Source: a virus
Reading direction: 5' to 3' (one strand)
Length of the DNA: 31,367 nucleotides
IMG/VR virus record: IMGVR_UViG_3300028571_002508
Location: 1-31,367 of that record
Shown here: positions 1-31,367 of the stretch, piece after piece
Layout of the letters: each line of letters starts with the position of its first letter
Numbering within the stretch: the first letter of the stretch is position 1
The notes under the pieces: model-generated
The model's input: only the letters and a program-made list of their open reading frames with translations
Databases searched by the model: none
Told to the model about the DNA's origin: nothing
Made by a program: the position numbers and the translations under genes

Positions 1-966
1 ATGTACGCACAAAGTAACAAAGAAAAAGTGAGCGAAGCCCTAAACACCTGGTTGGTGAAGGGCGAAAAAGGGCGCATGGCCCGTGACCTGGAGGCACTTA
101 CAGGAGTGCACGAATCGATTATTTCTTCCATCAAGAATGGCCGGTTTGAAATAAGCGGCAAGCCGATCAAAGACGATCACTACCGAAAGCTTGCTGAGGC
201 TATAGGCCTGGCCATGCAAAATGAGCTTCATTGGGACAATCTGGATGACTTTCAGCGCATACAAAAGGCCTGTGCCTTTGCTCAAAAGAAAGGCAGGGCA
301 TTTATGGTAGACGGATATACCCGCTGGGGCAAAACCTACGCCTTGACACATTACCACAAACAAACCCCCAAAACGGTGTATGTGAAGCTGGTAAGCGAAA
401 TGAGCGAAAGGGAGTTTCTCGCTGAAATATGCAAGCAAATGCGCCTTGAAGTAGGCGAAGGCAAACGAAACAAGCCCTTGTTGGATGCCATTGCATCGGA
501 GGTGAAAGGAGAACCGGGTTGGTTGATCATAGCTGATGAGGCCGAAATGATCAAGCGGGTGCCTTTCTTTTTAGTCCTGAAGGAGCTGATAGACTACACA
601 GAGGGTCGTTGTGGCCTAGCTGTGTGTGGTATGGAGTTGGAAGCTAAAATAAACTACTGGGGTGGTCCCAGGCCTGGGCAAGTGCGTCAAAAGGGTGTAC
701 ATGCACCGAGGCCAAAGCAGGGCTTTCCTCAATTAAGGGAGCGTTTGTTTACCAATGTGCTTCGCTTGAATGGCTTTAGCCAAGACTGGGTGAAGCAAAC
801 TGTGCGAAGCTACGGATTTACTAATACGCTACTAGTAAACCACATAGCCAGGCAGTGCACTGGTTTGCAGTGGTTGAATCAAACCCTGCTGAACATGCTA
901 AGCCATGCCGACGGCAAGCCCCAGGACTATACAATTGAGGATTTAAACGACCTAATGAATTTCTAA
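1..966 (+). CDS. MuB-like transposition target-binding AAA+ ATPase
   Basis: The 321-residue protein has an N-terminal helix-turn-helix-like segment (about residues 25-46) followed by an AAA-type ATPase core. Walker A is GYTRWGKT (105-112), Walker B is WLIIADEAE (174-182), and a sensor-like LAVCGM lies at 206-211. This order matches phage Mu B, which binds DNA with ATP, captures transposition targets and stimulates the MuA transposase; Mu B is about 312 residues. It starts at base 1, so its promoter and the expected transposase gene lie outside the window. It is the first gene of a plus-strand early operon, and the next gene begins 1 base after its stop. Tn7 TnsC-type ATPases are related, but the phage context favours MuB. 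Confidence 0.88.
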   Translation: MYAQSNKEKVSEALNTWLVKGEKGRMARDLEALTGVHESIISSIKNGRFEISGKPIKDDHYRKLAEAIGLAMQNELHWDNLDDFQRIQKACAFAQKKGRAFMVDGYTRWGKTYALTHYHKQTPKTVYVKLVSEMSEREFLAEICKQMRLEVGEGKRNKPLLDAIASEVKGEPGWLIIADEAEMIKRVPFFLVLKELIDYTEGRCGLAVCGMELEAKINYWGGPRPGQVRQKGVHAPRPKQGFPQLRERLFTNVLRLNGFSQDWVKQTVRSYGFTNTLLVNHIARQCTGLQWLNQTLLNMLSHADGKPQDYTIEDLNDLMNF

Positions 967-967
967 A

Positions 968-1195
968 ATGGTGGAAGGGTTTGTTGAATTCAATGCAAAA
1001 ACATCATTGACACCGGAGCTGGGCCACTATTGCATCATTGAGCTCAAAAGTGGAATGATGACTTATGCATGGTATTGTGGATGGGGCTTTGCCCTGGAAC
1101 CTCATGGAAGGGAGAAAATGGTACAACCTGGTGAAGTGATGAGGTGGCGTTCACCGGTTTGTTGTAAAAGCAATTTTAAAATGGAGATACAATGA
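968..1195 (+). CDS. small early protein, unknown
   Basis: The 75-residue protein lies between the MuB-like ATPase and a second ATPase. Its stop overlaps the next start by 4 bases (ATGA), which suggests translational coupling. It contains several Trp and Cys residues and has no membrane segment or recognisable motif. The tight packing supports a real gene, but nothing in the sequence shows what it does. Confidence 0.55.
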   Translation: MVEGFVEFNAKTSLTPELGHYCIIELKSGMMTYAWYCGWGFALEPHGREKMVQPGEVMRWRSPVCCKSNFKMEIQ

Positions 1196-1824
1196 AAAAG
1201 TACAAGAAAAGCCTGTCCAGTAAGGACATAATTGGGAGTTCGTTTGTGAAATACGACCTGAGCCCCGAATGGAAACAAACAATTGGCCCGATTGGCGAAG
1301 GGGTTAGCATGATTGTATGGGGCGAAAGTGGAAGTGGCAAAACGACCTTTTGCCTCAAGCTTGCTCTTGAGCTCAGTCGCTTTGGTAAAGTGTATTACAA
1401 CTCGATGGAGCAGGGCAAAAGTGATGGCTTCAAGGAAGGCCTGCAGCGACTCAATTTTTATAATGTGCCCGCCTCGAAAGTGAGCTTTGGAAACCGGGAT
1501 ACCTGGGAAGAATGTCTTCTGAAAATACGCAACAATGGAGCCCGGTTTGTGATACTTGATTCAATCGACTATCTGCATTTTACATCAGAGGAATTTAAAG
1601 CACTGACGGAGAGGTACAAGAAAAGGACATTCATCGTGATAAGCCATGGGGACGCAAAGCCAAAAAGCGGTCCGGCTGATGACATCCGCTATTTCGTGGA
1701 TGTAAAAATCAGGATCAAAGAAGGAGTGGCCACTGCCGACAGCCGACTTGGCGGCACAAAGCCAATGCGGTTTATACCAAGTAAAAAAGCTCAGGGAATG
1801 GGCACTTTAGAACTTTTCAATTAA
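1192..1824 (+). CDS. RecA-fold ATPase of the early operon
   Basis: The 210-residue protein has a clear Walker A (GESGSGKTT, residues 44-52) and a Walker B-like FVILDS (119-124). A polar strand-end motif, FIVISHGD, lies near 147-154. The arrangement resembles single-domain RecA/RadA/DnaB-type ATPases rather than AAA+ proteins. Phage Mu has no such gene in its classical early region, so a role in recombination, replication or target handling is only inferred from its place between the MuB-like and Gam-like genes. There is no HTH and no C-terminal DNA-binding extension. It is translationally coupled to the gene before it. Confidence 0.72.
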   Translation: MKKYKKSLSSKDIIGSSFVKYDLSPEWKQTIGPIGEGVSMIVWGESGSGKTTFCLKLALELSRFGKVYYNSMEQGKSDGFKEGLQRLNFYNVPASKVSFGNRDTWEECLLKIRNNGARFVILDSIDYLHFTSEEFKALTERYKKRTFIVISHGDAKPKSGPADDIRYFVDVKIRIKEGVATADSRLGGTKPMRFIPSKKAQGMGTLELFN

Positions 1825-1845
1825 TCGTTTAAAACAAACAAAAAC

Positions 1846-2367
1846 ATGTCAAGACAGACAACCAAAATGCCTGACGCTCAAATGACAGCACAAGAGGCAG
1901 AAGAACAACTGGCAGTGTATGCCAAGGCAGATGCAACTGCTAAGAAAATTCAATCTCAAATGGACCTTGAAATAGCCAAAATCAGGGAGAAAAACGCCGA
2001 AAGATTGAATGCATTGGCTTTGGAAAAGCAAGAGTCATTCAACAAGCTGATGGTCTATGCCAACCAGAATCAGGATCTTTTTAAAGTTAAAAAGAGCCTG
2101 GACATGAGCCATGGAAAAATTGGTTTTAGAACAGGAACCCCCACTCTAAAAAATATGAAAGGTTTCACCTGGGGGGCAGTGTTGGAGTTGGCTAAAGAAC
2201 ATGCTCCTCAATATGTGCGAACAAAAGAAGAGCTCAATAAAGAAGCACTGCTTCTTGACAGAACTCTTGCAGAATCAACAGATGTATTTGGCAAGTTGAA
2301 GGTGGAAGTAAAGCAAGAGGAGTCTTTTTATGTCGAATTGAAGAAGGAAGAAACCCCTGTCCTCTAA
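1846..2367 (+). CDS. gam: Gam-like host-nuclease inhibitor
   Basis: The 173-residue protein shows the layout of the Mu Gam family. A long charged N-terminal coiled coil (about 15-66) is followed by the core with GKIGFRTGTP (90-99) and a helical segment rich in Leu and Lys. Mu Gam binds double-stranded DNA ends as a dimer, is related to Ku, and shields phage DNA from exonucleases; its length (174 residues in Mu) is nearly identical. It lies directly after the two early ATPases, as expected for a transposable-phage early operon. The family call is firm; DNA-end protection here is inferred from the family. Confidence 0.87.
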   Translation: MSRQTTKMPDAQMTAQEAEEQLAVYAKADATAKKIQSQMDLEIAKIREKNAERLNALALEKQESFNKLMVYANQNQDLFKVKKSLDMSHGKIGFRTGTPTLKNMKGFTWGAVLELAKEHAPQYVRTKEELNKEALLLDRTLAESTDVFGKLKVEVKQEESFYVELKKEETPVL

Positions 2368-2369
2368 TC

Positions 2370-2597
2370 ATGGAAACGACACAACGCAGATTCAAAAAGC
2401 ACCAAACGATTATGGTGGTTTCTGGAAACTTCAAAGGCCGAACAGGACAAATATGGAACTGGGAAGAAGTGGAGGGTACCTTGCTTTATCTGGTTAAAAT
2501 GGTGGACAAGTACTTCAAGTTCGTCGAGAGCCAGATGGTTGAGATTTCGAGAGAGGCATTTGAGAAAAAGAGGCAGGAAGCGGCTAACAAACAATAG
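2370..2597 (+). CDS. small KOW-like early protein
   Basis: The 75-residue basic protein begins 2 bases after the Gam stop. Residues 15-31 (MVVSGNFKGRTGQIWNW) follow the KOW pattern of hydrophobic residues before G-x-F-K-G-x-x-G, seen in NusG and ribosomal proteins that contact RNA or RNA polymerase. The rest is a short helix rich in Lys and Glu. A role in transcription or RNA binding is conceivable, but one short motif is weak evidence. The structured RNA element begins 12 bases downstream. Confidence 0.55.
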   Translation: METTQRRFKKHQTIMVVSGNFKGRTGQIWNWEEVEGTLLYLVKMVDKYFKFVESQMVEISREAFEKKRQEAANKQ

Positions 2598-2609
2598 TCG
2601 GGGCCAATA

Positions 2610-2669
2610 CGCCAGAGGTAGAGCCGAAAGGCTTGAAGGCAAAAGGGAGGTTCGATTCCTCCCCTGGTG
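2610..2669 (+). ncRNA. tRNA-like three-way-junction RNA element
   Basis: The 88-base gap between two early genes folds on paper into a compact three-stem structure. The closing stem pairs 2610-2615 with 2664-2669 (6 bp, one G-T). A 4-bp hairpin at 2622-2633 is capped by a GAAA tetraloop. A perfect 6-bp stem (2645-2650 with 2658-2663) is capped by TTCGATT, the sequence of a tRNA T-loop, and GGTAGAGC at 2617-2624 looks like the end of a D-arm. A canonical cloverleaf does not fit: only about 29 bases separate acceptor and T-arm, leaving no anticodon arm. It could be a decayed tRNA, a tRNA mimic or a cis-acting element in the early mRNA. Confidence 0.4.
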
Positions 2670-2685
2670 GCTAAAAGAATCGGAA

Positions 2686-2838
2686 ATGAAAAAGACAAAT
2701 ACAACTGACCAGGTCGGTAAGACTTTGGGCCTGATAGACAAGTTGGTGCTACTCGTGGGAGTGGCCACCACCTTGATGTGTTTTGGTTTGCTTGGGTTAA
2801 TGATCGGCATCACGTTCGACGAAGTGTTTTTAAAGTAA
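2686..2838 (+). CDS. small single-pass membrane protein
   Basis: The 50-residue protein has a polar N-terminus followed by one strongly hydrophobic helix (about residues 17-44) with Gly and Thr, then a short acidic and Lys end. I chose the ATG at 2686. An in-frame opening extends upstream to 2539, but it would overlap the KOW-like gene and translate the structured RNA into very basic sequence. The next gene starts 1 base after the stop. Its role is unknown; small early membrane proteins in phages are sometimes superinfection-exclusion or host-takeover factors, which is only a guess here. Confidence 0.5.
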   Translation: MKKTNTTDQVGKTLGLIDKLVLLVGVATTLMCFGLLGLMIGITFDEVFLK

Positions 2839-2839
2839 C

Positions 2840-3328
2840 ATGAAAAACCAGTACTCATCATTTTTTGCGGTGCAAGCCAGGCTTGGGTTTAAAGACGATG
2901 CTGAATGGAGACAAGGCATGGTTTATCAATACACCGAAGGGCGAACCAAAAGCCTGAAGGAAATGAGCGACCAGGAGTTTGACCGCATGATGCGGGAGTT
3001 GAACGGCAAAAGCAAACCCATGCCAGCCACAGAAACCAAACCAAACCCTGAGCAGGAAAGCATGAACACAATGCGGATGAAAATATTCTCCCTCTGCCGG
3101 CAGATGGGTTACATCTACGGATTTTCTGAGGCTGAAAAAAACATGAATCAGGCAGTGGTTTATGCCCTGGTGGAACGCAACGGCTACCTGAAGCCAAAAA
3201 AATTAAACAGTTACACAGCCCAAGAGCTGGTGAAACTGGTGAGCCAGTTTGAGCATTGGAAAAAGAACAACAATAAAGCTGAAGCTGCAAAAGTGGTGGC
3301 GAAGCTTAAAGAGGAATTAGGATTATGA
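2840..3328 (+). CDS. GemA/gp16-like early protein
   Basis: The 162-residue basic protein has an N-terminal part with conserved-looking aromatic residues and a short Pro-rich linker (about 55-72). Its C-terminal helical domain (about 75-160) reads as paired helices: a helix around MRMKIFSLCRQMGYIYG, then a segment ending in a Leu/Val-rich helix and a Lys-rich tail. This resembles the Mu GemA/gp16 (DUF1018) fold, a modulator of host gene expression in Mu. The resemblance is partial and unverified. Its stop overlaps the next start by 4 bases. Confidence 0.5.
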   Translation: MKNQYSSFFAVQARLGFKDDAEWRQGMVYQYTEGRTKSLKEMSDQEFDRMMRELNGKSKPMPATETKPNPEQESMNTMRMKIFSLCRQMGYIYGFSEAEKNMNQAVVYALVERNGYLKPKKLNSYTAQELVKLVSQFEHWKKNNNKAEAAKVVAKLKEELGL

Positions 3329-3618
3329 AAATCATTGAAGTTTACCAGAACTACAGACCCAAAAGCGCATCAGAAGCAAGTATGATGGCAGAGATATCTA
3401 TACATGCGGGTGTTCCACCGTTTGGTATGGAGCCTGACTTGGAAGCCATCAAACAGAGCCTTGAGCACTTCCGAGACAACTTGCCGAGAAGAAGTGTTGC
3501 TGCCCCACATTTAATGTTTGATTTCACCATTGCAGATCACGAGCGGAATGTGCTACGAGTCTGGAAAAACACCCAAAACAGAGAAGCATTTGCAGCAATA
3601 ATTATAAAAGAACAATGA
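3325..3618 (+). CDS. small early protein, unknown
   Basis: The 97-residue soluble protein is translationally coupled at both ends, overlapping its neighbours by 4 bases on each side. It has no signal peptide, membrane segment or catalytic motif. It contains a predicted helix around SASEASMMAEISIHAG and a C-terminal alternating segment ending in Lys-Glu-Gln. I do not recognise it; its place in an unbroken operon supports reality. Confidence 0.55.
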   Translation: MKIIEVYQNYRPKSASEASMMAEISIHAGVPPFGMEPDLEAIKQSLEHFRDNLPRRSVAAPHLMFDFTIADHERNVLRVWKNTQNREAFAAIIIKEQ

Positions 3619-3968
3619 ACCCGATTTACAACCGAACCAAAGAAACGATCCTAACAGAGCTTTCAGCTTTTGAAAAAGAAACTCTTATTCACCTGCTCGA
3701 GGTGGCTCAGGAGCTGGAGCGATCCAGCCGCAAACATCCAAAGTGGCCGACAGATGTGATTCACTGCGTGGCGATCATGGGTGAGGAGGCGGGCGAAACT
3801 GTGCAAGCTGCCATTGATTATGCTTACAAAAACAAGTCGATCGAAGGAGTGAACGACGAAGCGATCCAAACGGCAGCTATGTGCATCCGGTTGTTGAACA
3901 GTTTTGGCAACCTGAGCCCAGAGGCGGAAAAAGTGACAAGGCAAAACACCAAAAGGCCACAAGCATGA
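3615..3968 (+). CDS. MazG-like nucleotide pyrophosphohydrolase
   Basis: The 117-residue all-helical protein contains the metal-binding pattern of the MazG / all-alpha NTP pyrophosphohydrolase superfamily. EEAGE lies at residues 57-61 and is followed about 20 residues later by NDEAIQTAAM (80-89). Family members hydrolyse nucleoside triphosphates, and phage copies are thought to clean up dUTP-type or alarmone nucleotides. The second motif has Glu and Thr where the classical form has E-x-x-D, so activity should not be assumed. It overlaps both neighbours by 4 bases within the early operon. Confidence 0.68.
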   Translation: MNPIYNRTKETILTELSAFEKETLIHLLEVAQELERSSRKHPKWPTDVIHCVAIMGEEAGETVQAAIDYAYKNKSIEGVNDEAIQTAAMCIRLLNSFGNLSPEAEKVTRQNTKRPQA

Positions 3969-4267
3969 AAATCAGAATCAAGCTTGAACCTTGGCAGATC
4001 AGACTACTCACCAATTGGTTGAACCATTTGGTGAGCGAGTGGCCACATGAACAATTGGCTGACAGGGACGTGATGCGGGCCGTGCTTGCTGAATTCTTGA
4101 TTAAGCTTTTGCCTTTGAATTTCAATAGTTTGAAAACAAGAAACCTTCAATTGCCCCGCTCCGTGGCCATAAGTTTATGGACCGTGCTTGCGCTCGACAA
4201 TGATTTTATGCGCCGGGCAGGTTTCAACCAATTGATAGACCAACTGACCCAATTTGTGATGGAATGA
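3965..4267 (+). CDS. small early protein, unknown
   Basis: The 100-residue, mostly helical protein starts at the ATG inside the preceding stop (ATGA). The reading frame stays open further upstream, but that part would overlap the MazG-like gene by 84 bases. It has amphipathic helices with many Leu and Trp residues, a basic centre and no membrane segment. No family is recognised. The next gene overlaps its stop by 4 bases, so it sits in a fully coupled gene chain. Confidence 0.52.
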   Translation: MKIRIKLEPWQIRLLTNWLNHLVSEWPHEQLADRDVMRAVLAEFLIKLLPLNFNSLKTRNLQLPRSVAISLWTVLALDNDFMRRAGFNQLIDQLTQFVME

Positions 4268-4692
4268 AAAAGACCTATAAAGTGTTTTCCTCTAAATACG
4301 ATTGCTATTTGAGTTTCACTTACCTAAACGGTTTGCTGTGCGGTTTTCAGTTTGAAAACGAAAGCGAAATCCGTTTGGATGTAGATAGCCTCGTTGGAAT
4401 TTTGGAAGCATCACTGACCTTTGAAAACTTGACTCACTTTGCCAAGTCCCGCAAGATGGCCGTGGTGGAAGTGCAGGCAGATTTGAGTTTTGAGGCGTTT
4501 TGGAATGCCTACAACTACAAGGACGGAGGCAGTAAAAAGAAAGCACAGGCCATTTGGGGCCGTTTGAGCGAAACAAACAAGGCCGCTGCAATGGCCAGCC
4601 TACCGAAATACGAACAGTTTTTGAAACGAAGCCAAACGGCAAAGGCATTTGCGACAACATATCTAAACCAGGAACGATGGAACAACCAGTGA
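4264..4692 (+). CDS. phage protein with replication-associated C-terminal domain
   Basis: In this 142-residue protein, residues 1-75 are a beta-rich unknown domain. Residues 79-142 follow a pattern common at the C-termini of phage replication or regulatory proteins: FWNAY, a Lys-rich stretch, AxxIW, a helix, a Leu-Pro-x-Tyr segment, and a final tyrosine-leucine-x-x-x-x-tryptophan. The function of that module is uncertain; it often follows a winged helix, which is absent here. The gene is coupled upstream by a 4-base overlap and overlaps the next gene by 16 bases. Confidence 0.5.
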   Translation: MKKTYKVFSSKYDCYLSFTYLNGLLCGFQFENESEIRLDVDSLVGILEASLTFENLTHFAKSRKMAVVEVQADLSFEAFWNAYNYKDGGSKKKAQAIWGRLSETNKAAAMASLPKYEQFLKRSQTAKAFATTYLNQERWNNQ

Positions 4693-4952
4693 ACGAACAA
4701 CAATATTGGGCCAGACGGGCAGAGCTCGACCAGTTGGCCCATGGCATTTTGGTGACCGAAATGCATAAGTACTTTTTACAAAAAGGGGCACTCGATGCCT
4801 TTAATGCATTGAAATGCAACATGAGCAGCGACCCAATGGGTTTGGAGTATGTGGTTCAGAGCCCACTGCCGGTTGGTGCCATGTTCGAAGGCAAAGGAAA
4901 CACGCCGATGGAAGCGATTTTACAATTTTATCACCTTTTAATGACGCATTGA
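4677..4952 (+). CDS. small early protein, unknown
   Basis: This 91-residue protein starts at the ATG at 4677, overlapping the upstream gene by 16 bases; the frame is open further upstream, but only as an extension over that gene. The N-terminal half is a helical segment (QYWARRAELDQLAHGILV) and the C-terminal half has alternating hydrophobic residues ending in FYHLLMTH. It has no known motif. The following gene begins 2 bases after its stop. Confidence 0.5.
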   Translation: MEQPVNEQQYWARRAELDQLAHGILVTEMHKYFLQKGALDAFNALKCNMSSDPMGLEYVVQSPLPVGAMFEGKGNTPMEAILQFYHLLMTH

Positions 4953-4954
4953 AA

Positions 4955-5272
4955 ATGAGCGCAGATTACGTTCCTTTCACAGACATGATGAGCAAACGAG
5001 GCAGTTTGCTCGACGAAAAACTATTGAAAGCCCCTTTAGCTTTGCTTGAAAAAGTGATGGCCAAGCATGGCACACCAGCCAAAGCTGCCAACCTATACCG
5101 CAGCAAACAACGGGCAGAAGCCAAATGGATAGCCCTGAGCCCGGCCAAGGCCAAAAATGCCGAAGCCCAGCGCAAAGAAGCACACTACGGGTACCTGGCC
5201 GACTGGTTTGAGGTGTTGGTAGAGTTGGAGAAAGTGGCCGAACTGAAAAAGCAAATTTCAAAACAGCAATAA
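4955..5272 (+). CDS. small helical Lys/Ala-rich protein, unknown
   Basis: This 105-residue, mostly helical, basic protein is rich in Ala, Lys and Glu, with a likely coiled coil at residues 75-105. I chose the ATG at 4955, 2 bases after the previous stop, because the upstream in-frame part would be read over the preceding gene. There is no membrane segment or catalytic motif. It may be nucleic-acid binding given its charge, which is not supported further. Confidence 0.5.
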   Translation: MSADYVPFTDMMSKRGSLLDEKLLKAPLALLEKVMAKHGTPAKAANLYRSKQRAEAKWIALSPAKAKNAEAQRKEAHYGYLADWFEVLVELEKVAELKKQISKQQ

Positions 5273-5273
5273 T

Positions 5274-5471
5274 ATGAAAATCGAGACTCAACTTGAAGAC
5301 CAAATTGCGCACTTAAAAGCAGTATCGAGGCGGTTTATGTATTTGCTGCTTGCCACCAACTTGATTTGGGCTACAGCCAACCTGGCGCACTGCCAACGTA
5401 ACAAAAAAGAGTGCAGCCTTTCAGCACTTGAACTGAATGTTGTACCAAAGGGCCAAGGCGTTAAGCAGTAA
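5274..5471 (+). CDS. small membrane protein at end of early operon
   Basis: This 65-residue protein has a charged N-terminus and one hydrophobic helix (about residues 20-39), and starts 1 base after the preceding stop. Its last 50 bases overlap the 3' end of the convergent minus-strand gene, so the C-terminal tail after residue 48 may be poorly conserved. No terminator is visible between the two convergent genes. Function unknown. Confidence 0.42.
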   Translation: MKIETQLEDQIAHLKAVSRRFMYLLLATNLIWATANLAHCQRNKKECSLSALELNVVPKGQGVKQ

Positions 5472-5822
5472 GGCAATGGCGTTGAATATAAAGCCCCAGT
5501 GTTGGTACCAGTTTTCGAATCGCTCTTTTCGGGCAAGTGGCACAAAGCCGCCCGAAACCATAATTTGCTCTGCTTTGGAGCCCAAACAAAACACATCGGG
5601 GTGCTTGCCACCAAAAAAGTCCATTTCGTCAAGGTATTGGTATGCCAGCAATAGCCTGATTAAAATAGATATCTCTGCTTCGGGTATGCTGTGCTGTAAG
5701 AAAAGCGATGTGAGCTGCATACGGTCAATGGCCGATTGCGGGCCAAACTTATGCGCCTGCAATGCTTTGGTGCAGCGGCTCAGCAGCTTGGCGTATTTGC
5801 CAGATAGTGGAGTAAGATTCAT
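5421..5822 (-). CDS. putative winged-helix-like protein with C-terminal membrane anchor
   Basis: This 133-residue minus-strand protein is helical at its N-terminus. Its middle reads like a wing, with a hydrophobic helix, a loop, then CLGSKAEQIMVSGGF, a form seen at the end of winged-helix domains in many small Bacteroidota proteins. One hydrophobic segment closes the C-terminus (about residues 108-128). An in-frame ATG at 5846 would add 8 residues, but they would lie inside a perfect inverted repeat, so I prefer 5822. It faces the antirepressor gene and converges on the early operon, a plausible position for a regulatory or exclusion factor. The family and function are inference. Confidence 0.55.
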   Translation of the reverse strand: MNLTPLSGKYAKLLSRCTKALQAHKFGPQSAIDRMQLTSLFLQHSIPEAEISILIRLLLAYQYLDEMDFFGGKHPDVFCLGSKAEQIMVSGGFVPLARKERFENWYQHWGFIFNAIALLLNALALWYNIQFKC

Positions 5823-5905
5823 TGTGCAAATGTATGATTTGCACATTTCAAAAATTTAAGTTGATATTTGCCGCACACTGTTATTCAAAGTCCCATGTGG
5901 CAAAT
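5823..5905. promoter_or_regulatory. operator-like cluster of TGTG(G)CAAAT half-sites
   Basis: A perfect 9-bp inverted repeat, TGTGCAAAT (5823-5831) and ATTTGCACA (5837-5845) with a 5-base spacer, directly abuts the preferred start of the minus-strand gene. About 20 bases further on, ATTTGCCGCACA (5866-5877) and TGTGGCAAAT (5896-5905) form a second, looser inverted pair using nearly the same half-site. Four related half-sites in 83 bases between divergent genes suggest binding by one dimeric regulator, probably phage-encoded. Its identity is not known. Confidence 0.55.
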
Positions 5906-5926
5906 TCAAATCAATTTTAAAAACAT

Positions 5927-5998
5927 ACCTGGAGGGTGCAGAGCGGTAACGCCTGCCGGTTCAATTGCCTCGGCTTTGAATGACAGTGTCCTCCAGGT
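5927..5998 (+). ncRNA. structured leader or small RNA upstream of antirepressor
   Basis: A perfect 9-bp stem (ACCTGGAGG at 5927-5935 with CCTCCAGGT at 5990-5998) encloses two further hairpins. The first pairs GCAG and GCG (5938-5945, one bulged A) with CGC and CTGC (5950-5956) around a GTAA tetraloop. The second pairs about 5959-5964 with 5976-5981. The closing stem runs into seven T residues, so the element terminates transcription by itself. The antirepressor ATG is 14 bases further on. It could be a trans-acting small RNA, or an attenuator or riboswitch-like leader for the antirepressor. I know no Rfam family it matches. Confidence 0.5.
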
Positions 5999-6004
5999 TT
6001 TTTT
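5990..6004 (+). terminator. intrinsic terminator formed by closing stem of the leader RNA
   Basis: The 3' arm of the 9-bp closing stem (5990-5998) continues into a run of seven T residues (5998-6004), followed by an A and four more T. The 5' arm is at 5927-5935. Its placement directly before the antirepressor start means that expression from an upstream promoter needs read-through or refolding. Confidence 0.6.
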
Positions 6005-6018
6005 ATTTTCCACACTTT

Positions 6019-6708
6019 ATGGGTCACACTGTCCCCCAAAGTTCCGCCAAGGCTGGTAGCCAAGGCCTGAACAGGAGTAATTCACCTAACGAATTGCCAA
6101 TAGTTTTTAGTGGTGAACATCAACTTGTTGATGCTCGACTACTTTTTGTTCGGTTGAATAATGGATACAAGTTCACAACTTGGATTCAAGCACGAATTCA
6201 AGAGTTTGGATTTGAAGAAGGTAAAGACTTTTTCCAAATTTTTGGAAAAAGTCAATTTGGTAGACCAGGCACCAACTACCACCTCACCCTAGACATGGCC
6301 AAAGAGCTGGCCATGCTTGAGCGCAGCGAAGCAGGCCGATACTTTCGCAGGTATTTTATAGAAAAGGAAAAGGAGCTGGTGGCCATGAAGCGGCAAACGC
6401 TGATCAGCAGCCCAACCGAGCTGTTTAAAGGCCTGAAACCAGAGAAAATCAACAACCGCAAACTGTGGCCATATAGCGAGGTACTGGACCGGCTGGGCTA
6501 CAACAAAAAAAGCGGCAGCCGCAGCAACCGGGTGAAGAAAAACCCAAACCACTTTGTGAAGCTGGGCGAGCGGCAGTACATCACTGAAGAGTTTGCCCGC
6601 CACCTGGCAGCGCAAAAGGCGGTGCTGGACAACCGCAAAACCATAAAGGCTATGCCAGCCGTGCTGATGTTGGACTTTAACCCGGGCGGCGACCATGGTA
6701 ACATTTGA
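6019..6708 (+). CDS. phage antirepressor, AntA/AntB domain
   Basis: This 229-residue protein carries an AntA/AntB (ANT) domain at about residues 27-115. Its landmarks are VDARLLFVRL, FTTWIQARI, GFEEGKDF, the GRPGTNYHLTLDMAKELAMLE block (81-101) and a Tyr-Phe-Arg-Arg helix. Such proteins inactivate phage repressors and promote induction. The unrelated C-terminal half (about 130-229) is basic and helical and may bind DNA or the target repressor. I chose the ATG at 6019; an earlier in-frame ATG at 5980 lies inside the terminator-like RNA. The 3' end overlaps the next gene by 14 bases. Confidence 0.82.
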   Translation: MGHTVPQSSAKAGSQGLNRSNSPNELPIVFSGEHQLVDARLLFVRLNNGYKFTTWIQARIQEFGFEEGKDFFQIFGKSQFGRPGTNYHLTLDMAKELAMLERSEAGRYFRRYFIEKEKELVAMKRQTLISSPTELFKGLKPEKINNRKLWPYSEVLDRLGYNKKSGSRSNRVKKNPNHFVKLGERQYITEEFARHLAAQKAVLDNRKTIKAMPAVLMLDFNPGGDHGNI

Positions 6709-6901
6709 GCAACACGGCGTGGTGGTGCACCTGGAAGGTGCCGACCATGAGTATGTAACCGACCTTTGCCGCAGCCTGCTCTACTACGTGGGCAGTGCCG
6801 ATGAGGGCCAGCAGCCTATAAACCAAACTGACAGGGACAACGTGCTGCGCCTGGTGCGTGAGTTGGTGCCAAAGCCTTGCCCGCCACAGGCAGGCAGATA
6901 A
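6695..6901 (+). CDS. small protein downstream of antirepressor
   Basis: This 68-residue acidic protein overlaps the end of the antirepressor gene by 14 bases and is followed at once by a strong terminator, so the two form a bicistronic unit. It has beta-like alternation in residues 1-14, then a helix around LCRSLLYYVG. No family is recognised. Its base composition is like the antirepressor C-terminus, GC-richer than the ANT-domain start. Confidence 0.5.
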   Translation: MVTFEQHGVVVHLEGADHEYVTDLCRSLLYYVGSADEGQQPINQTDRDNVLRLVRELVPKPCPPQAGR

Positions 6902-6906
6902 GAAAA

Positions 6907-6935
6907 AAGCCCCTCGAATTGAGGGGCTTTTTTTA
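6907..6935. terminator. bidirectional intrinsic terminator
   Basis: A perfect 8-bp GC-rich stem (AGCCCCTC 6908-6915, GAGGGGCT 6921-6928) with a GAATT loop is flanked by A residues on the left and seven T residues on the right. It would terminate transcription from both sides: the plus-strand antirepressor unit and the minus-strand HEPN-like cassette, whose stop codon is at 6936. Confidence 0.88.
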
Positions 6936-7415
6936 TCATTTAAAGTGCTGAAGCGTGCTTTTGTTCAAACCTATGCAATTGATGGTGGGAGAATTGCAAT
7001 CAATATTAAGTTTGGATTTGAAATAAATTATTAGGTTGTCGAGGTGTTTGATGGCCTTTGCAAAGTGCTTGTCGTAGGTAAAAAAGGTTTCACTGGTTGC
7101 AGGCGGGTTATCGCCATCTTTCACTAGGTATCTTGAGCGACGAGAAAGGTGTTGAAGTTTGACAAAACTAATATAAGCTTCTTCTTCAATTTTTGTTGCA
7201 GATAGCTGTGTTTCGGGATTAAGCGCATTTTTTACCTGTTCATGACTACGGTATTGAAGTCCATAATTTGCTAAATGAGCATTGACTAAATGTACAGCAG
7301 TGTAAAAGCAGATTGTAACTTGCCAATCGTGGCAAGAGGCAATTTTTTGGTTTACGTTTTCTAGAAAAACTAAATTGCTATTTGCCTGGGCAATATGGTC
7401 TTTAAAAAGGGGCAC
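6936..7415 (-). CDS. HEPN-like domain protein, accessory cassette gene 2
   Basis: This 159-residue helical protein starts at a GTG 5 bases after the stop of its partner gene. The segment DWQVTICFYTAVHLVNAHLA (30-49), followed by a Tyr-Arg-Ser-His-x-x-Val stretch and then YISFVKLQHLSRRSRYLV (80-97), resembles HEPN-fold proteins of the small stand-alone type (aromatic first helix, SRRARYL-like third helix). Many HEPN proteins are RNases or RNA-binding parts of toxin-antitoxin and anti-phage systems. The classical R-x(4-6)-H catalytic motif is not evident after the SRRSRY helix, so it may be a non-catalytic member. The minus orientation, own promoter region and own terminator mark it as an independent cassette. 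Confidence 0.6.
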   Translation of the reverse strand: MPLFKDHIAQANSNLVFLENVNQKIASCHDWQVTICFYTAVHLVNAHLANYGLQYRSHEQVKNALNPETQLSATKIEEEAYISFVKLQHLSRRSRYLVKDGDNPPATSETFFTYDKHFAKAIKHLDNLIIYFKSKLNIDCNSPTINCIGLNKSTLQHFK

Positions 7416-7420
7416 AGGAA

Positions 7421-7879
7421 CTATTCAACTATGGTTTGATAATGGGCAGGAATTTTAACATTATCGCTTGCTTCCAAAATTGTTGAACTTACGCAATAGC
7501 CAGCATCAATAAATTTTGCATTAACTTTTGCTTCGCTCATAATAAGTTGATCTTCAGTTCGCTCATCGTCGTCGTTCAACTCGGCCCAGAAAAGCACTTT
7601 AGAGTCATTGTAATCCACCGCAAGTTTTCTTGGCATGTTGCCTTTTAGGTTATCAATGAATTCAATGATAATTTGAGGTACGATGGTTTCTTGGATAGAA
7701 GATTTTACATCGGCGGCAATTTTAAGTGGATTGCCAACTATCAAATTGTTGTAGAACTGAGTCTTTTTGTCATCCGCTGTCCTGGTTTCCAGTTGAAGCT
7801 GATCAACACGCAGCATGGCGATTAAATTATCAAACCAGGCTTTGTTTGTGCTAGTGTGAGGTGAAGTTTTTGTTTCCAT
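7421..7879 (-). CDS. unknown partner of HEPN-like protein, accessory cassette gene 1
   Basis: This 152-residue soluble, acidic protein is the promoter-proximal gene of the minus-strand pair. The N-terminal half is helical (AWFDNLIAMLRVDQLQLETR), and the second half alternates hydrophobic residues in a beta-rich pattern around VLFWAELNDDDERTEDQLIM. It lacks the GSx10DxD motif of MNT nucleotidyltransferases, so this is not the standard HEPN-MNT antitoxin. The 5-base spacing from the HEPN-like gene suggests co-translation and a shared complex or toxin-antitoxin relation, which is inference. Confidence 0.6.
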   Translation of the reverse strand: METKTSPHTSTNKAWFDNLIAMLRVDQLQLETRTADDKKTQFYNNLIVGNPLKIAADVKSSIQETIVPQIIIEFIDNLKGNMPRKLAVDYNDSKVLFWAELNDDDERTEDQLIMSEAKVNAKFIDAGYCVSSTILEASDNVKIPAHYQTIVE

Positions 7880-7901
7880 ATGTATTGGCCAAATAGCATC
7901 T

Positions 7902-7965
7902 ATGTTACATTTACGTTACTTAAAAGTTGCATGTTCAATACATGCACGTAATCTGTATGTAACAT
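7902..7965. promoter_or_regulatory. large symmetric operator upstream of the HEPN-like cassette
   Basis: The arms 7902-7919 and 7948-7965 are inverted copies matching at 14 of 18 positions (ATGTTACAT outer, GTTAC/GTAAT inner), centred between 7933 and 7934. A separate perfect 7-bp inverted repeat, TGCATGT (7928-7934) and ACATGCA (7940-7946), sits inside it, slightly off-centre. Such paired sites fit cooperative binding of a dimeric repressor at the promoter of the minus-strand cassette, which starts 23 bases away. No clear TAnnTTTG element was found. Confidence 0.55.
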
Positions 7966-7985
7966 TTTCCGGGGTAAATCTACGC

Positions 7986-8006
7986 TTGTAAATTCATATT
8001 TTACAA
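7986..8006. promoter_or_regulatory. inverted repeat upstream of small HTH gene
   Basis: TTGTAAA (7986-7992) and TTTACAA (8000-8006) form a perfect 7-bp inverted repeat with a 7-base spacer in a very AT-rich stretch, about 54 bases before the small helix-turn-helix gene at 8060. It is likely a second regulator site or part of that gene's promoter. Confidence 0.4.
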
Positions 8007-8059
8007 AATCATTTTGAAATTATATTTACAGATTTTTGAAATTTGCATAAAACTTGCCC

Positions 8060-8236
8060 ATGCGCCACAACGCCAATCATTTACGCAAGGTAGAAACCGC
8101 CCGAAAACAGTTTGCCAGCATGCAGGCTGAGGGTAAGTATAGGAGCCTGTTTATACTGCAAACGCTTGCTGCCCGCTACTTTGTGAGTGTGGGCACCATA
8201 GAGCGCTGGGTTTATGGCAAAGAAGCTAAGTCTTAG
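8060..8236 (+). CDS. small helix-turn-helix protein
   Basis: This 58-residue basic protein starts at the ATG at 8060; a TTG two codons earlier is also possible. Residues 30-54 (LFILQTLAARYFVSVGTIERWVYG) read as a helix-turn-helix with a conserved-looking TIERW recognition helix. It stands alone between two minus-strand blocks, behind an AT-rich, repeat-containing region. A role as a transcriptional regulator, possibly a Mor/C-like late activator or the repressor of the neighbouring cassette, is inferred from position and fold only. Confidence 0.55.
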   Translation: MRHNANHLRKVETARKQFASMQAEGKYRSLFILQTLAARYFVSVGTIERWVYGKEAKS

Positions 8237-8238
8237 CT
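8224..8238. other. convergent overlap with palindrome at two stop codons
   Basis: AGCTAAG and CTTAGCT (8224-8230 and 8232-8238) form a 7-bp palindrome around one base. The stop codons of the plus-strand helix-turn-helix gene (8234-8236) and the minus-strand gene (8233-8235) overlap inside it. There is no T-run, so it is at best a weak terminator. Confidence 0.35.
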
Positions 8239-8808
8239 CAGGTCAATAAAATAGTCATTGTTGCTTCCGGGTGCCGGTGGCTCTGGCTCTCCCTTCTCAA
8301 TTGTGAGGCTTGCATCGTCTTCGTTCAATGGCCGGTGCACATCGGCGCTACTGTGGTCGATCACTTCCACTGTGTAGCTCAATACATAAATCCAAAGATT
8401 TGTGCCTGTGGCGTATCGGCGTATGGCCAGGCTGCTGAGAGTGCCACTGCCTACATCGGCTCCATGCAATAGTGCAGCCACAGCACCTACCAGGCGAAGG
8501 TAATTAAGGGCACTGGGTTGGTCGTGGCTGCCATCAAAGCTTTCGGCCAGGCTAAAGTCGGCTACATACACATTTACCACAAACGGAAAGTTGCGGCTTA
8601 GTGCGCCCAGGTTTTGAATCTCATCGGTATTAAACTCAAAGAAAGCCGCTGGCAGGTTGAAAGGCATGTTTTCGCCTTCCTGCAGGTATTCTGTTTGTTC
8701 GGCCCATAGGTCGAAGTGTTGCAGGTTTGGCAGGCCATCGGGCAAGCTATCGGGGAGCCTGGTTTTCAGGTAGTCGGTGAGTTGGAGGTATAGTTCGTCT
8801 AAAATCAT
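8233..8808 (-). CDS. putative tail terminator / neck protein (Mu gp37-like)
   Basis: This 191-residue protein is the last gene of the minus-strand packaging operon. Its core (about residues 50-150) alternates beta strands and helices: FVVNVYVADF, a Ser-rich helix with NYLRLVGAVAALLHG, then LSSLAIRRYATGTNLWIYVLSYTVEVID. This is the layout of tail-terminator proteins that cap the tail tube and join head to tail. The Pro/Glu-rich C-terminus is likely disordered. Placement next to the gpG- and gp36-like genes agrees. The fold-level call is moderate and no exact family is claimed. Confidence 0.58.
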   Translation of the reverse strand: MILDELYLQLTDYLKTRLPDSLPDGLPNLQHFDLWAEQTEYLQEGENMPFNLPAAFFEFNTDEIQNLGALSRNFPFVVNVYVADFSLAESFDGSHDQPSALNYLRLVGAVAALLHGADVGSGTLSSLAIRRYATGTNLWIYVLSYTVEVIDHSSADVHRPLNEDDASLTIEKGEPEPPAPGSNNDYFIDLS

Positions 8809-8815
8809 GGCGTTG

Positions 8816-9418
8816 TTAGATTTCTGAGCCGGTAAATAGTTTGTTCATTTTGCGGTGGTAGATTTTCTTGATGATCTCCATCAAAGCTGCGCTGTATCCA
8901 ATAAACTGCCTTTGAGGTATTTGGGTGTTTACCTGCCTGGTGTGGGCTTTTACCATTGCTATTCCCTGGGCGGTTTTTACCACCTTTATTCTTGACTCAC
9001 CTTTGGCATTTACCTCTATGTATTTAACCTTTTTGTTGTTTGAGCGGCTCTCTACACGCCTCACGTGTGCCCTTACGCTTTGTGTGGCCTGTATGGTGCC
9101 ACCTTCGTTGTGTATTTTTGCGTATGGCACATCGCTCACCCACTTGATGTCCATGCCGGTAGTTTCTTTGCGAAGACTTCGCTTTAGCCTACCACTGCCT
9201 TTTCCTATAAGTATTTTGCGCCCGGGTGTTTTGTCGTTTTTGCGGGGCTCCCAAAACTTGAGTCGGTCGTCTAAAAAGCTTTGTCGGTCAAAGTTGGCTT
9301 TAAAGAAGTTGAGCCCTTCCACAGCTGCTTCGTCTCTGAAGCTTACAAGAGCCTTTCTTGCCTCACCTTTCCAGATGGCAAACGGAAGTTTTCGCACCCA
9401 AATGATACCCTTGCTCAT
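8816..9418 (-). CDS. virion morphogenesis protein, Mu gpG-like
   Basis: This 200-residue basic protein matches the Mu gpG / phage virion morphogenesis pattern. A helical N-terminus is followed by a loop with LIGKGSGRLKRSLR, a beta hairpin (VSDVPYAKIHNEGGTIQATQ) and a C-terminal IPQRQFIGYSAAL segment. The signature is Tyr-Ala-x-x-His-Asn-x-Gly-Gly, followed by Pro-x-Arg-x-Phe. Members act at the head-tail joining stage. I chose the ATG at 9418; a TTG at 9442 is the only earlier in-frame start. It follows the portal fusion gene by about 105 bases that hold a plus-strand RNA-like unit. Confidence 0.8.
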   Translation of the reverse strand: MSKGIIWVRKLPFAIWKGEARKALVSFRDEAAVEGLNFFKANFDRQSFLDDRLKFWEPRKNDKTPGRKILIGKGSGRLKRSLRKETTGMDIKWVSDVPYAKIHNEGGTIQATQSVRAHVRRVESRSNNKKVKYIEVNAKGESRIKVVKTAQGIAMVKAHTRQVNTQIPQRQFIGYSAALMEIIKKIYHRKMNKLFTGSEI

Positions 9419-9428
9419 AGTTTTTGCG

Positions 9429-9557
9429 TATGTTTGCAACAAGGGAAAAACATGAAACCCGTCAATTGGTTAAAACCCATCGGTGGTAGACAAGCAGTGT
9501 AAACTGTCAACATCATTTTCCCTTCAAGTGCCGGGCTCTGTTCCGGCACTTTTTTTA
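9429..9557 (+). ncRNA. small plus-strand unit with promoter element, 16-aa peptide and terminator
   Basis: Between two minus-strand genes lie, in order, a TAtgTTTG element (9429-9436, the Bacteroidota -7 consensus), a purine-rich AAGGGAAAAAC before an ATG at 9452, and a 16-codon reading frame ending at 9502. After about 23 bases a strong hairpin follows: AAGTGCCGG at 9526-9534, CCGGCACTT at 9543-9551, then eight T. A -33 TTTG at normal spacing was not found. The hairpin also encodes the end of the minus-strand portal fusion. It may be an antisense or regulatory RNA, or a peptide gene. Confidence 0.4.
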
Positions 9558-12205
9558 TGTGTTAAAATTCCTTTTCTCACCTGAAAGAGGGCATCTGGAT
9601 AATCGGCTTTATACCAGGTTAGGGCCTTTAAGTTGTCGGTAATAGCTGCGAAAGTGTCGTTGCCATAGCGCTTTAGATAAACGTGCCTAAGTTGAGACGG
9701 TGCTCCTTTGGCATTGTTTTCATTAACCCAAACCTCATCCGGATTAGCAAGAATTTCTGAAAGCAAATTTGTGGCTATGCCTTGCCTGTTCTGGCCTGAA
9801 TATTCTGCTTTGGTAAATTTTGTCTTGAGCTTTATTGGAAGCTCAATGGCTAAGTTGTGGTGGTTTTTGAGATACACTTGCCCGTTGGGTTGTTGGTTTT
9901 TCAACCACCATGCCTCGTAGTTTTTCTGACTCTCTTCGGGTAAGTTGGCCTGTAAATCGTTTTTGGGAAGCTCTGGAGGCAATCCATAATTTTTTGCTTT
10001 CAGTTTTGCGGCATTGAATTGCTTTTTCAAGTAACCCTGTCCCCAGGCAAACACTACATTGGCATCGCCCCGGTTGATGTTGAAGCCATCTTTAATCCAA
10101 CTTATATCCGGGTTTTCGTCGGTGTATGCCCGGCTTCCTTTCGCCACCTGCAGTACTTCGCTTCGGCAGCGCCAATGGTTCGGCGGGTATATCCTACCCC
10201 AAATTGGGTCGGTGGCCGGTCGCACCAATCCATTCAGGTTTAGGCAACCCTCAGTAGTGCCACCATCTACAATGGCATCAAACATCAAGTCGAACTGGTT
10301 TTTCTCAGCTTGCTGCCTCACCCAATTGCTGGCGTTTTGGCTGGTGGCCACAGCGGTGTCGTACTCCGTGCGCAGGTAGGTATTGGTTTTGCCGATCAGT
10401 TGTTTTGCCTTGCGCTCAAAGTCTGTAAAGGTTGAGCTATTGGCTGCTGCCTGGTTTAGCAGTTGCCATTCCGCCAGTGTGGCTGCACAGCTATAGCGGT
10501 TCACATTGGCTTCAAAGAGGGCGATGCGCAAGTTGTCTGGGCTCTCCAGGTCGGGCTTGGCCAGGCGTTCGCTCAGCTTGCTTTTAAACCCGTTCCAAAT
10601 TACCTGGCTTCTGGCCAACGCCACATTTGCCGGTATTTGCACTTGCTTCAGGTTTCCGTCCCACAATGCACCGTAGAGCTGGCTTAATGCCTGCTCTATT
10701 TGCTCTTCGCCTGGCACCGACTGCATGGTTGGAGCGTTGGCGTAAAAATCATCGTCGAGGTATTCGCCTGTGCATGCCCGGCAAGTGCAGCCTTGTTGAT
10801 GGGCTCCGCTGCCCGGCTGTGGCTGCGGAGCCTCATTCTTTGGGTTTGGCGGAGCCGGTTTGTTTGGCGGTGTCATAGGGGGCTTGTTGGGAGGATTAGC
10901 CGGTGTGTCCGGATCTTCGTTGGTTGGTGGCTGTATTTCCCGTTTAGCCTCAATTTGATCTTCAGGTATTCCGTAGCGTTCGGCAATGTAGGCAGGGGCA
11001 ATGTTGTAGTGTTGCAGTAGCAGGGTGTCTACAATTACCTGGTCTTTGATTGGCAGTTCCTTCTTATCGTCACGCATGAAGGTGTAGCCCTCGAGCGGGT
11101 AGCCATGTGTGACAAGCAAAGGAATGAGTTGCTCGTTTACAACGGCTTCAATGAACTTCACATCAGACCAGTAGCGCATGTCAGCCACTTCCTGATGCAC
11201 TTCGGCCTGGCTTCGGCTACTTCCATCGTCCATGGTCATGGTTTGTCCAAGTATTGCCTTGCTCACTTGTTTGTCAAGGTACAAGCAAAGCTCCATGAAA
11301 CACTTGTGTGGGTCGCCTTTGGAGTCGGCCAGGAAGTTTAGTTCCTCGCCTGGATGAAGTACTCCCCAACCGGCTGAGCCCATAGCTTGCATAATTCGGG
11401 CCAGTACTCCTTCCCGCTTTTTATCGGTACCGGCCATTTTTACCCATCTGAAGGGGATGCCAATTTTTTCGTTGTACTCTGTCCAGGCTGCAATAGCAAA
11501 CCTTTTGGCCAGAACTGCAGGTGCAATTCGCTCCAATGCTCCAAGGTCTTTCTCAGTTCCAATACTCAGGTAGTAATTGGAATCAGGAGGGTTAAGGTAG
11601 CTAAAGCCCTTCTTTGGATCATCGTCTGGCAATTTTACCCATACCCCGTACTCTGGCTTCACATGTTGCCGGGGCACAAGTTTTAGTTCCTTAATGGGCA
11701 GCACATTGGTTTTGCCCCTGTTGAGCTCAACTTGAATGGGCTTTTCGGCCATGGCTGTCAGCTCTATGAGTGAGTGGCCATAGAGGTTTTTTTCGAGTGC
11801 CCATCTTACAAAGTCTAAAAACCACTTGGCATCAAAAAGTTTGATGGCCTTTTCGTCTCGCTCCCCGTTAGGATCAATGAGCACATACTCGGTGCTTTGC
11901 ACTTCCACCACCCGGTGATCCCAGGCAGCATGCAGGTGCAGGTCGAGCATGGTGCTCCGGCAAACCTGGTAGTAAAGCTTTCGTGCCGGGTTGTCCACAT
12001 TGCGGGCAGCGTTGATGGCAGAAACCCAGTCCTTGAGTTGAACAATCCTATGGGTTTCTGTTTCGGGAACTATGCCTGTTGCCTTGCTGTGGCCAAGTGC
12101 TTCTTTGCCGTGTCGCATGGCAAATTCGTTGGTGATACGCTGATCTGTAGCCAGGCCAATGAAATAGCCTGTGAGCCGCTGTTTTATATCTTCGAGTACT
12201 GACAT
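9524..12205 (-). CDS. portal - MuF head protein - C-terminal nuclease-like fusion
   Basis: This 893-residue protein joins three parts. Residues 1 to about 425 are a Mu gp29-type (DUF935) portal, the ring through which DNA enters the head. A Pro-rich linker (425-470) and a short Cys cluster (C473, C475, C478) follow. A MuF/gpF-type minor head domain covers about 520-690, with FDAIVDGGTTEGC and NHWRCRSEV. The C-terminus (about 775-890) has a beta-rich segment with ILANPDEVW, a YLKRYGNDTF strand and an LTWY stretch, resembling PBECR-type (barnase/EndoU/RelE-like) nucleases. Mu encodes portal and gpF separately. The fusion is intact, with no frameshift. The nuclease call is by pattern only. Confidence 0.82.
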   Translation of the reverse strand: MSVLEDIKQRLTGYFIGLATDQRITNEFAMRHGKEALGHSKATGIVPETETHRIVQLKDWVSAINAARNVDNPARKLYYQVCRSTMLDLHLHAAWDHRVVEVQSTEYVLIDPNGERDEKAIKLFDAKWFLDFVRWALEKNLYGHSLIELTAMAEKPIQVELNRGKTNVLPIKELKLVPRQHVKPEYGVWVKLPDDDPKKGFSYLNPPDSNYYLSIGTEKDLGALERIAPAVLAKRFAIAAWTEYNEKIGIPFRWVKMAGTDKKREGVLARIMQAMGSAGWGVLHPGEELNFLADSKGDPHKCFMELCLYLDKQVSKAILGQTMTMDDGSSRSQAEVHQEVADMRYWSDVKFIEAVVNEQLIPLLVTHGYPLEGYTFMRDDKKELPIKDQVIVDTLLLQHYNIAPAYIAERYGIPEDQIEAKREIQPPTNEDPDTPANPPNKPPMTPPNKPAPPNPKNEAPQPQPGSGAHQQGCTCRACTGEYLDDDFYANAPTMQSVPGEEQIEQALSQLYGALWDGNLKQVQIPANVALARSQVIWNGFKSKLSERLAKPDLESPDNLRIALFEANVNRYSCAATLAEWQLLNQAAANSSTFTDFERKAKQLIGKTNTYLRTEYDTAVATSQNASNWVRQQAEKNQFDLMFDAIVDGGTTEGCLNLNGLVRPATDPIWGRIYPPNHWRCRSEVLQVAKGSRAYTDENPDISWIKDGFNINRGDANVVFAWGQGYLKKQFNAAKLKAKNYGLPPELPKNDLQANLPEESQKNYEAWWLKNQQPNGQVYLKNHHNLAIELPIKLKTKFTKAEYSGQNRQGIATNLLSEILANPDEVWVNENNAKGAPSQLRHVYLKRYGNDTFAAITDNLKALTWYKADYPDALFQVRKGILTHKKSAGTEPGT
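9526..9557 (+). terminator. plus-strand intrinsic terminator inside 3' end of portal fusion gene
   Basis: A 9-bp perfect stem with GC-rich core and an 8-base loop is followed by a run of eight T on the plus strand. The T-run corresponds to Lys codons of the minus-strand gene, so the terminator works against plus-strand (antisense) transcripts, not against the operon. Confidence 0.72.
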
Positions 12206-12262
12206 ACCATTTATTGATTAACGCCGCTTGTGCGGCCATTTAAAGCGAGGTTCAAACGGTTT

Positions 12263-12862
12263 TTAATACCTGTGTTGAATGGGAGGGTTGCTTCCCCACA
12301 GTACATCGTCGCCGGTCTCTTCAATCTTCCTTGGAAAGTCTGGAGTTACGTTTGAGTCTTTTACATCTATCAACCAGTCTTTGGCCTGGTTGTATAGGTC
12401 TATCCAAAAACTGGGTATCCGTACCGGGTTTACATGCCTATGCAGGTAAAACACCGTTATGTTGGTTATTTGCATTACCAGGTTTTGGTTTCTGGGATCG
12501 TGCTCTACCCAGTACTCACTGTCTTCGTGGCCCGGCATTAACTCAGGGCTTGGGTTGTCTGGGTCGGGGCTTGGTGGCACTTCTGCTTTGGCAGCATATA
12601 TTTTGCCTTCAAAATAACAGTAGTCCGTGTATTGGCCTTCCAGGTCGGGGCCTGTGTAGGCAAATAGCGGGTTGTGATCTTTGATTACAAGGAAAATCAA
12701 CTCCAGGTTGAAGCGATTGGCCAGGTAACCCTTTACAAACGATACCGCTGCTGCTTCCTTTTTTGATAGATGGTTGGCTGCTTGTCCATCAAGGAGCTGT
12801 TGTAGGTATTGTGGTTTTATGGCGCCTTCAATGTCGGCTTGGGTGAGAAAGTTGTAAATCAT
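12263..12862 (-). CDS. head-tail adaptor, Mu gp36-like (DUF1320)
   Basis: This 199-residue protein begins with a FLTQADIEGAIKPQYLQQLLDG segment and continues with helices containing VSFVKGYLANRFNLE. It ends with VNPVRIPSFWIDLYNQAKDWL, the helix typical of the gp36/DUF1320 connector family. These proteins form a ring below the portal that closes the DNA channel and docks the tail. An insert around residues 88-115, rich in Pro and Asp, makes it longer than many relatives. It lies between the terminase and portal genes in the minus-strand operon. Confidence 0.75.
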   Translation of the reverse strand: MIYNFLTQADIEGAIKPQYLQQLLDGQAANHLSKKEAAAVSFVKGYLANRFNLELIFLVIKDHNPLFAYTGPDLEGQYTDYCYFEGKIYAAKAEVPPSPDPDNPSPELMPGHEDSEYWVEHDPRNQNLVMQITNITVFYLHRHVNPVRIPSFWIDLYNQAKDWLIDVKDSNVTPDFPRKIEETGDDVLWGSNPPIQHRY

Positions 12863-12873
12863 TGGTTTGAGGT

Positions 12874-14409
12874 TTAGTAACCGTATTTTTTACTTGGGTT
12901 TTGCCCAAAGACTGGGTCGTGGTTAGATGTTACCTGTTGCGCCTGTAGCATGGCCACTGCTTCGGTCAGCGCATCCGGAAAGTCGTCTTTGCCGCTGTAG
13001 CCTGGCTCAATGCCTTTTAGTTGGTGAAGGCCTCGCTGCAAGTCCACATTATCTTTTTCGTCTATGCTGAACTTAATGCTTTTGATTTGGAAGGCAGGCA
13101 ACATTTGAACTATGCGACTGTATTTGTTTTGCCCTCTTCCAGGCCTTTCGGTTTTCGAGATTGGCAAATAGCTACCCAGGTCTTTTTCTACCTCTTGCTT
13201 GATGATGGAAAGGGCATCGTTCCAAAACTGGCTTTCCATGTACCATTCAATCATCACCGTTTTGGGCATGCGGTTGTTGATTGCATGCATCCAACGGAAA
13301 GCGGTGTCGGGAGTGCAATTGGCACAAAACACTTTGAGTACATGTATTTCCATACCCAAAAGCCCGGCAATCACTATGGCATTGGTGTCGGCAGTGGGTG
13401 AGGCAGAGTAGGCAACATCCCAGTAACCAATAACCCTGGAGTAAGCGTCGAGCCTGCGCACTTTTTCGAACAGGATCATATCGTCGGTAAAAATCTTACC
13501 TTCAATTCCTGCTATGCCCCGGTACTCCTGGTTGAACGAAATCCAACCCATCACATCCAATTGCAGTTGGAGGTACTTTTTGGTATAGCCCCATACCGGG
13601 TTCAAGTGCTCGTCGCATGCCTCTTGAATGATGCTCGTAAAACCTTTGGTTGCAATCAACTGGGTGGTAATGGTGTATTCACCTATGATGTTGTTGGTTA
13701 CCCTGAACCAAGCCCTCTCCTTGTCGAAGCATGGCATTAGTGCCTCTTTTACCCACTTGATTCGCTTATTGATTTGGATGGGGTTTTGAACTTCGTCGGT
13801 TTCGTCAACATCGTCCATGTTGATGTATCTTGGCCGGTGTGGGCCGACCCTGGCTCCCCTGGGCGATTGTCCCTTGCCAAGCGCAAAAGCTGTGAGGCCG
13901 GTCTTGGTTTGAAAGTTACCCTCTTCCCAGGTGCCGTGTTGGTACATTTCCCCAAAATAGTGTTGCAGCTGTTGGTTGCCTTTGCATTCGGCTTGCAGAT
14001 CTGCAAGTAGTCGCTTGGCAGAGTCCTTGTTGGCACCAATGAGCAACATTACAAAGTGGTCTTCCTTGTGCACCAGGTGCAACCAAAGGGGAATCATGAT
14101 GTTGAAGATCACCGATTTTGCCAGGCCCCTACCCCAGGCAACCACCCTGTAGCTGTGTTTGTGCTTCAGACAGTGGTTGGCTTCGTAAATATGAAAGTCG
14201 GCCAGAGGGTACTTGTAGTAGTGCGGGAAGCATTCCTGGACAAAGAAGTTGAAGTCGGTTTTGAACCTTGCTTTAACCTTTTCTCTTTCCTCCGGTGTTT
14301 GATTGGGGTCTACATGGCTATGCTCCTCAATTACCTTGAGCAGGGAAAGGTAGTGTTCCAGGGTTTTTTTCTCCTGGCTTTTGCTTTGCTTTTGCTTATG
14401 ATAAGCCAT
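12874..14409 (-). CDS. terminase large subunit
   Basis: This 511-residue packaging motor has both expected domains. The N-terminal ATPase carries Walker A WGRGLAKSV (92-100), an adenine-side Trp-Gly, and Walker B YINMDDVDE (195-203). The C-terminal RNase H-like nuclease has Asp in GYWDVAY (about 331) and an acidic KDDFPDALTEA (474-484). It pumps DNA into the prohead through the portal and cuts it. It follows the small terminase with a 14-base overlap. The fold agrees with Mu gp28-type terminases; direct comparison would be needed for subfamily. The gene is intact. Confidence 0.9.
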   Translation of the reverse strand: MAYHKQKQSKSQEKKTLEHYLSLLKVIEEHSHVDPNQTPEEREKVKARFKTDFNFFVQECFPHYYKYPLADFHIYEANHCLKHKHSYRVVAWGRGLAKSVIFNIMIPLWLHLVHKEDHFVMLLIGANKDSAKRLLADLQAECKGNQQLQHYFGEMYQHGTWEEGNFQTKTGLTAFALGKGQSPRGARVGPHRPRYINMDDVDETDEVQNPIQINKRIKWVKEALMPCFDKERAWFRVTNNIIGEYTITTQLIATKGFTSIIQEACDEHLNPVWGYTKKYLQLQLDVMGWISFNQEYRGIAGIEGKIFTDDMILFEKVRRLDAYSRVIGYWDVAYSASPTADTNAIVIAGLLGMEIHVLKVFCANCTPDTAFRWMHAINNRMPKTVMIEWYMESQFWNDALSIIKQEVEKDLGSYLPISKTERPGRGQNKYSRIVQMLPAFQIKSIKFSIDEKDNVDLQRGLHQLKGIEPGYSGKDDFPDALTEAVAMLQAQQVTSNHDPVFGQNPSKKYGY

Positions 14410-14836
14410 TCGACTTGTCCACTAAAAATTCTCTCTGTTGCTCTGCCAGTAGCCTTCTGAGTCTTGGGTCTTCTACCGTGCGCAGAAACTCTTCCATCAC
14501 CTGGATGTATGCGCTCAATGGTATTGAGTGCTCCATTTTGTCTTTGCTGTTCACCAGCTTTACCAGGGCGTCGGTTTCCTTGGTAATTGAATTGTGTTCA
14601 TCCTGCAGTTTTTCGATGATGTCGAGCTGCTTTTGTATCGCCTCTTCAAACTTTTTGATGAGCGATTGTGTGCGGGTAGCGTTCGCCAATTCGAGGTTTT
14701 CCCACTTTTCTTCTTCTGCCCAGCGGCCAATAGTATGCTCGGTAACTCCTACGAGATTAGCTATTTCTTTGTTCGACCTGCCGGACAAGAAGTACTGAAA
14801 TGCAAGGGCCTTTTCGGCATTCTTTTGTTTTCCCAT
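14396..14836 (-). CDS. terminase small subunit-like, Mu gp27-type HTH protein
   Basis: This 146-residue protein starts at the ATG at 14836. An in-frame ATG at 14947 would add 37 residues, but those codons would read through the 38-bp palindrome, so the shorter form is preferred. A helix-turn-helix near residues 18-40 (KEIANLVGVTEHTIGRWAEE) precedes a long helical region (about 45-125) that could form a coiled coil. This is the layout of DNA-recognition small terminases such as the DUF1804/gp27 group. It is the first gene of the minus-strand operon and overlaps the large terminase gene by 14 bases. Confidence 0.75.
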   Translation of the reverse strand: MGKQKNAEKALAFQYFLSGRSNKEIANLVGVTEHTIGRWAEEEKWENLELANATRTQSLIKKFEEAIQKQLDIIEKLQDEHNSITKETDALVKLVNSKDKMEHSIPLSAYIQVMEEFLRTVEDPRLRRLLAEQQREFLVDKSNGLS

Positions 14837-14889
14837 CACTCCTTTTTTTTCCAAAGGTGTGGCCGGTGCCTGGTTTGGTTTTTTATGTG

Positions 14890-14927
14890 TTTTCAAGATG
14901 TGTATGCCCGCATACACATCTTGAAAA
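14890..14927. repeat. 38-bp near-perfect palindrome between divergent late operons
   Basis: Two perfect 18-bp arms (14890-14907 and 14910-14927) flank a CC centre. The arms begin with TTTT and end with AAAA, so each strand reads as hairpin plus T-rich edge. It sits midway in the 162-base interval between the small terminase gene (minus) and the protease/scaffold gene (plus). Possible roles are an operator for a late activator, a hairpin-type bidirectional terminator, or a structure in both 5' leaders. No TAnnTTTG promoter is clear in this interval. Confidence 0.7.
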
Positions 14928-14998
14928 ACGACTTGCAGGCTTTCCATTATGCCTCTCCAAGTTTGTGGCCACTGTAGTTTTCAGCTGTTGATAAGCCT

Positions 14999-16126
14999 AT
15001 GCCGCTAAGAGCCAAAATCGGGTCATTCCAAATTAAGTCCGAAGGGAACAAAGCTTCCCTTCGGATCATTGGCTCAATCAATTGGTGGAAGAATTCCGGA
15101 GAGGAGTTTACCGCAAAGATTGATGAGTTGGAAAAGTCCGGGATTGCCGATGTGGAGGTTTACATCAATAGCGGCGGGGGTTCAGTGTTTGATGCCAATG
15201 AAATTTACAATCAGCTCAAACGACTGAAGGGCAAAAAGTCTGGCCGGATAGGCGCACTATGTGCCAGTGCGGCCACCATTGTTTCCCTGGCATGCGATAC
15301 CCTTGTAATTGCCCGCAACGGCATGTATATGCTACACGAGCCTAGAGGGAGTTTCCCCGACGCTACCATAGATGAGTTGGAAACCAAGGTAAGTTTACTC
15401 AAACAACTGCGATCCAACTTTATCAAGCTATACAGCAAGCGCACAGGCCTTACAGAAGACACCATTGCTCAGATGATGGCAAAGGAAACCTGGTTTAATG
15501 CAGAAAATGCAAAAGCTAAAGGTTTTGTGACAGATGTAGGCGACCCGGATGAGGATGTAGAGGCTACCACCCAGGCCTTAGAAAGTATTGAAAGTCATTC
15601 TGAGTTGCCAGAAGTGGTGGCTTGGTTTGAATCTATTAAGGGTGATCAAACAAGTGTTTCAATTAATTCAAGCAATAGCATGAAAAGAATCATAATGCAC
15701 TTCGGTATGCCTGATGCATCTACCGAAGATGAGGTATTGGCCAAGGTGAAAGCATTGGAGGCCAAAAACCAGGAACTGCAGAAACAAATGCAGGAAGAAA
15801 ACAAGCGCAGGGCTACCCTACGTGTAGATAATGCCATTAAGGACAAACTGATCACTGCTGAAAAGCGTGATAAGTTTATCGAAAAAGGTACCGCCGACCC
15901 TGAATTTTTAGACCTGGCCCTTGGTAATGCCAAACCTGTCGCATCGGCTAGCAGCTCAGTTACCGATACGCCGGAGGCTAACCAAGGCAATGACGATCGC
16001 TCAAAGTGGACGTTTGCCGATTGGGCTAAAAACGACAACAAAGGCCTGATTGAAATGCGTGAGAAACAACCCGAACGCTATACTGATCTGGGCAAAGCCT
16101 ACTACGGAGATCATTTCAAGATTTAA
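14999..16126 (+). CDS. ClpP-like prohead protease fused to scaffold
   Basis: This 375-residue protein is the first gene of the plus-strand late operon. Residues 1 to about 190 form a serine protease of the S14/ClpP type, with an oxyanion-like NSGGGSV (58-63), catalytic Ser90 in LCASAAT and His113 in MLHEP. The rest has a coiled-coil scaffold region (about 245-275) and a long polar C-terminus. Such enzymes clear scaffold and trim capsid during prohead maturation. Met228 (15680) heads a scaffold-only segment and could be an internal start giving free scaffold, as in lambda C/Nu3; this is inference. Confidence 0.85.
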   Translation: MPLRAKIGSFQIKSEGNKASLRIIGSINWWKNSGEEFTAKIDELEKSGIADVEVYINSGGGSVFDANEIYNQLKRLKGKKSGRIGALCASAATIVSLACDTLVIARNGMYMLHEPRGSFPDATIDELETKVSLLKQLRSNFIKLYSKRTGLTEDTIAQMMAKETWFNAENAKAKGFVTDVGDPDEDVEATTQALESIESHSELPEVVAWFESIKGDQTSVSINSSNSMKRIIMHFGMPDASTEDEVLAKVKALEAKNQELQKQMQEENKRRATLRVDNAIKDKLITAEKRDKFIEKGTADPEFLDLALGNAKPVASASSSVTDTPEANQGNDDRSKWTFADWAKNDNKGLIEMREKQPERYTDLGKAYYGDHFKI

Positions 16127-16191
16127 CAAGCCGGGCTTCAAGCGTTTTTCAAAAAAGTTTTAAAAGAGTTTCCAACCCAATTTTTATCATC

Positions 16192-17184
16192 ATGACAGCT
16201 TTATTGCTTCTCTTTCTTCTGAACCTGGTAGGCCTTGGTCAGGGCACCTTTGTTTCTGATTTCATATTTGGCCCCAACCATGAGCACCTGCAGGTAATGA
16301 CTGCCGATAGTGCCCTAGTTGAGTTGTTTGTTGGCGAATACATCAGGAGGTTTTCATTTAAAGGAACCTGGCTGGATTATGTAAAGGACAGGAGTGAATT
16401 TGCCAACTTTTCCACCATTCACATGGCGGCATTGGGTGTTAGACCGAATGTGCTGGTGAACAATGTCACGTACCCGATTCCAACGGTTGATTTTTCGGAC
16501 GAAGACATCCTGTTGAATATGGATAAGTTCGATACTGAAAACACCTTTATCAGCGACGATATTCTATTCTCTTCAAACCTTGATAAAATTGGTGCTGCTA
16601 CAGAGGATCACAGGGAAAGTATACAAAGGGCTATGACAAGGAAAGGTTTGCATGCCATTGCACCCACCTCCTTTAATGCGAGTAATTTTATGCAGCCCAC
16701 TTCAGGCGCAGTGGCCGATGGATTTAAGAAGGCGCAATTCAAGGATTTTATAGATGCCAGGTTGAAGTTGTACGCCACTGAAGTGGTTGGTGATAGTCCG
16801 CTGCATGTGATCCTTACACCTGAGCACGAGCGTGATTTGCTTGAGGTTGACAACAACTTCAAAGACAAGTACAACAACACCCGAACCGGTGAGATATTCG
16901 ACTACATGGGCTTCAAGTTCCACAAGGACGTGTATAAAGTGTGGTACAACTCTGCCGGAACAACCAAGAAAGCGTGGGGTGCTGCTCCGGTAGCCGGTGA
17001 TAGATATGGCTCTGTGATTTTCCCGGAAGATCGGGTCGTAAAAGCAATGGGGGGCGTTAAAATGTTCCGCCGACTTGCAGTTGATGACCCTGAAAACAGG
17101 GGTACTACTATCGGTTTCCGCAGGTATGGCCTCGTACTTCCAACCAAGGTTGAAGGCTTTGCCACTGTGTTAGCCACTCCGTAA
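16192..17184 (+). CDS. major capsid protein
   Basis: This 330-residue protein directly follows the protease/scaffold gene. It shows a typical late-phage pattern with an N-terminal helix region, a central beta-rich core and a C-terminal GFRRYGLVLPTKVEG block, consistent with HK97-fold major capsid proteins of Mu-like phages. No database check was possible. Its first 20 residues are unusually hydrophobic and resemble a signal sequence, which is odd for a capsid protein and may be an alternative start problem; no better ATG is evident before the AIL-rich stretch. Confidence 0.75.
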   Translation: MTALLLLFLLNLVGLGQGTFVSDFIFGPNHEHLQVMTADSALVELFVGEYIRRFSFKGTWLDYVKDRSEFANFSTIHMAALGVRPNVLVNNVTYPIPTVDFSDEDILLNMDKFDTENTFISDDILFSSNLDKIGAATEDHRESIQRAMTRKGLHAIAPTSFNASNFMQPTSGAVADGFKKAQFKDFIDARLKLYATEVVGDSPLHVILTPEHERDLLEVDNNFKDKYNNTRTGEIFDYMGFKFHKDVYKVWYNSAGTTKKAWGAAPVAGDRYGSVIFPEDRVVKAMGGVKMFRRLAVDDPENRGTTIGFRRYGLVLPTKVEGFATVLATP

Positions 17185-17185
17185 T

Positions 17186-17548
17186 ATGAAGAAATTAAAG
17201 ATTTGGTTCAGGGAGTTCAATCCATGGTTGCTTGTGGCGCTCTTGTTGTTCTCCTGGTTCCTTTTCCCCTGGGTGCTTCAAAGGTTTGACCCGATGGCAG
17301 GGTACTTTGACACAGGTGTTTTGCAAGTGGCTGCTTTTGCAGCGTACTGCATGGCTGTTTTCTGGTCGCTGGTTTGGGCCATGATGAAGCTAGCCTTTCC
17401 TGACATCGTTCATTACTTCTTCTGCGAATTAGACACTGTTTTTCAAACCAAACACACTGAATTTACATGGTACAAATTGGTCGTTTCGTTCTTGCTATTG
17501 TTTTTGTTTGGGCTCTCGTTCTGGGTTCCACTGTTTGTGCTCAAGTAG
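17186..17548 (+). CDS. three-span membrane protein, candidate holin
   Basis: This 120-residue protein starts 1 base after the capsid gene. It has three hydrophobic segments (about 13-32, 42-66 and 99-119) and a charged N-terminus. It immediately precedes and overlaps the endolysin gene by 82 bases, so holin or lysis regulator is the natural reading. The third span is encoded in the same DNA as the endolysin signal peptide in another frame. Conserved family membership could not be judged. Confidence 0.6.
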   Translation: MKKLKIWFREFNPWLLVALLLFSWFLFPWVLQRFDPMAGYFDTGVLQVAAFAAYCMAVFWSLVWAMMKLAFPDIVHYFFCELDTVFQTKHTEFTWYKLVVSFLLLFLFGLSFWVPLFVLK

Positions 17549-17997
17549 CACCAGTAAGGCAACAGATAGTAGACATAGCCCGGTCTCAGATTGGTGTACG
17601 TGAAGTGGGTAATAATGCAGGTCCCAGGGTTGAGCACTACCAGCGACTGGTTGGAATAAGAAAAGGTGATGCCTGGTGCATGGCCTTTACTTACTTTTGC
17701 TTTGACAGTGCTGGTGTATATGTGGTGAAAAGCGGCTGGGTTCCGAGTTGGTTTCCAAAGGCAAAGCTGGTGGTGAGGCAAGGCTATGAAATTCAACAAC
17801 CACTTCCTGGCGATGTAGGAGGTTTGTATTATCGTAGACTGGGCAGGTATGCTCATGGTTTTATAATTGAAAAATGGGGTAACGTGGTATTGACCATCGA
17901 GGGCAATACAAACGCACAAGGTGCCAGGGATGGCAATGGCGTGTGGAGGCGTAGGCGTTTAAAATCTCAAATTCCAGTGGTATCCAGATGGGTTTAA
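17467..17997 (+). CDS. exported CHAP-type endolysin (amidase/peptidase)
   Basis: This 176-residue protein has a signal peptide (residues 1-25, hydrophobic core and VCAQ end, likely cleaved near A25). The catalytic pattern is that of CHAP/NlpC-P60-like enzymes: GDAWCMAF with Cys71, AHGFIIE with His130, then IEGNTN about 15 residues later. It would cut peptidoglycan. The signal peptide suggests Sec export rather than release by a large-hole holin. It overlaps the upstream membrane gene, and its stop (TAATG) overlaps the next gene. Confidence 0.78.
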   Translation: MVQIGRFVLAIVFVWALVLGSTVCAQVAPVRQQIVDIARSQIGVREVGNNAGPRVEHYQRLVGIRKGDAWCMAFTYFCFDSAGVYVVKSGWVPSWFPKAKLVVRQGYEIQQPLPGDVGGLYYRRLGRYAHGFIIEKWGNVVLTIEGNTNAQGARDGNGVWRRRRLKSQIPVVSRWV

Positions 17998-18503
17998 TGA
18001 AGGTATTTTTTTTGTATTTGTTGTTAAGTGCGTCCTGTTTAGGGCTGTGGCAATGCCGCAGCCTTAAATTTAAAGAACAGATCACGGACAGTACAACTGT
18101 GGTTGAAACCATCCGGCCTATCAAGGTTAAAATTGAAGGCCAGGATGTCATTTATCAATATGTGATCAAGTGCCTGGACGGCAAGCCCTACATTGCATCT
18201 GGCAGCGGTCAGAAACAAATGGAAGACGGCTCTCGGGCAAGCTGGATGGACCGAAACGACAAAGCATTTAACTCTGTGATGCTTGACACCAACGGTGTAT
18301 TGTTTGGTATGGCTGGTTGTGATAGTTTGGAGGCAACCGTTTACGCCAAAGACAGAGAAATAAACCGGCTTAAAAGCCTGGTGAAAATCCAGGAAATGAG
18401 GCCTGAAAGAAAGTGGTACAACACTGCTCTTGGGCAGTTTGCAATATTGGCATTAGTGGTTGCGGCTGCAGCCTATGTGTTATCTAATTTCATAAAACGA
18501 TGA
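17997..18503 (+). CDS. putative unimolecular spanin or lysis accessory protein
   Basis: This 168-residue protein begins at the ATG overlapping the endolysin stop; an ATG 9 bases earlier is possible. The N-terminus is an export signal with two Cys (LLLSASC and LWQC). A soluble middle includes a charged helix around residues 110-130, and the C-terminus is a membrane span (about 145-166) with a Lys-Arg end. Lipoprotein-like N-terminus plus C-terminal membrane span is the layout of u-spanins, which fuse inner and outer membrane after endolysin action. The first Cys context is not an ideal lipobox, so the call is tentative. Confidence 0.52.
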   Translation: MKVFFLYLLLSASCLGLWQCRSLKFKEQITDSTTVVETIRPIKVKIEGQDVIYQYVIKCLDGKPYIASGSGQKQMEDGSRASWMDRNDKAFNSVMLDTNGVLFGMAGCDSLEATVYAKDREINRLKSLVKIQEMRPERKWYNTALGQFAILALVVAAAAYVLSNFIKR

Positions 18504-18910
18504 AAAAAGCTGAAATGACCAAGGCCGGTCAAGATTTCCTGAAGGCCAACAAAAAAGAAAAATCGTGCATTGTGGCGTCTGATGGCAACATCTTCTTAGA
18601 AAAGAACGCCAATGATGCCCGCAATCATGCCAGGCGTGAAAACCTGGAGATAATAGTTGTATCTGCGAATGGCAACAGCCTTGCAGATGTGCCAGCTGAA
18701 GAAGTAACCGGCAAAGAAGGCGGCACAAACGAGCCAGTGTCAGCAGGCAAAGAATCAGAAGATAATCCACTTGCTGACAAAGGCGAAAAAGGAGAAACCT
18801 CTCAGCCTAGCGAAAAGTCAACTGAAGCTTCAAAAACTGGAGAAAAAGAAACTTCTCAGGCTGGCGAAAAAGCCGGTACCAAGGCGGGTGGTAAATCAAA
18901 AACCAAGTAA
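18500..18910 (+). CDS. hypothetical protein with low-complexity tail
   Basis: This 136-residue protein has a short folded N-terminal domain (about 1-60, with CIVASDGNIFLEKNANDARNHAR) and a repetitive Glu, Lys, Gly, Thr and Ser-rich C-terminal tail that is probably disordered. It overlaps the upstream gene by 4 bases and lies 10 bases before the tail sheath gene, so a structural or assembly role is possible. No family is recognised. Confidence 0.5.
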   Translation: MKKAEMTKAGQDFLKANKKEKSCIVASDGNIFLEKNANDARNHARRENLEIIVVSANGNSLADVPAEEVTGKEGGTNEPVSAGKESEDNPLADKGEKGETSQPSEKSTEASKTGEKETSQAGEKAGTKAGGKSKTK

Positions 18911-18920
18911 TTAAGCTACT

Positions 18921-20180
18921 ATGGCAGGAAACGAATTTCTTGGCCCACAACTACAGAGAGGCCGCTCTAACCGGAACGAAGCCAATGGCTTGAACCTGGA
19001 TGGAGTTGGTTTGCTCATTGCAGGTGGTGTGGCCGTAGGGGGCGGGGTGCAACTTAACCAGGTGTACCCTCTCCTAAGTGCTGAAGATGCTAAGGCGCTC
19101 AAAATGGACACAGCATACGATGTGCTCAACGGCCACCTGGTGTATGAGCATATCTACCGATTCTTCAGGGTGAACCCTAATGGGAAGCTCTACCTGAAGC
19201 TGGTTGACAAAGCCCTTACATTGGCTCAAATTGTTCAGCAACACGTTCAGCAAACCGTGCTCGACCCGGCCACAAACCGGGAGATCAAACTGGTGGTCAT
19301 TGCCCACAACCCGGCAGTTACTTATGTTCCTGCCTTTGCGCAGGGCTTTGAAACCGGGTTGCTTGAGGCAGTGGATGCAGCCCAAGCCAAGGTAGAAGAC
19401 TTGCTTGCCCTGGGCTACTATTTGCCATCTGTGGCCATCGAGGGCAGAATGCAGCCTAATGCCACCATATCGTCGAGCCGTGACTGGCGAGACGAACAAG
19501 CACCCAATGTGTCGGTAGTGAGTTTTCAAGACCCAGACATTGCAAGCCGTGGTGGTTTTGTAGCCAATTACGGGGATGTGGGAACATTTCTCGGTCACCT
19601 ATCCATCAGGAGGGTGAGCGAATCGGTTGGCAGTGTGGATATAGCCAACAAGCCAACCAACAAAGTGAGCCAGGAGTCGTTTCCGCTCACCGACAGATCC
19701 GAAGGTTTTTACCTGGATGCTGCACTAAGCAGTGGTAAAAAATTTGCCGAACTTACAGCTGCCGAACTAACTGCATTGGGCAATAAAGGCCTGGTGTATG
19801 CAGGTGCCTTTGGTGGCTACGACGGATACTACATCAACAACGGTCATGTGTGCGCACCAGTAACCGGCACGTATGCCTACATTGAAGACAACAGAGTTTG
19901 GTGTAAAGCTGCAAGCATCACCCGTACTGTGATGATCCCTACCGTGCGTGGTAACTTCCCCAGGAACGCCGATGGCTCCATGAGGTCAACATATAAGAAC
20001 TACCTCCAGGAGCGAATCCGCAATGGCCTCAGAGCCATGACCAGGACAGGCGAAATAGAAGCCGATCCGGCTATTGAAGTACAAGAAAACCCCAACGGAA
20101 GCGGTGTGGTAAAGCTTGGACTGAAGTATGTTCAGGAAGGTGTGCAAAGGGTTTTAGAAGGAACAATTGGACCATTTTAA
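18921..20180 (+). CDS. tail sheath protein
   Basis: This 419-residue protein matches the contractile sheath of Mu-like Bacteroidota phages (DUF2586-type). A Gly-rich N-terminus (residues 30-45, GVGLLIAGGVAVGGGVQ) is followed by alternating segments, with a C-terminal domain around NYLQERIRNGLRAM and a strand-rich end. The C-terminal two-thirds carries the interface for tube and neighbouring sheath subunits. The gene order sheath, tube, chaperone, tape measure is standard for myoviruses. It is somewhat shorter than Mu gpL (about 495). Confidence 0.84.
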   Translation: MAGNEFLGPQLQRGRSNRNEANGLNLDGVGLLIAGGVAVGGGVQLNQVYPLLSAEDAKALKMDTAYDVLNGHLVYEHIYRFFRVNPNGKLYLKLVDKALTLAQIVQQHVQQTVLDPATNREIKLVVIAHNPAVTYVPAFAQGFETGLLEAVDAAQAKVEDLLALGYYLPSVAIEGRMQPNATISSSRDWRDEQAPNVSVVSFQDPDIASRGGFVANYGDVGTFLGHLSIRRVSESVGSVDIANKPTNKVSQESFPLTDRSEGFYLDAALSSGKKFAELTAAELTALGNKGLVYAGAFGGYDGYYINNGHVCAPVTGTYAYIEDNRVWCKAASITRTVMIPTVRGNFPRNADGSMRSTYKNYLQERIRNGLRAMTRTGEIEADPAIEVQENPNGSGVVKLGLKYVQEGVQRVLEGTIGPF

Positions 20181-20182
20181 TC

Positions 20183-20620
20183 ATGGCAAGAGTAACAAGT
20201 ATTAAAAACAAATTTGGTCGCCTCACAGGCTGGAACAATGTAACTGTGGTGCTTTTTGGCCGTGAGCTCGAGGGAATCACAGAAATTGAGTACGATGATG
20301 AGTACGACGACAAATTGGCTTATGGTATGGGTGAGCAGCCGATTGGCAAAGAGTCGGGCAATTATGAACCCAAGGTAGGCATTAATTTTTATGTGGAGGA
20401 AATACTGGCTGTTCAGTCTAAACTTCCTCCAGGTGGCCACCTTCGTGATATCCCAGACTTTTCTGTAGTGGTAGAATACGAATACCAGGGCAGAATATTC
20501 AAAGACATCATAGAAGGTGTCAGCTTTAAAGGCAACACAAGAGCCAGCAAGCAAGGTGAAGGTAAAATCATGGTGAAACCGCCCATGCTTTGCACCGGCA
20601 TCATCTGGAACGCAGCGTAA
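20183..20620 (+). CDS. tail tube protein
   Basis: This 145-residue protein is 2 bases after the sheath gene. The sequence has alternating polar and hydrophobic residues, with VTVVLFGRELEGITEIEYDDEYDD and a basic C-terminal half, consistent with the beta-barrel fold of tube subunits. Position between sheath and chaperone genes is the main support. It would form the inner tube that the sheath contracts around. Confidence 0.78.
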   Translation: MARVTSIKNKFGRLTGWNNVTVVLFGRELEGITEIEYDDEYDDKLAYGMGEQPIGKESGNYEPKVGINFYVEEILAVQSKLPPGGHLRDIPDFSVVVEYEYQGRIFKDIIEGVSFKGNTRASKQGEGKIMVKPPMLCTGIIWNAA

Positions 20621-20640
20621 CTTTTCAACCAATTTATATT

Positions 20641-20979
20641 ATGGCAATTGATAAAACCAAACCCAAGTTGCTCACTGCACAGCAAGTGGCTGACTTTAAA
20701 AAGAATGACCCCAAAGAAAGGGAGGTTCTTGCCTGGGAGTTTCCCAGATCGCCTGGCTCTAAGGAAGTAGACAAGTTTTGGGTGCGAAAGCCATCCAGGA
20801 GTGAAGTGGAGATGATTACCGAAACGGCCCAGCAAAAAGGTTTGTCGACCGGCAACGATCTGCTATTGAATACTTGCGTTTTAGCGGGTGATATGGAGGC
20901 TGTTGATAAAGATGATGACCTGGCATTCGGGCTGATCAAGGAGCTCACCAAGCTGATGGACGCTAAAAAAAAGAACTAA
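20641..20979 (+). CDS. tail assembly chaperone, short form
   Basis: This 112-residue acidic helical protein starts at the ATG at 20641; the upstream in-frame extension overlaps the tube gene and looks unreal. Its end contains the heptamer A-AAA-AAG (20967-20973), followed 6 bases later by the stop. A second frame shifted by -1 is open from 20967. This is the classical arrangement of tail chaperones (lambda G/GT, Mu gp41/gp42), which hold the tape measure during tail assembly in a fixed ratio of two forms. Confidence 0.78.
   Translation: MAIDKTKPKLLTAQQVADFKKNDPKEREVLAWEFPRSPGSKEVDKFWVRKPSRSEVEMITETAQQKGLSTGNDLLLNTCVLAGDMEAVDKDDDLAFGLIKELTKLMDAKKKN
20967..20973 (+). promoter_or_regulatory. 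programmed -1 ribosomal frameshift site
   Basis: A AAA AAG in the reading frame of the short chaperone is the most efficient kind of bacterial -1 slippery heptamer, as in dnaX. Slipping one base joins the frame that is open to 21203. An AAGGAG lies about 23 bases upstream (20938-20943), further than in dnaX, and no strong downstream stem was seen, so the frameshift rate is uncertain. Confidence 0.76.
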
Positions 20980-21203
20980 GCCTTCTTTTTGAAAAGTATC
21001 AGGTGCCCGAGTTTGGTGGTGAAAGCATCAGGCTTCGGGCACTTTTGTTGTTTGAAAAGGGCATTGATACAGAAGCAATGAGTGATGAGCAATATGCTGA
21101 AACCATGCAAATGTTCAATACCTGGCTTGAATGGAAAAAGAAGTTCTACGTAAACATTCTTAAGGAATTTAGCCTCGAGATCGGCCTCGTTTCCGAGGAG
21201 TAG
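20973..21203 (+). CDS. tail assembly chaperone, frameshift extension
   Basis: The -1 frame after the slippery heptamer runs from 20973 to the TAG at 21203. It adds 76 residues to the 111 before the shift, giving a fusion of about 187 residues. The extension reads as helix-rich and includes LRALLLFEKG and an EWKKKFYVNI segment. A GTG at 21003 could allow separate translation, but the position and phase relative to the heptamer favour the fusion, as in other tail chaperones. Confidence 0.7.
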   Translation, partial: ELSLLFEKYQVPEFGGESIRLRALLLFEKGIDTEAMSDEQYAETMQMFNTWLEWKKKFYVNILKEFSLEIGLVSEE

Positions 21204-21417
21204 AATTGAAGCCAACAGCATAAAGGAATCCTGAAACAGCAACAAAGCCTGAAAGAAACAGAATTGCAAAACCAACTGAAGAGTCGCTTGTGTCAAAGTA
21301 TAAAATCATCAATATACAAGCAACCAGTGACGCAAGAAGCCTCTTAAAAAACGAGCCTGTTGAGTAGGCCAAAGCCCCAACGAAAAGTGCAGTAAGAATG
21401 ATTACCAAACCGTCCAT
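21169..21417 (-). CDS. small three-span membrane protein on the opposite strand
   Basis: This 82-residue minus-strand protein sits between the tail chaperone and the tape measure. It overlaps the chaperone extension by 35 bases at its 3' end and leaves 9 bases before the tape-measure start. Its hydrophobic segments (about 3-20, 26-42, 48-68) and basic C-terminal tail make a credible small membrane protein. Without it, 223 bases of the tail operon would be non-coding. The orientation suggests an independently expressed accessory (moron) gene, perhaps expressed in the lysogen; that is inference. Confidence 0.52.
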   Translation of the reverse strand: MDGLVIILTALFVGALAYSTGSFFKRLLASLVACILMILYFDTSDSSVGFAILFLSGFVAVSGFLYAVGFNSTPRKRGRSRG

Positions 21418-21426
21418 AGAACAAAG

Positions 21427-23394
21427 ATGAGTAAAAATTCGGCAGAATTCATACTAAAATTTCAGGACATGGTATCCGGAGGGATGACCAAGATAGAAGG
21501 TATTGCCGGGTCTTTAACTAACAAGGTAAATTCACTTGGGGCATCATTTACCAAAACGGGAATCAATTCACTTGTACTTAATCAGGTTGCACAGAATGTC
21601 CAAATGGTCAATAGTGCCCTTCAGGACATAGTTCGCCCTGGTCGGGAGTTTGAAAACAGTATGGCAGAAGTGCAGGCCATTACCGGTGTGACCGATGGTG
21701 AGCTGGCCAAGCTGGCGACTCAAGCCAGAGATCTGGCAACAACCTTTGGCGTGGATGCTGCCCAGGAGGGTTCAGTATTTACCCGCTGGTTATCTGATGT
21801 TAACCCAGAGTTGGCTAAAAGCGAAGAGGCTATGAAAGCGCTTGGTACCACCACTAACCTGATGGCCAAAAACATGAAGGGCGACTTTGAGGGTGCATCC
21901 GCTGCGCTCACCACTATGAATAACCAATTTGGCACCAATAGCGACAACCCGCTTGAAGTTGCCGTGGCCGCTGCCCGAAACGCCGATATACTTACAAAGG
22001 CCGCTCAGATAGGTAGTGCGGAAGTAAGCGACCTGGCGCAATCTGTAAAGGTGGCTGGGAACACCGCATATAACTTTGGGTTAGACCTTACCCAAACCGC
22101 TGCAGCACTAGAAGTATTGGGCAAGGGCTCAATTAAAGGAGCTGAAGGCGGAGTTGGGTTGCGAAACATGCTGGCTGAAATGGGTAAAGGTGCTCAATAC
22201 ATGGAAGAGCAAGTGAAAAGTGGATTGTTGGCAGCCGGTGTGGATATTGATAAACTGAGCGACAAAACAATCCCATTCAGAGACCGCCTTAAAGAGTTGA
22301 GTAAAATCCAGGGCGACAGTGCATTGATAGGCAAAATGTTTGGAAAAGAAAACCAGAATGCCGCACTTCAACTTCTCAAAAACATACCGCTCCTGGAGCA
22401 ATATGAAAACCAAATGCAAAACAGTGCCGGGGCCACAGCGGTAATGGCCAAAACGCTGATGGATACCGGCGACGAACGAATGAATCGACTGATGGCTAAG
22501 GTTAAAGACTTGGGCATAGATATCTATAATAGCACCAAAACAGGCCTTCCATTTGTTCAGTTTTTGGCCAGTAGTGCGGATTTAGGTGCAAGGATTGCAC
22601 CGGCTTTCACCCTTGCCGGTCGTGGGTTCAATGGCTTTGTCGGCCTATTTAAGAAAGGCGAAGACGGAGCCGACAGCTTTATGAAGAAAATGGTAATGAT
22701 GGGCTTCAACGCTGTTGTCACAGCCGGGCGGTTTGTGTTTTCTGCAGTAGTTGGCTTAGGCTCCTTTATTGCCTCGATGGCGACGGCCACTTTGGGAATG
22801 TGGGGCTTTAATGTGGCCATGTATGCCAACCCAATTGGTTTGTTCGTGCTTGGTTTGCTGGCTGTGGTTGCCGCTGTTGCGCTGGTGATCACCTATTGGG
22901 ATGAAATTGTGATGGCAGTTTCGAATTTCGGAGACTGGATTGCAGAAAACAACCCATTAACTGGAATGCTCGATGCTGTGTTGGCTATCATGCCAGGTTG
23001 GGTTACTGACCTGATGAAATGGTTTGTGAGCGTCGCAGAAAAGGTAATAGGCTGGGTAAAAAACCTTGCTGACAGGTTCAAGGACTTTTTTAAACTGGAC
23101 ATTGATTTATCAAAACTGACTACAACTGGTTTGGGTCTTGGCCTGGGCTTGAATGATGAAGGCGAAAAGGATAAAAACAAAACCAAGGGCAAAACACCTC
23201 CTGTAGACACAAAAATTCCTGGAGAAAGCAAAGCCCGCATCTCAGTGGTACGAATAGGCACCATTCAGGTGAACAACACCTTTACCGGCGGGGGCGATGA
23301 GTTTCGGCAAAATGCCAAAACAATTGGCGATCAGGTGGTGAACGAAATACTGGCCGCAATCTATGACATGCAAAAAGTGCTGATCACCACATGA
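21427..23394 (+). CDS. tail tape measure protein
   Basis: This 655-residue protein has an N-terminal TP901-type tape measure domain (about 1-370: phage-like coiled region with REFENSMAEVQAITGV). A hydrophobic stretch (about 430-500) with several potential membrane-inserting helices and a Lys-rich, then beta-rich C-terminus follow. Tape measures set tail length and are loaded by the frameshifted chaperone just upstream. At about 1.5 A per residue it predicts a tail of roughly 100 nm. The stop overlaps the next start by 4 bases. Confidence 0.86.
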   Translation: MSKNSAEFILKFQDMVSGGMTKIEGIAGSLTNKVNSLGASFTKTGINSLVLNQVAQNVQMVNSALQDIVRPGREFENSMAEVQAITGVTDGELAKLATQARDLATTFGVDAAQEGSVFTRWLSDVNPELAKSEEAMKALGTTTNLMAKNMKGDFEGASAALTTMNNQFGTNSDNPLEVAVAAARNADILTKAAQIGSAEVSDLAQSVKVAGNTAYNFGLDLTQTAAALEVLGKGSIKGAEGGVGLRNMLAEMGKGAQYMEEQVKSGLLAAGVDIDKLSDKTIPFRDRLKELSKIQGDSALIGKMFGKENQNAALQLLKNIPLLEQYENQMQNSAGATAVMAKTLMDTGDERMNRLMAKVKDLGIDIYNSTKTGLPFVQFLASSADLGARIAPAFTLAGRGFNGFVGLFKKGEDGADSFMKKMVMMGFNAVVTAGRFVFSAVVGLGSFIASMATATLGMWGFNVAMYANPIGLFVLGLLAVVAAVALVITYWDEIVMAVSNFGDWIAENNPLTGMLDAVLAIMPGWVTDLMKWFVSVAEKVIGWVKNLADRFKDFFKLDIDLSKLTTTGLGLGLGLNDEGEKDKNKTKGKTPPVDTKIPGESKARISVVRIGTIQVNNTFTGGGDEFRQNAKTIGDQVVNEILAAIYDMQKVLITT

Positions 23395-24161
23395 GCGATT
23401 TTAAAGTAGGCGAAGCATTGGCGGGCAAAGGAGCCCCATTGAATCTCGACTTTCGGTTGAGCCAGTTGCTTGGTGTAGCTGGCCAGGGTGTAAGTGGTAA
23501 AATTAATGTCTATACCGATGCCGCTAAAGACAGGCTTGTTAGTGCTTTGTCCGGAGAGTTGAAGTTACCTCAGGCCGAACCTCAACCGGTTATTGATTTG
23601 CCATCATCCATTGGCGAAGCAGCCTACGATGACCTGGTTGCATTACGATCGGCTGCATTTTCAGGGAGGCGTTTCATTGATTATGTGGTAGTGGAGGCCG
23701 GTACATATAAATGCTTCGACAGCAAAGGCAATGTGATAAGAAAGCAATTCCCCTTGATAACCTTTCCGCCGGTTACAATCATTGAAATGAACTGTCCGGT
23801 AGAGATTAGCCGCACTCTGCCGAATAGCGGCTATGGGAGTGTGAAGCAAGACTGGGCTGTTAACGATTGGGAAATAAACTTCACTTCATTGCTCCTGGCC
23901 CAGCGTGGAGCTGTAGATGAAGATGGGCAAAGTGCCTACCCTGTTGAAGAATACAAATCGCTGCTTCAGCTTAGGGAAATAAGGGATACAGTGCGGGTTT
24001 ACAGCAAGTTGCTGAACGATGCTGGTATACATTACCTGGTGTTTCGTAATCCCGAATTCAGGCAAAGGCAGGGAAGGCCGGGCAGTTTAGAGTTTGCTAT
24101 CGCAGCATGGAGCGACACACCCTATGAAATTGAGTTTGAACTTAAAACTAAGAAAAAATGA
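23391..24161 (+). CDS. tail/baseplate protein downstream of tape measure
   Basis: This 256-residue protein overlaps the tape measure stop by 4 bases and the following gene start by 4 bases. Its central region has a beta-rich segment (VVVEAGTYKCFDSKGN, FPPVTIIEMN), and the C-terminal domain ends with EFELKTKKK. Position after the tape measure and before the hub suggests a tail tip or baseplate component. In related Bacteroidota phages this spot often has a domain of unknown function (recalled as DUF6046, not verified). Confidence 0.62.
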   Translation: MSDFKVGEALAGKGAPLNLDFRLSQLLGVAGQGVSGKINVYTDAAKDRLVSALSGELKLPQAEPQPVIDLPSSIGEAAYDDLVALRSAAFSGRRFIDYVVVEAGTYKCFDSKGNVIRKQFPLITFPPVTIIEMNCPVEISRTLPNSGYGSVKQDWAVNDWEINFTSLLLAQRGAVDEDGQSAYPVEEYKSLLQLREIRDTVRVYSKLLNDAGIHYLVFRNPEFRQRQGRPGSLEFAIAAWSDTPYEIEFELKTKKK

Positions 24162-24595
24162 AAGAGGTTGACATTGAGGTCTGGGTAATGGTTTTTACAG
24201 TGCTGGGCATGGGTTTAGGCTCATTCATTACTGGGTTTATGATGCTAAGAAAAAGCAAGAATGAACTACAAGTAAAAAAGGAAGACATAAAGGCCAGTAA
24301 GGAATTTAAACTCATGGAAATCCTGCAAAAAGATTGCGGCGACCTTCGTGATGATCTGGCTGAAATGCGCAAGCAAATACATGACCTGAGCAAAGAAAAC
24401 ATAGAGCTCCGAAAGCGTTTGAATCAACTGGAACGGGAGGCAAAGGACATGGTAGCTCTAAAAGAAGCCTTTGAAAAGGCTGCAGAAAAACTCAACGACA
24501 TTTTCAACTGGTTCCACCGATGGAACAAGGATAAATCAGATCACCACCTCCAGGCCATGCTTGAGGTAATTGAATCAGCAGCCAAAAGTAAATAA
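24158..24595 (+). CDS. membrane-anchored coiled-coil protein
   Basis: This 145-residue protein has one N-terminal membrane span (residues 8-30) with a charged cytoplasm-like face, then a long coiled coil (about 35-110) rich in Glu, Lys and Leu. It overlaps its neighbours by 4 bases and 1 base within the baseplate gene series, where membrane proteins are unusual. It could be a lysis-timing or exclusion factor. No homologue is recognised. Confidence 0.52.
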   Translation: MKEVDIEVWVMVFTVLGMGLGSFITGFMMLRKSKNELQVKKEDIKASKEFKLMEILQKDCGDLRDDLAEMRKQIHDLSKENIELRKRLNQLEREAKDMVALKEAFEKAAEKLNDIFNWFHRWNKDKSDHHLQAMLEVIESAAKSK

Positions 24596-25572
24596 TGCAC
24601 CTGATACCCGTTTGTTTGCTTACAATAGAAACCACCGACGCTGTGATAAAAATTCGCAGGGTGGTAAGTATTGAGTTGACCCGGGGTGGTAACGCACTTG
24701 GCACCACTGGAACGGTGCTGATACATGCCAATGCTTTTTACAACAACCAGCAGATTGACTTGTCTAAGTACGTAGTGCGGGGAGCCAAGGTAACGCTCGA
24801 CCTGGGATTCGACACTCGCCTGGTGAGAGAGCTGACAGGTTATGTGTCGAAAGTGAAACCAACCTTGCCCCTCGAGGTGGAGTTGGAGGATGGCTTTTTT
24901 CAGCTGAAGCGAAAAGGTGTTAAAGGGCAATTCAAGTCAGTTTCATTGAAGGCACTTTTAAAATCGATACTTCCCTCAGGTGTGAAGTTTGAAGCGGCAG
25001 ACATTCAGATTGGCAACTTGACAATTGAGCCCACCAATGTGGCCGATGTCCTGGCCAGGCTCCACAAAGACCACAATATTCAGTTTTGGTTCGACCCTGA
25101 AGGCAATCTGATAGCAGGCAGGCTTAACAGCCACCGGCAAGCTGGATTACCGGTGTATACCTACAAGCAAGGGCAGAGCCTTGTAAAGTCTGACCTGGAG
25201 TACACCAGAGCTGAAGACCTAAAGATTAAAATCAATGGCATCAACCACTTGCCAAAAAACAAAAAAGAGAAGTATAGTCTGGGTGATGCAGGTGGCGATC
25301 AATATGATCGCAATTACTACAACTTGTCAACTTCAGATTTCAGGGCAGCAGTTAGGCGTGACTTGCAAGCATACAAGATAGATGGGTTCAAGGGCTCGTT
25401 TACCGGTCTCGGTTTGCCTGCCATACAGCCGGGCGACATTGTGGCTGTTGAGGGTGTTCCATATTCTGAAGTAAATAATCTAAAAGCCTTTTCAGATCAG
25501 GTCACTGTTAAGTTTAATACAGAAGGTTACTTCAGAGAAATAAATGTTGGAGGTAAAGCAATCGGCAGATGA
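24595..25572 (+). CDS. baseplate hub protein, Mu gp44 / gpD-like
   Basis: This 325-residue protein has the alternating beta-rich, Gly- and Asp-containing pattern of gp27/gpD-type hub proteins, with a central insertion around ADIQIGNLTIEPTNVADVLARLH. The hub trimer sits at the tail tip, holds the spike and opens the tube. Place in the order hub, spike, gp25-like, LysM, gp47-like, gp48-like exactly follows the Mu baseplate series. Mu gp44 is about 379 residues. Confidence 0.76.
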   Translation: MHLIPVCLLTIETTDAVIKIRRVVSIELTRGGNALGTTGTVLIHANAFYNNQQIDLSKYVVRGAKVTLDLGFDTRLVRELTGYVSKVKPTLPLEVELEDGFFQLKRKGVKGQFKSVSLKALLKSILPSGVKFEAADIQIGNLTIEPTNVADVLARLHKDHNIQFWFDPEGNLIAGRLNSHRQAGLPVYTYKQGQSLVKSDLEYTRAEDLKIKINGINHLPKNKKEKYSLGDAGGDQYDRNYYNLSTSDFRAAVRRDLQAYKIDGFKGSFTGLGLPAIQPGDIVAVEGVPYSEVNNLKAFSDQVTVKFNTEGYFREINVGGKAIGR

Positions 25573-26171
25573 TAGGCAAGCAAAAGCGACACGAGTTAAC
25601 ACAGGCATTCAGGATGCTGGTCGACCTTTCAAAAAAAGGATCGATCGACCTTTTGAGCGCAACTGTAAAATCGCTTGATAAAAAGGCAAGGACTGCTGTG
25701 GTGCACCTGGATGTGAGCGATATGGAGATTTCGGATGTGCGCTTGCAAACGGTCTCTGATGACATTGTAAATGGAGGTATCTGTTTGTTTCCCAAAGCAG
25801 GGAGTCAAGTAGTGGTGGCCAAAGAAGATGGGGCAATGGAGAGCCTTTTTATAGTGGCCACTTCTGAACTCGAAAGTCTTGAAATACAGGTTGGGGATAC
25901 CATGTTGGTGGTTAAACAATCGGGTATCGAATTCAACGAGGGTAAACTTGGCGGATTGCCTGTGGCCTCAAAAGTTGTTGAACGAATCAACACTATTGAA
26001 AATGACATTAATGCTCTCAAATTATTGCTGGGTGCATTGGCCACCACCGGCTCAGTGGCACCAACAGCCCCATTGCTTGGCGCTGCGGTAGCCACCTTTG
26101 GCACTTACGCTGCCCAGGTATTGACACCTACGATCGAGGCTCAAATTAACAACCAAAAAGTAAAGCAATGA
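25569..26171 (+). CDS. baseplate spike protein, Mu gp45-like
   Basis: This 200-residue protein (Mu gp45 is 197) shows an N-terminal OB-fold region (about 20-100, TVKSLDKKARTAVVHLDV, QVVVAKEDGAMESLFIV) and a C-terminal Ala/Val-rich helix-like stretch (about 140-200). The spike punctures the outer membrane during infection. It is coupled to the hub gene by a 4-base overlap. The length and order match. Confidence 0.75.
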   Translation: MIGKQKRHELTQAFRMLVDLSKKGSIDLLSATVKSLDKKARTAVVHLDVSDMEISDVRLQTVSDDIVNGGICLFPKAGSQVVVAKEDGAMESLFIVATSELESLEIQVGDTMLVVKQSGIEFNEGKLGGLPVASKVVERINTIENDINALKLLLGALATTGSVAPTAPLLGAAVATFGTYAAQVLTPTIEAQINNQKVKQ

Positions 26172-26452
26172 TTGACTTTCTGTTAGATGAGCAAGATGAC
26201 ATTCAGCTCGACGGTAATGGTGAAATAATCGCTGGTCAATCTGATGACCAGGAGGCCTACAACCATTTGCGCTGTATAAAAGGAGATATCAGGCACGAGC
26301 CACTTGTTGGCATCAACCTGGTGGCTAGGTTGAGGTCTAATGTCACCAACTCACAAATCAGGGCCGTGATCGAAGACAACTTGAAGCGTGATGGATTTGA
26401 ATCTGTTAAAGTGGTTTTCAAACCCAATTTAAACATACAAGCCCGGCGATGA
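26168..26452 (+). CDS. baseplate protein, Mu gp46 / gp25-like
   Basis: This 94-residue acidic protein reads as the GPW/gp25 lysozyme-like baseplate component that links the hub to the wedge. It has an acidic N-terminus (DEQDDIQLDGNGEI), a helix around EAYNHLRCIKGDIRHEP and a C-terminal beta strand. It sits between spike and gp47-like genes, as in Mu (gp46) and T4-type baseplates. It is overlapped by 4 bases at both ends. Confidence 0.75.
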   Translation: MIDFLLDEQDDIQLDGNGEIIAGQSDDQEAYNHLRCIKGDIRHEPLVGINLVARLRSNVTNSQIRAVIEDNLKRDGFESVKVVFKPNLNIQARR

Positions 26453-26766
26453 AAGAAGTGGTAGTAGCAAGGGGTCAGACTATATTGGATATCTGCCTAC
26501 AGGAGGCCGGTAGCCTGGATGCGATGTTCGCATTGTGCGACCTCAACAACATCATGCCTGACGATGTGCTTGCACCTGGTCAAATTATTAAAGTGCCTGA
26601 GCCCTCCGGATCCGGGCTCGATGTGGCTATTCAATTGGGCATGTCAGGCAAGTATGTGAATACCCAATTAGGAGCCGAAATGCCTAATGATGTTCCAGGA
26701 GATCAACCAACTGGAATTAATCATTGGGCCATTGAAGTAGATTTTATTGTTCAACCTAATTCATGA
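26449..26766 (+). CDS. LysM-domain baseplate protein
   Basis: This 105-residue protein contains one LysM-like fold at residues 4-50 (VVVARGQTILDICLQEAGSL, then LCDLNNIMPDDVLAPGQIIKV), which binds peptidoglycan or related glycan. A short C-terminal region follows. LysM proteins at this position are known in several tailed phages and may help the baseplate contact the cell wall. It overlaps the gp46-like stop by 4 bases. Confidence 0.72.
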   Translation: MKEVVVARGQTILDICLQEAGSLDAMFALCDLNNIMPDDVLAPGQIIKVPEPSGSGLDVAIQLGMSGKYVNTQLGAEMPNDVPGDQPTGINHWAIEVDFIVQPNS

Positions 26767-26776
26767 GTAACACCCG

Positions 26777-27664
26777 ATGAGCCAATTGACACAGAATGAA
26801 GCTTTTGATTTAATAGCCCAGGAAAAAACCGAAGTAAACTCATTGGCAGGATTACCTGCTGAGCAAGCTACTATGCAAACCTATCTGGCCGAACTGAGTA
26901 CCGGTAAAACAAGCCTCTGGAAATCGCTGGCCATGGTAGTGGCTTTTGTGATAGCCCAGGTGAGCCAACTCTGGGAAAGGGTTCGACTTGAGTTGCAGGA
27001 GTTGGCGGATAACAGCGAACCGGCCACCGATGCCTATCTGGCGGAAATGTGCAGGAAGTTTAGGTGGAAATATGATCCATTCAGGGCAAACGCCTACGAT
27101 GTCAGGGTGTCTGAAGACAATAAGATAACATGGAGCCAGGAGGCTCTCGATGATAACGAAGCTTTGATTGTCAAGTTTTCGGCTGCTGAAACCACAGGTG
27201 GCCGCTGCCTGGTTAAGGTAAATGGTGAGAGTGGCGGCTTGCCTGTTGTTTTAAGTGAAGAGCTTAGGCAAAGGGAAGCTGTAAGGGAGTTTATCGAAAG
27301 AATAAAGCCACCTGGTAGCATTGTAAATGTAGTGAGCCGGGCTCCGGATAAACTCACCATAAATGCAAGGGTGTATTACAGCCCAATCTATTTTGATGGC
27401 TTATCTGAAAAGGTTTTAGAGGCTGTTCAGCAGTTTTTGAAAACACTTCCATTCAATGGTCTAATCATTAGAACTCGCCTTAAAAGTGCAATGATGTCTG
27501 TTCCGGGTGTTTTGGATGTAGTTCTCCTAGAAACCAAGGGGCGAAAAAATGAAGATGCATCCGGCTCTCCTGGCGACACAATTTTTATTCGACAGTACAA
27601 AACGTTTGGTGGTTGCTGCCTTTTTGACCTTGCTTCAAGTAACATTGAATTCTTGCCAGACTAA
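26777..27664 (+). CDS. baseplate wedge protein, Mu gp47 / gpJ-like
   Basis: This 295-residue protein follows the LysM gene. Its N-terminal helical part (residues 1-80) and beta-rich core (VYYSPIYFDGLSEKVLEAVQQFLKTLPFNG) fit the baseplate J/gp47 family, which forms the wedge ring around the hub. It is shorter than Mu gp47 (about 360 residues). The next gene starts at its stop codon. Confidence 0.76.
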   Translation: MSQLTQNEAFDLIAQEKTEVNSLAGLPAEQATMQTYLAELSTGKTSLWKSLAMVVAFVIAQVSQLWERVRLELQELADNSEPATDAYLAEMCRKFRWKYDPFRANAYDVRVSEDNKITWSQEALDDNEALIVKFSAAETTGGRCLVKVNGESGGLPVVLSEELRQREAVREFIERIKPPGSIVNVVSRAPDKLTINARVYYSPIYFDGLSEKVLEAVQQFLKTLPFNGLIIRTRLKSAMMSVPGVLDVVLLETKGRKNEDASGSPGDTIFIRQYKTFGGCCLFDLASSNIEFLPD

Positions 27665-28233
27665 TGAGATTCAGGGACTTTAATATTTCTCTTCAAGTTT
27701 TCAGGTATCTGGGTATCCGGTTTGCCAAGCCTAAATTATTTGCGCTGGCAAAGGCTTATGTAAAGCCATTGGAGCTTATCAAGGCAGATGTGGTTTTCAC
27801 CAGGAACTTCCTGGTAAGACAAATGAGTTACAGTTGCTCAACGATTGTACTTGAGAAACTATTGAATGATCAATTTGACCCAGAAGAAAGGCGCATAACG
27901 ATTGAAAACTTCGACGATAGCTTTAGCCAACTCGTCATCAGAAAGCGAAGCGAACACCTGGCAGGCATGGCAACCCCGGTAGTGCGAAGAAAGGATACTG
28001 AACTTTCGCTAATTACAAGTCCTGATTACCGGGCTATTTTTTACAGACTCGAAGAGAGCGGGACTACACTTAGCTTTTTAGTTAAGGTCACAAGTGGCGT
28101 AAGTTATGATCGAGGCCTAATGATACGCCTGGTGAACAGGTACCGAACAGCAGGAAAGACATGGGGTATTTACAACATTGACCTGCCTGATTCCGAAATT
28201 TTTCCAGTTAGACAATTTAACCCAACCGAGTAA
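27664..28233 (+). CDS. baseplate wedge protein, Mu gp48-like
   Basis: This 189-residue protein has length similar to Mu gp48 (about 196) and lies in the same position. It is basic and has mixed helices and strands without a clear motif. It probably completes the wedge. The next gene begins 1 base after its stop, so it is part of the same operon. Confidence 0.55.
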   Translation: MRFRDFNISLQVFRYLGIRFAKPKLFALAKAYVKPLELIKADVVFTRNFLVRQMSYSCSTIVLEKLLNDQFDPEERRITIENFDDSFSQLVIRKRSEHLAGMATPVVRRKDTELSLITSPDYRAIFYRLEESGTTLSFLVKVTSGVSYDRGLMIRLVNRYRTAGKTWGIYNIDLPDSEIFPVRQFNPTE

Positions 28234-29012
28234 TGAAGCACGTAGTAATTGAAGAGGGTGGCCGATTCCTAATCGGCGAAGATGTTGAGTTTGTTCAATC
28301 AAATGTTAAAGAGCTGGTGTCGGCTCTGTTAGACCACCTGTCCCTCGAGGCATCGCAGTCTGTGCCAACTATTGTTACAGGAGTGCGCTTTACCGATACC
28401 GGTACAACCATTACAGCTACTGCAGGCTGGATTTACTGGCAAGGTGAGCTGTATAGATTTGAGCCACCAGCCACTCCAATTGCGCAAACTGGGCTTGTAA
28501 ATGTTAAACTTTACAGAACAACCAATGTGGTGGATGAACTTCCGTACTTCGATGACCCAGATACCCCTAAACCTATTCAGGTTGAACGGTTGATTGCTTT
28601 ACAATCTACAAACTGGGTTGATACAAATGTTTTGCCCGAAGATAGAATCACTGTTTCTGCTTTAACACGATTAGGTGCTTCAGAGTGGGAAAACTTGGCA
28701 GATGGAACTGTGATAGAAAACGGACCAGCTCCATCGTTATTCGACTGTCCAGATGGTGTTTTTGAATTGAGGATCAATAGAGATAAAGTAGAATTTTATG
28801 CAAACTTGAGGATGACTGGCAATGTGCCAGGAAATGCAGAAAACTTAATCTGCATACTACCTGAAAAGTATTGGCCAAGACGAATTCAGGAATTCTATGT
28901 GGGAAATCTTCGATTCATTGTGGCTCCTGGTGGTAATTTAAGATATAGGAATACACTAGGAGGGCCCTCTAATTTTAACATACTAATTAACAGCTCTTTT
29001 AATATTGATTAA
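28233..29012 (+). CDS. tail-tip / fibre-like protein
   Basis: This 259-residue protein has beta-rich alternation throughout, with TTITATAGWIYWQGELY, a Pro/Asp segment and a C-terminal FIVAPGGNLRYRN stretch rich in Gly and Asn. It lies between the gp48-like protein and the fibre gene. A role in the tail tip or receptor contact is likely by position, but the family is not identified. It overlaps the upstream stop by 1 base and ends 2 bases before the next gene. Confidence 0.55.
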   Translation: MKHVVIEEGGRFLIGEDVEFVQSNVKELVSALLDHLSLEASQSVPTIVTGVRFTDTGTTITATAGWIYWQGELYRFEPPATPIAQTGLVNVKLYRTTNVVDELPYFDDPDTPKPIQVERLIALQSTNWVDTNVLPEDRITVSALTRLGASEWENLADGTVIENGPAPSLFDCPDGVFELRINRDKVEFYANLRMTGNVPGNAENLICILPEKYWPRRIQEFYVGNLRFIVAPGGNLRYRNTLGGPSNFNILINSSFNID

Positions 29013-29014
29013 CC

Positions 29015-30484
29015 ATGGCAATCGTTTCAATCTCTCAGCTCAAATCTTGGTTTTTGGCACTTAAAAAGCCCACCGAAGATCAGTTTTCAGATGTCTTTGA
29101 CTCCCTGGTGCACAAGCAAAGGGACTTCGATCAAATGGGTGGAGGGCTAAAGCCCCACAACCCGGCCAGGCCATACACGGCGGGCGAAGCGGCCATTTGC
29201 CTTGGCAAAATAAGGCTGGCCAAAACCAACCTACAGCCAGGAGCATACAACCCTGCCCAGTGGGAAGATTATGAGAACAACCCTGTGAGCTTGGGCATTC
29301 CCCGATGGCTGCCTGACACCGAATATGAGTTCGACACCGAAAATCCGGAAGCAGCACCACAGGTCATTTACCAGCTCTCGGTACTTCAGGCCACTGCTAA
29401 CAGTGTTGGCATCGAGCCTTTTGTTGACCCTGATTGGAATGATTACTGGGAAGTACTTGTTACCACCCGAGGTGGTGTGTTGCCGATTTACATCCCTGGG
29501 CCCGTTGAAAACAGACTGGTTTACGAATACACAGAGTCGGCAGCTCCAAAGGGTATCTACCGGGCAAACCACACCGAAGAGCCCTATCAAAACGGGTTTA
29601 AGAGCACCGATTTTGCAACTGAACTTGCTGATGATAAATGGTTGTTAGTGGCACCAAGATCTGGCGGAATTGGTGGAGGTGGAATTGAAGCCGTTGTTGA
29701 AGACGAAACCCCTCAATTGGGAGGCGATCTTGATACAAATTCTCATGACATCTTAATGGCGGAAGGCTCAATGCTAAAATTCCCTACAGTAGAGTTATCG
29801 GACGTCGGTGATGGCTTGAAAATTAACAAAAGCACTATAATAGGACCCAACAACGAGTTGATAGTAAGTCCAGATTATTTGCATTATACCAGTGAAAACA
29901 CTGAATTTCAGATCAACACATTAGCTGGAGTTTCCGAGAATAAGGGGTTTCGATTTACTGTAACTGATGAATCAGGATCATTCAGCTTAACTATTTCAGC
30001 GAATGGAATTCAAACTCCCATGAAGTATTTGCCTGGACAAGAATTCAATATCCCTGAGCAAATCGTTAATAAAGAGTATGTAGATTCTCTAATTTCTACG
30101 ACAGTATTCAGCTCCAATGTAACTTTACCAGCTACTTTTTTTGAAACCGACGAATTAGTTATCCTTCCTTCCTCCACAGTAGCATTCACTTCAAATGGAT
30201 TGCATACAATTCAGATGCAGCTCTGTGGCGTTTTTTCAACATCAGCCATTACAAGTGGAAGAACGATATTTAGATTTAAACTTAATGGAGCTACAACCGT
30301 GGAATGGGTAGCATACACAAATCAATCAATCAACATTCAAATGACCACAATACCACTTGAATTTGCCATCAGCGACTTTGAATCCGACACAATTGAGGTA
30401 ACAATGGCTCTTGTAGGTAGTGATTCCAATAGTCAATTTAATGTTGACGACTCCTCTTTTAGGGTCTTGGTATTGAAACAATAG
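29015..30484 (+). CDS. tail fibre, putative receptor-binding protein
   Basis: This 489-residue protein has an N-terminal baseplate-attachment region (1-130), a Gly-rich hinge (SGGIGGGGIEAVVED) with the fibre-type TPQLGGDLDTNSHDI motif (about 233-247), and a beta-rich C-terminal part (about 360-489) containing many Ser, Thr and Asn. The C-terminal portion is visibly more AT-rich than the N-terminal part, which suggests exchange of the receptor-binding end. It closes the tail operon. Confidence 0.72.
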   Translation: MAIVSISQLKSWFLALKKPTEDQFSDVFDSLVHKQRDFDQMGGGLKPHNPARPYTAGEAAICLGKIRLAKTNLQPGAYNPAQWEDYENNPVSLGIPRWLPDTEYEFDTENPEAAPQVIYQLSVLQATANSVGIEPFVDPDWNDYWEVLVTTRGGVLPIYIPGPVENRLVYEYTESAAPKGIYRANHTEEPYQNGFKSTDFATELADDKWLLVAPRSGGIGGGGIEAVVEDETPQLGGDLDTNSHDILMAEGSMLKFPTVELSDVGDGLKINKSTIIGPNNELIVSPDYLHYTSENTEFQINTLAGVSENKGFRFTVTDESGSFSLTISANGIQTPMKYLPGQEFNIPEQIVNKEYVDSLISTTVFSSNVTLPATFFETDELVILPSSTVAFTSNGLHTIQMQLCGVFSTSAITSGRTIFRFKLNGATTVEWVAYTNQSINIQMTTIPLEFAISDFESDTIEVTMALVGSDSNSQFNVDDSSFRVLVLKQ

Positions 30485-30572
30485 GCTAAATCGTCGACGG
30501 TTTTAAGTTGAAGTTCCAAGATTAAATGCATTTTCAACAACTTTCTAAGCGCAATTAATTTCACTTTTTTTA
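30485..30572. other. 88-base gap before methylase gene
   Basis: This gap separates the fibre stop from the methylase start. A weak hairpin around 30486-30506 (AAATCG, TCGA loop, CGGTTT) is followed by a short T-run, and a run of T precedes the methylase start. It may end the tail operon and contain the methylase promoter, but no clear consensus was found. Confidence 0.3.
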
Positions 30573-31367
30573 ATGTCAAATGTTCTCAAGACCCCCATTA
30601 GTTACTATGGAGGCAAGCAAAATCTCGTTTCAAAAATTTTACCACTAATCCCAGAGCATGAGCTCTACGCAGAGATTTTCTGTGGCGGTGCAGCTGTTTT
30701 TTTCTCAAAACCCCAAAGCGGTGTTGAGGTCCTCAATGACACCAATTCCGAGTTGATCAACTTTTACCAGGTAGCTCAGCGTGATTTCCACCAATTGGAA
30801 GTGCTCATCAAAATCACACTTCATAGCCGAAGGCTGCACAAGGATGCCAAGGTTATTTATGAGAACCCGCACATGTTCGACCCAGTGAAGCGTGCTTGGG
30901 CTATTTGGGTGCTCAGTACCCAATCATTCAGTGCCATGCTCGACGGCACTTGGGGTTACGATGTCAGCAAAAACACGACATCGAAAAAGATTCATAATAA
31001 ACGTGATAGCTTCAGTGAGGAAATAGCGATCAGGCTTCAAAATGTCCAAATCGAGTGTACGGATGCATTACGGATACTCAATAGTAGAGATAAGTCAACA
31101 TCCTTTTTTTACGTCGACCCTCCTTACTTTAACTCCGATTGTGGCCACTATGATGGATACACATTGGAAGACTTTACTATGCTTTTAAGTCGGCTTGAAA
31201 AGCTAGAAGGAAAGTTTTTGCTCAGTAGTTATGACAGCCCAATTTTGCAAGAATTTGTAAAGAGGAATAACTGGAGCCAGCAATACTATCAGCAAACGGT
31301 CAGCGTAAACCCAAAAGGAAAGCGAAAACAAAAGCTAGAAGTAATGACTGGAAATTACCAGTTTTAA
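30573..31367 (+). CDS. dam: DNA adenine methylase, D12 class (Dam-like)
   Basis: This 264-residue protein has the D12-class N6-adenine methylase motifs in order: YYGGK (11-15), YAEIFCGGAAVFF (32-44, SAM-binding motif I), and catalytic DPPY (182-185, in FFYVDPPYF). The C-terminal domain carries a Leu-Ser-Ser-Tyr stretch typical of the family. It probably methylates phage and host DNA to evade restriction or regulate lysis, in a role comparable to the Mu mom gene but by a different chemistry. The target sequence cannot be read from it. It ends exactly at the window end. Confidence 0.87.
   Translation: MSNVLKTPISYYGGKQNLVSKILPLIPEHELYAEIFCGGAAVFFSKPQSGVEVLNDTNSELINFYQVAQRDFHQLEVLIKITLHSRRLHKDAKVIYENPHMFDPVKRAWAIWVLSTQSFSAMLDGTWGYDVSKNTTSKKIHNKRDSFSEEIAIRLQNVQIECTDALRILNSRDKSTSFFYVDPPYFNSDCGHYDGYTLEDFTMLLSRLEKLEGKFLLSSYDSPILQEFVKRNNWSQQYYQQTVSVNPKGKRKQKLEVMTGNYQF

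Follow-up and report, generated by a model that had tools for sequence, protein, structure and literature searches.

The RNA encoded immediately upstream of the antirepressor gene antA in this Mu-like phage is probably a c4-like antisense module that represses antA translation in trans, doubles as a terminator and keeps the prophage quiet. On this account the RNA would be made, act in trans and lower AntA, thereby favoring lysogeny. Transcription would start at an upstream promoter and place a first target copy, a1, at the 5' end of the transcript. The RNA would then fold into a closed three-way form, and its closing stem and T-run would end most transcripts. The terminated product would be a small RNA in which an antisense segment, a', lies exposed, and some transcripts would read through into antA. 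In trans, the a' segment of the small RNA would pair with a second target copy, a2, in the first codons of the gene and block translation of the antirepressor. The block on antA would keep the prophage quiet, and if a phage of the same immunity type superinfected, its antA would be silenced by this RNA as well.

Genomic setting

The window, the whole stretch of DNA analyzed, comprises the 31,367 nt of IMGVR_UViG_3300028571_002508, a Mu-like phage by gene content. Positions 1-966 encode a MuB-like ATPase/DNA transposition protein, followed by early genes on the + strand and later by portal and terminase genes. The promoter pattern, together with the closest AntA relatives (one of them, L086, in a Chitinophagaceae genome), makes Bacteroidota the probable host phylum.

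Several neighboring features accompany antA. A 140-aa orphan gene on the minus strand (5421-5846), divergent from the RNA, encodes a hydrophobic C-terminal stretch and has no family match; its start overlaps a perfect palindrome (5823-5845), and relatives sought via this gene were not found. A palindromic terminator, AAAAAAGCCCCTCGAATTGAGGGGCTTTTTTT, lies 3' of the antA operon at 6902-6940 and could serve both strands. Beyond it, a 159-aa protein encoded on the minus strand (6936-7415) has a weak PAZ-domain match (E = 0.0024, 18.3 bits; Pfam cut-off 28.8).

Structure of the RNA before antA

The first-pass annotation described a three-way-type RNA with a perfect 9-bp stem, a GTAA hairpin, a second hairpin and seven T, and both the sequence and the predicted fold bear out this description. 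The closing stem pairs ACCTGGAGG (5927-5935) with CCTCCAGGT (5990-5998) and encloses the two hairpins. The fold of 5927-6021 reaches -32.9 kcal/mol (z = -3.1) and is equalled by 1 of 200 dinucleotide shuffles. An alternative form of P3, as in c4, pairs GCCG with CGGC (5955-5958/5971-5974) around a 12-nt loop. The suggestion that the closing stem is also the terminator stem is supported by the T-run that follows it in the window and in most members of the set described below. The ATG of antA at 6019 lies 14 nt downstream of the T-run, as annotated, and the gene that it opens belongs to the AntA/AntB family (PF08346, E = 3e-21). The functional unit is probably wider than 5927-6021, with a promoter near 5838-5870, a1 from 5875 and an extension into the gene up to 6041 (Table 1).

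An Rfam search of the window at the gathering cut-off and up to E = 10 returned no relevant match, riboswitch models included. A tRNA/tmRNA search found none, and a nucleotide search among phage records gave no match. A weak second match of the RNA region at 30357-30383 falls inside coding sequence and was dropped.

Table 1. Features of the antA leader region, in window coordinates
Feature	Position	Strand	Basis or remarks
Perfect 9-bp palindrome TGTGCAAAT-N5-ATTTGCACA	5823..5845	.	Over predicted -33 box and divergent gene start
Bacteroidota-type promoter (predicted)	5838..5870	+	TTTG 5838-5841, 21-nt spacer, GATATTTG 5863-5870
a1, first target copy	5875..5892	+	Predicted transcript 5' end; 18 bp with a'
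b, 5' strand of closing stem P1	5927..5935	+	Sequence and predicted fold
P2 hairpin GCAG-A-GCG-GTAA-CGC-CTGC	5938..5956	+	Predicted fold; GCG-GTAA-CGC core 5943-5952
P3 region	5957..5981	+	GTTCAA/TTGAAT hairpin in predicted fold; overlaps 5' part of a'
a', antisense segment	5972..5989	+	Complementarity to a1 and a2
b', 3' strand of closing stem = terminator stem	5990..5998	+	Sequence and predicted fold
Seven T, intrinsic terminator tail (predicted)	5998..6004	+	Sequence
antA, AntA/AntB-family antirepressor	6019..6708	+	229 aa from ATG 6019; PF08346, E = 3e-21
a2, second target copy, codons 3-8 of antA	6026..6041	+	Pairs with a'

Promoter and candidate operator

The element GATATTTG is a TAnnTTTG box with one mismatch, and TTTG-N21-GATATTTG matches the Bacteroidota promoter pattern, which places a1 at the predicted transcript start. 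All 14 Bacteroidota-type members have a TAnnTTTG box, with no more than one mismatch, whose end lies 2-5 nt upstream of a1, compared with 5.2% of random positions; a1 in this count was picked by complementarity, independently of the box. The first-pass annotation had regarded an antirepressor promoter downstream of the RNA as contrary to its proposal; the predicted box lies upstream instead (5838-5870). The palindrome that overlaps the promoter is the sole copy in the window; with up to three mismatches allowed, one match turns up in 4 of 100 shuffles. Its position recalls that of the C1 operator Oc4 at the c4 promoter of P1, and on this analogy it is a candidate repressor operator.

Antisense segment and its two targets

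Within a', CTTTGAATGACAGTGT lies immediately 5' of the closing stem's 3' strand. It is complementary to 5875-5890, with one G-U pair, and to 6026-6041, with three mismatches. The 16-nt motif occurs three times within 170 bp (a1, a' and a2), in the orientation +,-,+, and is not palindromic. Pairing between a1 and a' extends over 18 bp, including two G-U pairs, and none of 2000 shuffles contains a pairing as good. Pairing between a' and a2 covers 16 nt, is interrupted by a 3-nt internal loop (-14.9 kcal/mol) and is equalled by 25/5000 and 40/2000 shuffles (p about 0.005-0.02). The predicted fold leaves the 3' end of a' (5982-5989, GACAGTGT) unpaired; this octamer is the exact complement of ACACTGTC at 6026-6033. 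The a2 pairing in the window is the weakest link: it is imperfect, of moderate significance and placed in the first codons, not over the AUG. The best pairings for a target of a c4-style b' loop do not stand out from shuffles, being equalled in 173/500 upstream and in 85/500 downstream.

Recurrence before antirepressor genes

AntA relatives were gathered from viral contigs and genomes. Of 48 records searched, 10 (P1 among them) exceed the cut-off of the C4 model RF01695, and the same layout was seen by eye at other AntA loci without an Rfam match. An architecture score was assembled from the closing stem, a1:a' and a':a2 in fixed order, and each gene start was compared with its own 100 shuffles. 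Of 165 unique AntA starts, 27 score higher than every one of their shuffles, and of 180 other gene starts on the same contigs none does; the 27 include classical C4 RNAs and unmatched ones, and a few may be chance. The window is among the 27, with a closing stem chosen by the automatic score that differs from 5927-5935/5990-5998, so this result backs the a1/a'/a2 triple and not that stem. Two loci accepted by eye, L008 and L086, fail the automatic test.

The target a2 overlaps the AUG in most members, and in L044 it overlaps a Shine-Dalgarno-like AAAGGAGG. Loop and junction sequences show no conservation across members. MAFFT/RNAalifold applied to 12 diverse members returned no common structure because the member sequences do not align. 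In RAP44, a cultured Riemerella phage, AntA is encoded directly behind another gene with no space for such an RNA, indicating that the RNA is no constant companion of AntA.

Another phage group carries a different structured RNA immediately upstream of antA (L003 5855-5945, L004 5862-5945). Its closing stem is perfect and varies in sequence, and a conserved CCCGTTAAGAG strand is complementary to an upstream copy. An abiF RNA (RF03085) is also found in L003 at 4453-4489 (42.4 bits, cut-off 37).

Covariation in an alignable subfamily

Six members form an alignable subfamily (trimmed alignment): L028, L176, L177 and L254, recovered via AntA, and L258 and L266, recovered via the RNA sequence pattern alone. 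Two-sided changes occur in 6 of 15 stem pairs, and the covariation score reaches 0.302, compared with 0.105 for shuffles (0/500 as high), with slid registers nowhere near. The a1, a' and a2 segments vary between the six phages, yet they are complementary within each; a2 in this subfamily begins one base into the AUG. Compensatory changes in relatives, which the first-pass annotation had proposed as a check, are therefore found in the subfamily, but model R1, built on these six members, does not find the window. The link between subfamily and window is accordingly one of anatomy, not of sequence homology.

The search by RNA motif alone led to antirepressors, and that of L258 belongs to a different family, Bro-N by sequence alone. 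The motif near 6565-6633 (minus strand) of L258 has the same RNA architecture with a Bro-N-like antirepressor in place of AntA, and the module has apparently been exchanged between antirepressor types. The remaining RNA-pattern matches lack the stem and were attributed to chance.

A broader generalization can be offered tentatively, as a possibility that falls short of even odds. A widespread and fast-evolving RNA immunity module of Bacteroidota phages might combine a terminator, an antisense repressor and its own antiterminator (a1:a' in cis). The cis/trans balance might count existing prophage RNA and decide if an incoming phage can make antirepressor, the module might be attached to antirepressors as unrelated as AntA and Bro-N, and immunity type might be specified by a'/a2 alone. 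The occurrence of c4 anatomy, invisible to the Rfam model, before Bacteroidota phage antirepressors points to RNA as a general solution for controlling such genes. Reading a' against a2 would supply a simple sequence rule to predict which prophages silence which.

Alternative explanations

A cis-acting attenuator or antiterminator is an unlikely explanation of the locus. Nascent a1 would take a' before b' is made, hindering the closing stem and allowing read-through into antA; factors or RNA freeing a' would restore termination, and a trans RNA would be unnecessary. The closing stem is also the terminator, and a1:a' forms in the predicted leader fold (-42.3 kcal/mol). Pseudoknot-free prediction gives a1:a' a probability near 1 in the window, L177, L254, L042 and L006; in the window's non-pseudoknotted fold the pairing outcompetes the closing stem, a modeled dominance that could hinder small-RNA formation in cis. 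However, the same type of prediction favors the closing stem over a1:a' in L028, L176 and L007. Because a1:a' is stronger than the closing stem in some members and not in others, cis antitermination is possible but not general. The a and b strands are also separate, so a1:a' and the closing stem could coexist as a pseudoknot. Moreover, a cis scheme leaves unexplained why one member after another has a third copy, a2, at the gene start. Under the preferred reading of trans repression, a1 may serve as a decoy, as a timer or, in cis, as a partner whose pairing opens the terminator.

Control of the kind exerted by the CI RNA of satellite phage P4 has a slimmer chance. A small RNA would pair with the upstream and downstream copies and cause premature transcription termination with no translation block. 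The P4 CI RNA has two pairing partners, seqA on its upstream side and seqC on its downstream side (PMC4825925), an anatomy equal to that of a1 and a2, and the RNA here has a terminator built in. Yet a2 is found beyond the terminator, in the start-codon region, and the AUG or Shine-Dalgarno sequence is covered in relatives, which points to translation.

A ligand-sensing riboswitch in the antA leader is very improbable: a compact three-way structure and a terminator ahead of a gene would suit one, but loop and junction sequences vary across members, unlike those expected for a binding pocket, no Rfam match was found and the conserved features are complementarities. The first-pass annotation had left a choice between a trans-acting regulator and an attenuator or ligand switch. 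The trans regulator has since gained the support of an antisense a', a recurring triple and covariation, and metabolite sensing is unsupported; the evident ligand of the RNA is RNA, not a metabolite. Equally improbable is a reading of a1, a' and a2 as DNA operators of a repressor, with the hairpin merely a terminator, which would accommodate a 16-nt motif repeated three times in 170 bp and copies that vary in concert within one genome, but not the +,-,+ orientation, the placement of a' between P3 and b', a1/a2 sites that are constant across unrelated sequences or a non-palindromic motif next to a better operator candidate at 5823-5845.

Comparison with known phage RNAs

The c4 RNA of phage P1 is the textbook antisense immunity system. 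By annotated features, the P1 order is C1 operator, promoters, a1/b1, c4 RNA, a2/b2, icd and ant, and the predicted fold of the window RNA has the same topology as the P1 c4 fold. The window RNA shares with C4 of P1/P7 (RF01695; c4-a1b1 RF03163) the closing stem P1, a tetraloop hairpin P2, a hairpin P3, a single-stranded a' adjoining that closing stem's 3' strand, and target copies on either side, with a1 before the RNA and a2 after it. An antirepressor is encoded downstream in both (here AntA on the same strand, co-transcription being presumed), and P1 also has an operator at its promoter. In contrast to C4, in which a' has 7 nt, a' spans 16-19 nt in most members, the closing stem leads into a T-run, icd is lacking and the target is on the antirepressor itself; the window also has no detectable b' target and a Bacteroidota-type promoter.

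The RF01695 model recovers P1 c4 at 68.8 bits. It finds no match in the window at the gathering cut-off or up to E = 10, nor in L006, L007, L008, L010, L024, L028, L042, L044 or L086. It also finds no match in 375 Bacteroidota genomes, in which the controls gave no match either. The statement in the first-pass annotation that no RNA family matches thus holds for Rfam but not for anatomy, which agrees with the c4 RNA of P1/P7. The window RNA is termed c4-like and placed outside RF01695 because membership in the set is by anatomy, its a2 is weak and its host is inferred. For P1/P7 c4, formation of the 5' end by RNase P and repression in trans are known (cited in PMC5320573), and a 2010 survey lists C4 RNA for Proteobacteria and phages only (PMC2864571). 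An open-library literature search, weak evidence of absence, found no such RNAs described in Bacteroidota phages.

The P4 CI RNA is likewise a small RNA flanked by two complementary copies, but it works by ending transcription of replication genes prematurely, with no antirepressor gene and no start-codon target described. IsrK of Gifsy-1 (RF01394) offers a second parallel, in which one promoter yields a short terminated RNA and a read-through mRNA with the antirepressor anrP downstream (PMC4825925). IsrK activates translation, whereas the target here covers the gene start and repression is therefore expected. By resemblance, isrK corresponds to the a1b1 leader part of P1, not to the c4 core. 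The sar RNA of phage P22 comes from the ant-arc region, where it is transcribed on the opposite strand. Unlike sar, the RNA described here lies upstream of antA and on its own strand. The P22 RNA is an antisense RNA that blocks antirepressor translation (PMC12197685).

Follow-up and report, generated by a model that had tools for sequence, protein, structure and literature searches.

Genomic setting of the cassette

The window analysed here is a virus record of 31,367 nt, which carries a Mu-like phage gene set and whose gene order resembles that of the Winogradskyella phage Peternella_1 (Winoviridae). The cassette under study lies within this phage among the following features.

In the window: MuB-like AAA protein and Mu Gam, Mu-like phage genes
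In the window: Mu portal/F fusion, DUF2586 sheath-like protein and D12 adenine methylase, Mu-like phage genes
5980-6708: AntA-type antirepressor, in the Mu-like phage window
6903-6933, no strand assigned: bidirectional terminator-like hairpin between convergent genes, with perfect 13-bp arms and A/T runs
6936-7415, minus strand: HEPN-T (PF05168-like) gene, 159 aa, GTG start, proposed toxin (homology, Pfam match of relatives, AlphaFold plus Foldseek, signature)
7421-7879, minus strand: partner gene, 152 aa, ATG start, proposed antitoxin (no family match; homologues upstream of HEPN)
7880-8059, no strand assigned: AT-rich region upstream of the cassette, 28.9% GC, presumed promoter region (composition, repeats)

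The two minus-strand genes for proteins of 152 and 159 residues that an earlier note had read from this DNA were confirmed as open reading frames five bases apart, with 7421-7879 lying first and 6936-7415 downstream. The host of the cassette is a Mu-like (transposable), Winoviridae-like phage of Bacteroidota. The cassette is bounded on one side by the terminator at 6903-6933 and on the other by a small ORF on the plus strand (8060-8236), and the first head gene to its right, 8233-8808 (minus), shows 27% identity (E 2e-15) to a tail-completion gene of Peternella_1. The same note had called the cassette a self-contained, oppositely oriented unit, which holds with respect to the early genes on the left, running opposite to it, but not with respect to the right side, where six head and packaging genes (8233-14947) all lie on the minus strand like the cassette itself, nor for the terminator, which probably belongs to the phage backbone. 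Peternella_1 lacks the cassette and has other genes in the slot at that border, while in the Elizabethkingia phage TCUEAP3 the corresponding slot holds a DUF4468 gene. Moreover, the cassette is AT-rich, with a GC content of 38.1% versus a window mean of 46.3% and a GC3 of 0.35-0.37 versus 0.49-0.59. Since related phages differ at the slot and the GC and GC3 of the cassette are low, it appears to be foreign cargo occupying a variable slot that separates the early genes from the head-gene block.

Several other genes of the window deserve a description. The small ORF at 8060-8236 (plus), which borders the head genes, is HTH-like and weakly matched a 60-aa ORF of Peternella_1 (E 7e-4 in one comparison); an ORF of TCUEAP3 (L080:10759-11127) is placed similarly, and the small ORF may encode a small regulator conserved among such phages. 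At 9524-12205 (minus), a single 893-aa ORF fuses the Mu portal (PF06074) with the Mu F-like head protein (PF04233) and ends in a C-terminal PBECR2 nuclease-like domain (PF18810, E 2e-7), whereas in Peternella_1 the portal and head proteins are on separate ORFs. At the right record end, 30573-31367 (plus) encodes a D12-class adenine methyltransferase (PF02086, E 5e-24); Peternella_1 has a methyltransferase of this class at the corresponding end, and TCUEAP3 a Mom-like modification gene.

Flanking repeats and promoter elements

The hairpin downstream of the cassette, put forward earlier as its strong bidirectional terminator, consists of a perfect 13-bp repeat at 6903-6933. A similar hairpin, AAAAAGCCTC-TTAATT-GAGGCTTTTT, is found in the same place in the cassette-free Peternella_1, just before the 60-aa plus-strand ORF, and for this reason the hairpin is, judging from the comparison of the two sequences, probably part of the phage backbone and serves the cassette as well.

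Upstream of the cassette, the earlier note had described a large inverted repeat as the cassette's own symmetric operator. The repeat itself exists, with arms at 7902-7919 and 7948-7965 (14 of 18 positions matching per arm, with a 9-bp perfect core) and an inner 7-bp inverted repeat at 7928-7934 and 7940-7946. However, when the intergenic stretch was shuffled with its dinucleotides preserved, 53% of the shuffles reached the score of the 14/18 arms and 19% contained a repeat equalling the 9-bp perfect core, and the relatives showed no such repeat in their upstream regions. We therefore regard the operator as unsupported. As for promoters, 9 of 22 partners are preceded by a Bacteroidota-type TAnnTTTG element, versus 2.6 expected, an excess in the sequences which hints that the pairs in general have their own promoters; the window copy has no exact element of this type upstream.

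The downstream gene encodes a HEPN protein

Profile searches against Pfam, PHROGs, NCBIfam and PADLOC gave no direct match for the product of 6936-7415, and for the pair as a whole they returned only chance-level matches below the cut-off, such as PAZ (E 0.0024) and RNPP_C (E 0.045). Nor did a PDB sequence search with the window proteins yield a match, and plasmid records held no relative of either protein. By tblastn, the product of 6936-7415 has relatives in two Microcystis phages (E 8e-18) and in a Thermus phage, where the matching protein carries a HEPN annotation (E 9e-9). Wider relatives were found in Bacteroidota, and the family falls into three clades, A (which includes the window), B and C, linked at 97-99% probability by profile-profile comparison with hhalign. 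One member each of clades B and C passed the Pfam HEPN cut-off. The homologues in L024 (24.4 bits) and L030 (26.0) lie above this threshold of 22 bits, while the other homologues scored below it.

An AlphaFold model built from five sequences (pLDDT 81.7, pTM 0.81) displayed an all-helical HEPN fold, and its four best PDB matches by Foldseek, 1wol, 1ufb, 2hsb and 3o10, are all HEPN or HEPN-like proteins (TM 0.61-0.70 by target, with modest E-values of 0.03-0.2). Because these E-values are modest, the fold call relies on sequence and structure pointing the same way; by homology and by predicted structure, we assign the product of 6936-7415 to the HEPN proteins of the PF05168/HEPN-T type. The HEPN identity, which had been proposed from residue pattern, is thus borne out by the relatives that pass the Pfam cut-off and by the model's top matches, and the lack of a HEPN fold in structure prediction, which the earlier note had named as the finding that would speak against it, did not arise.

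The conserved residues are D30, W31, T34, Y38, H42, H58, R95 and Y96, and the signature [ND]Wx[ILV][TI]xx[FY]Yx3H together with [AS]RY is present in 21 of 21 members. H42 is invariant in all 21 and H58 is conserved among the closer members. The canonical RNase motif Rx4-6H is not conserved among the 21 and the class I HepT motif RX4HXY is absent from the members, which carry a tyrosine directly after the conserved arginine, (A/S)RY. In HEPN-T and AbiV members that lack the canonical histidine, the 2013 HEPN survey describes another conserved histidine that could take its role (PMC3710099).

The partner is not a recognisable nucleotidyltransferase

No family in Pfam, PHROGs, NCBIfam or PADLOC was found for the upstream gene. 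Its AlphaFold model (pLDDT 81.1, pTM 0.60) predicts three N-terminal helices followed by strand-strand-helix-strand-strand, and Foldseek searches of the PDB and viral libraries with this model gave no match at E 1e-3. Homologues of the partner lie directly 5' of HEPN in a Microcystis phage, in the virus contigs L007, L016 and L033, and in chromosomal loci; the loci with such a homologue include L006 (35% identity, E 3e-26) and L004. A profile of eight clade-A partners matched the Microcystis partner (E 5e-16) and the L012 partner (E 1e-13). A similar-sized gene takes the partner position in clades B and C of HEPN, and homology of the partners between clades A, B and C was not demonstrable by profile comparison. 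Tsatsa_34 of the Thermus phage Tsatsa occupies the partner position and has no sequence similarity to the partner.

We also considered the partner as an MNT nucleotidyltransferase, as in standard HEPN/MNT pairs. When its profile was compared with 18 MNTs taken from these genomes, the probability was only 0.1-0.2%, which does not support such an identity. Together with the motif GSx10DxD, found in 0 of 22 partners, this agrees with the earlier statement that the two genes are not the standard HEPN-MNT pair. Separately, a clade-B partner in a phage-like setting (L014:1022-1498) came near Pfam Imm30 (PF15565), an immunity protein family, with E 3.6e-5 and a score of 24.2 bits, short of the cut-off of 27; this near-match at the sequence level is possibly a lead to the partner fold.

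The two genes form a fixed, mobile module

In 21 of 21 loci, the full set from phages, virus contigs and chromosomes in which both genes are readable, the gene immediately preceding HEPN on the same strand is a partner of 126-177 codons, at a spacing of -47 to +7 nt (L021 ends within its HEPN gene). This count includes the Thermus phage, where the partner is assigned by its position and size, and the spacings may shift by a few codons, since some start codons were chosen by hand. A comparable arrangement was seen for only 12 of 182 (~7%) other neighbouring genes in the same stretches. A pair that never co-occurs, which the earlier note had named as a refuting result, was not what the neighbourhood survey found.

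The distances of HEPN and partner also co-vary, with r 0.80 in clade A and r 0.87 in clade C (Mantel p 0.003), and with r 0.79 (p 0.05) in clade B; among the seven closest clade-A members alone, the co-divergence was weak (r 0.36, p 0.06). In clade A, mean identity is 0.26 for the partner versus 0.34 for HEPN, so that the partner diverges faster.

The neighbours of the pair vary by locus and include an integrase, a late-gene block and tRNA genes, as well as, in chromosomes read by eye, transposase, prophage-like or housekeeping genes. A HEPN match was obtained in 6 of 395 genomes of a phylum sample with a narrow profile (one with an internal stop, left out) and in 13 of 395 genomes of a class sample with a wider profile, and several scans of viral contigs found nothing. 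At L016:4947-5921, the late genes run on the other strand from the pair, which adjoins a 1404-aa ORF resembling a tape measure protein. We conclude that HEPN and partner are a fixed two-gene module moving through unrelated phages and bacterial chromosomes; the earlier idea of a cargo module stands, with the upstream-downstream order of the pair constant in 21 of 21 loci amid varying surroundings.

Discussion

The reading that we favour, and consider probable, is that the cassette is a mobile toxin-antitoxin-like module carried as phage cargo, composed of a HEPN-T toxin and a non-MNT antitoxin of a new family. From the gene anatomy we infer such a function, and with it HEPN toxicity, its neutralisation, RNase activity and a benefit against phages. 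HEPN is taken as the toxin and the partner as a binding antitoxin because the partner comes first, because the two genes are closely coupled and diverge together while their context changes, and because in HEPN/MNT dyads the upstream gene encodes the antitoxin (PMC3710099; PMC7641770). The HEPN fold, the foreign GC3 and the variable slot in related phages also favour this reading. Weighing against it are the unconserved Rx4-6H motif, the lack of demonstrable partner homology between the clades by profile comparison, the weak co-divergence among the seven closest clade-A members and the missing exact promoter element upstream of the window copy. According to this proposal, the first gene would yield the 152-aa antitoxin and the closely spaced second gene the HEPN-T toxin; the two proteins would bind, and the partner would mask the conserved HEPN surface formed by H42, H58, R95 and Y96. 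Loss or displacement of the partner, for instance when another phage infects or the prophage is lost, would free HEPN, which may then cleave or bind RNA and arrest growth. Since 22 of 22 partners are without GSx10DxD, neutralisation is expected to occur via binding, not via AMPylation as in HepT/MntA.

Among described systems, the class II HEPN/MNT pair comes closest. As in HEPN/MNT (HepT/MntA, type VII toxin-antitoxin) of class II, there are two genes with the partner upstream and a PF05168-type HEPN, which here too is without RX4H and keeps the conserved tyrosine. In class II, however, the MNTs retain GSx10DxD beside HEPNs of this kind (PMC7641770), whereas the present partners lack it in 22 of 22 cases, have no detectable MNT homology and measure 126-177 aa versus about 100 aa. 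Because the partner fails the GSx10DxD feature, we do not file the module as HEPN/MNT. A non-MNT partner upstream of HEPN is also found in the predicted toxin-antitoxin dyad of MAE_18760 with a ParA/Soj-like ATPase (PMC3710099), but the present partner matches no ATPase family and has a different predicted layout. The abortive infection HEPN AbiV is likewise without Rx4-6H and has an alternative conserved histidine, although no operon partner was given for it in the 2013 survey (PMC3710099), and the structural match was weak (9bj7, E 3.7). By analogy, RnlA/RnlB may serve as a working model: the RNase LS HEPN toxin is restrained by an unstable, upstream-encoded non-MNT inhibitor and freed on phage infection (PMC3710099), though neither window protein matches the PADLOC, Pfam or NCBIfam models of such systems.

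A possibility to which we give somewhat less than even weight is a two-component prophage defence, acting by superinfection exclusion or abortive infection, in which the partner senses an incoming phage product and activates the HEPN effector. The pair occupies sites typical of lysogeny cargo beside integrases and also a site in a late-gene block, its partner evolves faster than HEPN (clade A mean identity as above), and HEPN effectors are common in antiphage systems (PMC3710099; Tha, PMC11087260). Yet PADLOC had no match for the window pair and only weak, unshared matches for the relatives, and the chromosomal loci, read by eye, had no consistent defence-island neighbours. Antiphage action of the pair as prophage cargo is plausible, and as it does not exclude a toxin-antitoxin function, our confidences in the two readings overlap. 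We think it unlikely that the pair is a degenerate HEPN/MNT, whose nucleotidyltransferase-fold antitoxin lost the GS and DxD motifs and neutralises by binding alone. The predicted strand-strand-helix-strand-strand order resembles the MNT core, the HEPN belongs to the type seen in class II HEPN/MNT, with a conserved tyrosine and without RX4H, and the second Foldseek match of the partner is the putative archaeal nucleotidyltransferase 2rff (probability 0.84); this match, however, has a TM-score of 0.34/0.43 and E 0.06 and stands among many unrelated weak ones, and the low profile similarity to the 18 MNTs speaks against such an origin. Finally, co-orientation with the head genes at 8233-14947 could make the pair the tail of a minus-strand head operon, with an ordinary late structural or regulatory role, but this is highly improbable, given that the pair stands alone in chromosomes and in very different phage positions, that its composition is foreign to the phage, and that other genes fill the slot in related phages.

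Returning to the toxin-antitoxin-like module, no description of this HEPN/partner pair was found in the open-access journal literature searched. We tentatively suggest, short of calling it probable, that it is a new type of HEPN toxin-antitoxin pair, in which a partner of unrecognised fold neutralises a motif-less toxin by binding it. The partners would comprise three or more deeply diverged clades, and phages would have spread the pair across Bacteroidota as well as into cyanobacterial phages and possibly those of Thermus. PF05168 recognises some of the HEPN relatives; otherwise the pair is covered by no Pfam, PHROGs, NCBIfam or PADLOC model, and existing scans would therefore miss it. With a HEPN lacking the catalytic motif and a partner lacking the nucleotidyltransferase motif, the module offers a test of the toxicity of motif-less HEPNs and of the way they are restrained without AMPylation.
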